Origin: Gloeocapsa sp. PCC 7428
Lineage (GTDB): Bacteria > Cyanobacteriota > Cyanobacteriia > Cyanobacteriales > Chroococcidiopsidaceae
Reading direction: 5' to 3'
NCBI RefSeq assembly: GCF_000317555.1
Contig: NC_019745.1
Span: 124,001 to 188,000, forward strand
DNA: 64,000 nucleotides
The notes under the pieces are model-generated. The model was given only the letters and a program-made list of their open reading frames with translations, ran no database searches and was not told the DNA's origin. Both the position numbers and the translations under genes were made by a program. Shown here in pieces: positions 1 through 64,000 of this stretch (position 1 is its first letter; the number at the start of each line of letters is the position of its first letter).

Positions 1-43
1 TTGCTCCAACCTGATGACCCACGCATTTACTACTTTCTATCAT
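1..43 (-). CDS. 5' end of an unidentified gene running off the left edge
   Basis: Only the first 14 codons are in the window (M-I-E-S-S-K-C-V-G-H-Q-V-G-A), read leftward from an ATG at 43. The start is supported by a perfect Shine-Dalgarno AAGGAGGT at 51-58, seven bases upstream. A second in-frame ATG at 49 is too close to that site to be used. The peptide is too short to identify. It lies downstream of psbD on the same strand but is separated from it by a terminator, so it probably has its own promoter in 60-160. Confidence 0.55.
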   Translation of the reverse strand, partial: MIESSKCVGHQVGA

Positions 44-161
44 GGGCATCACCTCCTTGTTGCCTAACCGGACTAAATCTATAGAGGATAGAGTGTTTAG
101 CTCTTGGTTTGTTCAACCTTATTCAAGATAACATATGATTCGCGAATTTTGACTATAAATA

Positions 162-189
162 GAAAAATCCCTACCTTTTCTGGCAGGGA
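162..189 (-). terminator. Rho-independent terminator of psbD
   Basis: On the minus strand TCCCTGCC (189-182) pairs with GGTAGGGA (175-168), including one G-U pair, across a six-base loop, and is followed by TTTTT. It lies 26 bases past the psbD stop. It shows that this psbD is transcribed without a psbC partner. Confidence 0.8.
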
Positions 190-215
190 CTTCAAGATTA
201 TTGTTTTAAGCTGCC

Positions 216-1271
216 TTACAAAGCGTTACCACGAGGCAATACTTCTTCAGGGAATTGGAAATGCTCGTGAGGCTGGTCTTGGGGAGCCATCCAAGCCCGA
301 ATACCTTCGTTGAGCAGAATGTTTTTCGTGTAGAATGTCTCGAACTCGGGGTCTTCTGCCGCACGTAACTCTTGCGACACGAAGTCATACGCGCGCAAGT
401 TCAGCGCTAAGCCGACAACGCCGACTGCACTCATCCACAAGCCGGTGACGGGCACAAACAACATGAAAAAGTGCAACCAGCGCTTGTTGGAAAACGCAAT
501 TCCAAAAATCTGCGACCAGAAGCGGTTCGCCGTCACCATGCTGTACGTTTCTTCCGCTTGTGTTGGGTTGAACGCGCGGAATGTGTTTGCTTTGTCGCCG
601 TCTTCAAATAGCGTGTTTTCTACTGTCGCACCGTGAATCGCGCACAACAGCGCGCCACCGAGGACTCCTGCTACTCCCATCATGTGGAAGGGGTTGAGTG
701 TCCAGTTGTGGAATCCTTGGAAGAATAGCAAGAAGCGGAAGATCGCTGCTACGCCAAAGCTGGGTGCGAAGAACCATCCTGATTGTCCCAACGGGTACAT
801 CAAGAATACGCTGACGAATACTGCGATCGGTGCGCTGAATGCTAACGCGTTGTATGGACGTACTCCCACCAGCCGCGCTATCTCAAATTGCCGTAGCATG
901 AACCCGATTAGTGCAAACGCGCCGTGTAATGCTACGAATGTCCATAATCCGCCCATTTGACACCAACGTGTGAAGTCCCACTGCGCTTCTGGCCCCCACA
1001 AGAACAGCAATGAGTGTCCCATGCTGTTTGCTGGTGTTGATACTGCCACCGTTAAGAAGTTGCATCCCTCTAAGTACGATGACGCTATCCCGTGCGTGTA
1101 CCACGATGTTACAAACGTTGTTCCGGTTAGCCATCCCCCTAACGCCATGTACGCGCAGGGAAATAGTAATATTCCTGACCACCCGATGAATACGAATCTA
1201 TCTCGTTTTAGCCAGTCATCAACGACGTCGAACCATCCTCGACTCGTTGCCTGTCCTACTGCTATTGTCAT
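216..1271 (-). CDS. psbD: Photosystem II D2 protein, stand-alone copy
   Basis: D2 is one of the two reaction-centre core subunits of photosystem II in the thylakoid membrane. The 351-residue length and C-terminal [11 protein letters not shown] match the family. Key residues are present: redox-active Tyr159, the chlorophyll ligand His196 with neighbouring His188, non-haem iron ligands His213 and His267, and Gln128 near the pheophytin. Usually psbD overlaps psbC; here no psbC follows and a terminator closes the unit, so this is an orphan copy. Compared with D2 sequences I remember, Gln7, Trp98, Met106, Ala120 and Gly165 look unusual (a Gly is usual at 98). The ATG is preceded by GGAG. It may be a light- or stress-regulated paralogue; a far-red-type D2 cannot be excluded. 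Confidence 0.95.
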
Positions 1272-1598
1272 AGCAAAAACTCCAGATCTTATAATTTCAT
1301 GCTAGAATCGTCTACCTTTATTTGGTAATTTTACAACTACCTCAAGCAGGATGCGAGTTGATTTGTCAACTTACTTTACGATTCTTTACTTATTCTAATC
1401 ATATTTTTACTACTAAACGGCGTTTTATGACAATATCCATGCCAGAATTTAATCTTTGGTTAAACTAAGTGAAGCAACTCATAATTAAGGAAATTTAGCA
1501 ACTATCGCTTGATATAAACCAAAATTTCCGCGTTGCTACTCGCCTGGTAGCTAAAATGAAAATGAGATTTACAGCTACCAAGTACATAAATAGTTACG
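1272..1598. other. Divergent promoter region between psbD and UPF0367
   Basis: This 327-base AT-rich stretch has no open frame of note. It must hold the psbD promoter (minus) and the promoter of the UPF0367/ABC unit (plus). The psbD ribosome site GGAG is visible just before its ATG. I could not assign -10/-35 boxes with confidence. Confidence 0.6.
1545..1580 (+). promoter_or_regulatory. Inverted repeat just upstream of the UPF0367 gene
   Basis: TGGTAGCT (1545-1552) and AGCTACCA (1573-1580) form a perfect 8-bp inverted repeat with a 20-base spacer, ending 18 bases before the start codon. In RNA it would be a leader hairpin; in DNA it could be a protein-binding dyad. Function is unknown. Confidence 0.4.
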
Positions 1599-1865
1599 AT
1601 GTTTAACATTGATTTGACGCTCAAAAACACACCCTTTCCCCTCTCGGTGCAACGCAAGGTCACAGAAGATGCAGAAGCTGTTTATCAGCAACTGTTACAA
1701 GCTATGCGCTCTGGTAGCACTGAAGTTATAGAATTAACCTGTGAGGGTCAGACAGAAAAAAAAGTCGCTGTACGCGCGAGTGACATTTCTAGCATTCAGA
1801 TGTCTCAAAAGACAGGTGCAGCGGCTGGTGGTAGACCTCCTGGCTTCTTTGCATTAGCAGAATAA
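1599..1865 (+). CDS. UPF0367 family protein
   Basis: This 88-residue soluble protein of unknown function matches the UPF0367 family found across cyanobacteria. The recognisable parts are the N-terminal FNIDLTLKNTPFPLSVQRK strand segment, the central ELTCE motif, and the conserved C-terminal GRPPGFFAL. The length is normal for the family. It lies 20 bases upstream of an ABC ATPase gene on the same strand and is probably cotranscribed with it. There are no membrane segments. The family assignment is confident; the function is not known. Confidence 0.85.
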   Translation: MFNIDLTLKNTPFPLSVQRKVTEDAEAVYQQLLQAMRSGSTEVIELTCEGQTEKKVAVRASDISSIQMSQKTGAAAGGRPPGFFALAE

Positions 1866-1885
1866 ACTTAACAGTTGGTGGTTAT

Positions 1886-2560
1886 ATGGCTGAATTTGCC
1901 ATTCAGGTGCGCGATTTATACTTTAGTTGGTCTAACGGCGCAGATGTCTTAAAATCATGCACCTTAGAAGTTCCGCAGGGCGAGTTTTGGATGCTGCTAG
2001 GAACTAATGGTAGTGGAAAATCAACGCTTCTAAAACTCTTAGCAGGTCTATTAACTCCTACGTCGGGCGATCGCCAAGTTTTAGCGCCTGTGGGTTTTGT
2101 CTTTCAAAATCCTGACCACCAACTTGTCATGCCAACTGTTGGCGCTGATGTCGCTTTTGGGTTGGTAGAAGAAAGACTATCTCCAACTCAAGTCCGTCAT
2201 CGCGTCGCTGAAGCGCTAGCAGCGGTAAATCTTTTAGAGTTACAGCGCCGACCAATCTATGCATTAAGTGGGGGACAAAAACAAAGAGTGGCGATCGCCG
2301 GCGCGATCGCGCGGCAAAGCGAAGTGCTACTGTTAGATGAACCAACAGCACTCCTCGATCCAGATAGCCAACTTGACTTAGTTGCACAAGTAAGACGGTT
2401 AGTTAAAAGCCGCAATTTAACAGCTTTGTGGGTAACGCATCGCTTAGATGAACTCGATTATTGCGATGGGGCGTTTCTGCTAGAAAAGGGCTGCGTAGTA
2501 GATCGTGGCAATCCTCAACGGCTTAAACAGCGTTTGATGCAAGTAGAATTAGCATCCTAA
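1886..2560 (+). CDS. ABC transporter ATP-binding protein (CbiO/EcfA-like)
   Basis: This is a 224-residue nucleotide-binding subunit. Walker A GTNGSGKST is at 39-47, the Q-loop glutamine at 74 in FQNPDHQ, the LSGGQ signature at 127-131, and Walker B LLLDEP near 148-153, so it should be an active ATPase. The FQNPDHQL segment resembles the ATPases of energy-coupling-factor (cobalt, biotin, vitamin) importers. No membrane partner gene is adjacent, so the substrate cannot be told. It follows UPF0367 by 20 bases. The start is ATG; the gene ends with no obvious terminator. Confidence 0.85.
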   Translation: MAEFAIQVRDLYFSWSNGADVLKSCTLEVPQGEFWMLLGTNGSGKSTLLKLLAGLLTPTSGDRQVLAPVGFVFQNPDHQLVMPTVGADVAFGLVEERLSPTQVRHRVAEALAAVNLLELQRRPIYALSGGQKQRVAIAGAIARQSEVLLLDEPTALLDPDSQLDLVAQVRRLVKSRNLTALWVTHRLDELDYCDGAFLLEKGCVVDRGNPQRLKQRLMQVELAS

Positions 2561-2831
2561 TCAATGCATTTCTATCTGAAAATGTGACCAACACAGCAAA
2601 AGCTTGAGCTTCTGTTTGTGGTCATGGTCAAAATAGTTAGAGCATTATAGAGGCTCTGAACTATTCCATTGTGCACTAGCTAAACATTACCTAGCGCCTG
2701 TTTTAACCATAAAACACGAGCCTGCGAAGCGCGTCCTCTACGTGTATCTATCAAAATGTTATAGGATATACCTCGATTACTATTAAGATATGAATAAATA
2801 ATGTTAACTTTAGCAATACTTGCTGGTCATC

Positions 2832-3437
2832 ATGCCCCGTTCCTCACCACAAGCTGTCCTCCTTGTTGACGGCTATAATATAATTGGCGCTTGGTCTTGT
2901 CTAAAAAAGATACGAGATAGCAACGGACTAGAAGCGTCGCGTTGGCAATTAATCGAAGACTTAACAAATTACAGCGCCTATCAAGGTTATATTACTCAAG
3001 TCGTCTTTGATGCTCATTATCAAAATACCTGTAGTAACTACGAAGTCATTACAGAAACTTTGTCCGTTTACTACACAAATTTTGGTGAAACTGCTGATAC
3101 ATACATCGAAAAAGTGTGTGCAGGGTTTCGACCATATCTGCGCGGTATCGAGCCTAACGATACTACGAACAAAAATAGTAAACTACCAATCTACTCTCGC
3201 ATTTCTCGCATAATTGTTGCTACATCCGATAGAGCACAGCAATTGACAGTAGTAGGTTATGGGGCAGAATGGTTGTCAGCAGCACAACTTAAGTTCGAGG
3301 TACAAACAACAGCTTGTAGAGTGCGCCGGGAAAAAACCTCGGCTAGAAAACCAGCTAGCCGTTTTTTAGCAAACTCTATAGACACTAAAGCGCGACAGCG
3401 TTTAGCAGAAATGAGAATGGGGATAAAAAAGACCTAA
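2832..3437 (+). CDS. NYN-domain RNase-like protein (YacP family)
   Basis: The protein has about 201 residues. The N-terminal LLVDGYNIIGAW motif, with its acidic residue, is characteristic of NYN/YacP (DUF901) proteins, a PIN-like ribonuclease fold. Further conserved segments are VVFDAH, ETADTYIEK and the ATSDRAQQ motif, which together bring the acidic metal-binding residues. The C-terminus is basic. Family members act in ribosome-associated mRNA cleavage or rRNA processing; the target here is not known. I prefer the ATG at 2832; an in-frame TTG at 2820 would add four residues. The gene stands alone, about 120 bases before tRNA-Asn. Confidence 0.8.
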   Translation: MPRSSPQAVLLVDGYNIIGAWSCLKKIRDSNGLEASRWQLIEDLTNYSAYQGYITQVVFDAHYQNTCSNYEVITETLSVYYTNFGETADTYIEKVCAGFRPYLRGIEPNDTTNKNSKLPIYSRISRIIVATSDRAQQLTVVGYGAEWLSAAQLKFEVQTTACRVRREKTSARKPASRFLANSIDTKARQRLAEMRMGIKKT

Positions 3438-3559
3438 AAACCCCTTGACTACTCAGCTAGCAGGAAAGCTGATGTGGAAGTGCAAAAGCAGCATTAAAGT
3501 TTTTTTAGCTAAAACACTTGCCAAATACAATCGTTTGCTATTAATATAGGAATTCGCAA

Positions 3560-3631
3560 TCCTCAGTAGCTCAGTGGTAGAGCGGTCGGCTGTTAACCGA
3601 TTGGTCGTAGGTTCGAATCCTACCTGGGGAG
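3560..3631 (+). tRNA. tRNA-Asn (GUU)
   Basis: This is a full 72-base cloverleaf. The acceptor arm TCCTCAG pairs with CTGGGGA, followed by a G discriminator. The D-arm begins GTAGCTCAGTGGTAGAGC. The anticodon loop CTGTTAA contains GTT, so it reads asparagine codons. The T-arm is TAGGTTCGAATCCTA. The CCA end is not encoded, as is common in cyanobacteria. Confidence 0.97.
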
Positions 3632-4088
3632 TTAGAAAAAACAACACAATATCAAGCCTTACGGCGGTTGACTAGCATTGTGAGCTAGCTGATACATAGT
3701 CGGTGTAAAATACAACTACGGCGTAACCAGAAAGTTATATTTGTAGACGTGTAACTTAAACTCATATGTCTAGGTAAACCGCCGCGCATACAACATAGAT
3801 CATTGACTAAGCGCGTGTACAGCGCTCCTGTCGTAGGATTGTACCTGCTGGTTAGCATAGCAAGTAGCACAGCTGATATAAATAGACAAGAACAGGGCTA
3901 ATAGGCTTAGGCACAAAACAGCAATCTAGATCTATCTAAGGCTCGATACTTTGCTAAGTGCCAATGAGTAATAAATATATAAATTTAGTTACTAAGTAAT
4001 AGCTAAGACTACAGCATAGACATATTAGCTGCAACAATCTCAAAATGAGAAGATAATTTATTCGCAATGCTCACTAGGAGTTAAATTT
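3632..4088. other. Intergenic region before the PRC/lipid-kinase gene
   Basis: There are 457 bases without a credible gene; the short minus-strand frames here have no family resemblance. The only clear signal is the ribosome-binding site TAGGAG at 4076-4081, eight bases before the next ATG. Confidence 0.55.
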
Positions 4089-5693
4089 ATGCCCCTTAAA
4101 AAGATTAAGGATTTTGCTCCAAGTTATCTTGAATCTTTTAATGGTAAAGATATCATTGGTTTTAATGTTTATACAGATAAGACACGAGAAAAAGTTGGCT
4201 ACATAAAAGATATTTTAGTAGATGAGACAGGATACTTTCGCTATTTGGTTGTTGACTTTGGCTTGTGGATATTTAACAAGCAAGTTATGCTTCCAGTAGG
4301 ATATTTGCGTATTGATTATGATGCCGAGCGAGTTTATGTCTTAGAGTTAGAGCGCAAACAAGTAGAAAGTCTTCCTGCTTACAATGACCAAGTAGCAGTA
4401 GATAGAGAATATGAGGAGAACCTACGAGCAGCGTATGCACAGCTAGCAATCAACATCGAATCTGTGCAATTAGAAGAAGTTCCCCAAATTACGCCCACTG
4501 AACCAGAAGAAGCTAACTATAATTATGCACAAGCAGCAGATTTATATGAATTAAATGACCGCAATCATCGAGTTATTAAAGAGTATCAAGATAGACTAAT
4601 TGCTAAAAATCAAACACGTCAGGAAGCAATACCTAAGCAACGCATCACAGAAAACCAAATAAGCGAACAAGTCATTGTTTCTTCTGCGTCTAGCAATCAA
4701 GTTATCAGCACTCAAAGACAGACTCGTTCAGCTTGCTTGATTTTTAATCCTGTAGCAGGTCAATCTGATTCCGAACAAGACTTAGCAACAATTAGAAGTA
4801 TGCTAGAGCCTGAATTTGAGCTTGATATTCGGATGACGACTCCTGAGAAAGACGCTGACGAAATTGCCAAAGAAGCTGTGGAACAAGGCGCACAAATTAT
4901 TATCGCATCTGGGGGAGATGGTACGCTTTCTGCGGCGGCAGAAGCTGTAGTCGGGACGGGGATTCCGTTGGGTGTGATCTCGCGCGGGACAGCAAATGCT
5001 TTTGCAACGGCTTTAGGCATTCCGGCGACAATTCCCGCAGCTTGTCAAACAATATTAGATGGTAAAACCCGCGTCGTCGATGCTGCGTATTGTAATGGTA
5101 GACCAATGGTGTTACTCGCAGGAGTAGGATTTGAGGCGGAAACCGTCGAACGTGCCGATCGCGAAGCAAAAAATCGCTTTGGTATGCTTGCATATGTTTT
5201 AGCAGGTATTCAAGAGTTACGTAATTTAGAGTCTTTTGAAACTCGAATTGAAACCGAAGATAAAGTGATAACCTTAAATGCAGCCGCAGTAACGGTCGCG
5301 AATGCTGCGCCACCTACCTCTGTACTAGCGCAAGGACCAGCAGAATTATTGATTGATGATGGTTTACTCGATGTTACAATCGTTGCACCGACAAATACAA
5401 TGAGCGCGATCGCGGCTGCGTATAACCTCTTACAATCTGCTTACAGTGGCGAAGTTGCGAATAGACCTGATACCGGTTTCTTACGAGCGAGAAGTATTAA
5501 AATTTCCACCAATCCACCCCAAAAAGTAGTTGTAGATGGCGAATTGGTTGGCAATACACCCATTGACGTTGAGTGTGTACCTGGAGGATTAACAATTATT
5601 GTCCCGACGGTTCCTGAAGAAGGCGCTACAGAGAAATTAGCAGGATTACCTAATCTGCGAGTAGAGTCCAAAGAACCGCCAGCAACGAGTTGA
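4089..5693 (+). CDS. PRC-barrel domain fused to a diacylglycerol/lipid kinase domain
   Basis: This is a 534-residue two-domain protein. Residues about 8-95 form a PRC-barrel (photosynthetic reaction-centre-type beta-barrel) with the GKDIIGF start and a VLPVGYL-like strand. A polar, glutamine-rich linker covers about 100-212. Residues about 213-515 form a YegS/DagK-type lipid kinase, with NPVAG at 220-224 and the nucleotide-binding GGDGT at 275-279, and a later glycine-rich GVGFEAE segment. It should phosphorylate a lipid or sphingoid substrate at the membrane. A stand-alone paralogue of the kinase half lies at 55050-55961. The start ATG follows a good TAGGAG site. Confidence 0.85.
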   Translation: MPLKKIKDFAPSYLESFNGKDIIGFNVYTDKTREKVGYIKDILVDETGYFRYLVVDFGLWIFNKQVMLPVGYLRIDYDAERVYVLELERKQVESLPAYNDQVAVDREYEENLRAAYAQLAINIESVQLEEVPQITPTEPEEANYNYAQAADLYELNDRNHRVIKEYQDRLIAKNQTRQEAIPKQRITENQISEQVIVSSASSNQVISTQRQTRSACLIFNPVAGQSDSEQDLATIRSMLEPEFELDIRMTTPEKDADEIAKEAVEQGAQIIIASGGDGTLSAAAEAVVGTGIPLGVISRGTANAFATALGIPATIPAACQTILDGKTRVVDAAYCNGRPMVLLAGVGFEAETVERADREAKNRFGMLAYVLAGIQELRNLESFETRIETEDKVITLNAAAVTVANAAPPTSVLAQGPAELLIDDGLLDVTIVAPTNTMSAIAAAYNLLQSAYSGEVANRPDTGFLRARSIKISTNPPQKVVVDGELVGNTPIDVECVPGGLTIIVPTVPEEGATEKLAGLPNLRVESKEPPATS

Positions 5694-6019
5694 GGCAAAT
5701 CATGGTAAATTCAATACGCGATCGCCACTGAGCAATCGCCGAATCTCCACATTTTTGAGATCTTGGGCGTAAGTTGGAATCTTGAGCTAGCATATCGTTT
5801 TGTTGCATCAAGAATATGCAGAATGATAGAGACAGCAGGCTGTCGTCTGAAGGTAATCTATGCTTGGCTCAAATTTACTGAGCTATCCATGCTGCGTCAG
5901 CTTCAATTGCAGTGAAGTCGAGCGGAACATAGCTTAAATCATAAAACCAAGCTTAACGCTACTAAATTACGCTGAGTAAGAACCGCGACAAAATAAACAC
6001 GACAAGCGAGATACTGTTT
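5694..6019. other. Intergenic region before the phosphoesterase gene
   Basis: These 326 bases lie between two plus-strand genes. It holds one HIP1-like motif and a short imperfect hairpin (ACAGC-AGG-CTGT, near 5830). No gene or clear promoter could be identified. Confidence 0.5.
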
Positions 6020-7582
6020 ATGGAATTTGTGTCCGACCCGCCGATATCCGTGAAAATTGAGAAAATGAAACAACGGGTACGGTGGCAAGACCCAGTTATA
6101 TTTGAACGACAAATTGACCAAACGCGGTTTGTGCTTGCATCTGAGGAGGAAGATAGTCCAGAATTTTCATTTCTAGTTATTGGCGATAGTGGTTCAGGAA
6201 AACATCGCAAACACAATCCGCAACGTCAGATCGCGAAAAAAATGTTGGAGCATCGCGATCGCGCCCGCTTTATCCTGCATACAGGTGATGTTGTTTATTT
6301 AGTCGGGTCAAGCGAATACTATCCAAAAAACTTTATCGAGCCTTACAAAGAATTTATTGTCGGGGGCGAAAAACAAAAAAAAATTGCTTACGACGAGATG
6401 GTGTTTAAAACACCAATTTTGCCCGTATTAGGCAATCACGACTACTATGACCTGCCATTAATTTATGGTTTAATGGGAGGCGTAACGTTGCCCTTGCGGC
6501 GAATATTGAAGCTACGATTAGATTTAGATATTGGTTGGCATGGTTCTAATCAAGGCAAAGCTTACGCAAAAGCCTTTATTGACTACTTAAAGGCGTTTGA
6601 TACCGATGCAGAATTGCAGCGCCATCTAGATAAACATTACACGGCGACAACGAGTACCGGTCGCTGTTTGATTTATAAACCAGGAGAGTTTACCCGACTG
6701 CCTTACCGATATTACACTTTTCGTAGCGGTGGTATTGATTTTTTTGCTTTAGACTCGAATACATTCAACGCTCCATCACCTCTACCCACTACAGGCGAAG
6801 GCGCAGCTTATCGGCGGACTTTAGAAGGTCGTATTTATGAATTAGAGCAAGAAAAGCTGCAAATCATGGAGGAAGCAAGCAAGCTCAATGCGAATTCACC
6901 GGAAGAAGCTGAAAGACTTGACGATCTAGAAGCAAAGTTAGAACAAGTCGAGGAAGTCAAACTTGACATTGATAAGCAATTAGTAGCAGATGAGACTACA
7001 GTTACTGATTTTGAGCAATTGACGTGGCTGCGACAAAGACTCATTGAATCGTGGAACACGCCAGAAGTGCGCGGTAGAGTTGTGTATTTGCATCATCCAC
7101 CTTATGTTACTGAGTCAACAAAGTGGTATCAAGCGCAAACTTTAGCAGTACGTCGTAATCTCCGTTGGGTACTTGATGAAGTTGCCAAAGAACTAGGCGG
7201 GCTACCACAGCAACATCCAATTGTCGATTTAGTTTTGACAGGTCATGCACATTGCTTAGAGCATCTGTCTACAGGAGATACCGGACACGCTGATTCTTAT
7301 ATCAATTGGATTATTTGTGGTGGAAGTGGCTACAGCTTAAGACGACAGCGTAAAGAAGGCGCACAGCTACACGAAACCGTTGGTGATACTGAACGCGAAG
7401 TCGCGCGATCGCATCTCTATCTTGGTCGCAGCGGTCACGGTTCGCACAAACGACGACCCTATTCATTCCTACGCATCGATGTGAAAGCAGGCAATCCTGC
7501 TAAGTTTGTTGTTCAGCCTTTTGTTGCGGAAAGATATCAACGCAAGTGGGTAGATCGCGAAATCGAGTCGTTTGTCATTTGA
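6020..7582 (+). CDS. Calcineurin-like metallophosphoesterase
   Basis: This is a cytoplasmic-looking protein of up to 520 residues with all five phosphoesterase blocks in order: VIGDSGSG, HTGDVVY, GNHDYYD, LHHPPY and TGHAHCLEH, which supply the Asp, Asn and His ligands of a di-metal centre. A long charged, probably coiled-coil insertion (about 270-330, rich in Glu, Leu and Lys) separates the halves. Substrate is unknown. The first ATG (6020) has no good ribosome site; the ATG at 6065 (MKQRVRWQDP) is an equally plausible start. The gene ends eight bases from the convergent FIST gene. Confidence 0.85.
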   Translation: MEFVSDPPISVKIEKMKQRVRWQDPVIFERQIDQTRFVLASEEEDSPEFSFLVIGDSGSGKHRKHNPQRQIAKKMLEHRDRARFILHTGDVVYLVGSSEYYPKNFIEPYKEFIVGGEKQKKIAYDEMVFKTPILPVLGNHDYYDLPLIYGLMGGVTLPLRRILKLRLDLDIGWHGSNQGKAYAKAFIDYLKAFDTDAELQRHLDKHYTATTSTGRCLIYKPGEFTRLPYRYYTFRSGGIDFFALDSNTFNAPSPLPTTGEGAAYRRTLEGRIYELEQEKLQIMEEASKLNANSPEEAERLDDLEAKLEQVEEVKLDIDKQLVADETTVTDFEQLTWLRQRLIESWNTPEVRGRVVYLHHPPYVTESTKWYQAQTLAVRRNLRWVLDEVAKELGGLPQQHPIVDLVLTGHAHCLEHLSTGDTGHADSYINWIICGGSGYSLRRQRKEGAQLHETVGDTEREVARSHLYLGRSGHGSHKRRPYSFLRIDVKAGNPAKFVVQPFVAERYQRKWVDREIESFVI

Positions 7583-7590
7583 GACTCAAA

Positions 7591-8793
7591 TTAAGGTTGG
7601 CGACAAATTGCAAAGACTGAGGTATACCCATGCAAAAAAGTACTCCCGCCTACAGGACCGATTTCCCCATTCCCAAAAAAACCGCCCATGGGAATATTTG
7701 GCATATAACTACTAAATAACTGCGAATCAAAATTAGGTTTACCATAGAGCATTTCGCCACGCCCTAAACAAGAAAACATCAGCGCCCCAGTAGGTGATAC
7801 ATGAGAATGCGTCTGCTGATAACGTTGTAGCAACCATTCCAAATCATCCGCTGAAGTTTCTGCATCTCGTAGGTGAAACTGAATGCGCTGTCCAGGGCGA
7901 ACTAAATCCGCAACGGCGATCGCTCCTACTTTCGGATCGACTCCTAATAAATTACGAATCAAAAAATCTCCATGTTCTAGATTCTGCTTAAACTCGTCGC
8001 GCACGACTCCGATAAACAACGAATGTTCAGCTAATTGCCGATCCGCATCGCTTAAACTCGAAATTAAATCGCGCAACACTTCTAAAGGCGGTTGTTCTTC
8101 CAAAGCAAGTAAAATGTTACGTTCAGAAGCGCTGACGCGGTAAGGCTCGCCAATCGGTCGGCATCCTTGCGCCACAATCGTATCTAGAACAATATTGCCG
8201 CTCAAGGCAACGCCCACAGTTCCTGAACGGTATAGCTTATCATTGCAGAATAAACCAATTCGCCCAGGAGTTTGACTACCACTTGCTAACCCGCCTACCG
8301 TAATCGAACCTGGGTAAGCATAATCTATGCCTTGCAATAAATCATTTACGCCTGAAGAAAAAGGATCGGATAGCAAAATAAATTGGGGTTGCTCAGCAGG
8401 TGAAACACCAAATAAATCTACCCACGCTTTCGGCGGACTATCAGGATCGGGGAGTTGCTCTGCCGCAATATGAAAAGGTGTAACTGTAACTCCTGGTAGT
8501 TGCGCTAAACTCAGACTTAATGCAGGTACGCCCTCAAACTCCTGCACTGCGTGTTGATTCGTCCCAATAATCCCCCCACCACCACAACCAATCAGAACTT
8601 TGATATTGCGTAGCTTTTCTTGTAACAACGGAAGCAGGCGGGGATATTCGCTTGTAAAGGCAGCAGAAATAAAAACTAACCCAAGATCGGCGGGTGACTG
8701 TAACAAAGCAGAAGCTTTATCGACAACTTCTGCGACGGCTGCTTCGAGCGAAGCACGAGTTGATACGGCGTTTGCCCACTGCATGAGTGCCAT
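7591..8793 (-). CDS. FIST N- and C-domain sensory protein
   Basis: The protein has 400 residues and no membrane segments. The N-terminal half (VLIGCGGGGIIG and a following SLAQLPGV stretch) fits FIST_N, and the C-terminal half (GALMFSCLGRGEMLYG, then GGFFGNGEIGPVGG) fits FIST_C. FIST domains are thought to bind small ligands such as amino acids and usually sit beside signalling domains. Here FIST stands alone, so any signalling partner is encoded elsewhere. It lies 147 bases downstream of the 2-epimerase gene on the same strand and could be its operon partner. Confidence 0.85.
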   Translation of the reverse strand: MALMQWANAVSTRASLEAAVAEVVDKASALLQSPADLGLVFISAAFTSEYPRLLPLLQEKLRNIKVLIGCGGGGIIGTNQHAVQEFEGVPALSLSLAQLPGVTVTPFHIAAEQLPDPDSPPKAWVDLFGVSPAEQPQFILLSDPFSSGVNDLLQGIDYAYPGSITVGGLASGSQTPGRIGLFCNDKLYRSGTVGVALSGNIVLDTIVAQGCRPIGEPYRVSASERNILLALEEQPPLEVLRDLISSLSDADRQLAEHSLFIGVVRDEFKQNLEHGDFLIRNLLGVDPKVGAIAVADLVRPGQRIQFHLRDAETSADDLEWLLQRYQQTHSHVSPTGALMFSCLGRGEMLYGKPNFDSQLFSSYMPNIPMGGFFGNGEIGPVGGSTFLHGYTSVFAICRQP

Positions 8794-8940
8794 AAGTTAT
8801 ATCATCACTCCTCTTTTAGGCTGAGGTTTTTTCTATTTTCGGTGCTAACGGGGACGAAAAGCATCTAACTGAAGTTAATTTAGCGCTTGATTAAACGCAA
8901 TCCGCGAATTGACGATTTATAACGCGTTTATGGGTGAGCC

Positions 8941-10065
8941 TTACCCAAAGGCTTGCTCATCCAGATATTCTGTTACAATTTGCAAGATTCGCTCGGCTGC
9001 GTGACCGTCACCAAAAGGATTAATCGCAGTTGCCATAGCTTGATAAGCATCGGCGTTACTTAACAGTACGCTAGCTGTGGTAACAATTTGTGCTGGATCA
9101 GTTCCTACTAATTTGGCAGTCCCCGCCGCGATCGCTTCGGGTCTTTCGGTTGTTTCGCGCAGGACTAGCACTGGTTTTCCTAATGAAGGCGCTTCTTCTT
9201 GCAATCCTCCTGAATCGGTCAGCAGTAAGTGCGATCGCGCAATTGCTCCGACCAACTCGGCATAATCTAATGGTTCAGTTAAAAACACGCGCGGGTGATG
9301 ACTCAACGCCGCTTGCAACGGTTCGCGCACAATTGGATTGCGATGCAACGGTAAAAGCAAAGCTGTGTCAGGAAACTCCTCTAAGATTTGTAAAAATCCT
9401 TCTGCAATTTTCAGGAGGGGTTCTCCCCAATTTTCACGCCGATGCACCGTTGCTAATAAAACACGGTATTTTCCCCACTCCAAACCAGGTATATCGCACG
9501 CAGGCTGGCTTTGGGCAACTGATAACAGCGCATCAATGACTGTATTACCCGTTTGATGAATTTTTCCTAAGACTCCGGATCGTTGCAAATTTTCTACCGC
9601 CAGCGTCGTGGGAGCAAAGTGTAATTGAGTAAGCTGCGATATCAACCGCCGATTGGCTTCTTCGGGATAAGGATTAAAAACATCATCGGTACGTAAACCT
9701 GCTTCTACATGACCTACGGGAATTTTTTGATAAAACGCTGCCAAAGCTGCGGCAAAAGCCGTCGTCGTATCGCCTTGAACTAAGACTAGTTGTGGCTGGA
9801 GTTGCTCAAATAAGGTTTCTAATCCTTGTAAGCTGCGACAAGTAATATCAGTAAGCGTTTGCTTTGGTTGCATAATTGCGAGATTTTGGTTCGCTTCGAG
9901 GTCAAATAGCTGCATGACTTGTGCAACCATTTCAATGTGTTGACCTGTTAATATCACTTGCGTGTCAAAGCGCGGCGATCGCTGAAAAACTTGAATGACC
10001 GGAGCCATTTTAATTGCTTCCGGTCGCGTACCCAAAATAATGCAGATCTTGTTTACCTTTGCCAT
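8941..10065 (-). CDS. wecB: UDP-N-acetylglucosamine 2-epimerase (non-hydrolysing)
   Basis: This 374-residue enzyme interconverts UDP-GlcNAc and UDP-ManNAc, feeding ManNAc into cell-surface polysaccharide. Family marks are the N-terminal LGTRPEAIKMAP, the QGDTTT segment, GHVEAGLRT, PEEANRR, ATVHRRENWG and LTDSGGLQEEA; together they give the Rossmann GT-B fold and the catalytic acidic and His residues. The length is normal. No Shine-Dalgarno precedes the ATG. No other polysaccharide genes are adjacent. The FIST gene follows on the same strand. Confidence 0.95.
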   Translation of the reverse strand: MAKVNKICIILGTRPEAIKMAPVIQVFQRSPRFDTQVILTGQHIEMVAQVMQLFDLEANQNLAIMQPKQTLTDITCRSLQGLETLFEQLQPQLVLVQGDTTTAFAAALAAFYQKIPVGHVEAGLRTDDVFNPYPEEANRRLISQLTQLHFAPTTLAVENLQRSGVLGKIHQTGNTVIDALLSVAQSQPACDIPGLEWGKYRVLLATVHRRENWGEPLLKIAEGFLQILEEFPDTALLLPLHRNPIVREPLQAALSHHPRVFLTEPLDYAELVGAIARSHLLLTDSGGLQEEAPSLGKPVLVLRETTERPEAIAAGTAKLVGTDPAQIVTTASVLLSNADAYQAMATAINPFGDGHAAERILQIVTEYLDEQAFG

Positions 10066-10218
10066 GTGCTAGGAGTTTAAGACTGGATCGAGGAGAATTA
10101 TATTCCCCTGATATATGTTCTCCTATCTTTTGTTTCCTTACACCATATTTAGCTGAAATCGATTAACAGCAAAAGCTTGCAACGATGACCAGACCTGAAT
10201 AGTTACAATTTTTAGCAT

Positions 10219-10241
10219 GAAAAAACCCGGCTTCAACCGGG
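10219..10241 (-). terminator. Rho-independent terminator after the small membrane protein gene
   Basis: On the minus strand CCCGG-TTGAAG-CCGGG is followed by TTTTTT (10225-10220). It lies about 70 bases past the stop at 10308 and just before the upstream region of wecB. Confidence 0.85.
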
Positions 10242-10307
10242 CAGATCCACTGTTATTACGGATAAGGATTTGACACGTTTTGTAAGTATCCGCTTTTCCA
10301 GCGCTCC

Positions 10308-10682
10308 TTATTGCTTCAGTTCACACGTTAATGGACAAGCCGCGTAAACTGAGGTATGTAGGGTGTCTGCCTCGCCGTGTAGCCAGTTGAGCCAACTCAC
10401 TTCTTTTGGATGAATACCTTTAAGCGTCAGTACGCCAGCCCCAACCACTACAGCTAATACATTAATTGTGATGATGCTACCTACAACCAACAAAACGGCA
10501 CTAACTGGTATCACCGATTGCAACACAATTGAGAGTAGCGAACCCACGGTTGCCATTAAAACAACTAGCGGAAATCCCACAACTAACAAGCACACTGCCA
10601 GTGTAAAAGTCCAGATTAAAAAGCTTTTGAGCATGAAGAAATAATAGTTCTTTTTTAGACTGGAGCTTTGAGCTAGAGTCAT
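10308..10682 (-). CDS. Small multi-pass membrane protein of unknown function
   Basis: The protein has about 124 residues. Most of residues 15-90 is hydrophobic and could form three membrane helices (AVCLLVVGFPLVVL, SVIPVSAVLLVVG, NVLAVVVGAGVL); the C-terminus is soluble with two cysteines (CPLTC). I do not recognise a family. The ATG at 10682 is preceded by a strong GGAGGAG five to six bases upstream, so it is preferred over an in-frame GTG at 10697. A terminator follows and there is no operon partner. It may act in the envelope or thylakoid membrane. Confidence 0.7.
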   Translation of the reverse strand: MTLAQSSSLKKNYYFFMLKSFLIWTFTLAVCLLVVGFPLVVLMATVGSLLSIVLQSVIPVSAVLLVVGSIITINVLAVVVGAGVLTLKGIHPKEVSWLNWLHGEADTLHTSVYAACPLTCELKQ

Positions 10683-10697
10683 ATACTTCTCCTCCAC

Positions 10698-11503
10698 AGA
10701 GAATAAAAAAAATGAATTAAGTAAAATGCCCGTCGGCTAGTTTTAGCTAGCGTCATCTATTGAAAATAAGTATATAAAAGCTGATTGCTAAAATGATCTT
10801 TTAGTTATTAAACTTTACACTTGAATATTTGTATTTATGACTACTCAATTAAAGTTATTGGATTTTAGTTATTTATCCTTGACATCTACCAATAGAAAGA
10901 AAAGCTCCAAAGCTCACTAGTTCGCGATCCCAAGCATCATTAGTCAATATCTTGTCCTATACGTTGTGTAGTTTAAATAGTAGCTGATCGGAATTCGTTG
11001 CATGCCCTTAACATTTCTTATGAATAAACGGGTCTTCTCTCATAATTTGTGCATTCTAGTCTGAGCAAATTGGCAATCAAACACAGCACTCAACTCAGGT
11101 TATTAATGCATATTTCTTAAATATTGTTCTGACTCGACTCACTTTCTTTAGCTTCTAGCGATTAACTTAGGCGTTGTGGCGATCGCTAATTGATAAGTAG
11201 CAACTAATTTTGGTGGAACACCCGTCTAGGAGTATAAATACTCAAATAGAAAAACAAATAATTGTTGCGCTTTAATTTTTTAGCGAAACTGTAACAAATT
11301 CCATACAAACTGGTGGCTCAAACGACTGTTTTATAAAGAAAAGCAACAGTAAAGAAAACGCTTCAAATACTTGCTATTCAACACCTGATATAAAGCATGA
11401 CAGTTAGGGAAAGCTATAAGCGGATGTCACAACTTAGTATGCAGTGCCTCCTCACGCCTTATTTGATATTCGACCAGAATAGCCACTAGTTAACAGCCGA
11501 CAC
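10698..11503. other. Long AT-rich intergenic region upstream of pilT
   Basis: About 800 bases lie between divergent genes. No frame has protein-like composition or a ribosome site. It contains one HIP1 site (about 11180) and a TTGACA near 10879 without a convincing -10 box at the right distance. It could carry a long pilT leader or a small RNA, but I see no defining structure. Confidence 0.5.
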
Positions 11504-12745
11504 ATGACAGAATCACAGCGTCTACCAATTCCTGCACCAGCAGTTCCCCGCGTACCACCGATGCCATTACCAAAATCCAGAGTCTCGAATCATTCGGATA
11601 GAGATGTTACACAACTACAGATGCAAACTGTTGCTCAGCTCAATACATCGCCTACTGAATCTGCACAAAATTCAACAACTACAGCCCCAACCTTAGCGCA
11701 ATTAGTGCGCGAAGCTCATGATAAAGGCATTTCAGATTTACACTTGGGTGTTGGTGAAGTGCCTCGTTTCCGCGAACGTGGAGAAATTATTGTTACTGAT
11801 TATCCCAAAACAGACGAAGCGACGTTTACTAGCTGGGTGAAAGAAATTCTCACAGATCAACAAATCCAGCAATTTTATGAGCATTTAGAATATGACGGTG
11901 CGACGCAGTACGAAGGAGTAGCGCGCGTACGCATTAACTTGTTTGTGGCGCTGAATGGTCCAGCGATGGTGCTGCGATTGATTCCGTTAAAAATTCTGAC
12001 GCTAGAACAACTCAGTCTACCGCCCGTTTTTCGCGATTTGTGCCACTACCATAAAGGATTAATTTTGGTAACAGGACCAACAGGTTCGGGTAAGTCTACG
12101 ACGCTAGCAGCGATGGTAGATTACATCAATCAAGAAATGCCCAAACACATTATCTCGATTGAAGACCCTGTGGAATTTGTACATAAAAGTAAAAAGTCCC
12201 TCATTAAGCAGCGGGAAGTGGGCATTCATACGTTGAAATTTGATAATGCGCTAAAAGCATCGTTGCGCGAAGACCCAGATATTATTCTGATTGGGGAGAT
12301 GCGCGATCGCGAAACGGTCAATACAGCTTTAAAAGCCGCGCAAACCGGACACCTTGTCTTTGGAACTTTGCACACTAACAGTGCCGTTAAAACGATTGAA
12401 AGAATTTTGAACCTCTACAACCCTGATGAACAAGGTCCCATGCGCATTCAGGTAGCAGAATCTCTCGTTGCAGTTATTGCGCAAAGCCTTGTGCGGACAA
12501 CGGACAACAAACGCGCCGCAATTCACGAAATTATGATTAATACAGACGCAATCAAGGATTACATCATCCGCAACGAAGTTGAAGAAATAGAGGCAATCAT
12601 TCCGCGCTGCAACTTTGAAGGAATGTGTACGATGAATCAATCGATTTATCGATTATACGAAGAAGGAAGGTTAACAGAAGAAACGGCGTTAGAGGCATCA
12701 CCCAAGCCAAACGAGATGGCGATGATTTTACGCGGTAGAGTTTAG
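11504..12745 (+). CDS. pilT: PilT-family twitching motility retraction ATPase
   Basis: This 413-residue hexameric ATPase would drive retraction of type IV pili at the inner face of the cytoplasmic membrane. After a proline- and threonine-rich N-terminal extension (about 1-60), the typical PilT body follows: Walker A GPTGSGKST, the Asp box ISIEDPVEF, Walker B DIILIGEMRD, and the His box FGTLHTNSA. The C-terminal AIRA-type motif of classical PilT is not obvious, and the extension is unusual, so it resembles the second (PilT2-like) cyanobacterial paralogue. No pilB or pilC is adjacent. A strong terminator follows. Confidence 0.9.
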   Translation: MTESQRLPIPAPAVPRVPPMPLPKSRVSNHSDRDVTQLQMQTVAQLNTSPTESAQNSTTTAPTLAQLVREAHDKGISDLHLGVGEVPRFRERGEIIVTDYPKTDEATFTSWVKEILTDQQIQQFYEHLEYDGATQYEGVARVRINLFVALNGPAMVLRLIPLKILTLEQLSLPPVFRDLCHYHKGLILVTGPTGSGKSTTLAAMVDYINQEMPKHIISIEDPVEFVHKSKKSLIKQREVGIHTLKFDNALKASLREDPDIILIGEMRDRETVNTALKAAQTGHLVFGTLHTNSAVKTIERILNLYNPDEQGPMRIQVAESLVAVIAQSLVRTTDNKRAAIHEIMINTDAIKDYIIRNEVEEIEAIIPRCNFEGMCTMNQSIYRLYEEGRLTEETALEASPKPNEMAMILRGRV

Positions 12746-12829
12746 AGTAGAGGACTAAGGAAAGAGCAATCAGTGATTAGTAGTTAGTGGCTGGTGGCTC
12801 GTGATTATTGTCAAGCGTGCATCATAACT

Positions 12830-12854
12830 AGTTACTAGCTGCTAGTAACTTTTT
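12830..12854 (+). terminator. Rho-independent terminator after pilT
   Basis: AGTTACTAG, a three-base loop CTG, then CTAGTAACT give a perfect 9-bp stem followed by a T-run. It separates pilT from the following KaiB-like gene, which therefore probably has its own promoter or depends on read-through. Confidence 0.8.
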
Positions 12855-12896
12855 CTTCCTCTTCTCCAGAAGAACCGTGACCCCTTATTCAAACAG

Positions 12897-13622
12897 TTGA
12901 ATCAAGCTAAATCGAGAGATACAGAAATATTTAAAGGTATTGCGCTATTTACGCCAGGGGGAGATCTTATTTACTGCATCGACCCTAGCAAACAAGGTCG
13001 TTGGCATTTACATCTGTGTGCAGGTTTACAAGAAATACTCAACTTATCAGAACCGCCACACTTTTTAGTGCCTTGCTATACGGCAACGATTGACCGATGG
13101 TTAGACCCACAAACGCAGCAGATCCAAACATACGCTGAAGCATATCCGCTCGTACTGCGGTATCAAGCTTTATTAAATGCGGTGTTTCAAACTGATGTGG
13201 TTTGGCAAGCTGCGCCTGTTGCAGAGGGCTTATGCGATCCGATTTTGCTAACTACGTATCGTGCGACGTTTCCACAACTCTGGGAAGAAAACGATCTTGT
13301 TGTGCGTTTTGAGCGATCGCGACCTGAATCGTTAAGTACTCAACACGCACAAACACCCTACGTTTTGCACCTCTTTGTCGCTGGGCATAGTGCAACAACC
13401 GAGCGCATTCTACAAAGTCTACGGCAAGTACTTGAGCAATTTCACTATCCATATACGCTCAAAGTCATTGATGTGATCAAGCATCCTGAGCAAGCCGAGA
13501 TCGATCAAGTCGCAGCCACACCAACACTTGTGAAAGTTTCTCCAAAACCGATGCGGCGGTTAGTTGGCGATTTAGACAATGTTGAGAGATTGTTACAAAT
13601 ATTAACTTCTCCTGAGGTATAA
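12897..13622 (+). CDS. Protein with C-terminal KaiB/SasA-like thioredoxin-fold domain
   Basis: The protein has about 241 residues and two parts. Residues 1-150 are a cyanobacterial domain I do not recognise (IALFTPGGDLIYCIDP near the start). Residues about 155-240 resemble KaiB and the SasA N-domain: YVLHLFVAGHS, LKVIDV, then PTLVKVSP and RRLVGDL, which are the strand and cis-proline-like elements of that fold. KaiB-like domains bind circadian KaiC ATPases, so it could link the clock to something else. The only in-frame start found is TTG and no ribosome site is visible, so the exact N-terminus is uncertain. It follows pilT by about 150 bases. Confidence 0.75.
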   Translation: MNQAKSRDTEIFKGIALFTPGGDLIYCIDPSKQGRWHLHLCAGLQEILNLSEPPHFLVPCYTATIDRWLDPQTQQIQTYAEAYPLVLRYQALLNAVFQTDVVWQAAPVAEGLCDPILLTTYRATFPQLWEENDLVVRFERSRPESLSTQHAQTPYVLHLFVAGHSATTERILQSLRQVLEQFHYPYTLKVIDVIKHPEQAEIDQVAATPTLVKVSPKPMRRLVGDLDNVERLLQILTSPEV

Positions 13623-13803
13623 ATAAAAAGTGACTAGGAGTTAGCCGCTTCTAAATAAGTTTGAGCACTCCTAGCCCTTATCTCCTAAACTTCCTGCGTA
13701 AATCGTTTGTCATAAATCTCAGCAATGTAGACCACGCAGGTAGTCTTTGTCTAATTAGCTGCAACTTTAGTCGCTAAGCGATCCATATTCCTACGTATTG
13801 CGC

Positions 13804-15285
13804 CTAAGCGTTGGTTGTCGCTGGATCTGCCTGTAAAGGTTCCGGTGTTGAAGTTTGTAGAGACGCTTCGTCAAATTGCGCCCATTCGGTATGGAAGAAT
13901 CCTTCTTTATCAACTCTTTCATAAGTATGCGCGCCAAAGTAGTCACGTTGTGCTTGAGTGAGGTTTTGAGGTAAGCGATCGCGTCGATAACTGTCAAAGT
14001 AATCCAATGAAGCACTAAACGCAGGTACAGCAATTCCTAATTTAGCGGCGGTAGCTACCACTTCGCGCCAAGCATTCTGCCGATCCAAAATTGATTGCTT
14101 AAATTCTGGAGCTAGAAGTAAGTTAAGTAAATCTGGGTCTTCTTGATAAGCGTGTTGAATCTTACCTAAGAAACCAGCGCGGATAATACAACCACCCTTC
14201 CAAATGCGAGCCATCTCACTTAAATTCAGGTTATAGGAATACACTTTTGATGCAGCCGCTAGTTGTGCCATTCCTTGTGCGTAAGAACAGATCTTCGAGC
14301 AGTACAGCGCATCGCGAATCATATCAATAAAAGCTTCTGCGTCGCCCTCGTACTTAGCTGTAGGACCTGTAAGAACTTGCGCAGCCGCAACGCGTTCCTT
14401 TTTGAATGAAGACATCACGCGGGCATTGACTGCGGCGGTGATTGTCGGAATAGCAATACCGAGTTCTAACGCACTTTGCACTGTCCAGCGTCCAGTTCCT
14501 TTTTGTCCAGCAGCATCAAGAATTTGCTCAACGAGTGGTTGATTGGTATCGGGGTCGATGTACCTAAAAATATCTGCGGTAATTTCAATAAGAAACGAAT
14601 TTAGTTCTTCGGTAGTATTCCATTCGGCAAAAATCTCGTGCAGTCGATTGTGGTCAAGACCGAGAACACTTTTGAGTAAATCGTAAGCTTCTGCAATCAG
14701 CTGCATATCGCCGTACTCAATACCGTTGTGTACCATCTTGACATAATGCCCAGCGCCGCCAGGACCAACGTAGGTAACGCAAGGACCATCCTCTACTTGA
14801 GCCGCAATTTTTGTCAAAATTGGCTCTAAGTATTCGTAAGAGCTTTTTGTACCGCCTGGCATCAAACTAGGACCATTTAACGCCCCTTCTTCACCGCCGC
14901 TAACACCCATACCAATAAATCTAAAACCTAGTGGCTCTAATTCACGGGTGCGTCGCGCCGTATCGTCATACAAAGAATTTCCACCATCGATGATGATGTC
15001 GCCCTCATCTAGTAAGGGTTTAAGCTGGTCTATAACGGCATCAACAGGTGCTCCCGCTTTCACCATAATCAAAATTTTTCGGGGTCGCTCAAGCAAGCCA
15101 ACAAATTCTTCAAGCGAGTATGCAGCTTTCGCGTTCTTGCCCTGCGCGCGCGTGTGCATGAAGGCATCTGTTTTTTCTGGGGTGCGATTGTAGACAGCGA
15201 TCGGAAAACCATTGCGCTCGACGTTAAGAGCTAAATTTTCGCCCATAACGGCTAAGCCGATTACACCAAAGCTTTGCTGTGTCAT
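13804..15285 (-). CDS. gnd: 6-phosphogluconate dehydrogenase (decarboxylating)
   Basis: This 493-residue cytoplasmic enzyme converts 6-phosphogluconate and NADP to ribulose 5-phosphate, CO2 and NADPH in the oxidative pentose phosphate pathway, the main dark carbon route of cyanobacteria. Visible marks are the N-terminal [12 protein letters not shown] nucleotide loop, [31 protein letters not shown], the catalytic-lysine segment [15 protein letters not shown], and GCIIRAGFL. The last 15 residues (rich in Pro, Thr, Ala) extend past the usual end. No operon partner; 390 bases of upstream sequence separate it from ycf66. Confidence 0.97.
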
Positions 15286-15675
15286 AAGTTTGCTTTGCTA
15301 ACTCCGCTATTGAGATGATTCCCCTTCAGGGTAGCTCGAACTTTAAGATATCTTCTGTAAAAAAGAGATTAAAAGTGTTAATTAAATAGAACAAAATCGC
15401 ATCTAAAATACAGATTCTCTGACTAAATCAAGCAAAAGACAGATTTCTGACCTGTGCTTTGGGTTGAATCGAACTAGATGATACATTGAGAATGCATAAT
15501 CAGGGTATTAAAAAAAGCAAAAACATTTATCTACTTGCGGGTTTAAGTTTTTATCTTCCAATGAGTAGATTTCAAGAATGATTTAGCTAATTAACTTAGA
15601 TTTGTATCTATTTGAACAATAAAAGCGCAAAATTGAAATATGTAGTCTGATGAGACAGTAAGGAGTAACCCACAA
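15286..15675. other. Divergent promoter region between gnd and ycf66
   Basis: This is 390 AT-rich bases with no gene. It must contain the promoters of both genes. The ycf66 ribosome site AAGGAG is clear about 10 bases before its ATG. I did not find a convincing conserved operator. Confidence 0.5.
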
Positions 15676-16527
15676 ATGCTGGCATACATCCTGGCGTTGG
15701 CGGTAGGTTTTTTTAGCCTCGCTATCTACATGGCAGCTTTCTTTTTTCCTGAGGTACACCGCAAAGGTGACTTTGTTTGGAGCGGGGTAGGATTATTCTA
15801 CGCCTTAGTCTTATGGGTGTGTTCTGGACGCATCACAGGGGGTGTTCTACTCGGTCAAGTGGCTGGCGTTGCTTTATTAGGTTGGTCAGTTACCCAAACG
15901 CTTTCACTCCGACGACAACTCACTCCACGTCTTTCGCAAACTGTAGCACCAAGTGCGGAGGAAGTGAAAAGCACTGTTCAGGAGAAAGTTGCCAAGTCCT
16001 CATTCTTTTCTAAGCTCTCGCAATTGACTAAGCGTGGAGACAATAGTGCGACCACTGCAAAAGAACGATTGCAACAATTGAGCGAACAAACAAAAGTCCC
16101 AGAAACGGTTTCCTCAACAACTGCCGCAAGCACTACACCTACAACTAACAACATTGCGAACTCAATTCAAATTATTGATAATCGTACGTCTACAGCAGAG
16201 CAATTAGCTGCTACTGCAACACAACAAAGTACTCCTGTAGAAGCAGTAACGGAAAGTATCTCAGAAGTGGCTCCGCCTGATGCTCTCGCAGCCGACGAAG
16301 TAATTCAACCTGCTAGCGAAGCAACATCAGATCTCGCTGAGGAAACAGCAAGCCCCTCAGTTGCAGACCCAACCACAATAGAAGCCACATCTGAACCATC
16401 CGAATTGGTGCGCCCTAATCCACCTGATCCAGAACTGGTAGAAGCTGCACTCAAAGATGCTGAAGAAAAACATCAAGAAGCTGCACCACCAGACCCAGAA
16501 ACGCCTGAAAATCCCTCGCCAAGTTGA
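15676..16527 (+). CDS. Ycf66 family membrane protein
   Basis: The protein has 283 residues. Residues about 1-85 form the Ycf66 N-domain with three hydrophobic helices (MLAYILALAVGFFSLAIY, VGLFYALVLWVCSG, LLGQVAGVALLGWSV), ending in a TQTLSLRRQLTP motif typical of the family. The rest is a low-complexity, Ser/Thr/Glu/Pro-rich tail, probably disordered and cytosolic. Ycf66 is conserved in cyanobacteria and plastids; its role is not settled, though it is linked to photosynthetic membranes. The start is supported by AAGGAG. ileS follows about 115 bases downstream. Confidence 0.9.
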   Translation: MLAYILALAVGFFSLAIYMAAFFFPEVHRKGDFVWSGVGLFYALVLWVCSGRITGGVLLGQVAGVALLGWSVTQTLSLRRQLTPRLSQTVAPSAEEVKSTVQEKVAKSSFFSKLSQLTKRGDNSATTAKERLQQLSEQTKVPETVSSTTAASTTPTTNNIANSIQIIDNRTSTAEQLAATATQQSTPVEAVTESISEVAPPDALAADEVIQPASEATSDLAEETASPSVADPTTIEATSEPSELVRPNPPDPELVEAALKDAEEKHQEAAPPDPETPENPSPS

Positions 16528-16644
16528 TTGTGTTATTAGCTAATTGCTAATTACCAACAGAAGAGTGTTTTTGAGGTTGAAGCGAAAGGGGATTGTCATC
16601 GATAATAGTTGCAAAACGACTTGATCATCTTTCGGCATTAAACT

Positions 16645-19600
16645 GTGACAGAACCAGGAAGCTACAAAGATACTGTTAATCTGCCTAAAACGAGTTTTGA
16701 TATGCGGGCAAACGCAACAAAGCGCGAGCCAGAAATCCAAAAGTTTTGGGCAGAAAACCAAATATACGATCGCCTGTCGCAGAACAACCCTGGCGAGTTA
16801 TTTGTTTTGCACGACGGTCCTCCCTATGCTAACGGCGCGCTGCATCTCGGTCACGCGCTCAACAAAATTCTCAAAGACATTATTAACCGCTATCAGTTGT
16901 TGCAAGGACGTAAAGTTCGCTACGTTCCTGGCTGGGATTGTCACGGTTTGCCGATTGAACTCAAAGTGTTACAAAATATGAAGGCAGCCGAACGGCAAAA
17001 CCTCACGCCGTTGGAATTGCGACGCAAAGCAAAAGAGTTTGCCTTAGCAGCGGTTGAGGAACAAAGCAAAAGTTTTCAACGCTACGGGGTTTGGGGCGAT
17101 TTTGACAATCCTTATTTGACATTAAAACCCGAATACGAGGCAGCACAAATCGGTGTATTTGGGCAAATGGTCTTAAAAGGCTACATTTATCGCGGTTTGA
17201 AACCAGTCCACTGGAGTCCTAGCTCAAAAACGGCACTGGCAGAAGCCGAACTAGAATATCCAGAAGGTCATACCTCGCGTAGTCTTTACGCGGCTTTTCC
17301 TGTGACTCATCTTTCGGAAACTGCTTCAGCACTGGGCGAATTTTTGCCGCATCTAAGTGTAGCCATTTGGACAACGACACCTTGGACAATTCCAGCTAAC
17401 TTAGCAGTAGCTGTCAATCCAGAATTAACTTATGCGGTGGTACAAGTTGCTAATCACGAGCAACCTAAATACTTAATCGTAGCCGCTGACTTAGTAGAAC
17501 GCTTATCACAGATTCTCGCAAGCGACCTTGCAATTAAAGCAAAAGTAAGTGGCAAGGATTTAGAACACACAACTTATCGTCATCCACTCTACGATCGCGA
17601 AAGTCCAGTCGTAATAGGTGGCGATTACGTGACAACCGAGTCAGGAACAGGCTTAGTCCACACTGCACCAGGTCACGGACAAGATGACTACATCGTCGGT
17701 CAGCGGTACGGTTTACCAATATTAGCACCCGTCGATGCTGACGGTAATTTTACCGCAGAAGCTGGACAATTTGCGGGGTTGAATGTTCTTGGTGATGGCA
17801 ACGCTGCTGTCATCGATGCCCTATCTGCGGCGGGGGCGTTACTCAAAGAAGAACCATACGTTCACAAATATCCCTACGATTGGCGGACGAAAAAACCAAC
17901 GATCTTCCGCGCCACCGAACAGTGGTTCGCCTCCGTCGAAGGATTTCGCGATGCCGCACTCAAAGCGATTAGTGAAGTCAAGTGGATTCCCGCGATCGGC
18001 GAAAACCGAATTACCGCGATGGTATCCGAACGTTCAGATTGGTGCATTTCGCGACAACGTAGCTGGGGTGTCCCCATCCCTGTCTTCTACGACGAAGAAA
18101 CAGGGGAAGCGCTACTAAATGAAGAAACGATCGCCCACGTGCAAGGAATTATCGCAGAAATTGGCACCGATGCGTGGTGGGAATTATCGACAGAAGAACT
18201 CTTACCAGAAAGTTACCGCAATAATGGTCGGTCGTACCGCAAAGGCACCGATACGATGGATGTCTGGTTCGATTCGGGTTCCTCGTGGGCGGCGGTAGCG
18301 CAACAGCGTCCTGAGTTGCACTACCCTGCGGAAATGTATTTAGAAGGCTCTGACCAACATCGCGGCTGGTTTCAATCAAGTTTACTCACAAGCGTCGCCG
18401 TCAATGGTTATGCACCTTACAAAACGGTCTTAACTCATGGTTTTACCATCGACGAGCAAGGTCGCAAGATGAGCAAATCGCTGGGAAATGGCATCGAACC
18501 AGAGATTGTCATTAATGGCGGTAAAAATCAAAAAGAAGAACCAGCCTATGGTGCTGATGTTCTGCGGCTATGGGTATCATCCGTCGATTACACCTCAGAT
18601 GCACCGCTGAGTAAAAACATCCTCAAGCAATTATCGGAAGCATATCGCAAGATTCGCAACACAGCACGATTCTTGTTGGGTAATCTACACGATTTCGACC
18701 CTTCTGAGCATTCTGTACCTTACGCGCAATTGCCCGAACTCGATCGGTATATGCTGCACCGGATGACCGAAGTCTTTAAGGATGTGACTGAGGCGTTTGA
18801 GACTTACCAATTCTTCCGGTTTTTCCAAACGGTGCAAAATTTCTGCGTCGTCGATTTATCGAACTTCTACTTAGATACTGCCAAAGACCGATTGTACATT
18901 AGTGCGCCCGATGCATTTCGGCGACGTAGCTGTCAAACGGTATTGAGTGTCGCACTCGAAAATTTAGCCCGCGCGATCGCACCTGTACTATGTCACATGG
19001 CAGAAGATATTTGGCAGCAGCTACCATACCCGACGCCCTACAAATCCGTCTTTGAAGCCGGTTGGGTGCAACTAGACTCTCAATGGCACAACCCTGAACT
19101 GGCAAGTTCTTGGCAAAAGTTACGGCTGCTGCGCGCTGATGTCAATAAAGTTCTCGAACAAGCACGCGTCGAGAAAATGATCGGTTCTTCACTTGAAGCC
19201 AAGGTGTTGCTTTATGTTCCTGATGCTGCCTTCAAAGCGCAGTTACAAACATTAAACCCTGGCACGGCTCAACCCTTAGCGACTGTTGAAAAAGTTGTAG
19301 CACAGACAACACTGCCTGCAACACAGAACCCAAAAACCTGGCAACAGTATTTAGCTGAACTTTTGCAGCCCTTTACGCGATCGCCAGCATATTTACGCGA
19401 TGTGTTAAAGGTATACCGCGAACTTTGGGTTGTCGCCGTTGTGCTTGCCGTGTTTCCCTTGATTGTACTGCCACTTGGCTTGTTGAAAGCTGTACTTGTC
19501 GGTATCAATGATATTCCTTTGCTACCGCGCGTCTTCCAACTCATTGGCATTTACGCAACGCTGCGCTACTTGCTACTAGCATTTATGCGCATCGTATTAT

Positions 19601-19926
19601 CGCAGAAGTCGAAAGCGCCAACTACTGAAACCGAATCAATCGCACAAGCTGTGCCAGTACAAGAAAAACAGACCGCAACTCAATCTAACGGTGTTGATGA
19701 ACTGCGTTATTTATTCATCGCTTCGCAAGTAGAACTTGTCGATTCACCAGAAGCAGTGCAACAAGCAAAATACAACTTACAAACTGACGAACTTGCCATT
19801 GGTGTTGTGAATGCAGACGGGAAGAAGTGCGATCGCTGTTGGAACTACTCAGTTCACGTCGGCGAATCTCCAGAACATCCCCTTATTTGCGAACGCTGTG
19901 TTTCTGCGTTAGCCGGAGACTTTTAA
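16645..19926 (+). CDS. ileS: Isoleucyl-tRNA synthetase with a CAAD membrane-anchor domain
   Basis: This 1093-residue class I enzyme charges tRNA-Ile. It has the HLGH signature at 67-70, KMSKS at 608-612, and a C-terminal zinc site with cysteines 1062, 1065, 1082 and 1085. About 100 residues (895-990) that ordinary IleRS lacks are inserted before the C-terminal domain: an amphipathic stretch and two hydrophobic helices (about 927-952 and 964-986). This matches the cyanobacterial aminoacyl-tRNA synthetase appended domain (CAAD), known to anchor such enzymes to thylakoid membranes. The start is GTG (16645). The gene ends in a heptad repeat shared with a convergent parA. Confidence 0.96.
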
Positions 19927-19928
19927 AA

Positions 19929-19992
19929 GGTAACTGGTAATAGGTAATTGGTAAATATCTTTTTTCTCATTACCCATTACCAATTACCAACC
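19929..19992. repeat. Degenerate heptad repeat (GGTAATTGG type) forming a hairpin
   Basis: Repeats of GGTAAY-TGG appear on the left, and the complementary TTACCAATTACC series on the right, around an AT-rich loop with a TTTTTT run. This is a short tandemly repeated repetitive (STRR-like) element. It lies between the convergent ileS and parA genes and the right arm runs into the parA stop. A similar element lies at 44202-44276. Confidence 0.7.
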
Positions 19993-20918
19993 TTAGTATT
20001 AACTAATTGTGTTTCCTGCTGATTACTCCCAGCTAGTTGCAGTTTCTGTAAAAACTCTTGCGTTATTTGAGTAAATGCTTTAGCCCCTGCTGATTGCGGA
20101 TTTGTCATGACAACAGGCATAAAACTATCAACTGCTTTAGCAACATTGACATCAGTTGGTATTTGAGTCTTGAAAATTTGTGCTGCGTCAAAATCCTCAT
20201 TAATTCGCTGCATCACTTGTTTGTAGTATCTGCCTGTAATTAAATTACCTGACATTGTAAAGACAATTCCCAACAATTTAATATCTAAATTCACCTCAGA
20301 TGCATGGCTTTCTTTCAGTTGAGCAATCCGTCTTTCTAATAACTGAATACCTACTATTGATAACGGCTCAGATTTTGCAGGTAGAACATAGAAATTACTC
20401 GCAGCAAGCGCACTGCGGGTCATCAAATTATAACCAGGTGCGCAGTCGAGAATAATAAAATCGTAATTTTCGAGAACTGGCTCTAAAATTTGTTTAACTA
20501 ATCTTCTTTCAAAGCGATTCCAAACTGTTTCAAAATCAAGTCGATCTACTTCAAAGGCTTCTTCATGCAGCATTTCAGAAACCACAAATTCATCGTATAG
20601 CTCGATATCACCTGGTAATAAATCTAGATTGGCAAGCTTGCACGCATTGTAGTGAATTGCTTCTTTCACACTAATCTTTGAGCGTGTTTCTGGCTGAATA
20701 GCTTGGTTGATTAAATATTTCAAAGTCCGCTTTGTTTTTCGGTATTTAGCGAAATCTGTTGGCGACATTATACTCAAAGTAGCACTAATTTGAGTATCTA
20801 AATCGAAAATAAGAACTTTTTTACCATGATCTTTGGCGAGTGAAGTCGCTAAATTGACACTTAGCGTTGTTTTTCCTACACCACCTTTCATATTTGCTGT
20901 TGCAATGATATAAGCCAT
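19977..20918 (-). CDS. ParA/Soj-type partition ATPase
   Basis: The protein has 313 residues. It shows the deviant Walker A KGGVGKTT at 11-18, the A' motif FDLDTQISAT and the Walker B region FIILDCAPG, all in the ParA/MinD superfamily arrangement. Such proteins dimerise with ATP on DNA and move cargo. It has no adjacent parB on its own strand, but a ParA/ParB-like pair lies 900 bases away across azoR on the other strand. The length is a little above a minimal ParA. It may belong to the accessory patch 20-24 kb. Cargo unknown. Confidence 0.85.
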   Translation of the reverse strand: MAYIIATANMKGGVGKTTLSVNLATSLAKDHGKKVLIFDLDTQISATLSIMSPTDFAKYRKTKRTLKYLINQAIQPETRSKISVKEAIHYNACKLANLDLLPGDIELYDEFVVSEMLHEEAFEVDRLDFETVWNRFERRLVKQILEPVLENYDFIILDCAPGYNLMTRSALAASNFYVLPAKSEPLSIVGIQLLERRIAQLKESHASEVNLDIKLLGIVFTMSGNLITGRYYKQVMQRINEDFDAAQIFKTQIPTDVNVAKAVDSFMPVVMTNPQSAGAKAFTQITQEFLQKLQLAGSNQQETQLVNTKVGNW

Positions 20919-21061
20919 TAGTAAAATCCTGGAATTAAGTTAGTGCTTAATGACATCGATTTTGCGATTTAGCTGTCTTAGGATAGACAGACACAAAAGT
21001 AGGATTAATGATAAATTTACTCGGTTGATGCTGTTAAATTATATCCAGGAATCATTGTTTT

Positions 21062-21682
21062 ATGGCGCATATTCTGCATATTGATTCTAGTCCTCGTGGT
21101 GAACGCTCTTTTTCGCGTAAACTTTCTTATGAGTTCGTTACAGCTTGGAAAAATGCCCATCCAGAGGATACACTGACTTACCGCGATTTGGGGAAAAACC
21201 CTGTACCTCATGTTGATGAAGGATGGATTGCGGCTGCATTTACACCCCCAGAAGCGCGTACCCCCGAACTCAACGCAGCAATTAAGCTTTCAGATGAACT
21301 AGTAGATGAATTTCTTGCAGCCGATCGCTACGTGTTCGGTATCCCAATGTACAACTTTAGCGTACCTTCAACTTTTAAAGCCTATATTGACCAAATTGTT
21401 CGCGTCAATCGTACTTTTGCGGTTACTGATCAAGGATACGCGGGTTTAGTTCACGGAAAGAAAATGCTCATTGTGACTGCTAGCGGTGGTAGCTACAGAT
21501 CGGGAACGCCAGCAGAACAGTATGATTACCTCAAGCCTTTCTTGCAGGCTGTGTTTGGCTTAGTTGGTATTACTGACATTACGTTTGTGCAAGCTGATAA
21601 TCTTAGCAGCGGTGATGACGCACGTCAGGAATCTTTGAACGAAGCCCATGCGATGATTGAAGAGTTAGTCGCTAACTGGTGA
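21062..21682 (+). CDS. azoR: FMN-dependent NADH-azoreductase
   Basis: This 206-residue flavodoxin-fold enzyme is in the AzoR/NQO family; it reduces quinones and azo bonds using NADH and protects against thiol stress. Marks are the N-terminal HIDSSPRGERSFSR FMN loop, FGIPMYNFSVPSTFKAYIDQI and the TASGGSYRSGTP segment. The length is normal. It sits between two ParA genes, with its promoter region shared with the minus-strand parA. It is probably an unrelated neighbour, but co-transfer with the ParA genes cannot be excluded. Confidence 0.92.
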   Translation: MAHILHIDSSPRGERSFSRKLSYEFVTAWKNAHPEDTLTYRDLGKNPVPHVDEGWIAAAFTPPEARTPELNAAIKLSDELVDEFLAADRYVFGIPMYNFSVPSTFKAYIDQIVRVNRTFAVTDQGYAGLVHGKKMLIVTASGGSYRSGTPAEQYDYLKPFLQAVFGLVGITDITFVQADNLSSGDDARQESLNEAHAMIEELVANW

Positions 21683-21826
21683 TGCGAAGCGCGATCGCAC
21701 ATCATACTTGGTGCGATCGCTTACAAAAATCCGTAATTTCCCTGACCTAGAACAAAAATATTTGTCCGAAAATCGACTTTAGAAGTTTTTTTTTACAACG
21801 TCTTGGTTTAGTCAAGGTAAAAGAAG

Positions 21827-23215
21827 TTGCCTTTTTCCCCAGAAAATTGTCGTAACGAAAGCGAAGTAGAAAGCAAGCTCATTGTACAGTATCTGCTTCC
21901 AGCATTAGGCTACTCACCAGACACTTGGTATCAAGAAGTTGCTTTTGGCAGTATTCGTTTAGACTTTCTAGCTTTCGCTACACAAGTAGTTCCGTTTGTT
22001 TTGAATGACTACTCTTCTTTAAGCGTTGTCATGGAGGCAAAGCATCCTAATCAAAACTTGAACAATCATGTGCGCCGCCTCAAGTGGTACTTAACTAGTT
22101 TAAATGTTGCTTATGGACTCCTAACTAATGGCAAACAACTGAGAATCTATCAAAGCATTGATGATAATATTCAGTTAGTATTTCAATGTTCAGGTCACGA
22201 TATTGAAAGTAGAATTGAAGAAATTCAAGCTCTTATAGGTAGAGAAAGTTTAAGAAAAAAATACACTCAAAAGAAGATAATTTCAGTTACAACTAATCCT
22301 AAGTCAGACTCTGAGAATAAGAAGCAGAATAACATGAAAGCTATTGCAATTTACCATAACAAAGGTGGTGTCGGGAAAACCACAGTTGCCGTCAATCTAG
22401 CTGCCGCACTAAGAAAAAAAGGTAAAAGGATACTCTTAATAGATTTAGATTCGCAAGCAAACACTACTTTTGCCACTGGCTTAGTTAAGTTTCAATTTGA
22501 AGAAGAGGATGACTTAAAGGAGCGAAACGTATACCACTTACTCGAATCAGGTGATTATAACTTTATTCCTGATATTGCTCGTAAATCTCATTTTTTCAAT
22601 AGTCCTGAAATTGATGTTGTTCCTTCACACATTACGTTAATTGAGCACCAAGATCAACTAAATAAAATTTTAGCAAGTAGAAGGAGGTTAGTTGTCAAAC
22701 TAAAACAAGTAGCAGATACCTATGATTTTGTCATTATCGATACACCACCATCTAGAGATTTATATGCAGAAGTAGCCTTGATTGCTGCTGACTACTTAAT
22801 AATTCCTTCAGATTTGAAACCGTTCGCTAATCAAGGTTTGCCGACTGTAAAAAAGTTTATCAAAGAGGTTAATGAATCTAGAGAAGCTGTAGGTAAGCCG
22901 CATCTAATTCTTTTAGGTGTTCTTCCCTCCAAAATTGCTACTAATTCCAAGTTTCTACAGTATACTTTTCCTAAACAGAGGAGTGTTATTCCAGAAAAAT
23001 ATGAATTACCTCTAATGGAAACAGTAATTTATGATAGGACAGCTTTATCAGAATGCACTAATCAAACTGTGCAAATAGGAGAATTAGAGATTCCTAACCC
23101 CAAATCAATCTTTGACTTTGCTGATGGTAAACCCTCTTCTAATTCTGCTCAAGTTGCTACTAGTGAATTTGAGCTTTTAGCTGGAGAAGTTTTACAAAAA
23201 ATGGAGTTGAAATGA
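21827..23215 (+). CDS. Restriction-endonuclease-like domain fused to a ParA ATPase
   Basis: This 462-residue protein has two parts. Residues about 8-112 look like the type I restriction R-subunit N-domain (HsdR_N), a PD-(D/E)XK nuclease fold: an N-terminal acidic helix, Asp46 in RLDFLAF, Glu70-Ala-Lys72 as the ExK motif, and the LLTNGKQLRIYQ strand. Residues 170-462 are a ParA ATPase with KGGVGKT at 179-185, LIDLDSQANTT and FVIIDTPPS. The catalytic residues of both halves look intact. The start is TTG. An internal ATG at 22334 could make a free ParA. It overlaps the next gene by four bases (ATGA), implying translational coupling. Confidence 0.8.
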   Translation: MPFSPENCRNESEVESKLIVQYLLPALGYSPDTWYQEVAFGSIRLDFLAFATQVVPFVLNDYSSLSVVMEAKHPNQNLNNHVRRLKWYLTSLNVAYGLLTNGKQLRIYQSIDDNIQLVFQCSGHDIESRIEEIQALIGRESLRKKYTQKKIISVTTNPKSDSENKKQNNMKAIAIYHNKGGVGKTTVAVNLAAALRKKGKRILLIDLDSQANTTFATGLVKFQFEEEDDLKERNVYHLLESGDYNFIPDIARKSHFFNSPEIDVVPSHITLIEHQDQLNKILASRRRLVVKLKQVADTYDFVIIDTPPSRDLYAEVALIAADYLIIPSDLKPFANQGLPTVKKFIKEVNESREAVGKPHLILLGVLPSKIATNSKFLQYTFPKQRSVIPEKYELPLMETVIYDRTALSECTNQTVQIGELEIPNPKSIFDFADGKPSSNSAQVATSEFELLAGEVLQKMELK

Positions 23216-23934
23216 TTTCATTTTCACTTGTAGATGTTAAAAATATCATTTCGGAAAATCCACGTTCAGATTTTTCTGAGGATACATTAGATTATTTAGC
23301 AGAAATAATTCTTAAAACAGGAGGACTGATCAAGCCATTAGTTGTGAAAGAAACAGGAGAAGACACTTATTTAGTAATTGATGGGCACTTAGAATACTAC
23401 GCTGCTGTTAAAGCTAGAGAAAAAGATCCTCGTAAAGGCGAAATGGTTAATGCCTTTGTGATTTCACCTAAAGATGAAAAACTAGTATTACAGCAAGCCG
23501 AAGCATTTCGAGAATATCAAACTGTCAATCATCCAGCAACCACAACTGAGAATAACACAACAAAATTAGAACAACGTATAACAAATATTGAATTGCGGTT
23601 AGAAAAGCACCTCAGTCAACTGCGGGAAGAGCGTACAAAAGAGAAACAAGAGTTGGAGATAAAATTAAAGGAATTTAAAGATAAAATTCCCAAGTTAATT
23701 GAACCTTTAACAGCTTTTAATACTTTAAACGCTTCTGAGTTGTTACTTATACTTCAAAATGTGGGAATATCTAGTAAAACAGCCACTAAGTTAGTTGAAG
23801 CTATACAGAAAGAACGTACAAAGAAAGAGTTTACATCTGTAGTTGAAGTTGTTAAACGAATCACAGGATTAAGCGAGAAAAGAATGCTTAGTATTATTGA
23901 CAATTTATCTCGTACTCTAGTTTATAAAGATTAA
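23212..23934 (+). CDS. ParB-like protein with coiled coil and helix-hairpin-helix tail
   Basis: The protein has 240 residues. Residues about 4-85 resemble the ParB/Srx N-domain, with the nucleotide-site-like VIDGHLEYYAAVKA at 55-68. Residues about 115-160 are a charged heptad-patterned coiled coil. Residues about 170-235 read like ComEA-type helix-hairpin-helix repeats (LNASELLLILQNVGIS, then FTSVVEVVKRITGLSEK), expected to bind DNA without sequence preference. The classical ParB helix-turn-helix seems absent. It overlaps the nuclease-ParA gene by ATGA and should be its partner. The target (a centromere-like site or foreign DNA) is not known. I do not recall this architecture as described. 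Confidence 0.7.
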   Translation: MISFSLVDVKNIISENPRSDFSEDTLDYLAEIILKTGGLIKPLVVKETGEDTYLVIDGHLEYYAAVKAREKDPRKGEMVNAFVISPKDEKLVLQQAEAFREYQTVNHPATTTENNTTKLEQRITNIELRLEKHLSQLREERTKEKQELEIKLKEFKDKIPKLIEPLTAFNTLNASELLLILQNVGISSKTATKLVEAIQKERTKKEFTSVVEVVKRITGLSEKRMLSIIDNLSRTLVYKD

Positions 23935-24125
23935 TTTGTAGTGCCAGCAGTGAAAGAAACTACAGAGCAGTTAACTATGAAATTTAAGTTAGTATGAACA
24001 GTCAGGGAATTTGAGTGTAAATTAGTAAAATTTGTATAAATATCGGGCACTTTAAAAAAGAATAAAAGCATAATTTGCTACAATTCAGACTAAAGTGTGT
24101 GTAGCAAATTAGATAGATAGCCCAG

Positions 24126-26438
24126 ATGCCGCAACGTCCACATAATAAAGTTCTACGACGCTATCAAAGACGTCGATATATGGATAGAGGGCTACATCTT
24201 TCTAGTAAAAATGCTAAAAGAAACTGGGTCGGTACTTTAATAGGAATTACAGTACTTTTGAGTGCAGGCGGTGTAGTCGCAAGTGGTGCGTGGTTGAGTT
24301 ATATTCTGTTTTTTAACCCAAATGCGATCGCATCCTTAAATCAATTCTTACCGCCGTGGGCGCAGCTACCATCGAGTCAAGAACCAACACAAACGCTGAC
24401 ACAAATTACAGCCGAGTTAAGCCGACAGGGAAAAATTGCCGGAGAACCGCTACCGTTAGAAGTTAACGCTAATTCACAACCAGCGTCTGTTATTTTACCT
24501 GTGCGATCGCAAAATCAAATTGTCGAATTACGCGTGTATCGCATTACAGACGCTAGAAACCTTCTTAATCAGCCAAGTCGTGAAGTTCACTATCAATTTA
24601 TCACTCAAGTTGATGTCACTGGACCCGAAGAATCATTTGTTGTCGCGCCTCTCATTAATCCAGAAACCGCAGATACAAGTTCAAATCGCCCGTTACCTGT
24701 AACCGAATTGCGTCGGTTCGACAATACCACCCCAACTCAAGGAATGTGGTTCTATCTTTGGGGACAACGACAACGAGGACACGCGATCGCTTACGGTCAA
24801 ATCGTCCACTACAACCCCGATCGCTCGTATCTGAGTTTAATGTTACCTTGGACAAGTCCGACTCAACCGCAATGGCAACAAGCGATCGCCGGAGGTTCTC
24901 CAGAATTAGTTATCGATCAAAGTGTTGATTTAGAACCACGATTGCAAGTTTATCAAGTTAAATCCGCAAATTTCATCTTCGATCCACTGCAACTAGAACC
25001 CATTTCCATCGCTGAACCAGCATTAGACAGTCGCGATTATCAAAATGCATTACTAATTGCGCAAAGTGGATTGTGGACACCCGCCGAGAAATGGTTGCAG
25101 TTTATTAAACAACAACGCCAAAAGCGTCAAGCGTGGTCAAGCGCAGCACAAGCACAACTCGATTTTATTCGACTACACGCCAAAAAAGCTCAAAAGCAAG
25201 CAAATCAAACTTGGGCAAGCCCTAGCCAACAAGTACTAACTTTGTTAATCGATGGACGTTGGGGAGAGGCGTTAAAAGTGTTTCAAGCTTCACCAACGAA
25301 TACACAAGAAATCGCCACACTCCTAGAAACGGATAATGGACGAATAGGAAATCGCGTCGAAGTTGCGTTACGTGTTAACCCTAATCGTACCGAAGTCAAA
25401 GCTTGGGGGGCGCTTCTCAAAGGCGCACAAGAAAGTAGAAGAAGCGCGATCGCCTGGTTAAAACAGCAACCACAAACAACTGCTGCTGATGTTGCTTATA
25501 TTCAAAGGTTCCTCAAACGTTTAGAAGGTGACTTTTCATCAAATAAAGTGACAACTTCTCACCTTAGTCGCTTTGTTGGTACAGCACAACAAATGACAAA
25601 AGTCAATCCTGCGCAATGGCTGCAAATCGATCAAACACCCTTACGAGTCACAAAAGAGCAAACATGGTATCAAATTCAACTTCATACTTATCACGACGGT
25701 AACACTTGGCAACACGCACCATTTAAGCTAGCACCATCAAAAACCGCAGCCCAATATTGGCAACAATTAGGTTTAAACTCAGATGCTGAAGTTCAAATCG
25801 TTTCCTGGCTACCAGGGGGACATCAGCAAATTGATCTCGCTGTTGTCAAAGCTGTGCAATTACAAGGTAGTACGCTGAAGCTATTAGCCGTATCGGATGC
25901 ATTTCCTTTATTCGATTCAGCCGCACGACAATTAGCACTTACGAAAACAACACTACAGTGGTTGCAACCGGAAACGATCGCTTTATCAGATTTAACACAA
26001 CAACCGCAGCCTATTGAAGTTGCAGAAATCTTACCTAAACTGTGGCAGGAGTTGCAACGCCGCACACCAAATCCGCAAAAGTCTGTCCCGAATATAGAGA
26101 AAATGCTACAGCAACTCGGAGAGTTACCCGTACAGTTAATCGACTTAACTGGTGATGGTACAGCAGAAGTGATAATGACAATCTCCCCACAGGAAATTGC
26201 GGCTGTTCATAATTTTGAGCCTAGCTTACTGCAAACGCAAAACAACGATTCGCGATCGCACACAATTATTTTTTCAGCTACTGGAAAGATAATTTACAAC
26301 GAGTTTAGCGGGGCTTCTGGACAGACTATGATTGCGATCGCCGAACTTGAAGAGGATCAACTTCCAGCATTACTCGTCGCTACTGGCAAAAACTATAACT
26401 TTAAACGCTGGTCTACTCAACACCAACGCTTCAATTAA
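24126..26438 (+). CDS. Large single-pass membrane protein of unknown function
   Basis: The protein has 770 residues. A very basic N-terminus (RRYQRRRYMDR) precedes one hydrophobic helix (about 36-62), giving a type II topology with a large exported or thylakoid-lumenal domain. The remainder is polar with many Gln and Thr, repeated LQVYQVK/LRVYRIT-like strands, and a final segment LTGDGTAEVIMT reminiscent of a calcium-binding FG-GAP loop. I recognise no enzyme motif. It looks like a conserved cyanobacterial hypothetical, but that is only an impression. The start ATG has no strong ribosome site. An insertion sequence sits directly downstream. Confidence 0.6.
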   Translation: MPQRPHNKVLRRYQRRRYMDRGLHLSSKNAKRNWVGTLIGITVLLSAGGVVASGAWLSYILFFNPNAIASLNQFLPPWAQLPSSQEPTQTLTQITAELSRQGKIAGEPLPLEVNANSQPASVILPVRSQNQIVELRVYRITDARNLLNQPSREVHYQFITQVDVTGPEESFVVAPLINPETADTSSNRPLPVTELRRFDNTTPTQGMWFYLWGQRQRGHAIAYGQIVHYNPDRSYLSLMLPWTSPTQPQWQQAIAGGSPELVIDQSVDLEPRLQVYQVKSANFIFDPLQLEPISIAEPALDSRDYQNALLIAQSGLWTPAEKWLQFIKQQRQKRQAWSSAAQAQLDFIRLHAKKAQKQANQTWASPSQQVLTLLIDGRWGEALKVFQASPTNTQEIATLLETDNGRIGNRVEVALRVNPNRTEVKAWGALLKGAQESRRSAIAWLKQQPQTTAADVAYIQRFLKRLEGDFSSNKVTTSHLSRFVGTAQQMTKVNPAQWLQIDQTPLRVTKEQTWYQIQLHTYHDGNTWQHAPFKLAPSKTAAQYWQQLGLNSDAEVQIVSWLPGGHQQIDLAVVKAVQLQGSTLKLLAVSDAFPLFDSAARQLALTKTTLQWLQPETIALSDLTQQPQPIEVAEILPKLWQELQRRTPNPQKSVPNIEKMLQQLGELPVQLIDLTGDGTAEVIMTISPQEIAAVHNFEPSLLQTQNNDSRSHTIIFSATGKIIYNEFSGASGQTMIAIAELEEDQLPALLVATGKNYNFKRWSTQHQRFN

Positions 26439-26459
26439 ATAAATACTAAGCTTAAAGTC

Positions 26460-26471
26460 CCCCAATATTGG
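26460..26471. repeat. Left target-site duplication of the insertion sequence
   Basis: CCCCAATATTGG lies immediately before the left IS end (CAGGGCTGTTTCA) and is repeated exactly at 27633-27644. Rejoining the flanks gives CCCCCAATATTGGGGG, a perfect 16-bp palindrome, as the original site. Confidence 0.75.
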
Positions 26472-27632
26472 CAGGGCTGTTTCATTGTAGAGAGAGAAAG
26501 ACCTGCTCAAACTGGTTGGCAAGCTGGCGTTTCGCTGAGGCAATGGAATGAAAGCCCAAGCGTCTTGCCAAGGTGATGAAAAAGGTCCGCACGATTGACC
26601 AGTTGGCAGCAGCGCGCTTATCGAGGTAGGGTGCATCATCTTCACCCAGCGAGACATCCTTGATCCAATGCAAGCGATTCTCAATCCCCCAGTGCCCCTG
26701 CACCAGTTGAGCAAAGCCGTGCGCACAGGTGATCAAACTACTGATGTAATACTGCCGCTCGCAAAAGGGCTGCTGCGCTCGGGTGCCCGAGCGTTCGACG
26801 ACAATCAGCGACGCGAGTCCGCTCCAGTGCGATTGGAGCGCTTGCGACGGGCGATAGACCTGAACCCGACGATGCACGGTGCGACCATGACTGTGCTGTG
26901 TGTAGTCGTAGCAACTCCAGGGGTGACCCTGCTGCCAAGCTTGCTCAATCGCCTGGTACAGGTACGGTTGGTTCGCCTTGGCGCACACCAGATAGTCATC
27001 TCCCCGCTCGATGATTTGCGCTAAGGTTTTTTTTGACAGTGCAGTGCGTCCATCGTGACCACGACCCCATCAAGTGCCAGCGTTTTGAGCAACTGCTGCA
27101 CCACGGTTTGTTCACTGGTGTTGTGATTGTCCATCGCCTGCATCTGATAGACAAAGCCGCACTCGTGGCTGAAGAGCGAAACCACACTGACAAACGCTTG
27201 AGTGTTTTGGTGGCAGTCGCTGACCGTACTTTTGATGCTTTTGCCGTCAATGGCAACAACCGCAGCCGGATCGAGCGGGACAAACTGCTTTGCCCACTGC
27301 GAAAACACCGCCGCAAACTCAGCAAAATCAAGCTGCATCATCACCCGCCGCAGGGTGGAATAGGAGGGAAATTCCACTTCATCACTCAATCCGAGTCGCG
27401 CTCGCAGGGCATCGCCATAGTGCTTGATGAACTCAGACAAAGGACGATAGCCCCAGTAGCCGAGCATCGTTCCCATCAGAATAATCAGCAGCACCAGCGA
27501 GAGCGGGTGACGTTTGCCTCGCGGGGCGCGGGGGTCAGCAACAGTGTTCAGCAATGCCAGCAGTTCCATGTCGAGCTTGCCATGTGGTCAACCTCACTCT
27601 AATTTTTCTCCATGCACTTTGAAACAGCCCTG
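26472..27632 (-). mobile_element. ISAs1-family insertion sequence, 1161 bp
   Basis: It is bounded by inverted repeats beginning CAGGGCTGTTTCA (left) and ending TGAAACAGCCCTG-like (right), and flanked by a 12-bp direct duplication. One transposase is encoded on the minus strand but in two frames. The termini match the CAGGGCTG ends that I associate with the ISAs1 family. The conserved ends and duplication suggest a recent insertion. It lies in a non-coding palindrome between two convergent genes, so it broke no gene. Confidence 0.85.
26482..27569 (-). pseudogene. ISAs1-family DDE transposase, split by a frame change
   Basis: The N-terminal frame (27569-27021, 182 codons) has VADPRAPRGKRHPL and the first Asp in AIDGKSIK and the second in VTMDALHCQ. 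The C-terminal frame (26988-26482 and its 5' extension) has IENRLHWIKDVSLGED with the Glu. The join is at eight consecutive A residues (27028-27035); shifting one base back gives QKK-T-L-A-Q-I-I-E-R-G-D-D-Y, so a single-base change or -1 slippage restores one protein of about 362 residues. Intact ISAs1 transposases are usually a single frame, so a disabling indel is likely; programmed slippage is possible. Confidence 0.8.
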
Positions 27633-27644
27633 CCCCAATATTGG
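27633..27644. repeat. Right target-site duplication of the insertion sequence
   Basis: CCCCAATATTGG follows the right IS end directly and matches 26460-26471. The GGG after it completes the pre-insertion palindrome. Confidence 0.75.
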
Positions 27645-27673
27645 GGGATTTATGAGGCATTTTACTCACTGCT

Positions 27674-27916
27674 TTACTTCATTGATACTTCTTCAGCAGT
27701 GGTACGTTGTTTTTTTATCGCCTGCAACTGCTGCAACAGTGATTCTACTTCAGCTTCCAAATGCAGAAATTTAACTTGTACACCAGCTGCATACAAAGAT
27801 TTTTGTGACTCGTTCCAAGGCGATCGCGCTGTCGATGTGCCAGAAACAGTAGTCATTGCTTGGTCGTTATCCGCCAAAGTGGAGGAAGGAGACATAGTAG
27901 CTGAACAGATTCCCAT
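27674..27916 (-). CDS. Small cyanobacterial hypothetical protein
   Basis: The protein is up to 80 residues. The C-terminal half (RSPWNESQKSLYAAGVQVKF, then LEAEVESLLQQLQAI) has an amphipathic, coiled-coil-like pattern and looks like a conserved protein; the N-terminal 20 residues are less convincing. Alternative in-frame ATG starts exist at 27895 and 27856, none with a ribosome site. Before the IS inserted, this gene and the 770-residue unknown were convergent, with the CCCCCAATATTGGGGG palindrome between them. No function can be given. Confidence 0.55.
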   Translation of the reverse strand: MGICSATMSPSSTLADNDQAMTTVSGTSTARSPWNESQKSLYAAGVQVKFLHLEAEVESLLQQLQAIKKQRTTAEEVSMK

Positions 27917-28106
27917 CGTTATATTAAATAGTTATTTTTGCCTACTCACACCAAAATGTTATTGTAACTCTATCTGGAAGCATAGTTGTATTAAATGTGT
28001 CGATTTTATAACTGGCTAGGTGCTGTACCCGATGATAGTTCCCTTGTCACAGTAAACTAAGTAATACAACCTGAAGATCTATGAATATCGCTTTTAAATA
28101 CAAAAA

Positions 28107-29267
28107 GTGAATTCATCGCCAGCGAAATGCTTGCGCTTACCGAATCTCAATCTAAATAAAGTTGCTGCAAACACCGTGACTCTGATTGCTAACAAATCTA
28201 CTAACCGCGAAGTTTGGTCTGGACTAATCAAAACGTACCAGCAATACTTACCTGTCACTGAAAATACACCGATAGTCACTCTATTAGAGGGTAATACGCC
28301 GTTGATTCCGATTCCCTCAATTGCTCAAATCATCGGTAGACAAGTACAGGTATTCGCCAAGTACGACGGGTTAAACCCTACAGGTAGCTTCAAAGACCGA
28401 GGAATGACGATGGCGATTTCCAAGGCGAAAGAAGCAGGGGCGCGGGCAGTTATTTGTGCAAGTACGGGTAATACTTCCGCCGCCGCTGCCGCCTATGCAA
28501 AACGTGCGGAAATGAAAGCTTTTGTGCTGATTCCCGATGGATATGTTGCTTTAGGTAAATTGGCGCAAGCACTGCTTTATGGTGCTGAAGTGTTGTCGAT
28601 TAAAGGAAACTTTGACCAAGCATTGAAAATCGTCCGCGAGATGGCAAATAGCTATCCGATTACTTTGGTAAATTCAGTCAATCCTTATCGTTTAGAAGGA
28701 CAAAAAACCGCAGCGTTTGAAGTTGTTGATGCTTTAGGTGAAGCTCCAGACTGGCTATGCATCCCTGTAGGCAATGCCGGAAATATCACAGCATACTGGA
28801 TGGGATTTTGTCAATATCATCAATCCGGTAAATGCGATCGCTTACCGCGAATGATGGGCTTTCAAGCTGCTGGGGCTGCACCGTTAATTACCGGAAAAGC
28901 TGTAACGCACCCTGATACCGTCGCGACCGCAATTCGCATCGGCAATCCGGCAAACTGGGAAAAGGCGATCGCGGTACAATCCGCAAGCAATGGAGAATTT
29001 CACGCGGTTACTGATGAAGAAATCCTTGCAGCCTACCGTTTATTAGCATCCTCAGAAGGCATCTTCTGCGAACCTGCAAGCGCGGCTTCGGTTGCGGGTA
29101 TGTTAAAAGTCAAAGATCAAATTCCTACAGGTGCAACCGTCGTGTGCGTCCTCACCGGAAACGGACTCAAAGACCCCAACACAGCAATTGATAACAATCA
29201 AAACGCATTCAAACCAGGAATTGAACCGACACTCGAAGCTGTAGCCGAAGCAATGGGAGTTATCTAA
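28107..29267 (+). CDS. thrC: Threonine synthase, short form
   Basis: This PLP-dependent enzyme, about 386 residues at most, converts O-phosphohomoserine to threonine. Family marks are EGNTPLIP, the PLP-lysine motif [27 protein letters not shown] (the phosphate cup), and [13 protein letters not shown]. It lacks the zinc-finger-like N-terminus of the second copy at 62037-63335. The GTG at 28107 is the furthest start, and the first 30 residues are weakly conserved, so the real start may be later. It is a stand-alone gene 460 bases from the IS. Two copies in one window may split biosynthesis and another role. Confidence 0.93.
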
Positions 29268-29321
29268 AAATTACATGACGTGAACACAGATTTTTAGATG
29301 TAGCCGGATAGTGGAGAGTTT

Positions 29322-29759
29322 ATGCTGAAAACCACCAATTACGAAAAAGACTTTGTCGCTTGGTCTGATGAGCAGGCGATGCTATTGGAACAGGAGAGAT
29401 TCAGCGAACTAGACTTAATCAACTTGATCGAAGAGGTACGAGATTTGGGCAGCAACGATAAACACGCCTTAAGAAGTAACTTGAGAATCGTGTTACTCCA
29501 CCTGCTCAAATGGCAATTCCAGCCTAGTTATCGCTCTAATAGTTGGCTATCTTCGATTGTTGAACATCGACAGCGAGTTGAGGAGTTGATAGAGAAAAGT
29601 CCTAGCCTCAAACCCTATTTAGAAGCAGTATTAGACGAAGTTTATCTTAAAGCTGTTAGAGGAGCAGCAAAGCAGGCAGGTTTATCTACCAGTAGTTTTC
29701 CTGATGCGTGTCCTTACACGCTTGCAGAGGTTCTCGATCTTGATTTTCTTCCAGATTAG
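29322..29759 (+). CDS. DUF29 domain protein
   Basis: This 145-residue soluble protein matches DUF29, which is abundant in cyanobacteria. The pattern includes YEKDFVAWSDEQAMLL at the N-terminus, LDLINLIEEVRDLG, then HLLKWQFQPSYRSNSW and the closing YTLAEVLDLDFLP. The function is unknown. It lies 54 bases after thrC on the same strand and 90 bases before yihY. Some DUF29 genes sit near mobile elements, but this one shows no sign of transfer. Confidence 0.9.
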   Translation: MLKTTNYEKDFVAWSDEQAMLLEQERFSELDLINLIEEVRDLGSNDKHALRSNLRIVLLHLLKWQFQPSYRSNSWLSSIVEHRQRVEELIEKSPSLKPYLEAVLDEVYLKAVRGAAKQAGLSTSSFPDACPYTLAEVLDLDFLPD

Positions 29760-29827
29760 AGGCAAGAAACGCGTGAATTATTGTAACAATTTCTCCTTTA
29801 GCTTACCCTACTTTATAATTTCCCTAG

Positions 29828-29846
29828 CCTCTGACCTCTGACCTCT
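29828..29846 (+). repeat. CTCTGAC heptad repeat abutting the yihY start codon
   Basis: CCTCTGAC-CTCTGAC-CTCT repeats with a 7-base period and ends three bases before the ATG at 29850, occupying the place of a ribosome-binding site. No Shine-Dalgarno is present. A similar array abuts accA. Confidence 0.65.
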
Positions 29847-29849
29847 CGA

Positions 29850-30770
29850 ATGTTTAAAACCCGCTTTGTTCGGTTTTTTCGCCACATGACTTGGGCAACA
29901 TTAAGCGCGACCTTTGTACGTGTAGGCGAAAGAAGGCTGTTAGGTTTATCGTCCGAAATCGCTTATAACTCAATGTTATCGCTGTTTCCGGCAATTCTTG
30001 CTATTCTAACAGCAATTAGCTTATTTCAAGAGTCACTACAATCGACGTTTAGGCAACTAGCACTACGACTCAGTACAGTTGCACCGGATGAAGCCCTCTC
30101 TTTGATTCGGGATTTTGCTCAAGAAATTACTCAGAACCGAAATCGCGGGTTATTCTCAATCAGCTTTGTTGCAGCAATTTGGATTGCTTCTGGCGCATTA
30201 AATACGATAATGACAGCCCTCGACCAAATTCATCAAATTCCATCACAACAAACGCGTCCTTTTTGGAAAGCAAAGTTGATTTCAATTGGTCTGACTATAG
30301 GGTCAATTATACTATTAGTTGTCGCCTCGTTTCTAGTATTTCTTAGCGATCTCATTTTAGAATTTTTTGTTCGCGAAAGTGGTTTATATTTTTTATTGTT
30401 CATCTGGCAAATCCTGATTTGGCCTTTGGCTTTAGGCGTTATGTCTGCGGCTTTTGCTTTTATTTACCGCTATGGACCAAGTCGTTGGGATTCTGGTACG
30501 CCAATGATGCCTGGAGCGATTTTAGCGGCGATTTCTTGGGCAATCTTATCGGCTTTGTTTCGGATGTATGTGGCAAATTTTGGTAACTACAATCAAGCTT
30601 ATGGTGCAGTTGGCGCAGTCATTGTTTTAATGTTGTGGCTGTATATGAGTGCCGCAGTGCTGTTAGTCGGCGATCAGCTTAATGTTTGTGTAGGCGAAGC
30701 GATGCGATCGCACTCCAAAACTGTCATAGAAATTAGTAGTACGACAAACTCCAAGATAAATAACTCCTAA
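29850..30770 (+). CDS. YihY/BrkB family membrane protein
   Basis: The protein has 306 residues with about six membrane helices. The N-terminal LSSEIAYNSMLSLFPAILAIL, the mid GLFSISFVAAIWIASGALNTIM and the late YNQAYGAVGAVIVLMLWLYMSA are the conserved blocks of YihY/BrkB (once called RNase BN). The family is thought to be a transporter or exporter of unclear substrate. The length is normal. Its 5' leader consists of a heptad repeat and it lacks a visible ribosome site. DUF4112 follows on the same strand about 150 bases downstream. Confidence 0.9.
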   Translation: MFKTRFVRFFRHMTWATLSATFVRVGERRLLGLSSEIAYNSMLSLFPAILAILTAISLFQESLQSTFRQLALRLSTVAPDEALSLIRDFAQEITQNRNRGLFSISFVAAIWIASGALNTIMTALDQIHQIPSQQTRPFWKAKLISIGLTIGSIILLVVASFLVFLSDLILEFFVRESGLYFLLFIWQILIWPLALGVMSAAFAFIYRYGPSRWDSGTPMMPGAILAAISWAILSALFRMYVANFGNYNQAYGAVGAVIVLMLWLYMSAAVLLVGDQLNVCVGEAMRSHSKTVIEISSTTNSKINNS

Positions 30771-30920
30771 ACTTACTCATTCTCTAGATTTATTTCTTGA
30801 GATTTGTTTAGACAAAAAATTATCGCTTACACTACATACAAATATCGCTGTAGGTACACTACAAATGATATTGAAAAATGTTTTAATTTAATCATTAAGA
30901 TTAATGGTTGTGTTTCATCT

Positions 30921-31316
30921 ATGACCCAATCTGTTGCTCAGTTTGCCAATGTTGCGGCTCACCCTAAACTTACATCAGTACAACGCCTGCGTAGGTTTAG
31001 CCGTTTGCTTGATAATGCTATTGGCATTCCAGGGACAAAATTTCGTATTGGTATTGACCCTCTTATCGGCTTAATTCCTGGTGCTGGAGATATTGTTGGC
31101 ACCGCGCTTTCGGCGTATATTGTCATCGAAGCAGCAAGGTTAGGGATTCCTAAAGCTGTATTAGGACGGATGGTCAGGAATATCGTAATAGAGAGCGTGT
31201 TTGGCTCAATTCCAGTCATCGGCGATATGTTTGACTTTGCGTGGAAAGCTAATATGAAGAATGTCGATTTGCTAGAAGAGTATCTCAAGAATCCTCAAAA
31301 CGCTATGAACAAGTAA
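30921..31316 (+). CDS. DUF4112 small membrane protein
   Basis: The protein has about 131 residues. The LLDNAIGIPGTKFRIGIDPLIGLIPGAGDIVG signature and the later FGSIPVIGDMFDFAWKAN are typical of DUF4112, small proteins with one or two membrane segments and glycine/proline-rich turns. Function unknown. The open frame runs upstream to 30804, but that part has a non-family, tyrosine-rich sequence; the ATG at 30921 (MTQSVAQF) matches where family proteins begin. A hairpin terminator follows. Confidence 0.85.
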   Translation: MTQSVAQFANVAAHPKLTSVQRLRRFSRLLDNAIGIPGTKFRIGIDPLIGLIPGAGDIVGTALSAYIVIEAARLGIPKAVLGRMVRNIVIESVFGSIPVIGDMFDFAWKANMKNVDLLEEYLKNPQNAMNK

Positions 31317-31370
31317 GACGAATAAGACGAATTGCTGTTTTGACTCAGGTTAAAAATCTTGCAATAAAGG

Positions 31371-31405
31371 TAGGCTGGATAACTTTCAGCCTATTATTTA
31401 TTAGA
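31371..31405 (+). terminator. Hairpin terminator after the DUF4112 gene
   Basis: TAGGCTG (31371-31377) pairs with CAGCCTA (31387-31393) around a nine-base loop, followed by the AT-rich TTATTTATTAG. It is 55 bases past the stop. The T-run is weak, so efficiency is uncertain. Confidence 0.6.
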
Positions 31406-31450
31406 TAGGTGGTTAAATGAATTCAGCAGTATTGTTACAAATTAAAGCGA

Positions 31451-32389
31451 ATGCAAGACTGGTGGAGAGAGACTTTTCCTCAAGGACGGCAAAATTTAAC
31501 AATAATCGATGCTAATGGTCATCCAGTTTCGATTGCTTACGGAGAAAAAGGCACTGGTAAACCGTTAGTTTTGGTTCATGGGATTGGTAGCTGGTGCTAT
31601 AGTTGGCGTCATTGTATTGAACCACTAGCAAAACATTTTCGAGTGATTTGCTTCGATGCTAAAGGTTATGGTTTCTCAGAAAAACCAGCACATCCAGAAA
31701 AACCAGGACATCAAATGCTAGAGTTAGAGCGGATTATTCGTGCTTTATGTAGTGAGCCTGCAATAGTTGTCGCGATATCTTTAGGTGCATTGGTAAGTCT
31801 TGCTGTTGTCCAAGAACATCCAGAGTTATTCGCAAGCTTAGTTTTGATTAATGTCCCAATTTTTCCTGAACGCTTACCGAATCGCTGGATGCGATCGCTT
31901 TCTGATCTACCGATAGAATTATTAAAGATTGTTGATTCGCTGCGGTTAACATTCCTTTTCTCGACGCTTGTCCGCGCGATCGTGCGAGTCGAACGCCGTG
32001 AAGTTTTGGTAGATTGGTCAGCAGTCACCCCCGAAGAAGTTTATTGGATTACGTATCCCTACATCTATATTCCTGGAACGCTGGCAAAAGTAACCGAAGA
32101 ATTACAAATCGCTGCGCAGGAAATTAAGCGCTTACAACAAAAGCAACCAAATTTAATTAGTCAAATTCAATCGCGTTTGGGTGAAATTACTTGCCCAACA
32201 CTCATCGTCTGGGGCGATCAAGATCGCTGGTTTCCCGCCACCGATGCTGAAAAACTGCGATCGCACATTCCTCATGCACAAGTAGAAATTATACAAGACT
32301 GCGGTCACGACGCCCCTGCAAACTGTCCCCAAGAACTCAATGCTGCAATCTTAGAGTTTCTTCAGGATACAGGTTTTACAAATACTTAA
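31451..32389 (+). CDS. Alpha/beta hydrolase
   Basis: The protein has 312 residues with an alpha/beta-hydrolase fold. The oxyanion motif is VHGIGSW. The nucleophile elbow is AISLGA (Ser; the first Gly of GxSxG is Ala). The acid is in VWGDQDRWFP and the catalytic His in DCGHDAPANCP. The YGFSEKP and PILP-like cap region is typical of esterase/haloperoxidase-like members. Substrate cannot be told. There is no signal peptide. The gene lies between a terminator and the convergent restriction endonuclease gene. Confidence 0.85.
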   Translation: MQDWWRETFPQGRQNLTIIDANGHPVSIAYGEKGTGKPLVLVHGIGSWCYSWRHCIEPLAKHFRVICFDAKGYGFSEKPAHPEKPGHQMLELERIIRALCSEPAIVVAISLGALVSLAVVQEHPELFASLVLINVPIFPERLPNRWMRSLSDLPIELLKIVDSLRLTFLFSTLVRAIVRVERREVLVDWSAVTPEEVYWITYPYIYIPGTLAKVTEELQIAAQEIKRLQQKQPNLISQIQSRLGEITCPTLIVWGDQDRWFPATDAEKLRSHIPHAQVEIIQDCGHDAPANCPQELNAAILEFLQDTGFTNT

Positions 32390-32465
32390 TTGGAGTAAAC
32401 TGCGACTACCTTCTAAAATCGTGCCAATTTCCTAACTTAGCACCGAAAACGCTACTGTTAGCGTG

Positions 32466-33488
32466 CTAACAGGTTTCTATTAATTGTTGTACCTGAGTAA
32501 CTAATTCTGTAATCGGAAAAAGATATTTCCCTATATTCGGGTGAGAACACAAGTTTCTCAAGACACGAGAATTATCTGGAATAAAAAAGATATGCCTGTA
32601 TGACACAAGTTCAGATATCTTTTGTTCACTTAAATCAGAATCATCACTAATTACCCACAATATTTTACTAATTTTGTGTTGAACGTAGATTTTATCATCA
32701 GTTGTGTATGTCTGCTTCCATCTTTCTCTTAAAGTTCTTTTCAAAGTTACTCCTATATACCACCCATTTTTAGTTTCAACCCAGTTGTCTATTTCCAGAC
32801 CAGCAGTAAAATGCTTAGGTTTACCTCCTGTTTGAATACCAAAATAATTGAAAATAAATTCAATACTACTTTCTAAGTCTTTACCAGCCCTAGTTTTTCT
32901 TTTTTGAGCGACTCTCCTTTCGTATTCTTGACATAATGCTGTTAAAACAACATCTTCATCACTTTTAGATATATTTTCCTCAAAATTACTTAAGCTTGTT
33001 GCTAAATTCTCTTTAACATTTCTATACAATTCAACTATCAAATCTCTTTCTTTATTGATAGCGAGCATTCCTGTGAAGTCATCCCAATCACGAATTAAAT
33101 TTACTAAACCTTGCTCTTTTTTAGTATCAAGTATAGCTGTGGCGTACCTTTTAACAAAAGCATAAGTTTCATCAGTTGGAACTTTTCCTACAGCTTCATT
33201 AGTAGGCAACATCACTTCTTTGATTGATATTGCAAAAATCAAATAGTCTTTAGGAGTTATTAAAAGCCGTTCCAGGTCTACTAATAGTTTCTCGTACTCT
33301 AACTTAACGCTAGTACCATCTTTCAGTTGAAAGAATAATGACTGTTCAAAAACAGAACGAAGAATTTTTAGTTGATTTGTTTCTGATTCTCCTCGAAGAC
33401 TAATGAGTTTATATGTAGTAGTTAAATCATTATAAATAGACTCGATACGTCTAGTATCTTTTCCTAACTGTTTAGCTCCACTTCTAAT
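32466..33488 (-). CDS. Probable type II restriction endonuclease without a normal start codon
   Basis: Residues with clear nuclease features are AGKDLESSIEFIFNYFGI, then EIDNWVET and VTLKRTLRERWKQ; the last is shared by many PD-(D/E)XK type II enzymes, with Lys in VTLK as the expected catalytic lysine. The furthest standard start is TTG at 33242, but the same frame stays open, with protein-like sequence (S-G-A-K-Q-L-G-K-D and on), for 86 codons up to the methylase stop at 33501-33503. No ATG, GTG or TTG lies in that part. The start is set at an ATT (33488) only tentatively. The methylase is in the same frame. It is the cognate partner by position. Confidence 0.7.
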   Translation of the reverse strand: MRSGAKQLGKDTRRIESIYNDLTTTYKLISLRGESETNQLKILRSVFEQSLFFQLKDGTSVKLEYEKLLVDLERLLITPKDYLIFAISIKEVMLPTNEAVGKVPTDETYAFVKRYATAILDTKKEQGLVNLIRDWDDFTGMLAINKERDLIVELYRNVKENLATSLSNFEENISKSDEDVVLTALCQEYERRVAQKRKTRAGKDLESSIEFIFNYFGIQTGGKPKHFTAGLEIDNWVETKNGWYIGVTLKRTLRERWKQTYTTDDKIYVQHKISKILWVISDDSDLSEQKISELVSYRHIFFIPDNSRVLRNLCSHPNIGKYLFPITELVTQVQQLIETC

Positions 33489-33500
33489 TAAATACCGTAA

Positions 33501-34580
33501 TTACCAGTAACATTTTTCCCAAACTGTTAGATTAGCTGCTGTTTTGAATCCTGCTTTTTGTAATTCTTCTGGTTGATATGTCATAGTATCCAGTTTTTCC
33601 AAAATTGCTTGAGCAATTCTAATAACCACAGGTACAGCAACAGAGTTGCCAAACTGCCTATAAGCCGCAGCAGCACTATTCGGTAGGAGATATTCTTCAG
33701 GAAAACCTTGTAATCTGGCACATTCCCTGGGTGTCAGCATTCTAGGGTTTTTACCCTGTTGAGGAATTAGGCATTCTTTCCCATCTTTGTAATATCTTGA
33801 AACCAGAGTGTTAGATGGTTTGTCTAAGTTTGCTAATTTCACCGTAAATCCAGCACCTCTGGCTTCATTCCTTTGCGATCTTTTCTGATGTCCTTCCCAA
33901 AGTTTATCTGAAATTGTAAATTTATTGCACACGTTTTCTTCTAAAATTAACTTTAAAGGTAGTGGTTCTCCTTGAAAATTGGGGAACTCAAAGTGTACCT
34001 TATCTCGAAAACAAACTATATAAAAATGCTCTCTTCTTTGAGGAACCAGTGAACTGGAATCTATAATTTTATAATTAAAAGAGTAACCCAAATCCTTCTC
34101 AATTGTTTCCTTAATAATATGAAAAGTTTTGCCTTGATCGTGAGTAAGAAAGTTTTTTACGTTTTCTAGTAATAAGGCTTTAGTTCTTTTTACTCTAGCA
34201 ATTCTAACGATGTCAAAAAACAAATTTCCTTGTTCAATATCTTCAAATCCATGATTTTGACCTAGATAGTTTCTAGCCGACACTCCAGCCCTACTAAAAG
34301 GTTGGCATGGAAAACCAGCAGTTAATAAATCATGGTTTGGAATGAGGCGATCTAGTTCCTCATCTGATATGTCTAAGTTCGTAAGCTTTCTAATATCTCC
34401 ATAAGGTAACTCTCCGAAGTTTGTCTGGTATGTTGCTCTTGCTGCTGCATCAATATCAGACGAAAATACACATTTTCCACCAAGAGATTGTAATGCTAAT
34501 CTAAAACCTCCAATACCGCAGAATAGATCTATAAATTTAAATTTGGGTTTTACTGGTGGCGGAAATGGAACAATACTCAT
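33501..34580 (-). CDS. DNA (cytosine-5) methyltransferase
   Basis: This 359-residue C5-methyltransferase transfers a methyl group from SAM to cytosine and protects host DNA from the neighbouring nuclease. Motif I is FIDLFCGIGGF, motif IV the catalytic Cys in GFPCQPFS, motif VI LLLENVKNF, motif VIII PQRREHFYIV, and motif X QFGNSVAVPV. The variable region (NEARGAGF, then SNTLVSRYYKDG) resembles Dcm/EcoRII-type enzymes, so a target like CCWGG is possible but not shown. The stop TAA is followed, in the same frame, by the nuclease coding sequence. Confidence 0.95.
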   Translation of the reverse strand: MSIVPFPPPVKPKFKFIDLFCGIGGFRLALQSLGGKCVFSSDIDAAARATYQTNFGELPYGDIRKLTNLDISDEELDRLIPNHDLLTAGFPCQPFSRAGVSARNYLGQNHGFEDIEQGNLFFDIVRIARVKRTKALLLENVKNFLTHDQGKTFHIIKETIEKDLGYSFNYKIIDSSSLVPQRREHFYIVCFRDKVHFEFPNFQGEPLPLKLILEENVCNKFTISDKLWEGHQKRSQRNEARGAGFTVKLANLDKPSNTLVSRYYKDGKECLIPQQGKNPRMLTPRECARLQGFPEEYLLPNSAAAAYRQFGNSVAVPVVIRIAQAILEKLDTMTYQPEELQKAGFKTAANLTVWEKCYW

Positions 34581-34653
34581 CTGAGCAAATGGCTGCTTCT
34601 ACTCGAAATAAAAATAGTCAGGCTAGTTAATATAACACATAATCTATCTTAAA

Positions 34654-36906
34654 CTACACCTGAGCAACTTTAATAGCACTCCCTGATAAATTTCGATTAA
34701 ACAAAACTCGCGGACGCAGTAAAATTTTAAATATCAGGAGCAAAGAAGCTAATTCTCCTGGTGTATTTTGAACTTTCCATTGCCCAGGGCGACAAAATAG
34801 CATTTCTACTAACTGACGTTGTTGAGTTAGATCAAGTGTCTCAAAAGATATCCGTAGTGTAGGAAATTCATTATCAAATCTACTTTGGATAATTTCTCCT
34901 GTTAAAGTTAACTTTTCCTCCATTATTTCTAAGGTTACTGGTATAACTGTATGCGGAAAAGAACTTATTGATCGAGTTAACATTACTTCTGCCCCCACTT
35001 CTGAAAGCATTGTCGTCATACCCCAAAACGTTTTATCAGCAATTTTGAGTTGCACAATTCGTCTGAGGTAAAACCACGCAAATAAATCATTGGGAACATC
35101 AATTAAAATTAGTAAGGCGATCGCGATCGCAATTAAGTTATAAGCACTCCAGATCCAACCTAAGTTAATCCCTTCAAGATGTTGAGACATTTCTGAAGTT
35201 ACCCATGCACCTTTGACAATACACATTCCTAGATTACGCCAGAGACTAATCGCTGTAGCGATGAATAAAATAATGAGAGGTGAAGCAAGTTTCCAGTTGA
35301 AAGTATAGCGATCGCTTGTAGTTCCCTTGGGCGTCACTTTAAAGCCTCTAGAAAAAGGACGCAGCATAACTTGAATTGTATTCAATGCTAAGGGAAAACA
35401 TAGGACTAGCGAGTAAACATCTGATAATAAAGCTGAGCGCGATCGCCCGTTTAACCAAGCAAATACTGTTAATTGAACTAAATAATAAGGCAAAAAGAAA
35501 TACAAAAGTTCTGGTATTGTTGCTCGAATAGGAATAATATTCAAGAACGAATAAGCTAATGGCATTATGAGAAAGCCAACCCGAGAGATACTCGTAAACC
35601 AGTGTAGCAAGCCTTCTAAATGAGCTAATCTCTGCAATAGAGTTAACCCTGGAATCGTTAATGGATTGGCACTAATAAAAAAACCTTGTAATGTACCTTG
35701 TGCCCACCTTAATCGTTGTGTAGCATGAGCAGCAATATTTTCCGCAGCTAAACCTGCGCTCAACTTTTCATTTAAATAGACAAGTCGATAGCCTTGAGCA
35801 GATAAGCGGATTCCTGTAAAGTAGTCTTCACTGAGTGAATCTGTAACAAAGCCCCCAGCCATTTCTAACGCACTACGACGCACCACAAACGAAGTACCAG
35901 AACAGACAACACTACCTGCTGCATCCCGAATCGGCTGAATTTGTCGATAAAATACCTCTTCTTCAGATGTAAGAATGTTTTCTAACCCTAAATTACGAGT
36001 AATTGGATCGAAATTATAAAAGCTTTGTGGTGTCTGTACTAAGGCAACAGAATTATCTTGAAAAAAACCTACAGTGCGTGTTAAAAAGTTTTTTGTTGGT
36101 ACAAAATCCGCATCAAAGACAACAATTAATTCGCCCTGAGTTTGCCTGATTGTATGATTTAAGTTTCCTGCTTTGGCATACTTATTATTAGGTCTAGTAA
36201 TATATTCGCAGCCTAATTTTTGAGCTAGTTTTTTGATTTCTGGACGTTTAGTATCATCAAGCAAATAAATTGTTTTGAATGCGTAATCTAAGGCTTGGCA
36301 TCCAATAATTGTGCGCTTAAGAATAAACTCAGGTTCATTATAAGTCGGAATGAGAATATCAACTGTAGGAGTAAAACTACCATCAATAACAGATAAGGAG
36401 CATTGATCGGCTTCCCTGTGGCGATCGCTCACATTTAGCATTAAAAATAACTGAATCGTACCACTGAGTAATATCAGTCCCTCTAGAAAAAACAACCCTA
36501 AGCTAAATACACCATTTAACGGATCGGCAACATTTAAAGTAGAAAGCGATCGCCATAAAATATAGCGAATCGTCAAAATTAGCAAAATTCCCACAACTAA
36601 CCGTCTTGCCCAAACACGCGGTTGAGGAGATATTTTTGTGACTATGACAACTGTTAAAAACAGTACTACTGTAGGGGCTAACAAATACTCACCCATAACC
36701 ATAGGTACTGCAAGCCACATTGGAGGATTTTCTTGCAGCACTTGAATTTGTGCAAAAATTTCTGAAACTCTATCTTCACCTGTAAACCAGGCTGTAACAA
36801 TAATTGCGCATAAAGTGAAAATTCCTACAAGTACCAAAGTTGCTACTCGCAATCGCCGCACGCCTCGGCGTCTATCGACACCTTGGCTATCAACCTGAGA
36901 AATCAT
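34654..36906 (-). CDS. Cellulose-synthase-like family 2 glycosyltransferase
   Basis: The protein has about 750 residues and around eight membrane helices. The cytosolic GT2 core carries DILIPTYNE, the DxD motif in VVFDADFVP, the SEDY block (TED-like) and QRLRW (QxxRW), as in processive beta-glycan synthases such as BcsA. The last 150 residues (RRIVQLKIADKT, then LTGEIIQSRF) look like a PilZ-type c-di-GMP-binding domain but without a clear RxxxR motif. It should polymerise a beta-linked glucan at the membrane. The ATG at 36906 is preferred over a TTG at 36960. No partner subunit genes are adjacent. Confidence 0.88.
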   Translation of the reverse strand: MISQVDSQGVDRRRGVRRLRVATLVLVGIFTLCAIIVTAWFTGEDRVSEIFAQIQVLQENPPMWLAVPMVMGEYLLAPTVVLFLTVVIVTKISPQPRVWARRLVVGILLILTIRYILWRSLSTLNVADPLNGVFSLGLFFLEGLILLSGTIQLFLMLNVSDRHREADQCSLSVIDGSFTPTVDILIPTYNEPEFILKRTIIGCQALDYAFKTIYLLDDTKRPEIKKLAQKLGCEYITRPNNKYAKAGNLNHTIRQTQGELIVVFDADFVPTKNFLTRTVGFFQDNSVALVQTPQSFYNFDPITRNLGLENILTSEEEVFYRQIQPIRDAAGSVVCSGTSFVVRRSALEMAGGFVTDSLSEDYFTGIRLSAQGYRLVYLNEKLSAGLAAENIAAHATQRLRWAQGTLQGFFISANPLTIPGLTLLQRLAHLEGLLHWFTSISRVGFLIMPLAYSFLNIIPIRATIPELLYFFLPYYLVQLTVFAWLNGRSRSALLSDVYSLVLCFPLALNTIQVMLRPFSRGFKVTPKGTTSDRYTFNWKLASPLIILFIATAISLWRNLGMCIVKGAWVTSEMSQHLEGINLGWIWSAYNLIAIAIALLILIDVPNDLFAWFYLRRIVQLKIADKTFWGMTTMLSEVGAEVMLTRSISSFPHTVIPVTLEIMEEKLTLTGEIIQSRFDNEFPTLRISFETLDLTQQRQLVEMLFCRPGQWKVQNTPGELASLLLIFKILLRPRVLFNRNLSGSAIKVAQV

Positions 36907-37041
36907 GATTTTTCTAGTTTGTACTGCTACTAGGAAAATACCAAGTTCTTCCCCCAGCAAAATGATTTCTCTTTAAGAAGTAAATGAGATTTTTCTGAGA
37001 AAGTAAATGAATGCTAACTAATGATGATTCAGCTACTATGA

Positions 37042-38211
37042 CTATCTTTTTGTTTTTTTAGCAGATAAATAAACTCCAACTAGAGTTACTACGGCGATCG
37101 CAGCTAAGATAACTATGACAATACCAAAAGCGACTTTGAGATCAATTTGATCGGCAATGCTACCTAGAATGAATGGTGAAATCAAGATTGCCATCCCCAC
37201 TCCAATCGATAGACGTGCAACTGCTAGATCAGACTGCAAGTTAGCAGCACCAACTGCAAGCGAGAGAATAAGAGGATAAAAGTTAGCAACACCAAGCCCA
37301 GCAATAAGTAAACCGAGAATGTTGATTGGGGCAAAATGAGCCAACCAAAACATTGGAAAACCGAAAAAAGTTACTGCGATCGCACCCAATAGTAAAATCT
37401 CATCCCGCACAAGCCAACTAAGGCGGCTAAACATTACACGTCCAACAAAACCTGATAACACAAAAATACTCATCGTGCTAGCTGCATGACTCCTTGTTAA
37501 GCCAACAGCAGTTTCTAGAAAATCTGCACCCCAAAAGAAAATGCAGTACTCAACTGATACGCCTAGGAAAATGACTACCCAGTAGATCCAAAATGTTCTT
37601 GGTAATTTTTGATGTAGTGCACTTCCTTCAACTTGAGGTGTTGCAACAACGGGAATAGATTGTCGAAACTTTATGCTAATCAGAATTAATGCGATCGCCG
37701 CCGAATACAAAGCACTGCGCCAGCCCCATCCTATTTGCTGAAAACCACCGATCAACAAGGGAACAAGACTCGCACCAATACTAGCAGCAATATTTGCCTC
37801 AGTCAGCGCTAGTGTACGCTGTGCCTGATACTGATCAGAAAGTGCTGCCTGAATTGTCATCTGAAGAATAGAACCAAGTAGCCCTAAAAGTAATGTACTG
37901 GCAATAGTAAAACTTGCTTGACGTGAGAGTGCTAAAGTTAAAGCACCTAGCGACATCCCAACAGCACCAGTCCAGAAATTAACACTACGTCCCCATATCT
38001 GAGTCGTGCGATCGCTCACCAATCCAGCTAAAATCATCCCCAACGCAAACGCACTGAAATGCAGTCCGCCTACGATGTAGCTCATTCCCAATTCAGCCCG
38101 TAGAAATGGCATGAGTGGACCTAAAGCAGCTTGTAAATATGCAAAGTAAGCTGTCATTAAGTACGCTAACCAGGTAAAGCGATTCCGTACAAACAAAGCT
38201 TTTGCTGGCAT
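37042..38211 (-). CDS. MFS transporter
   Basis: The protein has 389 residues and about twelve membrane helices, with a loop 2-3 motif of the MFS type (LVSDRTTQIWGR). It resembles the cyanate/drug exporter group (LMPFLRAELGMSY). Substrate is unknown. It is divergent from a tetR gene with only about 75 bases between, and a 16-bp dyad like one before trxA lies in that gap, so it is probably repressed by that regulator and induced with the thioredoxin. It starts at ATG; no ribosome site is obvious. Confidence 0.88.
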   Translation of the reverse strand: MPAKALFVRNRFTWLAYLMTAYFAYLQAALGPLMPFLRAELGMSYIVGGLHFSAFALGMILAGLVSDRTTQIWGRSVNFWTGAVGMSLGALTLALSRQASFTIASTLLLGLLGSILQMTIQAALSDQYQAQRTLALTEANIAASIGASLVPLLIGGFQQIGWGWRSALYSAAIALILISIKFRQSIPVVATPQVEGSALHQKLPRTFWIYWVVIFLGVSVEYCIFFWGADFLETAVGLTRSHAASTMSIFVLSGFVGRVMFSRLSWLVRDEILLLGAIAVTFFGFPMFWLAHFAPINILGLLIAGLGVANFYPLILSLAVGAANLQSDLAVARLSIGVGMAILISPFILGSIADQIDLKVAFGIVIVILAAIAVVTLVGVYLSAKKTKR

Positions 38212-38234
38212 AGTGTATGTAGTATTTTTTATAT

Positions 38235-38250
38235 TTGACTAATCGTTCCA
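38235..38250. promoter_or_regulatory. Probable TetR operator between the MFS and tetR genes
   Basis: TTGACTAATCGTTCCA matches the reverse complement of the dyad before trxA (TGGAATGAACGTTCCA) at 12 of 16 positions, including the whole half-site CGTTCCA. It lies 23-38 bases from the MFS start and 38-53 before the tetR ATG, where a repressor of both genes would bind. No binding data; this is inferred from sequence and position. Confidence 0.6.
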
Positions 38251-38288
38251 AAATTGTTATAACAGTTTTAGGAGGGCAATTAAAGTTG

Positions 38289-38864
38289 ATGGCGCGTAAG
38301 AAAGAGTTTGACCGAGATCAGGTGCTAGAAAAGGCAATGGAAACTTTCTGGTGCCAAGGATATGAGGCAACATCAGTCCAAGACTTGGTTGAACAAATGG
38401 GAATAAACCGAGGAAGTCTTTACGATACCTTTGGTGATAAACGCGCCCTATTTCTCGCGGCGATCGCGCATTACAATGAAACAGCTTTTGCGGCGGCGAT
38501 CGCGCAATTAGAAGCACCAGATGCAGCCAAGCAAGCAATTGTAGATTACTTTCAAAACTTCATTGAGTGTGCCACAAATGACAAACAACAACGTGGTTGC
38601 TTGATAACTAATTCAGCCGTAGAATTGGCACCACATGACCAAAATACAGCGAGTTGCATCGCTGCCCATCTTCAGCGCATCGAGAATGCTTTCTATCATG
38701 CTTTAGTTAACGCAAATGAAAAAGGTGAAATTACTCCTAAACAAGATCTGCGAGCTATAGCACGTTTCCTTACCTGTATTCTGCAAGGTTTACATGTCAT
38801 GTGCAAAGTCAAGCCTTCTGTCTTGCAAGACATTACAGACGTAGTTATCTCTGTTTTAGATTAA
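38289..38864 (+). CDS. TetR family transcriptional regulator
   Basis: The protein has about 191 residues. The N-terminal helix-turn-helix shows FDRDQVLEKAMETFW, GYEATSVQDLVEQMGIN and RGSLYDTFGDKRALF, typical of TetR repressors; the C-terminus is a variable ligand domain with a single cysteine pair (Cys near RGCLITNS and in ILQGLHVMC). It probably senses a small molecule and represses the MFS exporter, itself and trxA. The ATG at 38289 (MARKKEF) is preferred because family proteins start there; AGGAGG lies 13 bases upstream. The frame extends to 38235 but through the operator. Confidence 0.9.
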   Translation: MARKKEFDRDQVLEKAMETFWCQGYEATSVQDLVEQMGINRGSLYDTFGDKRALFLAAIAHYNETAFAAAIAQLEAPDAAKQAIVDYFQNFIECATNDKQQRGCLITNSAVELAPHDQNTASCIAAHLQRIENAFYHALVNANEKGEITPKQDLRAIARFLTCILQGLHVMCKVKPSVLQDITDVVISVLD

Positions 38865-38888
38865 GGTAACTATTTTTTTCAGTTAAAC

Positions 38889-38904
38889 TGGAACGTTCAT
38901 TCCA
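38889..38904 (+). promoter_or_regulatory. Probable TetR operator upstream of trxA
   Basis: TGGAACGTTCATTCCA is a dyad with 5-bp arms (TGGAA/TTCCA) plus a further G-C pair. It lies 25 bases before the trxA ATG and resembles the dyad in the MFS/tetR gap. It would let the TetR protein control the thioredoxin gene. Confidence 0.6.
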
Positions 38905-38928
38905 AAATAACACTGAGGTTACTAGTTT

Positions 38929-39276
38929 ATGTCAAATACTACCAAATACATTACACTAACAAACGACAACTTCCAGCACGAAGTGCTAGAGAGTGCAGTA
39001 CCAGTTTTAGTAGACTTTTGGGCACCCTGGTGCGGACCTTGCCGCATGATAGACCCGATTATCAGAGAAGTTGCAGCTGATTTTGCAGGTATAGCCAAAG
39101 TCGGTAAATTGAATATTGACGATTATCCAGATCTGGCGACAAAGTACAACATCAATGCAATTCCTACATTAGTATTTTTCCAGAAAGGGCAAGTTGTAGA
39201 GCAGATTGCGGGTGTCATACCAAAGCAAGCGATCGCGCAGCATCTCAATACTTTATCTGCGGCAGAAGCTGTTTAA
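38929..39276 (+). CDS. trxA: Thioredoxin
   Basis: This 115-residue cytosolic thioredoxin carries the redox active site WCGPC at 34-38 (Cys35 and Cys38) and the downstream cis-proline in NAIPTL. It reduces protein disulfides. It follows tetR by 65 bases with its own promoter holding the shared dyad, so it appears to be part of a redox or toxic-compound response with the MFS pump. A hairpin terminator follows. This is probably an extra, inducible copy rather than the essential cyanobacterial TrxA. Confidence 0.93.
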   Translation: MSNTTKYITLTNDNFQHEVLESAVPVLVDFWAPWCGPCRMIDPIIREVAADFAGIAKVGKLNIDDYPDLATKYNINAIPTLVFFQKGQVVEQIAGVIPKQAIAQHLNTLSAAEAV

Positions 39277-39290
39277 AGGAAACTATTTAG

Positions 39291-39320
39291 AGGGATGAGA
39301 AATTATTCTTATCCCTTTAC
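39291..39320 (+). terminator. Hairpin terminator after trxA
   Basis: AGGGATGAG (39291-39299) pairs with CTTATCCCT (39308-39316), one G-U pair included, followed by TTACTTTAAT. It lies 14 bases past the trxA stop. Confidence 0.6.
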
Positions 39321-39477
39321 TTTAATAGCTCAAGTGAAAAATTCAACAAGATTGGTGATGAGAATTTGCTGAGAAGAAAGTGAGTGCTTTCCTACTAACT
39401 TCTCAATTGGAATTAATTCTACATCTACGACAAGCTTATACATTGTCATCAGTAGATGTTATTCAAATTAAAACCCC

Positions 39478-39930
39478 ATGAAATTGAATTATTTAGTCCT
39501 CAGTATCGCTGCTGTTTTATCGGTTAGCAGTTTTAGTGGATTACCTACAACCTCACCAGTTCAAGCAGCACAAGTAGCTACAGTAAAATCGGGTAACTTT
39601 ATCGCAGCAGAACACCCAACTGAAGGTGCAGCTCGAATTGTAACTGAAAATGGTAGACGCTATTTAGAATTTGACCAAGCATTTATGTCTGATATGGGTC
39701 CTGATTTGTACGTTATTCTGCATCGTGCTGCTACCTTACCAAAAGGTGGTCTAAAAGAGCAAGATTACATATCACTTGGTCGCTTACAAAAATTAAACGG
39801 AACTCAACGTTATAGCGTTCCTCAAGATATTAATTTAGCAGATTATCAATCTGTAGCTATTTGGTGTAGACAATTTAATGCTACATTCGGCTATGCACCA
39901 CTACAAACAGCAGCACAAGCCAACCGCTAG
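39478..39930 (+). CDS. Secreted DM13 domain protein
   Basis: The protein has 150 residues. A signal peptide (about 1-31, hydrophobic core LVLSIAAVLSVSSFSG, likely cut near VQA-AQ) leads to an exported DM13 domain: SGNFIAAEHPTEG, RYLEFDQAFMSDMGPDLYV, LGRLQKLNGTQRYSVP and the conserved CRQFNATFGYA near the end. DM13 domains are proposed redox/electron-transfer modules and contain one conserved Cys, present here (Cys in WCRQ). It has no ribosome site. An inverted repeat follows. Confidence 0.88.
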   Translation: MKLNYLVLSIAAVLSVSSFSGLPTTSPVQAAQVATVKSGNFIAAEHPTEGAARIVTENGRRYLEFDQAFMSDMGPDLYVILHRAATLPKGGLKEQDYISLGRLQKLNGTQRYSVPQDINLADYQSVAIWCRQFNATFGYAPLQTAAQANR

Positions 39931-39981
39931 CACTACTTTGTTAAGCGATCGCATACACCACAAACTCATTTTAACTACACC

Positions 39982-40031
39982 AGAACTTACGTAGTAACAA
40001 TGCAATTTTCATAACAAAATACGTAAGTTCT
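39982..40031. repeat. MITE-like inverted repeat
   Basis: AGAACTTACGTA (39982-39993) and TACGTAAGTTCT (40020-40031) form a perfect 12-bp inverted repeat with a 26-base spacer. The ACTTACG ends resemble those of the 163-bp element at 56168-56330 and of small cyanobacterial insertion remnants. The region after it (about 40110-40170) also contains two CTACGG palindromic stretches. Confidence 0.5.
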
Positions 40032-40229
40032 CCTTCATATTATTAAGACTAAATACATACAGTAAATTCAAACTTTTACTAAACATCTCTCTTTAAACCT
40101 TTCCTTTGTGTACTACCCTACGGGAAGGCTGCGCCAATGTGGTAGCCTACGGCAAGCCGACGAAGTTTACATTTCAAAAAACATTACAAAACAAAACGAG
40201 AAAATCTAAGCTTTTTCTAGAGGATTCCT

Positions 40230-40943
40230 ATGGTAGAAATCAGTGATGCTTTAAGGTTATTGCATCCAGCGATCGCAATTATTTTTGTATTTCCAATCAT
40301 TGGTATTGTTGTCAACTTAGCTTGGCAAACGCGGCAGCGTCGCTTACACAGTAAACAAAGTAAAATTCCACCAATTGTCGGGGCAGAGCATAATAGAATA
40401 GGTCACTGGTTAACCACAGCAGTTGTCAGTATTACATTGTTAGGATTAGCTCACCCAATTGTCAAAAATATTCTCAGCAATCAACTTATTACTAAGCAAC
40501 CATTTCAAGTTATATTTATAGTATTAATGTTTGCTGCTACTATAACTTCCTTAATCTTACTTTATCAAGCAAAACAGCGTCTTTGGCGGGGAATATTCGC
40601 GACACTTACAGGTGCAGGCTTAATCATTTTAGGCAGTCAAGATGGAGTTTTTCGCCGGACGAATGAGTGGTATGTATCGCATTATTATATTGGCATGGCA
40701 GCGGCGATGTTAATGGTTTTTTCGTTAGCAATTGCACCAGATATTTACAAAGATCGTTCGCAGCGTTGGCGGAAAATCCATACAATTTTAAACTGTATTG
40801 CACTTTTGCTATTTATTGGACAAGGAATCACAGGAACAAGAGATTTGCTAGAGATTCCCTTAAGCTGGCAAGAGTCGTATATTTATCAGTGTGACTTTGC
40901 AAATCAAACTTGTCCGACACCAACACCAGGAAACAGTGGGTGA
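40230..40943 (+). CDS. DUF4079 membrane protein
   Basis: The protein has 237 residues with about six membrane helices. LLHPAIAIIFVFPIIGIV at the N-terminus, the GHWLTTAVVS and HYYIGMAAAMLMVFSL segments, and the IHTILNCIALLLFIGQGITG end match DUF4079, a cyanobacterial family distantly like cytochrome b561; the His residues in several helices could hold haem. It heads a three-gene operon with a histidine kinase and response regulator, so it may be their target or the sensor partner. The stop overlaps the kinase GTG by four bases. Confidence 0.85.
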   Translation: MVEISDALRLLHPAIAIIFVFPIIGIVVNLAWQTRQRRLHSKQSKIPPIVGAEHNRIGHWLTTAVVSITLLGLAHPIVKNILSNQLITKQPFQVIFIVLMFAATITSLILLYQAKQRLWRGIFATLTGAGLIILGSQDGVFRRTNEWYVSHYYIGMAAAMLMVFSLAIAPDIYKDRSQRWRKIHTILNCIALLLFIGQGITGTRDLLEIPLSWQESYIYQCDFANQTCPTPTPGNSG

Positions 40944-42349
40944 TAGCAAGAATTAGGAACATTTGGCGAATTGACCCTTTTTCACTGCGCGTACGCTTGA
41001 CAATAGGTATTGCTGCTGTTTCTGCTTTGGGATTAGGTAGCTTTGCTGTTTGGACAACATGGCAAATGCAGCAAATTTTGATTGGTTCGCACAAGCGTCA
41101 TGTGGAAGATATTGCTGGGCGTTTACCGCGTGATGCTGAGATATACAGTGAAATGTTTCTAGTCGCAACTGGGGTTCAAAAAGCAATTGATAATCTCACA
41201 GCTAGTCAAACTTTCTTGTGGGTCAATTTTTCTGATGGAACAAACCAAGCTAAATCTACAAATTTCAATTCGACAGATGCTACAGCGATCGCATTATTGT
41301 CGTTGCGTCAGATTCCAGTTAACCCTCAGGTGTACGCAATCGATAACCGCTACTTTGTAATGTGTGCTAGAACTTTGCGCATCAACGGCAATTCTTTAGG
41401 ACAGTTATTCGTCGCTCAAGATATTTCTGACGAACAGACAATGTTTTTAGCAGTAGTGCAGGGTTTGGGTGTTACCAGTCTACTTATACTGATAGCTATC
41501 ACAGGTGCAATCGCGCTTTACATCCAACGTTCGCTACAGCCATTGATGCAGATTAATCAACTTGCGGCAAAGGTTTCTGCCGCAGATTTGGGACAAGCAA
41601 AACTACAATGCGATCGCGCACCTACAGAAGTTCGAGAGTTAGCCCGTACCTATAACATGATGTTAGAGCGTCTCGCTGCCGCTTGGGAACAACAGGAACA
41701 GTTTGTCAGCAATGTTTCCCATGAGTTGCGTACGCCACTCACAATTGTCCACGGTTATTTGCAAAGTGTTCTTCGGCGCGAGACTAATCTGACAACAACG
41801 CAGCGCGACGCTTTAGAAACCGCAGCCTCAGAAGCAGATCGTACAATTCGTTTGTTACAAGACTTGCTAGACTTAGCGCGAGCAGATAGTGGTCATTTAC
41901 ACTTTCATATAGAACCTATCGTACTTAATGCACTAGTAGCCGAAGTAACAGGAATGGCACGGCAATACAGCAATCGAGAGATTGCGATTGAGGCGAATGA
42001 TGAAATCATAGTTTTGGCAGATCGCCATCGTTTAAAACAAGTATTGCTGAATTTGATCGATAATGCTGTTAAATACTCTGACTTTAGCCTACCAATTACA
42101 TTAAAATTAGACCAACTGGAACAAGCAAGAATTCAGGTGTGCGATCGCGGTGTAGGCATTCCCTTACAGCAACAAGCCCGCATCTTTGAGAGATTTTATC
42201 GAGTTGATGAATCGCGTTCCACGAGTGGTTATGGCTTAGGTTTATCAATTGTTAAAACACTTGTAGATGGAATGGGTGGGTGTGTTACAGTCTCTTCTAG
42301 ATTAGGTGAAGGCAGTGTCTTTACTATCACTTTACCAATTGCTGCATAA
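40940..42349 (+). CDS. Sensor histidine kinase
   Basis: The protein has about 469 residues: first helix about 18-38, an extracytoplasmic region of about 130 residues, a second helix (about 175-200), HAMP, HisKA with phosphoacceptor His261 in SNVSHELRTPL, and HATPase with N-box NLIDNAVKYSD and G-boxes DRGVGIP and YGLGLSI. The GTG at 40940 overlaps the DUF4079 stop (GTGA) and has AGGA nine bases upstream; a TTG at 40910 is less likely. Its ligand is unknown. The response regulator follows after six bases. Confidence 0.93.
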   Translation: MIARIRNIWRIDPFSLRVRLTIGIAAVSALGLGSFAVWTTWQMQQILIGSHKRHVEDIAGRLPRDAEIYSEMFLVATGVQKAIDNLTASQTFLWVNFSDGTNQAKSTNFNSTDATAIALLSLRQIPVNPQVYAIDNRYFVMCARTLRINGNSLGQLFVAQDISDEQTMFLAVVQGLGVTSLLILIAITGAIALYIQRSLQPLMQINQLAAKVSAADLGQAKLQCDRAPTEVRELARTYNMMLERLAAAWEQQEQFVSNVSHELRTPLTIVHGYLQSVLRRETNLTTTQRDALETAASEADRTIRLLQDLLDLARADSGHLHFHIEPIVLNALVAEVTGMARQYSNREIAIEANDEIIVLADRHRLKQVLLNLIDNAVKYSDFSLPITLKLDQLEQARIQVCDRGVGIPLQQQARIFERFYRVDESRSTSGYGLGLSIVKTLVDGMGGCVTVSSRLGEGSVFTITLPIAA

Positions 42350-42354
42350 CAACC

Positions 42355-43050
42355 ATGACAGCACATATTCTGCTAGTAGAAGACGAAATTAAGCTGGCTA
42401 AGTTCGTTCAGATGGAACTCACCTATGAAGGCTATCGCCTTAGCGTAGAACACGATGGATTAGCAGGGCTAATTGCAGCCCGCGAATTACATCCCGATTT
42501 AGTGATTTTAGATTGGATGTTACCAGGGATATCAGGATTAGAAGTTTGCCGCCGCTTGCGGATTCACGGAGATAAAGTACCAATTATTTTACTCACTGCC
42601 AAGGATGATATTAGCGATCGCGTTGCAGGCTTAGATGCAGGTGCTGATGATTATGTTGTTAAGCCTTTTAGTGTTGAAGAATTACTCGCAAGAGTCCGCG
42701 CACACCTACGACGTACTCAAGACATAGATCCTGATATACGCCAATTTGCAGATTTGAAGTTAAATCGCCGCACTAGAGAAGTTTATCGAGGTACGCGATT
42801 AATTGAATTAACAGCAAAAGAATTTGACTTACTAGAATATCTTCTGGCACATCCCCAAGAAGTGATTACGCGCGATCGCATTCTGGAAAAAGTTTGGGGG
42901 TACGACTTTATGGGCGACTCTAACATTATTGAAGTTTATATCCGCTACTTGCGCCTCAAGCTAGAAGCCAACAAAGAACCGCGCCTCATTCAAACTGTGC
43001 GTAGTGTTGGTTATGTATTGCGAGAGAGGAGTGAGGGAGTGAAAGAGTGA
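42355..43050 (+). CDS. OmpR-family response regulator
   Basis: The protein has 231 residues: receiver domain with Asp9-Glu10 acidic pocket (LLVEDE), phosphoacceptor Asp53 in VILDWMLPG, Thr/Lys switch residues in LLTAKDD and VVKPF; then a winged-helix domain (LTAKEFDLLEYLLAHP, RSVGYVLR). It is the cognate partner of the upstream kinase and binds DNA as a dimer. It resembles the cyanobacterial RppA/NrsR group. A 9-bp stem-loop follows its stop. Confidence 0.95.
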   Translation: MTAHILLVEDEIKLAKFVQMELTYEGYRLSVEHDGLAGLIAARELHPDLVILDWMLPGISGLEVCRRLRIHGDKVPIILLTAKDDISDRVAGLDAGADDYVVKPFSVEELLARVRAHLRRTQDIDPDIRQFADLKLNRRTREVYRGTRLIELTAKEFDLLEYLLAHPQEVITRDRILEKVWGYDFMGDSNIIEVYIRYLRLKLEANKEPRLIQTVRSVGYVLRERSEGVKE

Positions 43051-43063
43051 TTAGCAGCTAGAG

Positions 43064-43084
43064 GGGCAAGGCAGTGCCTTGCCC
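43064..43084. repeat. Palindromic repeat/hairpin after the response regulator
   Basis: GGGCAAGGC (43064-43072) and GCCTTGCCC (43076-43084) form a perfect 9-bp stem with loop AGT. It lies between two plus-strand genes and may act as a terminator or mRNA-end stabiliser, although no T-run follows. Similar GC palindromes are dispersed in many cyanobacterial genomes. Confidence 0.6.
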
Positions 43085-43147
43085 TTGATATTTTCCTATA
43101 GCGGTAGAGCGTGCAATAATAATCCAGCTGTTATGCGATCGCTTTTC

Positions 43148-44164
43148 ATGTCATCTTCTGATATTGATCTTGTTACTGCCCTAGAGGAACAAACACTTAA
43201 CTTTCAACTGCCCGATCCTGAAGATGAGCAAATTCCTGAAATGGAATTTCAACGCCAGCTAGATACTGCATGGCAAGTGTGCGATCGCTTTGATCTACAA
43301 ACAGAAATTTGGCGGGGGCGTATTTTACGTGCAGTCCGCGACCGCGAGAAGAAATACGGCGATGCACGCGGAAGTGGCTTTCTTAAATGGCTGCAAGAAC
43401 GCGATATCAGTAAAAGCCAAGCATATTCGATGATTCAACTCGCGAATAGTGCAGATACACTCATGGAACAAGGACAACTTGACCCTGACACAGTACGCTG
43501 CTTTAGTAAACGCGCATTTATCGAAACTGCCAAAGCTGAACCGGAAATTCAACAACTGATTACCGACGCGGCGAAAAAAGGCGATCGCATTACGCGGCGA
43601 GAAGTTCGTCAGCTAGCCGATGAATTCACCGCCATGTCGTCCGATTTACTTCCTGATACCGTTAAAGCCAAAGCTGCGGATAATTCGCTTCCTAGCCGCT
43701 ATCTTGCGCCGCTGGTGCGCGAAATGGAGAAACTACCAGAGTCGCACCAAACCGTATTTCGCGAGGAAGTTGCCGCAAATCCTGACGTTGATACGCTCAA
43801 ACAAGTCACCTCCGAGGCGCGTTACCTTGCAAAATATCTCGATGCAGCAACTAATGTTCAAGCACTCGATGAAGAGTCAGTAGACTTAGAAAGCGCGCTA
43901 GAAGAAGCTTTAAGAATCGGTTGTATCAATGTTGCTGCCGATTTGGTTAATCAAGCATCGCAGTTAGAGCAAACCATTGCCAAACTCTATAATACTTGGA
44001 AAAAGATTGGTAGCTTAGCCGATCGCTTGTATGTTGATACTGGTGCGAGTACGCCAAATTTGCGATCGCTCTTAAGTTGCTTAGAACAACTAGGTGGTGA
44101 AGTCGTCGAAGTGCAACTTGGTAGCGGAGAACGTACCATCCGTCTGCAAATTCAAGAAGAATGA
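43148..44164 (+). CDS. Putative DNA-binding protein (DUF3102-like N-region)
   Basis: The protein has about 338 residues. GSGFLKWLQERDISKSQAYSMIQLANSA resembles the helix-turn-helix of DUF3102 or KorB-like proteins, which suggests DNA binding. The rest is mostly helical with a REVRQLADEF segment and a C-terminal LEQLGGEVVEVQLGSGERTIRLQI strand pair. I do not recall an assigned function. The ATG at 43148 is chosen because the frame before it (43079-43147) crosses a hairpin-flanked non-coding stretch. It stands alone, convergent with the cytochrome gene. Confidence 0.65.
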   Translation: MSSSDIDLVTALEEQTLNFQLPDPEDEQIPEMEFQRQLDTAWQVCDRFDLQTEIWRGRILRAVRDREKKYGDARGSGFLKWLQERDISKSQAYSMIQLANSADTLMEQGQLDPDTVRCFSKRAFIETAKAEPEIQQLITDAAKKGDRITRREVRQLADEFTAMSSDLLPDTVKAKAADNSLPSRYLAPLVREMEKLPESHQTVFREEVAANPDVDTLKQVTSEARYLAKYLDAATNVQALDEESVDLESALEEALRIGCINVAADLVNQASQLEQTIAKLYNTWKKIGSLADRLYVDTGASTPNLRSLLSCLEQLGGEVVEVQLGSGERTIRLQIQEE

Positions 44165-44201
44165 TCAAGTGAGTGAGGAAAAACAAACATAACTTCAAAG
44201 C

Positions 44202-44276
44202 CGGTAATTGGTAATTGCTCATTGGAATAATATTCATCAAATTACCCATTACCTATCACCTGTTACCCATTACCTA
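44202..44276. repeat. Second GGTAATTGG-type heptad repeat hairpin
   Basis: GGTAATTGGTAATT on the left and TTACCCATTACC/TTACCCATTACC on the right can pair across an AT-rich loop. Like the element at 19929-19992 it lies between convergent genes and its right arm overlaps the stop of the minus-strand gene, so it may serve as a two-way terminator. Confidence 0.65.
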
Positions 44277-46310
44277 AAAACGACCAGGATGATCATCGAG
44301 CGCCAATAAGAAGTTAACTAAATCGGTTTGCTGTGCAGAAGTAAAGCCAGCAGGTTGGTCTACATAAAAATTATGACCAGTACCATCAAGATTAGATCTG
44401 ACTAAAGCAGAACTAGCTTGATTCGCTGCAACGACTTGAGCGCGAAGATTGCGATCAACTAACGCTCTTAAACTACTTGCCGCATCAGCAGGTTTACCAA
44501 TGCTTAGCGTACCTGTTAATCCTAAGCCAGCAGGATCAACAACACTAAAACCACCATCTGCTTTAACTTGTATCGCCCCTGAACGTACAGCGACTCCACC
44601 ATCATGCAAATAAGGCGCACTTAAATAAAGTCCCCGTAAGGGAGTTGTTTTATAACCTCCGTCAGGTAAAAGCCCCTTCGGCAAGCTTGTTGGACTGTCA
44701 CTAATTCCCGCTGTTGGTACATCTAATACCTCCGCGTTTGCAGGAATTGGTACAGGATTGTTAAAAGTGTAAAGTTTAGGCGGTACAAGTAGATTATTCA
44801 AGTCAAGACGAGACTTAGCACGGGCAGGATTAGTATTTGTTTCTCGTATTGGGTGAATTATATTATCTGTAAAGAAAGGTGGAATGTGACAAGTTGCACA
44901 GTTAGCCTGCTCGAATACTTTAGCCCCTCGCTGTACTGAACCGCTTTGCAATGCTTGCTGATTTTCTCGGCTGCGATTAGGTGGCGGAACTAGGCTATTT
45001 TGCCAAGCTGACATTGCATTTGACGCAAACAAAAAAGGTCCACTACCAATATCTTGAGAATTTGTATTGGGGCTAAATATTAACCCGTTATAAGTAAACA
45101 AATTGGGTTTTAGCTGCGGGTAATTGCCTGTACCTGGCGCTGGGATTTGTGCCTCTAACTCGGCTTTTAGAGGGTCTGGAGCAATCAAACGTAACCATTG
45201 TGATGGTTTAATCGGCGGTCCCCACTTAGGTAAACGTAGCAGCGGATCAACCGCATTTTGCAGCACAACTCCTAAATAAACTTCTGGGTCAATTCCTAGC
45301 GTTTGAGAACTTAATTGCGCGGCTGCTAGCAAATTAATTTCTGAGGAATGTACCGCGTTGTTGACTGCACTTAATCCACCAAAAGGACCAACAGCAAACT
45401 GACCATCAGCCAAGTACGGATTAGTTTTGAAAGTAAAGACATTAGGGATTTGCGTCGTATTGTTAATACCATCAGGAGAACTTTCAAACTGACCGAAGGG
45501 AACATCTAGCACCGCATCATCAAACGCATCCTCAAACTTTTTCGGATCGGGTAACTTGACCAAATTATTGCGACTGTCAATAATCGTTCTACCGTCACCT
45601 TGATATTTGGGGTCGAGTGGATTGAGGTTTAACCGCGCAAAACCAGCGGCGGTGTTTGGTGCTAAGGCGATTAATAGTGGAATATTTAGGTCGCCGTTAG
45701 GGACTCCTTTTAAGCGTTTACCACTCGCAGAGAGATCCGCATGACAAAGAGCACAACTAAGATTACCATCGAGTTGCAAGCCTTGAGGAAAAAGTGAACC
45801 TTTTTCTACATTCAGCCCAGTATTGATCGCACTTCCTCGGCGATAAGTACGGCTACCTAGTGTTAAATCCTTCTTGAGGGTGATGCGTAAATTAGTTGTT
45901 GATTTACCGTGTAATTTGAAAATCGCTTCAGTGACTTCTGGTAGAATCTGTGCAAAGCCTACACTGAAACCAAATACTCGCTGTAACCCAAGTGTATCGC
46001 CAATCTTGCGGTTGAAAAAAATATCTTCACCGCTATCGACTAACTGTTGAGTAATTTTGACTGCGCCAATGCGTTCGTAAGCACCAGGAGAATTTGGGTC
46101 GATTCCTTTTTGACGTACGAGTTGTTCTGCTTGTTGCGGATTTAGTAATTTGCCGAAATAATCGTAGTAGCCGAGTGGTTGGGTAGGAGCAGGTTGTAGT
46201 AGAGCTTCGGTTGCTCTGACTGGAGGCTGTAGTAAGGAGTTAGAAAGTAAAACCGCTCCTACTGTTACTACAGCAATTAGGACAAACAGCGATTTGTAGC
46301 GCCAACGCAT
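44274..46310 (-). CDS. Di-haem cytochrome c peroxidase-like protein
   Basis: The protein has 678 residues. An N-terminal signal/anchor (LFVLIAVVTVGAVLLSNSLL) precedes an exported body with two haem-binding motifs, CALCH at 186-190 and CATCH at 471-475, and a late SAPYLHDGGV block typical of the MauG/cytochrome-c-peroxidase superfamily. It is much longer than classical CcpA (about 320 residues), so it belongs to a less studied long subgroup. It likely handles peroxide or an organic oxidation at the lumen or periplasm. No electron-donor gene is adjacent. The stop lies in a heptad repeat. Confidence 0.85.
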   Translation of the reverse strand: MRWRYKSLFVLIAVVTVGAVLLSNSLLQPPVRATEALLQPAPTQPLGYYDYFGKLLNPQQAEQLVRQKGIDPNSPGAYERIGAVKITQQLVDSGEDIFFNRKIGDTLGLQRVFGFSVGFAQILPEVTEAIFKLHGKSTTNLRITLKKDLTLGSRTYRRGSAINTGLNVEKGSLFPQGLQLDGNLSCALCHADLSASGKRLKGVPNGDLNIPLLIALAPNTAAGFARLNLNPLDPKYQGDGRTIIDSRNNLVKLPDPKKFEDAFDDAVLDVPFGQFESSPDGINNTTQIPNVFTFKTNPYLADGQFAVGPFGGLSAVNNAVHSSEINLLAAAQLSSQTLGIDPEVYLGVVLQNAVDPLLRLPKWGPPIKPSQWLRLIAPDPLKAELEAQIPAPGTGNYPQLKPNLFTYNGLIFSPNTNSQDIGSGPFLFASNAMSAWQNSLVPPPNRSRENQQALQSGSVQRGAKVFEQANCATCHIPPFFTDNIIHPIRETNTNPARAKSRLDLNNLLVPPKLYTFNNPVPIPANAEVLDVPTAGISDSPTSLPKGLLPDGGYKTTPLRGLYLSAPYLHDGGVAVRSGAIQVKADGGFSVVDPAGLGLTGTLSIGKPADAASSLRALVDRNLRAQVVAANQASSALVRSNLDGTGHNFYVDQPAGFTSAQQTDLVNFLLALDDHPGRF

Positions 46311-46448
46311 AAATGCCCCCCTTCAATAATTTAATTGAGGGTAAAAAATTTTGTTGTAGGAAATTTTGGTAAGCCTAATATAACCAACTGTTATCAGAGA
46401 TACAATTTTTTGCAATGAATCTTTAGCGATCGCCTCCAAGTTACATAA

Positions 46449-47291
46449 CTAATTTTTAATTCCTGTTGTTGCGATTCCTTGAATAAATTGTCTTTGACCG
46501 AAAAGGAACAAGATGACGATGGGAATCGTGGCGATCGCGACTGCTGCCATCAGTAAAGGCCAATTATTTGTAAACTGCTCTTGAAACTCGGCTAGCGCCA
46601 GTTGTACTGTCCTTAACTCTGGTCTTGTTGTAAACACTAACGGTTTAAACAAGTCATTCCATTCTCCGATAAAAGTAAATAAAAATAACGTGACCAACGC
46701 CGGACGCGACAACGGTAGCATCACCCGCCATAAAATTTGCCAGCGATTCGCGCCATCCAACGCCGCCGCTTCCTCTAACTCGATGGGAATTGTCAAGAAG
46801 TACTGGCGTAGCAAAAAAATCCCAAAGCCATTGACTGCTGTTGGCAGAATCAGCGCCCCGTAGGTGTTAATGAGATGTCCCCACTTGAGCACCAAGAATA
46901 TGGGAATAACTAATAATTGAAAAGGAATGACCAGCGTAGCTAAAACAATCAGTAGCACAACTTGCCGACCGAGGAATTTTAACCGCGCGAGTGCATACCC
47001 CGCCAAGGCTGAGGAAAATAGCTGAAAAGCAGTCACAGCTAGTGCAACCAGCGTAGAGTTCGCAAATGCTAGCAGGAACTTGCCGCGTTGCCAAGCGTCT
47101 TGATAATTAGCTAATGACCAGCCATTTTGTGGCATTAACGTGATTGTCGCTCCTTCTGGGGCAAAGGAGGTCAGAAAAACTATTCCTAGGGGTAGTAGTA
47201 TAAGACCCGCACCTAGTAGTAAAACAGCTAAGTTAACGACTTCTAATATAGATTCACGGGTGGCAGTGTTGTTGAGATTTTTTTTAGGCAT
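46449..47291 (-). CDS. Sugar ABC transporter permease (MalG-like)
   Basis: The protein has 280 residues with six membrane helices. The inner-loop EAA motif appears in ALDGANRWQILWRVMLPLSRPAL, which contacts the ATPase. The general pattern (LLIVLATLVIPFQLLVIPIFLVL, FLLRQYF) fits the CUT1 MalG group for sugars or osmolytes. The rest of the transporter (MalF-like permease, binding protein, ATPase) is not next to it, so it depends on distant genes or is a relict. The start is ATG. It is divergent from the alkane gene. Confidence 0.88.
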   Translation of the reverse strand: MPKKNLNNTATRESILEVVNLAVLLLGAGLILLPLGIVFLTSFAPEGATITLMPQNGWSLANYQDAWQRGKFLLAFANSTLVALAVTAFQLFSSALAGYALARLKFLGRQVVLLIVLATLVIPFQLLVIPIFLVLKWGHLINTYGALILPTAVNGFGIFLLRQYFLTIPIELEEAAALDGANRWQILWRVMLPLSRPALVTLFLFTFIGEWNDLFKPLVFTTRPELRTVQLALAEFQEQFTNNWPLLMAAVAIATIPIVILFLFGQRQFIQGIATTGIKN

Positions 47292-47485
47292 TGATACTAA
47301 TTTGGCTTTATGCTTTGATAAGCATTGATATTATTTTTTAATTTAAAAAATATTTCATGACCAAACGTAACGTAGCGCATCGAGATTTGTTAAGTTAAAT
47401 TTAACCATTTTCAACTTTACACTTGAGTTGCCAGGTTAACCAAGCTCGTATCAGTTGATTTACGTAAATAGGAGATAAAAGACCT

Positions 47486-48184
47486 ATGCAGCAGCTGGCT
47501 GCCACCGCCGCAGAACTTGATTTCCACAGCGAAACCTACAAGGACGCTTACAGTCGCATCAACGCGATCGTGATTGAAGGGGAGAAAGAAGCCCATGAAA
47601 ATTACATCCGATTAGCGGAACTGCTGCCAGAACACAAAGAGGAACTGATTCGCTTATCGAAGATGGAAAACCGCCACAAGAAAGGTTTTGAAGCTTGTGG
47701 GCGCAATCTTCAGGTCACACCAGATATGCAGTTTGCGCAAGAGTTCTTTGCCAAATTGCACCAAAACTTCCAAAAAGCAGCCGAATCAGGCAACGTAGTA
47801 ACTTGCTTACTCATTCAATCACTGATTATCGAATGCTTTGCGATCGCCGCTTACAATATCTATATTCCTGTTGCCGATGACTTTGCCCGTAAAATTACTG
47901 AAGGCGTAGTCAAAGACGAATACAGCCACCTCAACTTTGGTGAAGTCTGGTTAAAAGAACACTTTGAGGCATCGAAAGCTGAACTCGAACAAGCAAATCG
48001 TCAAAACCTTCCTATCGTTTGGCAAATGCTCAACGCAGTTGAAAACGATGCGCACACCTTAGCAATGGAAAAAGAAGCTTTAGTTGAAGATTTCATGATT
48101 CAATACGGTGAAGCGCTGAGTAACATCGGCTTCACTACCCGCGATATTATGCGGATGTCGGCATACGGACTTACAGCTGCATAA
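47486..48184 (+). CDS. ado: Aldehyde-deformylating oxygenase (alkane synthesis)
   Basis: This 232-residue ferritin-like di-iron enzyme turns fatty aldehydes into alkanes plus formate, giving the pentadecane and heptadecane of cyanobacterial membranes. The iron ligands fit Glu33, Glu61, His64, Glu116, Glu145 and His148, and Cys71 is the family cysteine. The length is normal. The next gene supplies its substrate. The ATG is preceded by a GGAGA ribosome site. A hairpin follows the stop, so the two alkane genes may be partly separated in expression. Confidence 0.96.
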
Positions 48185-48198
48185 AACTTACCAAAGTG

Positions 48199-48221
48199 CA
48201 GGGGCGGAAAAATCGCCCCTG
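48199..48221 (+). repeat. Hairpin between the two alkane genes
   Basis: CAGGGGCG and CGCCCCTG form an 8-bp stem with a seven-base A-rich loop, ending 40 bases past the ado stop. No strong T-run follows, so it may attenuate or stabilise rather than fully terminate. This type of GC palindrome is common after cyanobacterial genes. Confidence 0.55.
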
Positions 48222-48377
48222 TATCAGTTTCACTGCATTGCCTAAACGTATACATTGATCGCCAGCAAACTGAGCCTCAACTCAGTTGATCTGTGTGATA
48301 TTTTTGTGAAAATTTTCCTAAATCTCACACTCTTCATTTTTTCTCACAGCAGCTACAAGTCTCATACAGCACAATAA

Positions 48378-49397
48378 ATGTTTGGTCTAATCGGTCATCT
48401 TACTAGTTTGGAACACGCCCAAGCAGTAGCTAAAGAGTTAGGCTACCCTGAATACGCAGATCAAGGGCTTGATTTTTGGTGCAGCGCTCCGCCCCAAATC
48501 GTCGATACTATCAAAGTTACAAGCATTACTGGGCAAATCATCGAAGGTCGGTACGTTGAGTCATGCTTTCTCCCTGAAATGCTGGCTTCGCGGCGCATCA
48601 AGGCAGCAACGCGAAAGGTTCTCAACGCGATGGCTCACGCACAAAAGCATGGAATCAATATTACGGCTTTGGGCGGTTTCTCATCGATTATTTTTGAAAA
48701 TTTTAACCTTTACCAAAATCGCCAAGTGCGCAACGTGCGGCTAGAGTTTGAGCGGTTTACGACAGGTAACACGCACACAGCTTATATTATTTGTCGTCAA
48801 GTTGAACAAGCCTCTGAGAAGCTAGGGATTGAACTCTCGAAAGCAACTGTTGCCGTGTGTGGTGCGACAGGTGACATCGGTAGCGCAATCTGCCGTTGGT
48901 TAGACGCGAGAACAGATGTAGCTGAGTTGCTATTAATTGCGCGTAATCAAGAGCGACTACAGCATTTACAATCCGAACTCGGTCGTGGCAAGATTATGAG
49001 TTTGGAGGAAGCTTTACCGCAAGCAGACATTATCGTTTGGGTTGCTAGTATGCCCAAGGGTATGGAAATCGATCCAACAACGCTCAAGCAACCTTGTTTA
49101 TTGATTGATGGAGGCTATCCTAAAAATTTAGTAACCAAAGTACAGCACCCTGGCGTGTATGTGCTTAATGGCGGTATCGTTGAGCATTCGCTTGACATTG
49201 ACTGGCGAATTATGAGCATAGTTAATATGGAAGTTCCTGCTCGTCAACTCTTTGCTTGTTTTGCTGAGTCAATGCTACTCGAATTTGAAAAGCTGTACAC
49301 TAACTTTTCTTGGGGACGCAACCAAATTACAGTAGAAAAAATGGAACACATTGGTCAAGTATCTATCAAACATGGTTTTCGTCCTTTGTTAGTCTAG
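48378..49397 (+). CDS. aar: Long-chain acyl-ACP reductase (alkane synthesis)
   Basis: This 339-residue NADPH-dependent enzyme reduces acyl-ACP to the fatty aldehyde used by the upstream oxygenase. The [14 protein letters not shown] start, the Rossmann motif [15 protein letters not shown] and the catalytic Cys in [12 protein letters not shown] identify it. The length is normal. It lies 193 bases after ado and 162 before accA, the usual cyanobacterial ado-aar(-accA) order, so fatty-acid supply and alkane output are clustered. Confidence 0.96.
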
Positions 49398-49522
49398 GGG
49401 TGAGGAGTGAAAAGCGAGCATTAGTGATTAGTGAGAGAGTAGGAGTGTAGGAGCGTTGTAGAGTGGGAGAGACGAAGATGCTATTTTACCCGCCTACCTA
49501 CTTACGCAACAACCCGCCTACT

Positions 49523-49555
49523 CCCCTGACCCCCGACCTCTGACCCCTGACCCCT
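49523..49555 (+). repeat. CTGACCCC repeat abutting the accA start codon
   Basis: CTGACCCC-type units repeat with a period of about seven to eight bases and end four bases before the accA ATG at 49560. No Shine-Dalgarno is present. Compare the CTCTGAC array before yihY (29828-29846). Confidence 0.65.
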
Positions 49556-49559
49556 CACT

Positions 49560-50537
49560 ATGGCAACTACTGAGCGTAAACCACTACTTTTAGACTTTGA
49601 GAAGCCGCTAATTGAACTTGAATCACGAATTGATCAAATTCGCGAACTTGCGGCAGAAAATGGCGTCGATGTCTCTGAAGATATTCGCCAGTTGGAAGCC
49701 CGCGCCATGCAACTACGACAAGAAATTTTTAGTAGTCTTTCGCCTTCGCAGAAGTTGCAATTGGCACGTCATCCGCGCCGTCCGAGTACGCTTGATTACA
49801 TTCAAGCGATTAGCGATGAATGGATGGAACTACACGGCGATCGCCGAGGAACTGACGATCCGGCTTTAGTTGGTGGAGTGGCAAAACTTGCTGGGCGCGC
49901 GGTTGTGATGCTGGGACATCAAAAAGGACGCGACACAAAAGATAATATTGCGCGAAACTTTGGCATGGCTTCTCCTGGGGGCTATCGTAAAGCAATTCGG
50001 CTGATGGAACACGCCAATCGCTTCGGAATGCCGATCTTGACTTTTATTGACACGCCAGGTGCTTTACCCACAGCAGAAGCGGAATACAAAGGTGCAGGTG
50101 AAGCGATCGCTTATAATCTCCGCGAAATGTTTCGCTTTGAAGTACCGATTATTTGTACTGTCATCGGTGAAGGCGGTTCGGGCGGTGCTTTAGGGATCGG
50201 TGTTGGCGATCGCTTACTGATGTTTGAACACTCGGTTTACACCGTTGCGACTCCTGAAGCTTGTGCGGCAATTCTCTGGAAAGATGCAGCTAAAGCTTCC
50301 CAAGCTGCGGTAGCTTTAAAAATTACGGCTCCCGATTTAAAAAATCTGGGTATTCTTGACCAAATCTTATCAGAACCAAGTGGCGGCGCGCATTCTGATC
50401 CATTAGGGGCAGCAACGATTCTCAAGCAAGCATTAATTGAAAACTTAGAAGCCCTCTTGCAAACAAGCGGTCAAGAACGCCGTAAAATGCGCTACCAAAA
50501 ATTCCGTAGATTAGGTGTTTTTACTGATTTGCCTTAA
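49560..50537 (+). CDS. accA: Acetyl-CoA carboxylase carboxyltransferase subunit alpha
   Basis: This 325-residue alpha subunit carries carboxyl groups from biotin to acetyl-CoA, the first committed step of fatty-acid synthesis. Marks are the N-terminal [15 protein letters not shown] helix, [23 protein letters not shown], the oxyanion [14 protein letters not shown] and [12 protein letters not shown]. The length is normal. It follows aar, and its leader is a heptad repeat with no visible ribosome site. It supplies malonyl-CoA for the lipid pathway that feeds the alkane genes. Confidence 0.97.
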
Positions 50538-50831
50538 GCAAGTCCGTTAATTGCGATCGAGAAGGCAAGTGATATAATTACCCTTAGCGTGTAAAGTTTC
50601 TTTACAGATAACGCGTCCTACTACAGTTATGTAGCTGGGATGGTTTGCTCGTGGTTACTTGCTTTTGAGCAGCCGGCTCGGTTGTTACTTTGTTCGTTAC
50701 CAAGCAATTATTTGGAATCGTATTATGCCAGAAAGAACATTAATCTAAGTCTCAGACCTGATTAATCTATCTAGGGTAAGAAGTTGAGATAATGAGGAAG
50801 CAATGCCACTTCTTCAAGGAAACAGGAATTC

Positions 50832-51554
50832 ATGAATTTGGCGAAAAATAAAAGCGCCTTGATTACTGGTGCAAGTAGTGGAATTGGAAAAGCAACCGCT
50901 TTAGCATTTGCTAAGGTGGGAATTGATGTTGTATTAGTGAGTCGAACTCAAGACAAACTAGCGGCTGTAGCTAGTGCAGTCGAGCAAACTGGCGCAAAAG
51001 CAACCACCTATGCGCTCGATTTAGCTGATATTGAACAAGTGCGAGAGAAAATCAGCGCGCTCGCAGCAGATGCGGCAGTCGATATTTTAATCAATAGCGC
51101 TGGAATGGGATATACCGGAAACTTGAGCGACACACCATTAGGCGATTGGCAAGCAGTGATGAACTTGAATCTCACAAGCGTGTTTCAATGCATTTTAGGA
51201 GTGTTACCGACAATGCGCGATCGCGGTACAGGGACAATCGTCAACGTCGCTTCAGTCGCGGGTTTGCAACCTTTTCCGAGTTGGGGCGCTTATTCGGTGA
51301 GTAAAGCAGGACTGATTGCGCTTTCTAAAACCTTAGCAGCAGAAGAACGTCAAAATGGAATTCGGGTCACGACGATTTGCCCAGGTGCTGTTGATACTGA
51401 GCTATGGAACAGCGATACTGTGGGAATTAAGCTTGAGCGATCGGCAATGTTAACGCCAGAAAGCGTTGCGCAGTCAATATTGCACACCGTACTCCTTCCA
51501 GAACAAGCCGTCATCGAGGAGTTAACCTTAATGCCCAGCACTGGCGTTTTGTAA
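50832..51554 (+). CDS. Short-chain dehydrogenase/reductase
   Basis: The protein has 240 residues of classical SDR type: TGASSGIGKATA cofactor loop, the DLAD acidic residue, NSAG motif, Ser in VASVAG and the YSVSKAG catalytic Tyr-x-x-x-Lys. The PGAVDTELW segment resembles FabG-like ketoreductases. It reduces or oxidises an unknown carbonyl with NAD(P)H. It lies about 290 bases after accA; nothing shows they share a transcript. The start ATG follows AAGGAAACAGG. Confidence 0.9.
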   Translation: MNLAKNKSALITGASSGIGKATALAFAKVGIDVVLVSRTQDKLAAVASAVEQTGAKATTYALDLADIEQVREKISALAADAAVDILINSAGMGYTGNLSDTPLGDWQAVMNLNLTSVFQCILGVLPTMRDRGTGTIVNVASVAGLQPFPSWGAYSVSKAGLIALSKTLAAEERQNGIRVTTICPGAVDTELWNSDTVGIKLERSAMLTPESVAQSILHTVLLPEQAVIEELTLMPSTGVL

Positions 51555-51680
51555 AGCTATCAGCAATGACCACATAGCATTCAACCTTCAGATACCAACT
51601 GTAGGATTGATATTCGCGACTAAATGTGTTGGATTCAACACTCACAATTATTACGAAAACCTTAATTGAGACTTTAGACC

Positions 51681-52400
51681 ATGACTATTGGATTCCCCAA
51701 CGGTTCTCCTCGCTCCAACTCACCTTTGATGCCAGATAGTTTAGAAGATACAATCAACCGCATTGCGACACGACCAGACCGCAATACCCAAAATGGGAAA
51801 GAAGCACAATTGCAACCGCCTTCCGAAGAACTCAACGAAGCGATGGTAGAAGCAGTACGCACGATGCTATTAGGCGTGGGAGAAGATCCAGAACGCGAGG
51901 GGCTACTCAAAACTCCTAAGCGCGTCGTTGAAGCTATGCGCTTTCTTACCAGCGGTTATAACCAATCATTAGAAGACCTTGTTAATAACGCCATCTTTGA
52001 CGAAGGTCACAACGAGATGGTACTTGTGAGAGACATTAACTTCTTTAGCTTGTGCGAACATCATATGCTGCCATTTATGGGCAGAGCACACGTTGCGTAT
52101 ATCCCTAATGAAAAAGTGGTGGGATTAAGCAAGTTAGCGCGGATTGTGGAGATGTATTCGCGTCGCTTGCAAGTCCAAGAACGTCTTACGCGTCAAATTG
52201 CCGAAGCTGTACAGACGATTCTAGAACCCCAAGGTGTTGCTGTCGTCATGGAAGCAACGCATATGTGTATGGTAATGCGCGGCGTTCAAAAACCAGGGTC
52301 ATGGACGGTGACTAGTGCGATGGTCGGCGTATTTCATGACGAGCAAAAAACGCGTGAAGAGTTTTTGAATTTGATTCGACATCAGCCAGCGTTTTTCTAG
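51681..52400 (+). CDS. folE: GTP cyclohydrolase I
   Basis: This 239-residue enzyme converts GTP to 7,8-dihydroneopterin triphosphate, the start of folate and tetrahydrobiopterin synthesis. The zinc/active-site block [18 protein letters not shown] and the [13 protein letters not shown] and [13 protein letters not shown] segments are diagnostic. The N-terminal 45 residues are a low-conservation extension. Its last 89 bases overlap the end of the minus-strand trpF gene. Confidence 0.96.
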
Positions 52401-53025
52401 CTGCTAATTGTTGAAATAGCTGTGCAACTTTCGTTAAATCTTTATCACCAGGGGCGCGCTCTACACCACTCGACAAATCGATACCGTAAGGTTTTAACTG
52501 ATTAAGTGCATCACTAACGTTTTCTGGAGTTAATCCGCCCGCGAGTAACCACGGACAACTTGGGCAAAACTGCCGTAGGGTTGTCCAATTTAGGGTTTTT
52601 CCAGTACCTCCTAACATTTGAGGATGATAGGCATCGAGTAAGAGTGTATCTACGCAGTCAATATAAAGATTTGCTTGTACTAATGCTTGTGAATCGCGCA
52701 CTCGTAGGGCTTTAATGATTTCTACGCCAGTGGGTAACTCTTGGCGCAGTTGCGTACAAAATTCTGGAGATTCATCGCCGTGCAATTGAACGCCAGTAAG
52801 ACCGCCGGCTACCGCAACTTGATAGATTTCTACAATAGTCGTATTTGCAAAAACACCAATGCGCTCGATGTGTTGTGGGATTTGCGACACGATCGCTTGA
52901 ATTTGTGTCGCGCTGATATAGCGTGGTGAGGCTGGTACGCAAATAAATCCGAGCGCGGTTGCGCCTAATTGGGCGATCGCTTGTCCTTGTTCAGGTTTTG
53001 TAATTCCGCAAATTTTGACTCGCAT
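52312..53025 (-). CDS. trpF: Phosphoribosylanthranilate isomerase
   Basis: This enzyme isomerises N-(5-phosphoribosyl)anthranilate in tryptophan synthesis. The KICGIT start, [21 protein letters not shown] and [10 protein letters not shown], plus the closing [16 protein letters not shown], give the (beta/alpha)8 barrel with its phosphate site. Family members are about 205-215 residues; here 237, because about 28 residues are added at the C-terminus by reading into the end of folE. The ancestral stop may have been lost. It stands alone from other trp genes. Confidence 0.94.
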
Positions 53026-53144
53026 TAAGTTTTGTGTCGAAAATACGTTGTAACTGTTAACTCTTAAAACAGAGACTATGTTTGTCCTAACGAAATTTGA
53101 TAATCCTTAATTATTCATATCTTATTTGTTTAGGAGAGAGAAAC

Positions 53145-53426
53145 TTGACTGACTTAATTTTACTAGCAGCCGTGCAATCAACAGTTCCTGACACGGTACG
53201 GTGGAGTTGGACAGGATCGGCAATCATTATCGGTGCTTCTCTGTTGATTCTGTTTATTGCTGGTCGGACAATTCGTTTTCCTCAAGTTGGTCCTAAGATG
53301 CCTTTACCGTTCCCTGCACTGTTTAATAATCCGAGTGTGGGTACAGTCCTCGGTTCTGTGAGCTTGGGTCATATTGTCGGTTTCGGTATTATCTTAGGAC
53401 TTAACAATCTTGGCGTTCTCAAGTAG
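53145..53426 (+). CDS. psaK: Photosystem I subunit PsaK
   Basis: The protein has about 93 residues with two membrane helices (SAIIIGASLLILFIAG, and the final SLGHIVGFGIILGL) and the conserved GPKMPLPFP loop. PsaK sits at the edge of photosystem I and helps state transitions. The start is set at TTG 53145 (MTDLILLAA), with AGGAGA seven to eight bases upstream; the frame from 53097 is not family-like. A strong hairpin follows the stop. Confidence 0.92.
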   Translation: MTDLILLAAVQSTVPDTVRWSWTGSAIIIGASLLILFIAGRTIRFPQVGPKMPLPFPALFNNPSVGTVLGSVSLGHIVGFGIILGLNNLGVLK

Positions 53427-53468
53427 ACTACACCAGCGTCTTTTGTTTATTCACAATTAACAAGCCGT

Positions 53469-53496
53469 AGCGGTGAGGATTTCCTCCCGCTTTATT
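53469..53496 (+). terminator. Terminator after psaK
   Basis: AGCGG-(T)-GAGG and CCTC-CCGCT pair around an ATTT loop with one bulged T, followed by TTATTT. It lies 43 bases past the stop. Confidence 0.65.
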
Positions 53497-53521
53497 TATC
53501 TATCCTCCTCCCATTTCCCCA

Positions 53522-53545
53522 TTCTGACTTCTGCCTTCTGCCTCT
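53522..53545 (+). repeat. TTCTGAC/TTCTGCC heptad repeat
   Basis: Three to four units with a 7-base period (TTCTGAC, TTCTGCC, TTCTGCC, TCT). It is a degenerate relative of the CTCTGAC arrays at 29828 and 49523 but here lies away from a start codon. Confidence 0.5.
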
Positions 53546-53730
53546 TAAATGTACGGATTCCTCGAAATCACTAGAGTAGTACTGAGTCAGAGTGATTGTC
53601 TATTCTAGAAGTAAGGTGAATTACAAATCTATAATTGCTGGATAACTCACATCTGAGCAGAATTCTTGACAAAATCTAGCAAATATGCACAGATTGTCTG
53701 CCTTAAAGTGCTGAGTTTTAGGAAAATTTC

Positions 53731-54927
53731 ATGCAAACAAGTTGGCGAATTGGATCTTTATTTGGCATCCCGCTGTTACTCGATCCTTTGTGGTTCGTAA
53801 TTTTGGCAGTAGTCACACTCAATTTTGGTTTAGCTTACCAACAATGGGGAGCAGCATTAGGCTGGAGTGCGGGAATCGTTACAGCATTGCTGTTGTTTGG
53901 TTCAGTGCTGTTACACGAACTCGGTCATAGCTTAGCAGCGCGATCGCAAGGCATTAAAGTTAAATCTATTACATTATTTCTCTTTGGTGGTATTGCCGCA
54001 ATTGAGGAAGAATCAAAAACACCAGGACAAGCATTTCAAGTGGCGATCGCAGGTCCTAGCGTAAGTATTGTTATCTTCGTATTACTGACAACGATCGCCT
54101 ATCTCTTACCTACAGGTAGCTTGTCGAGTACGCTGATTGGCGATTTGGCAAAAATCAACTTGGTGTTAGCACTGTTTAATTTAATTCCTGGCTTACCTTT
54201 AGATGGCGGACAAGTTTTAAAAGCCGCCGTGTGGAAAGTCACTGGTAATCGCTTTCAAGCGGTACGCACTGCGGCTAGCGCCGGACAAATTTTAGGTTGG
54301 AGTGCGATCGCATTAGGTTTTGCGATTGATTTCATGACTGGCGAGTTGGTGTCTGGGTTGTGGTTTGTCCTGCTAGGCTGGTTTGGAATTCGCAATGCGA
54401 CAGCTTATAAAAACGTCACATCGTTGCAAGAAGCATTACTCACGCTAAAAGTCAGTGATGCGATGAATAAGGACTTTCGAGTTGTCGATGCAGATTCAAC
54501 ACTGCGTCAGTTTGCAGACTTGTTTCTTCTCGAACCTAACTCAACGCAAGTTTATTTTGCTGCTTCAGACGGACGCTATCGCGGGAAAGTATCAGTAGAC
54601 GATTTGCGCCTAATTGAACGCAGTCAGTGGGAAACGCAAACTTTGCACAGCATTGCGCGTCCTTTGACAGAAATTCCCACAGTGACCGAAACAACTTCAT
54701 TTGCAGAGGTCATTAATCAGATGGAAAATCAACAACTGCAACAAATTACCGTACTTTCTCCCGCTGGGGCGGTTGCAGGTTTAGTTGATAAAGGTGATAT
54801 TGTCCGAACACTCGCAGCAAAGCTAAAATTACGGATTACCGACGCCGAAATCAAGCGCGTTAAAGAAGAAGGTACGTATCCCCCAGGATTACCACTCAGT
54901 GCGATCGCCAAAGCAGCTAGTAAGTAA
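53731..54927 (+). CDS. Site-2-type membrane metalloprotease with CBS domains
   Basis: The protein has 398 residues: about six membrane helices, the zinc motif HELGH (in LLHELGHSLAARSQG), and the third ligand region NLIPGLPLDGGQ. Residues about 245-370 hold two CBS domains, which bind adenosyl ligands and may gate activity. S2P enzymes cut membrane-bound anti-sigma or regulatory proteins within the bilayer. The arrangement (M50 core plus CBS) is typical of cyanobacterial S2P-like proteins. It stands alone and converges on the lipid kinase gene. Confidence 0.92.
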   Translation: MQTSWRIGSLFGIPLLLDPLWFVILAVVTLNFGLAYQQWGAALGWSAGIVTALLLFGSVLLHELGHSLAARSQGIKVKSITLFLFGGIAAIEEESKTPGQAFQVAIAGPSVSIVIFVLLTTIAYLLPTGSLSSTLIGDLAKINLVLALFNLIPGLPLDGGQVLKAAVWKVTGNRFQAVRTAASAGQILGWSAIALGFAIDFMTGELVSGLWFVLLGWFGIRNATAYKNVTSLQEALLTLKVSDAMNKDFRVVDADSTLRQFADLFLLEPNSTQVYFAASDGRYRGKVSVDDLRLIERSQWETQTLHSIARPLTEIPTVTETTSFAEVINQMENQQLQQITVLSPAGAVAGLVDKGDIVRTLAAKLKLRITDAEIKRVKEEGTYPPGLPLSAIAKAASK

Positions 54928-55049
54928 ATCTCTTGCACAGATCTTGAAAAGCTTCCAAATTTGGGGGTTGCACACAAGATCTAGATGGATGCAGGAAGTA
55001 TAAATCCGGATAAGAGGTTTAGAGGATAAGAATATGCAATCCTTTAGCC

Positions 55050-55961
55050 TCAATTTTCTTCGTTTCTTGGTATAAACACATTCAAACTACTAGGAATACA
55101 TTCAATTTCTATGGGTGTTGTTCCTATGAGATTACCATCTAAGACAACGGGTTGCGGAGGTGTTGTCGTAATTTTGATGTGTCTAGCGCGGAGATGATGT
55201 ACATTATCAAGCTCTACAGGATTATCGTTGAAGCCTGATTTAATGAGATGGTAAAGTGCGATCGCTCCTTCGAGGCGAGACTGCGGAGAAGTTATTGTAA
55301 TATCTAAAAGACCATCATCGGCATAAACTCCTGTTGTACCGTGCGCTAGTACAGAAGTTGGTGGCGCTGAGTTGGCGACAGTGACAGCTGTTGCTTGTTG
55401 AATTGCGGCTGTTTGTGATTCAGTTTCCACACGAGTTTCAAAAGGTTTCATCCCCTGCCAAAATTGTTTGACTCCAGCCAAGATATAAGCTAAAGCCCCA
55501 AAACGATTTTTTGCCTCACTGTCAGCTTGTTCAATAGTTTTTGCTTCAAAACCAATTCCAGCAAGTAGTACCATTGGTTTTCCATTACACAAAGCAGTAT
55601 CAACCAAACGCGTGTGACTTGCTAAGATAATTTGACACGCAGCTTTGAGATCTTTCGGAATACCGAGATAGGTTGCAAAAGCGTTAGCAGTTCCTCTAGG
55701 AATAACACCAAAAGGAATTTCTGTACCAATTAAAGCCTCAGCCGCCGCCGAAACTGTCCCATCACCCCCAGCAGCAATCACAACTTCTGCACCACTTTCT
55801 ACAGCTTGATGTGCTAATTGACCAGCACTCACTTCAGGAGTTGTAAAATAAACACTCAAGTTAAACTCCGGCTCTAACATCGCACGGATTTCCATCAATT
55901 CTTGTTCAGTTTCACGTTGCTCTGAAGCAGGTTTCAAAATAAGATAAGCTGAGCGAGACAT
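55050..55961 (-). CDS. Diacylglycerol/lipid kinase (YegS-like)
   Basis: The protein has about 303 residues. The GGDGT nucleotide site is in VVIAAGGDGTVSAAAEA, followed by PRGTANAFATYLGIP and the GFEAKTIEQADSEAKNRFG block, all very close to the kinase half of the PRC fusion at 4089-5693; no PRC barrel here. The two are clearly paralogues. The ATG at 55961 (MSRSAYLILKP) is preferred over a TTG at 56009. It converges on the site-2 protease gene. Confidence 0.9.
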   Translation of the reverse strand: MSRSAYLILKPASEQRETEQELMEIRAMLEPEFNLSVYFTTPEVSAGQLAHQAVESGAEVVIAAGGDGTVSAAAEALIGTEIPFGVIPRGTANAFATYLGIPKDLKAACQIILASHTRLVDTALCNGKPMVLLAGIGFEAKTIEQADSEAKNRFGALAYILAGVKQFWQGMKPFETRVETESQTAAIQQATAVTVANSAPPTSVLAHGTTGVYADDGLLDITITSPQSRLEGAIALYHLIKSGFNDNPVELDNVHHLRARHIKITTTPPQPVVLDGNLIGTTPIEIECIPSSLNVFIPRNEEN

Positions 55962-56468
55962 AAGCAGCAAGTCTTGAACGTTGTCAGAAAGTAGGAAAGA
56001 AATTGGCAAAAAACTTTACTTATAAATCTGAAGGTTATTCATCCAGCGGCAAAAGCATCGTAATTCCTTGCAGCAATCCTACACGTTTATTTATTACCTA
56101 GCTTCCTGCTTCTGTTGAAGCAAGCACTTGTGTAGAAACTGAGTTGTGTTCTTAACTCAATACTTATAGGAGTTACGCACTTGCCCCCTAAATTCCCCAT
56201 GAGTGGGGGACTTCAACTCAGATTCCCCCCGCCCCCTCTCACTCTCCCCCAATGCATGGGGGAGAAGATAAGGATGAAACTTTTATGTTTGGGGCTAGGG
56301 GGGCGGAATAGATTCAACTGCGTAAGTCCTGACTTAATTTAGAAGTCGCCTCAACAAGATGCAGGTCTTCTTTAAGAAGTAGACAAAAAAATCATAAAAA
56401 AAATCTAGCTATAGGCGGGTGAAGCTAGCAAAATAAGAAGTAAGGTTTTGATAAGAATTGACCCTTAC
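55962..56468. other. Intergenic region holding a MITE-like element
   Basis: About 500 bases without a gene. Its centre is the 163-bp inverted-repeat element at 56168-56330; the remainder is AT-rich with no clear signal. Confidence 0.5.
56168..56330. mobile_element. MITE-like element, 163 bp
   Basis: AGGAGTTACGCA (56168-56179) and TGCGTAAGTCCT (56319-56330) are 11/12 inverted repeats. The interior is palindromic with CCCCCAATGCATGGGGG-type stretches and encodes nothing. The ends resemble those of small non-autonomous insertion elements common in cyanobacteria. No clean target duplication was seen, so it may be old. Confidence 0.6.
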
Positions 56469-57782
56469 TCAAGCAATTTTTAAAGCCTTCGCTAAAGTAT
56501 CAAAAAGTTGATCGATTTGTTGTTTCTCAATAATGAGTGGTGGAGATAACGCGATATTATCTCCCGCAGCGCGTACCAGCGCCCCTAACTCATAACAACG
56601 CAAGAAAATCTCAAAGCCGCGATCGCCTAGTTTATTGGGAATTGATTCTAACTCTATCGCTGCAAGTAAACCTAGATTACGAATGTCAATAATGTGCGGT
56701 AAACCCCGCAAACTGTGTACAGCATCTTGCCAATAAGTTGCTAGTTCTTGAACGCGCGATAATAGTTTTTCTTTGAGATAGATATCTAATGTTGCCATAC
56801 CTGCGGCACAAGCAACTGGATGTCCAGAGTAAGTGTATCCGTGAAAAAATTCGATTCCTTGTTGCGTTCCTTGCACAAAAGTATCATAAATTCCTTGACG
56901 GACAAACACGGCACCCATCGGCACTGTACCATTAGTAATTCCTTTGGCAACAGTGATTAGATCTGGCACGACACCGAAATAATTTGCGGCAAACGGTTCG
57001 CCAAGTCGCCCAAAGCCTGTAATGACTTCATCAAAAATCAGCAAAATGCCGTATTTGTCACAAATTTCGCGCAAGCGTTGCAAATAGCCCACAGGAGGAA
57101 TTAGCACGCCAGTAGCACCCGCAACAGGTTCCACAATCACTGCGGCAATTGTCGAAGCATCGTGTAAAGCAATAATTCGTTCAAGTTCATCTGCAAAATG
57201 CCTTCCCCATTGGGGTTGTCCTTGACTAAAAGCATTTTTTTCTAAGTTATGCGTATGCGGTAAGTGATCGACACCCGTTAGTAAATTACCAAAAAACTTG
57301 CGATTCGCGCCAATTCCACCAACAGCAACACCACCGAAATTGACACCATGATAAGCGCGTTCTCTGCCAATTAACCGCTGACGCGCAGCTTCACTGCGTA
57401 TTCGATGGTAGGCGATCGCCAGCTTCAATGCCGTATCTACCGCTTCTGAACCTGAATTCGTGAAAAAAACATGATTCAAATCTTTAGGAAGCAATTGTGT
57501 CAGTCGATTTGCAAACTCAAACGCCGCTGGATGCCCCATTTGAAACGCGGGCGCAAAGTCTAATTGCGTGAGTTGATCGGCGACGGCTGCTGCAATTTCT
57601 CGACGACTGTGCCCAGCATTAACACACCACAGCCCACCTGTACCATCTAGAATTTGCCGACCGTCATCGGATGTATAATACATTCCGTCCGCCGCAACTA
57701 AGAACCGAGGTTGTGCTTTAAACTGACGATTAGCGGTAAAAGGCATCCAGAAAGCTTCTAGATTGCTGGGTATGTTGCTCAC
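56469..57782 (-). CDS. Class III aminotransferase (omega-amino acid:pyruvate type)
   Basis: The protein has 437 residues and uses PLP. Marks are DGTGGLWCVNAGHSRREI, FTNSGSEAVDTALKLA, FDEVITGFGRLG and the PLP-lysine region LITVAKGITNGTVPMGA. It resembles beta-alanine or putrescine aminotransferases, which fits the nearby polyamine-transporter remnants and the amine oxidase, but the substrate is unproven. The start is GTG at 57782. It is divergent from the Ap4A phosphorylase-like gene. Confidence 0.9.
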   Translation of the reverse strand: MSNIPSNLEAFWMPFTANRQFKAQPRFLVAADGMYYTSDDGRQILDGTGGLWCVNAGHSRREIAAAVADQLTQLDFAPAFQMGHPAAFEFANRLTQLLPKDLNHVFFTNSGSEAVDTALKLAIAYHRIRSEAARQRLIGRERAYHGVNFGGVAVGGIGANRKFFGNLLTGVDHLPHTHNLEKNAFSQGQPQWGRHFADELERIIALHDASTIAAVIVEPVAGATGVLIPPVGYLQRLREICDKYGILLIFDEVITGFGRLGEPFAANYFGVVPDLITVAKGITNGTVPMGAVFVRQGIYDTFVQGTQQGIEFFHGYTYSGHPVACAAGMATLDIYLKEKLLSRVQELATYWQDAVHSLRGLPHIIDIRNLGLLAAIELESIPNKLGDRGFEIFLRCYELGALVRAAGDNIALSPPLIIEKQQIDQLFDTLAKALKIA

Positions 57783-57943
57783 AAGTTTAGGCTCGATGGA
57801 TTTTTACATATAGCAATTTTAAATGACTTGCAAGATCCAGCTGAGCTTAGTGATGGGTGATGGATCATAGAAATGATGCAAGTTTCTTTCCAGGCTCAAA
57901 AAAAATCTACAATGCCTGATGAAGAATCAACGTAGAAAGAACA

Positions 57944-58831
57944 GTGGTGTTACAACCTGGTAAATTGTGGACAAGGGTCATCGAGCAAACTGAGTATGCT
58001 TTACGCACAGGGGCACTTCAGTCAATTCCTACCGATTACGAATTTATCGAGCAAAACGGTATTAATTTCCTTGTGCGCACGTTGTCAAACTTGGTACGTA
58101 AGGATGAAGCAAAGCAGTCTCAAAGCACCACTACTGCTAAAGATTTTAATCCGTTTTTACCATATGAGGAAGATTTATTTGTTGCAGATATTTCGGACAC
58201 GCATTTGTGTTTATTGAATAAATTTAATGTTGTCGATCATCACTTGCTGATGATTACTCGTGCTTTTGAAGATCAGGAAAACTGGCTTAACTGGGGCGAT
58301 TTTCAGGCAATGTGCGTTACTTTAGCAGAAATTGACGGTTTAGCATTTTATAACGGCGGGAAGCTCGCTGGCGCGAGTCAAAAACACAAACATTTACAAC
58401 TTGTTCCCTTACCGCTTTCACCTCAAGGAGTCAAACTACCGATCGAAAATGCGATCGCTGCTGCTAATTTTACAGATTCTATCGGTACCTCACCGCTGTT
58501 TCCGTTTGTTCACGCGATCGCCCAACTCGATCCGAACTGGGTAACTCCTGATACTGCTGCTACAGCCACGCTAGAATGCTATCAAAGCCTGCTTCATGCT
58601 GTTGGAATTGAGACAAACGATTTTAAAAGCGACAAGCAATCAGGTGCTTATAATCTACTGGCAACACGTCAATGGATGCTGATTGTACCGCGTCTTCAAG
58701 AAAGTTTTGCGTCTATATCCGTTAATTCTTTAGGATTTGCCGGATCGCTGTTTGTCCGCAATGATGAGCAAATGCAGATTCTTAAATCTTATGGTCCAAT
58801 GACGATTTTGCAGCAAGTTACGAGTGGCTAG
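57944..58831 (+). CDS. ATP adenylyltransferase / Ap4A phosphorylase-like protein
   Basis: The protein has 295 residues. The HIT-superfamily motif HKHLQLVPLPL (His-x-His) and the NPFLPYEEDLFVADI and NLLATRQWMLIVPR segments match bacterial/eukaryotic Ap4A phosphorylases, which split diadenosine tetraphosphate into ADP and ATP. Such enzymes clear alarmone-like dinucleotides. The start is GTG at 57944. The stop lies four bases from the pseudogene remnant on the other strand. Confidence 0.88.
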   Translation: MVLQPGKLWTRVIEQTEYALRTGALQSIPTDYEFIEQNGINFLVRTLSNLVRKDEAKQSQSTTTAKDFNPFLPYEEDLFVADISDTHLCLLNKFNVVDHHLLMITRAFEDQENWLNWGDFQAMCVTLAEIDGLAFYNGGKLAGASQKHKHLQLVPLPLSPQGVKLPIENAIAAANFTDSIGTSPLFPFVHAIAQLDPNWVTPDTAATATLECYQSLLHAVGIETNDFKSDKQSGAYNLLATRQWMLIVPRLQESFASISVNSLGFAGSLFVRNDEQMQILKSYGPMTILQQVTSG

Positions 58832-59043
58832 TTACGAGTAGCTAGAATTTGCTTGACATTTTGGCGATTGTATGAATTATAAGTAGATGCGTCTTCGGTT
58901 AAGATGCGGATGCTATTTGGTGGTAATTTAACTTGTACGGTGTCGCCAGCAGTGAATTTATGGAGATCGCTAAGGTGGAGATTTTGCGATCGCACAGTCA
59001 TACAACTTTGTTCTGTTGGGCGCACAGTTTTCGCACCACCCAA
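58828..59043 (-). pseudogene. C-terminal (TOBE) remnant of a PotA-like polyamine ABC ATPase
   Basis: This 71-codon fragment reads V-R-P-T-E-Q at its start and GDTVQVKLPPNSIRILTED later, the TOBE tail of PotA/CysA-type ATPases. The ATPase core (Walker motifs) is missing. It begins in the sequence G-G-A-K-T-V that belongs to the PotB permease, so a deletion has joined the end of potB to the end of potA. It cannot work as a transporter ATPase. Confidence 0.8.
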
Positions 59044-59731
59044 AATATCAAAATATCAGGAGTAACAAACGCCCCTACAGCCGGAATAAAAACCAGTAGC
59101 GAACCTGCTACAATTCCTCGCATTGTTAAAAGCTGCGAATATCATTTGCACCTAAATCTTGTGCCGCTTCCACTAAGGAAAAATTGAAACGATCCATTGC
59201 GGCATACAATGGCAAAATCATAAACGGCAAATAGCCATAAATTAACCCTACAGTTACAGCAAACTGTGTAAATAACAAATTCAGCGGTGCATCAACAACA
59301 TGAAAGTTTTGTAGCACTACATTAATCACCCCTTCCTGACGCAAAAGCACAATCCAAGCATAAGTTCGCACCAAAAAATTAGTCCAAAAAGGAATAATTA
59401 CAAGTAGCACCAAAACATTTTGCCAGCGTCCCGAACAAGTAGCAATAAAAAACGCCAACGGATAGCCAATAATTAAACAAGCAACCGTCGTAATTAAAGC
59501 CAATCCAATCGAACGCCAAATTACACCTAAATACAGTTCACTCGCCAGCCGTTGCTAACTCTCTAAACTAAAACTCCAAACAACCCCACCATAAGTTCCC
59601 CGCTGCAAAAAACTGTACAGCAACACAATCAACAACAGCACAATAAAAAACAGCAACAACCAAAAAGTTGCCAAAAACAAAAGAAACGCCAAACTCTTAA
59701 GCTTACGCGACTCAATCGTTGACTTAACCAT
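59044..59731 (-). pseudogene. Broken PotB-like polyamine ABC permease
   Basis: From an ATG at 59731 the frame shows a normal PotB-type N-terminus (first membrane helix from FLLFLATFWLLLFFIVLLLI) until an in-frame TAG at codon 59 (59557-59555). It then resumes as W-R-S-I-G through PAVGAFVTPDIL, with about seven residues lost after DIRSF, and ends where an 8-bp tandem duplication (ATATTTTG twice, 59041-59056) shifts the frame at the PDILGGAKT motif. Several independent lesions show it is dead. It lies just downstream of the copper amine oxidase. Confidence 0.85.
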
Positions 59732-59756
59732 CAAAAATCAACTTCCCTCTCCAATT

Positions 59757-59787
59757 CCTCTGCGCCCTCTGTGCCTCTGTGGTTCGT
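59757..59787 (+). repeat. CCTCTGCG repeat, left copy
   Basis: A 31-base CCTCTGCG-CCCTCTG-type sequence matches the one at 61890-61920 at 28 of 31 positions in the same orientation. It lies between the dead potB and the end of the amine oxidase gene. Confidence 0.65.
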
Positions 59788-59793
59788 ATCTCT

Positions 59794-61734
59794 TCAAGAA
59801 CAACACTTATGCTTCGCCGCCGAGGGAGGAACATCAATCGCCGGACTTGCATCAAAAAAGCCCACAGGTTTCAACATAAAACCGATATGAGATACAGGCA
59901 TCACAGGCCAATCCTCAGGACGAGTCACGTGATTATGTCCAAACGTGTACCAAACCACAACATCCGTATTCTCAATTTCCCGATTTGCCTTTGTCCACGC
60001 TGGAAGTCCCGCATCCCCAGGATGCTGATTAGGATAATCACCCGCCGCATAAAGTTCATCAGGATCGTATGGAGTCACCCATAAATGCTTTGTCATAAAT
60101 CCCGCACGCTTAATCACGCTTGATTCAGGATGCGCAAACGGTAAAATATTTTCACCAGGCATGAGTTTGTAACTCACAGGTTGACCAAGGCTATTGCGTA
60201 CCGCAGGATTAACAATCTTCCAATAACGTCCTGTAAAAGGATCAATGATGCGTTGCGCTTCTGACTCGGTTGCTAAAAGCGTAGACTCTGCATAGAAAGC
60301 ATTACCATAAGGATTATCAGGTCCCATTGGTTCAGCTTGAGTATTCACTTCATAAACCGAGTTATTTTCCCCATCAACGCACATATCTAAACGCACATTA
60401 AAGAAGTGTTGATGAATCGGGGCGTTTAACTGTGGTGCGATCAGAGTACCGTACTTTGGTACTTCATCAGGCATTGCGGCAGCGGTGTTAACGATACCAG
60501 TTAGTTTGACTTCGTACTGAATCGTACCATCTTGGTAAAAATACCAGAAAAACCCGTATTCATAGTTACCAACGGTTGCGATAAACGATACGACTAAACG
60601 ACGCGATCGCCGCACTTCAGTATGATCTGTTCTCCAATCAACGTGCTTCCAGAGAATGCCATAATCTTCCTCGTGCATACAGATTGCATTCTCAATCTTC
60701 ACGACTTGCCCGCGACTATTCGTCATGTACGCATCAAAGTAGCGAATTTCACCCAAGCAATCGCAACCTAATGTCAAAGAATTCGCCAAAGTTCCGACGC
60801 CATATTCCCCAACATCAAACGCATTTTTACGATAATGTTGCGGTCGCGGATCGCCATACGGCACAACCATATCTGACAACGATGCGCGATATATTATGGG
60901 ACGCACGCGCCCTTGGTCTTCGTAACCTACGGTGTATAAAACTAAACCTTCTCGTGGAGTAAACCCGATGCGAAACTGCCACTTTTGCCACTTGATAAAG
61001 TGACCTTGTACTTCAAAACTTGTCCCTTCCGGTTGCACAATTTCTAAAGGTTTAATATCACTCCGTAAATCTTTGACAAACTCTGTTGAATAATTTCCTG
61101 GATTCGGCGGTAAAGGAACAACCCCGTAATCTTCCACCCGAATTACTTCCATTTTATTCAAATCAACAACCGGAATCACGCCTTCAATCGGACGCGCATA
61201 CCCGTTATCCGTCGGACTCGAACGCACCCAACACAACGCCCGTGACAGTCGCAATCCCTTCTCGTCTTCGATGGCATAATAACCCGCCGACCACGGGTCA
61301 ACCATCACTAAACTTGGATCGGTAATTCCCCGTTTTTTAATTGCTTCCTGAAATTCAGGACTCGCTTTTACCGCCGCTTCGCACTCAATAAATTCATCCA
61401 GCATAATCGACGGCTGGACATCAGCAATCTGCTTCCACGACTTGACAGTTTTCGTATTGAGCGAAACAACCGCCTCATACGTCAACCCATCTTCATTATT
61501 CAGGATACCAACAAAAGCCTCACGCTCAATATCGTCACCCTCTTGAAAGTTAAGAACAACACTCTTAGGCGGTTCCTTCAGAACAACCGTGGGAAACCTG
61601 ACTTTTTTCCCCAAGTTGTACTCTGCTTTAACCGTAGCGACAGCAGTTGTAATTTCCTCAGGCGTGAGTGGATCGAGTGGATGCTGAACTGTGGTTGGTG
61701 TTGTCGAGGTATTTGGTAGATGTGCAGTAGTCAT
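59794..61734 (-). CDS. Primary-amine oxidase (copper/TPQ)
   Basis: The protein has about 646 residues. The enzyme oxidises primary amines to aldehydes, releasing NH3 and H2O2. The TPQ precursor Tyr391 lies in the N-Y-E motif (VGNYEYGFF), and the copper ligands fit the HQHF pair and the later His in GHNHVTRPEDWPVMP. The length is normal. No signal peptide is clear, which is odd for an often-periplasmic enzyme. It is flanked by 31-base direct repeats and by broken polyamine transporter genes. The ATG at 61734 is preferred over a TTG at 61767. Confidence 0.92.
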   Translation of the reverse strand: MTTAHLPNTSTTPTTVQHPLDPLTPEEITTAVATVKAEYNLGKKVRFPTVVLKEPPKSVVLNFQEGDDIEREAFVGILNNEDGLTYEAVVSLNTKTVKSWKQIADVQPSIMLDEFIECEAAVKASPEFQEAIKKRGITDPSLVMVDPWSAGYYAIEDEKGLRLSRALCWVRSSPTDNGYARPIEGVIPVVDLNKMEVIRVEDYGVVPLPPNPGNYSTEFVKDLRSDIKPLEIVQPEGTSFEVQGHFIKWQKWQFRIGFTPREGLVLYTVGYEDQGRVRPIIYRASLSDMVVPYGDPRPQHYRKNAFDVGEYGVGTLANSLTLGCDCLGEIRYFDAYMTNSRGQVVKIENAICMHEEDYGILWKHVDWRTDHTEVRRSRRLVVSFIATVGNYEYGFFWYFYQDGTIQYEVKLTGIVNTAAAMPDEVPKYGTLIAPQLNAPIHQHFFNVRLDMCVDGENNSVYEVNTQAEPMGPDNPYGNAFYAESTLLATESEAQRIIDPFTGRYWKIVNPAVRNSLGQPVSYKLMPGENILPFAHPESSVIKRAGFMTKHLWVTPYDPDELYAAGDYPNQHPGDAGLPAWTKANREIENTDVVVWYTFGHNHVTRPEDWPVMPVSHIGFMLKPVGFFDASPAIDVPPSAAKHKCCS

Positions 61735-61889
61735 AGTGGCTGTTTTATTACTATGTCTTGATTGCAAAGAGAAAAAATGCTTTTTAAATGAAGCGATCGC
61801 ACTTTGACCTACACTACGTCGCTTGTCATAACAGGTTTGTAGCCAAAGTTACCAACCTCCCTTCACAAATCGATTTCTCCCAATCTCAA

Positions 61890-61920
61890 CCTCTGCGTCC
61901 TCTGCGTCTCTGTGGTTCGT
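61890..61920 (+). repeat. CCTCTGCG repeat, right copy
   Basis: Partner of 59757-59787 (28/31 identity, same orientation) on the other side of the amine oxidase gene. The 7-8 base sub-period suggests the same kind of degenerate short repeat seen elsewhere in the window. Confidence 0.6.
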
Positions 61921-62036
61921 TCTTCTATAACCCTCCATCAAAACCCGACTATTTTTATCGGGTATATTTGACGCGAAAAAAAGCACCATGCTACTATCAG
62001 GCGACAGTTGACGGAAAATGAAGTAGAGAGCGATCC

Positions 62037-63335
62037 ATGACCCAGGCAAAAACCCTCAACCCAACAGCGGCAACCTTCAAAGCCCTCAAGTGTAAAGAAT
62101 GTGGTGCTGAGTACGAACTTGCAGCAAGCCATGTTTGTGAAGCTTGCTTTGGTCCATTGGAAGTCACCTACGATTACAACACCCTCCGCCGTACCGTAAC
62201 GCGCGAAAGTATTCAATCAGGTCCCAACTCAATTTGGCGCTATCGTTCTTTCTTACCCGTCGCAACTGAAAACGTCATTGATGTCGGTACAGGGATGACT
62301 CCCCTCGTACAAGCAAATCGCTTAGCTCGTCGCCTGGGATTGAAAAAGCTCTACATCAAAAATGATGCCGTTAATATGCCCACCCTCAGTTTCAAAGATC
62401 GGGTGGTATCTGTCGCCTTATCCCGCGCCCGCGAACTTGGTTTTTCAACCGTATCGTGTGCGAGTACCGGAAATTTAGCAAATTCAACCGCAGCGATCGC
62501 CGCCCATGCTGGATTAGATTGTTGCGTCTTCATTCCCGCTGATCTCGAAGCCGGTAAAGTTTTAGGTACATTAATCTACAGCCCTACCGTAATGGCAGTG
62601 CAAGGTAACTACGACCAAGTAAACCGCTTGTGTTGTGAAGTTGCTAATACATATGGTTGGGGATTTGTCAATATCAATTTACGTCCGTATTACTCCGAAG
62701 GTTCCAAAACGCTGGGTTACGAAGTTGCGGAACAACTCGGCTGGCAATTACCCGATCACATCGTTGCGCCTTTAGCATCGGGTTCTTTATTCACCAAGAT
62801 TTACAAAGGATTTCAAGAGTTTATTCAAGTTGGCTTAGTCGAAGATAAAAGCGTACGGTTCAGCGGTGCGCAAGCTGAAGGTTGTTCCCCCATAGCGCAA
62901 GCCTACAAAGAAGGACGCGATTTTGTTAAACCTGTTAAACCAAATACAATTGCCAAATCAATTGCGATCGGAAATCCTGCTGATGGTATCTATGCACTAG
63001 AAATTGCCCGCAAAACCAACGGTAATATTGCATCCGTCACCGATCCTGAGATTATTGAAGGCATCAAGCTCCTCGCCGAAACCGAAGGCATCTTCACCGA
63101 AACCGCAGGTGGAACAACGATCGCAGTTCTTAAAAAATTAGTCGAAGCGGGTAAGATCGATCCTGACGAAACCACAGTCGCCTACATTACTGGAAACGGA
63201 CTCAAAACCCAAGAAGCCGTACAAGGCTACATCGGCGAACCGTTGACGATTGAAGCGAAGCTTGATAGTTTTGAACGAGCATTAGAGCGATCGCGCACTT
63301 TAGAGCGTCTCGACTGGCAACAAGTTTTGGTATAA
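62037..63335 (+). CDS. thrC: Threonine synthase, long form with zinc-ribbon start
   Basis: The 432-residue protein converts O-phosphohomoserine to threonine with PLP. A four-cysteine zinc-ribbon-like start (CKECGAEYELAASHVCEACFG) precedes the PLP body: LSFKDRVV with the PLP lysine, CASTGNLANSTAAIAAHAG, and ETAGGTTIAVLKKLVEAG. It differs clearly from the short copy at 28107-29267. A MoaD/ThiS-like carrier gene follows by about 80 bases on the same strand, an arrangement suggesting a link to sulfur or cysteine chemistry. The start is ATG. Confidence 0.94.
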   Translation: MTQAKTLNPTAATFKALKCKECGAEYELAASHVCEACFGPLEVTYDYNTLRRTVTRESIQSGPNSIWRYRSFLPVATENVIDVGTGMTPLVQANRLARRLGLKKLYIKNDAVNMPTLSFKDRVVSVALSRARELGFSTVSCASTGNLANSTAAIAAHAGLDCCVFIPADLEAGKVLGTLIYSPTVMAVQGNYDQVNRLCCEVANTYGWGFVNINLRPYYSEGSKTLGYEVAEQLGWQLPDHIVAPLASGSLFTKIYKGFQEFIQVGLVEDKSVRFSGAQAEGCSPIAQAYKEGRDFVKPVKPNTIAKSIAIGNPADGIYALEIARKTNGNIASVTDPEIIEGIKLLAETEGIFTETAGGTTIAVLKKLVEAGKIDPDETTVAYITGNGLKTQEAVQGYIGEPLTIEAKLDSFERALERSRTLERLDWQQVLV

Positions 63336-63416
63336 GTATTACTCGCGTCAACTATAGCTTTCGATCAAGGCGCTGTGATCATGCGCCTTCACTAACTCTC
63401 AACTTGCAAATCAACC

Positions 63417-63692
63417 ATGGCTGTTAAAGTATTAATTCCCACACCATTACAGAAATTCACAAACAATCAGGCTACGCTCGAATGCGACGGTAGCAACATC
63501 GCCGAATTAATCGAATCATTAGAACAAAGCTGTCCTGGTATCAAATCACGGCTTTGTGACGAACAAGGACAACCACGGCGCTTTTTAAATTTGTACGTTA
63601 ACAGCGAAGATATCCGCTTTTTAGATGGAACCGAGACACCACTCAAAGAAGGCGATGAAGTGAGTATTGTTCCAGCCGTTGCGGGTGGCTAA
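63417..63692 (+). CDS. MoaD/ThiS-family sulfur carrier protein
   Basis: The 91-residue ubiquitin-like protein ends in VPAVAGG, the C-terminal Gly-Gly that is adenylated and thiocarboxylated in this family; [13 protein letters not shown] is typical. It carries sulfur for a biosynthetic reaction. It closely follows thrC, as in the CysO-type carriers that pair with PLP enzymes to make cysteine, but molybdopterin or thiamine use is also possible. A terminator follows. Confidence 0.9.
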
Positions 63693-63725
63693 ATCAGTAA
63701 GTAATCAAGAATAAACCTTTGTTAT

Positions 63726-63756
63726 AGAGCCGCGCCATCTGTAGTGGCTCTTTTTT
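63726..63756 (+). terminator. Rho-independent terminator of the thrC-sulfur carrier unit
   Basis: AGAGCC (63726-63731) pairs with GGCTCT (63746-63751) over a 14-base loop, ending in TTTTTT (63751-63756). It lies 34 bases past the carrier stop. Confidence 0.8.
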
Positions 63757-63943
63757 GCTGTTAAATTACTTAGTAGATGAACGCAACTGAGTTTTCGCTA
63801 CGGTTTAATAATGCGATCGCCTGCACTAATTGCACCAATGAACTTGATTGCGGCGATTCTGTGGCAATATTTAAAGTAGTAAATCAAGCGTGCGTGAAGC
63901 GAAGCGATCGCGCTTAAAGCTAGACAAAGGATAAACCTGAGCA

Positions 63944-64000
63944 ATGGCAGATGAACAAACTCCAGCGACGAATGGAGAAGAAAAACCTAACGTTGCTGAA
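63944..64000 (+). CDS. 5' end of an unidentified gene running off the right edge
   Basis: The first 19 codons (M-A-D-E-Q-T-P-A-T-N-G-E-E-K-P-N-V-A-E) are open to the end. The acidic, Ala/Pro-rich start is like several cyanobacterial soluble proteins (for example some NDH-1 subunits), but that is only a resemblance. An AGGATAAACCTGAG leader gives a weak ribosome site. Confidence 0.5.
   Translation, partial: MADEQTPATNGEEKPNVAE

What the first reader, a model, noticed from the sequence alone, without database searches (positions are those of the whole stretch)
21827..23934. Nuclease-ParA fusion coupled to a ParB-like/helix-hairpin-helix protein: candidate new system
Seen: the 462-residue protein joins an HsdR_N-type PD-(D/E)XK nuclease region (Asp46, Glu70-x-Lys72) to a full ParA ATPase (KGGVGKT 179-185). 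Its stop overlaps (ATGA) the start of a protein with a ParB/Srx-like N-domain, coiled coil and ComEA-like HhH tail, without the usual ParB helix-turn-helix. Known: ParA/ParB pairs position DNA, and HsdR_N domains cut DNA. Inference: a DNA-surveillance, defence or element-maintenance module in which ParA dynamics control a nuclease. I do not recall this architecture as described.
Basis: partly seen in the sequence, partly recalled or inferred. Interest (0 to 1): 0.85.

Follow-up and report, generated by a model that had tools for sequence, protein, structure and literature searches.

The report
Nuclease-ParA module with ParB-like partner
A two-gene unit found in many cyanobacterial chromosomes joins a DNA-cutting domain to a DNA-positioning motor and pairs it with a ParB-like DNA-binding partner; it trades places with a different DNA-attacking gene set, which suggests a so far undescribed DNA-surveillance or defence system.

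Summary
ORF 21827-23215 is one protein: an HsdR_N-type PD-(D/E)XK domain fused to a complete ParA ATPase. It overlaps (ATGA) a ParB/Srx-fold protein with a coiled coil and an HhH-like tail, on the 5.43-Mb main contig of a cyanobacterium. Of 55 fusion loci examined, 54 have the partner downstream and 53 keep D46/E70/K72; the nuclease half is under purifying selection (median dN/dS 0.13). Searches of plasmid, phage and viral collections gave no fusion.

New here: (1) the pair occupies a chromosomal slot and is swapped horizontally; against a congener, flanks are 92-96% identical while the fusion drops to 51-74%. (2) In other relatives the slot holds a three-gene AAA / exonuclease-PDDEXK-FtsK cassette (SspH-like C-terminus). 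Both occur together in 14 of 149 genomes (27.9 expected; within-family permutation P=0.002) and lie near each other in 12 of 20 genomes with both. FtsK remnants of about 80% identity abut four fusions. (3) The partner's tail alternates between HhH and Rho_N/SAP/HeH modules.

Best reading: a ParA-controlled nuclease for DNA surveillance or defence (0.5). Function is untested; nuclease-less ParA-partner pairs and the lack of defence-island signs count against it. I found no description in the library searched.

The parts
21827..23215 (+). Nuclease-ParA fusion, 462 aa, TTG start
   Evidence: in the alignment most homologues begin at the same residue
21848..22240 (+). HsdR_N-type PD-(D/E)XK domain, residues 8-138; D46 at 21962-21964, E70 at 22034-22036, K72 at 22040-22042
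   Evidence: HSDR_N_2 in 47 of 47 and HSDR_N in 45 of 47 N-domains scanned; D/E/K complete in 53 of 55 fusions; dN/dS median 0.13 over 18 pairs
22334..23206 (+). ParA ATPase, residues 170-460; deviant Walker A KGGVGKT at 22361-22381
   Evidence: AAA_31 1.6e-53; K179, K184, D206, D305 identical in 56 of 56 rows; Foldseek ParA 4.8e-14
23212..23934 (+). ParB/Srx-fold partner, 240 aa, overlapping the fusion stop (ATGA)
   Evidence: ParB_N 4.1e-7; ParB_N in 60 of 65 family members; model and Foldseek; partner at 54 of 55 fusion loci
23215..23469 (+). ParB/sulfiredoxin-fold domain of the partner, about residues 2-86
23557..23685 (+). Long helix, probable coiled coil, partner residues 116-158
   Evidence: predicted helix H116-158
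23731..23928 (+). Helix-hairpin-helix-like tail, partner residues 174-239; other members have Rho_N/SAP/HeH there
   Evidence: weak alone; family-level HHH_3/HHH_6/DUF655 against Rho_N/SAP/HeH
21701..24257 (.). Exchangeable slot: DNA homology to the congener G002 stops at 21700 and resumes at 24258
   Evidence: blastn against L160; in L160 the slot holds the AAA/FtsK-nuclease cassette
21062..21682 (+). Left flank: flavodoxin-fold, azoreductase-like gene (not part of the module)
   Evidence: Flavodoxin_2 2.1e-50
24126..26438 (+). Right flank: conserved 770-aa protein without Pfam match at E 0.01 (not part of the module)

Best explanation
A two-gene, horizontally exchanged chromosomal module in which a ParA ATPase controls a PD-(D/E)XK DNA nuclease, used for DNA surveillance or defence against foreign or aberrant DNA. 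Proposed working: (a) the ParA half binds ATP, dimerises and coats DNA without sequence preference (established for the ParA family; its motifs are intact here); (b) ATP-dependent dimerisation brings two nuclease domains together, so cutting is coupled to the ATP cycle (inferred); (c) the partner, a ParB/Srx-fold protein that may be a nucleotide switch, with a coiled coil and an exchangeable DNA-binding tail, loads on particular DNA and stimulates or restrains the ATPase, deciding where and when the nuclease is licensed (inferred). Shown here: the domain make-up, conserved active sites, near-constant pairing, purifying selection, slot exchange, and under-representation together with another nuclease/translocase cassette in the relatives sample. 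Not shown: DNA cleavage, ATPase control, any phenotype.
For: Nuclease active site complete in 53 of 55 fusions; purifying selection on that half (median dN/dS 0.13, maximum 0.23; 18 of 21 close, not independent pairs with a defined value). ParA catalytic residues invariant in 56 of 56 rows. Partner at 54 of 55 fusion loci; over 65 ParA-partner loci the gap is between -22 and +6 bases in 57. The one fusion without a partner (L102) has also lost E70/K72. Exchange: against G001, flanks are 92-96% identical by blastn, the fusion 51-74% and the partner 26-63% in 100-base windows, and the two fall in different clades of the ParA tree (branch with 99% SH-aLRT, quick search). Same slot in other relatives: AAA + exonuclease/PDDEXK/FtsK cassette, SspH 1.2e-65. 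Both in 14 of 149 genomes against 27.9 expected, within-family P 0.002. Of 20 genomes with both in the two samples, 12 have them within about 11 kb, 11 of these within 4 kb (coordinates). FtsK fragments 78-80% identical lie 134-534 bases upstream of the fusion in 4 loci. Tail swapping. One viral contig carries the partner's ParB-like domain with no ParA or nuclease in the 16.5 kb held.
Against: ParA-partner pairs without the nuclease occur in several lineages (at least 4 label changes forced by starred branches), so the pair can persist without a cutter. Of 140 neighbour genes scanned with PADLOC at 1e-10 (of 246 selected), no family is matched by more than 4; those 4 are SspH/mad8, followed by PD-T4-6, mad6 and MkoA models with 3 each; 25 of 54 families were shown and no control neighbourhood was scanned. 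No gene family other than fusion and partner is near more than 14 of 69 loci. In a phylum-wide sample the two cassettes are not depleted together (9 of 386, expected 6.6). The nuclease fold has no structural confirmation: the model is below pLDDT 50 over residues 32-65, and a PDB profile search found no nuclease.
Confidence: 0.5

Rival explanations
1. A chromosome-upkeep system: ParA dynamics on the nucleoid position a nuclease that processes DNA ends, unresolved copies or taken-up DNA in cyanobacteria. The AAA/FtsK-nuclease cassette does the same job, so one replaces the other.
For: Chromosomal in the window, near housekeeping genes (ileS-like and threonine-synthase-like genes each near 14 of 69 loci, named by eye from sequence); 115 of 149 relatives have one or the other; FtsK and 3'-5' exonuclease domains fit DNA processing; HhH, SAP and Rho_N tails suit unspecific nucleic-acid binding.
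Against: 34 of 149 have neither; presence is patchy within genera, some copies are broken (G016 = L108, G136 = L092, G399, G386, G158), and copies are horizontally swapped, which is unusual for housekeeping.
Confidence: 0.27
2. A selfish nuclease/antidote module that keeps itself at the locus: the fusion is toxic unless the partner restrains it.
For: Overlapping pair; the only fusion without a partner (L102) has a broken ExK; L078 (D46 to G) lies in a locus crowded with the other cassette; horizontal movement.
Against: L102 is a single case; ParA is an elaborate carrier for a toxin; the ParB-like fold and DNA-binding tail point to DNA as target; nuclease-less pairs persist.
Confidence: 0.13
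3. Ordinary plasmid or element partition (ParAB) with an accidental N-terminal fusion.
For: ParA and ParB-fold proteins in one operon.
Against: On a 5.43-Mb contig. In the plasmid collection no place covers 80% of the fusion among the 5000 best records kept (limit reached), and the N-domain alone matches 14 records whose features are named as HsdR-type or type I restriction proteins, N-6 DNA methylase or a DUF5655 protein, none as ParA. No HTH listed for the partner. Nuclease residues kept in 53 of 55.
Confidence: 0.04
4. Non-catalytic: the HsdR_N-like half has become a DNA-binding domain and the system positions an unknown cargo.
For: Nuclease-less forms exist; ParA/MinD ATPases position diverse cargos (PMC10241942, start of abstract seen in listings).
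Against: D46, E70, K72 intact in 53 of 55 and under purifying selection.
Confidence: 0.06

Closest known systems
ParABS partition (ParA/Soj and ParB/Spo0J)
   Same: ParA with deviant Walker A next to a ParB-fold protein in one operon
   Different: ParA carries an N-terminal nuclease domain; no HTH was detected in the partner; the window's partner starts directly in the ParB fold, without room for the N-terminal ParA-binding motif described in PMC12704722 (judged by eye), and reads DGHLEYYAA where canonical ParB has GERRxRA (recalled)
HsdR N-terminal nuclease domain of type I restriction enzymes (PF13588, PF04313)
   Same: Sequence family and D...ExK residues
   Different: The ATPase is ParA, not an SF2 motor (only a weak P-loop match to ResIII, E 0.016)
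McdAB carboxysome positioning
   Same: Cyanobacterial ParA-type ATPase with a small partner; McdA (6nop) among the structural hits
   Different: Nuclease fused; partner is of ParB/Srx fold, which McdB is not (recalled)
SspFGH / DndFGH restriction modules (PMC8092258, passages read)
   Same: Comparable only to the alternative cassette: an ATPase plus a protein with FtsK-like C-terminus (SspH 1.2e-65, DndF 5.8e-4)
   Different: The nuclease-ParA pair gave no Ssp or Dnd match; Ssp/Dnd modification genes were not sought
ParB-CTPase fold fusions (PMC12704722; abstract, passages and section 7 read)
   Same: ParB-CTPase fold fused to extra domains outside chromosome segregation
   Different: Section 7 names HNH, UPF0020, DUF3850, DUF4417, methyltransferase, CBS, ASCH and MT-A70 fusions; 'hairpin' occurs 0 times in the main text, and the parts read name no nuclease-ParA partner

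Membership tests
ParABS partition system | ParA with intact deviant Walker motifs | tested here: met
   K179, K184, D206, D305 in 56 of 56 rows
ParABS partition system | ParB with HTH centromere-binding domain | tested here: not met
   no HTH family for the window's partner (E up to 1) nor among the 25 of 37 families shown for 65 partners; close fold matches cover the ParB N-domain
ParABS partition system | Cis-acting parS site and role in segregation | not testable with these tools
   no experiment; no parS search made
HsdR_N / PD-(D/E)XK nuclease | Family sequence match | tested here: met
   HSDR_N_2 47 of 47, HSDR_N 45 of 47 scanned
HsdR_N / PD-(D/E)XK nuclease | D...ExK catalytic residues | tested here: met
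   53 of 55; exceptions L078 and L102
HsdR_N / PD-(D/E)XK nuclease | Fold by structure | tested here: inconclusive
   model under pLDDT 50 at residues 32-65; no nuclease in the PDB profile search
Type I restriction-modification | SF2 motor in the same protein, HsdM and HsdS alongside | tested here: not met
   ParA in place of the motor; no third gene is near more than 14 of 69 loci, and no methylase was seen by eye among the recurrent neighbours
ParB-CTPase fold protein | ParB/Srx fold | tested here: met
ParB-CTPase fold protein | Canonical phosphate motif GERRxRA | tested here: not met
   a different motif there, with G58, Y62, Y63, A64 nearly invariant; the canonical motif is recalled
ParB-CTPase fold protein | Nucleotide binding | not testable with these tools
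   needs purified protein
McdAB | McdB-type partner and carboxysome link | tested here: inconclusive
   partner is ParB/Srx fold; McdB's fold is recalled; no carboxysome gene was recognised by eye among recurrent neighbours
Known anti-phage system (PADLOC 2.0.0) | Match to a defence model outside the generic P-loop | tested here: not met
   for the fusion only PDC-M28B and mad8 stretches over the P-loop and a weak Cas4b match (E 0.022); for the partner Cas6b2 0.0032 and PD-T4-6 0.0081, over the coiled-coil and tail part

The most novel reading that the evidence does not exclude
A new class of prokaryotic DNA-defence/surveillance system in which ParA dynamics on the nucleoid, read out by a ParB-fold nucleotide switch with exchangeable DNA-binding tails, license a PD-(D/E)XK nuclease against DNA that is not properly part of the nucleoid. 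It would be functionally equivalent to, and exchanged at the same loci for, an SspFGH-like AAA/FtsK-nuclease cassette, and phages would carry the partner's ParB-like domain as a decoy.
Probability: 0.35. Interest if true: 0.9.

Novelty: new variant of a known kind. Interest (0 to 1): 0.72.

Why it matters
ParA ATPases are known for moving cargo, not for steering a nuclease. A widespread, conserved nuclease-ParA/ParB-like pair would link DNA positioning with DNA destruction and give a testable way for a cell to tell nucleoid DNA from other DNA without a modification mark. Its exchange with an unrelated nuclease/translocase cassette at the same loci gives an immediate functional hypothesis and natural pairs of strains in which to test it.

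Tried and rejected
Phage gene: no fusion in viral contigs; in the phage collection the N-domain matched one record over 48 residues, a hypothetical protein. Decayed nuclease: rejected. Defence island: not supported (no control scanned). Solved nuclease structure by sequence: none. Full-length model: ParA half recognisable, nuclease half poor. Phylum-wide exclusion of the two cassettes: not seen (9 of 386, expected 6.6); depletion holds in the relatives sample. Literature: the listings (long ones capped at 20 or fewer rows) showed no paper that I recognised as describing this fusion; the library is open-access PMC only. Distribution outside Cyanobacteria was not tested in whole genomes: the one genome-contig scan finds close relatives only; all 12 loci bear genus names that I recognise as cyanobacterial.

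Rows dropped before counts: L054, L061 and L107 (their fusions repeat L040, L045, L043) from the counts; fusions in loci of later calls (L110 on) were not added to the 55. L093 is left out of the N-domain counts because its first half does not align. A4 holds 47 of the 55 N-domains; L078 and L102, with broken motifs, are among the eight left out. L092, L108, L109 and L049 were left out of the tree. In one search three of 21 pairs had no defined nuclease dS. Of 246 neighbour genes selected from 53 loci, 140 were scanned; proteins over 900 aa and those beyond the residue limit were not.

Full report
What is there. The window lies on a 5.43-Mb contig of a 5.88-Mb, five-contig genome; the named relatives found bear cyanobacterial genus names. 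ORF 21827-23215 (462 aa, TTG start) and ORF 23212-23934 (240 aa) overlap in ATGA. The first protein is an HsdR_N-type PD-(D/E)XK domain followed by a complete ParA ATPase. The nuclease assignment is weak in this sequence alone (HSDR_N_2 E 3.9e-4, under Pfam's cut-off) but firm in the family: HSDR_N_2 matches 47 of 47 N-domains scanned and HSDR_N 45 of 47. The second protein has a ParB N-terminal fold (ParB_N in 60 of 65 members; Foldseek to ParB, Noc, SerK, SbnI and sulfiredoxin), a long helix and a helix-hairpin-helix-like tail. No HTH family was listed for it.

Conservation. Search of 149 relatives gave the ParA family in 67 at E 1e-40 or better, the window's own genome included; these contain nuclease-less and broken forms. 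A sample of 386 genomes of the phylum gave 57: 49 in the window's order, 7 more in its class, 1 elsewhere in the phylum and split in two frames. Among 70 loci examined (12 and 60 regions, plus the window, less three duplicates) 55 have nuclease and ParA in one ORF, and 54 of these have the partner. Over 65 ParA-partner loci the gap between the genes is between -22 and +6 bases in 57. D46, E70 and K72 are all present in 53 of the 55; L078 has lost the Asp and L102 the ExK. L102 is also the only fusion without a partner. A 56th long ORF, L093, has ParA but no alignable nuclease half. ParA residues K179, K184, D206 and D305 are identical in 56 of 56 rows. Between close pairs the nuclease half has median dN/dS 0.13 and maximum 0.23 (18 pairs with a defined value), the ATPase half a median of 0.106 (21 pairs); the pairs share sequences and are not independent.

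The partner's tail is exchangeable. Of 65 partners, 15 match Rho_N, 10 SAP and 4 HeH, while 13 match DUF655, 11 HHH_6 and 4 HHH_3 at E 0.01 or better; a protein can be in several of these counts. Between the window and its congener G001 the tail seems to differ in kind: HhH-like against a Rho_N/SAP-like sequence (the class is my reading of the sequence).

The slot. In the window the pair lies between a flavodoxin-fold gene (21062-21682) and a 770-aa gene (24126-26438). Against G001 (same genus) blastn finds the flanks 92-96% identical; in 100-base windows identity falls from about 21901 on to 51-74% over the fusion and 26-63% over the partner, and recovers by 24201-24301, so the left change point is inside the nuclease coding region. 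In the ParA tree the window and G001 lie in different clades, separated by a branch with 99% SH-aLRT (quick search, no bootstrap). In G002 (same genus) homology to the window stops at 21700 and resumes at 24258; between lies a three-gene cassette in the opposite direction: a 275-aa protein without Pfam match, a 708-aa AAA ATPase, and an 883-aa protein with 3'-5' exonuclease, PDDEXK_1 and FtsK domains. PADLOC SspH matches the last at 1.2e-65 and DndF the ATPase at 5.8e-4. The cassette lies beside the 770-aa gene in 6 of 8 relatives without the fusion whose region was fetched (G002, G004, G010, G014, G007, G012) and was not found in the stretches from G006 and G015. The pair lies beside the 770-aa gene in G001, G005, G011 and G016 as in the window; in G008 the two are on different contigs.

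Two cassettes, one place. In the 149 relatives the AAA gene occurs in 62 and the nuclease-ParA family in 67; both in 14, against 27.9 expected (Fisher one-sided 2.7e-6). Relatedness inflates such a test, so I permuted within families: mean 19.7, 14 or fewer in 0.22% of 20,000; without the six linked genomes 8 observed, mean 13.7, P 0.003. In the window's family the numbers are 6, 9 and 0 both, of 19. In the phylum-wide sample, where the 45 AAA matches are all inside the window's order, the overlap is 9 of 386 against 6.6 expected, so there is no depletion there. Twenty genomes hold both in the two samples together. In 12 the two lie on one stretch, 11 of them within 4 kb and G418 at about 11 kb (G084, G094, G101, G126, G133, G142, G203, G305, G332, G399, G405, G418; coordinates). 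Of the other eight, G041 and G062 have full-length, unlinked copies; G057, G059, G077, G099, G110 and G139 have nuclease-less, broken, truncated or partial matches to the fusion. Fragments of the cassette flank fusions: the last 179-287 residues of FtsK, 78-80% identical, 134-534 bases upstream in L039, L044, L050 and L051; the 275-aa gene just downstream in L045 and L059. The pair thus sits at or in place of the cassette's FtsK-nuclease gene, in the opposite direction.

Mechanism proposed. Shown: make-up, conserved active sites, near-constant pairing, selection, exchange. From established knowledge (recalled): ParA binds DNA as an ATP dimer and is released by partner-stimulated hydrolysis; HsdR_N domains cut DNA; ParB folds bind nucleotides. 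Inferred: ATP-dependent dimerisation pairs two nuclease domains, and the partner, through its nucleotide state and DNA-binding tail, decides where the nuclease acts. The window's partner starts directly in the ParB fold, so by eye it lacks the N-terminal ParA-binding motif described in PMC12704722 (passages read); how it touches ParA is open.

Why surveillance or defence rather than upkeep. Patchiness within genera, broken copies (L092, L108, and split frames in G386, G158, G399), horizontal swapping and the SspH-like alternative fit a conflict system. A viral contig, with portal-, amidase- and ThyX-like ORFs by my reading, carries the partner's ParB-like domain (37% identity) with no match to the fusion in the 16.5 kb held, and Anabaena phage A-4L has a related stretch in a tail protein; a decoy role is speculation. 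Against: housekeeping-like neighbourhood, no defence-island sign among 140 neighbours scanned of 246 selected, and at least four forced changes between nuclease-bearing and nuclease-less ParA on the tree. Loci with ParA of this family and no nuclease domain found: L090, L091, L094, L095, L098, L099, L100 and L101 with partner, L096, L097 and L109 without (L101 is very divergent, and L109 is a truncated match).

Known or new. I found no description in the open-access library (capped listings). The closest survey, PMC12704722 (abstract, passages and section 7 read), names many ParB-fold fusions but, in what I read, not this one. All domains are known; the combination, its pairing and its exchange behaviour appear new. 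I call it a new variant of a known kind (ParA-partner systems) until function is tested.

Noticed in passing
L160:1150-6742 and equivalents in L161, L162, L163, L165, L166: Three-gene cassette (275-aa protein without Pfam match; AAA ATPase; 3'-5' exonuclease-PDDEXK-FtsK protein) with SspH-like C-terminus; its AAA gene is in 62 of 149 relatives, sometimes with tandem AAA copies; a candidate defence or DNA-processing system of its own.
   Followed up: partly
L146:7986-8291: Viral contig with a 101-aa ORF like the partner's ParB/Srx domain (ParB_N 5.3e-7), downstream of a ThyX-like ORF; no match to the fusion in the stretch held.
   Followed up: partly
L180:8001-8174 (Anabaena phage A-4L, tail protein at 3969-9122): A stretch 47% identical to the partner's ParB/Srx domain lies inside a long phage tail protein; a 1717-residue tail protein in PDB entry 9k3a matches the same part of the partner.
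   Followed up: no
19977-20918: Second, distantly related ParA gene on the minus strand; opposite-strand members of the ParA cluster lie upstream of the pair in 23 cases among 69 loci.
   Followed up: partly
26482-27569: Transposase pieces (DDE_Tnp_1 and DDE_Tnp_1_assoc in separate ORFs) between the 770-aa gene and the threonine-synthase-like gene.
   Followed up: partly
L052:8560-11943: One genome has the fusion with partner and, in tandem, a nuclease-less ParA 63% identical to the window's.
   Followed up: no
G000:C1:322174-322398: A short (104-aa frame) ParB_N-like ORF elsewhere on the same contig.
   Followed up: no
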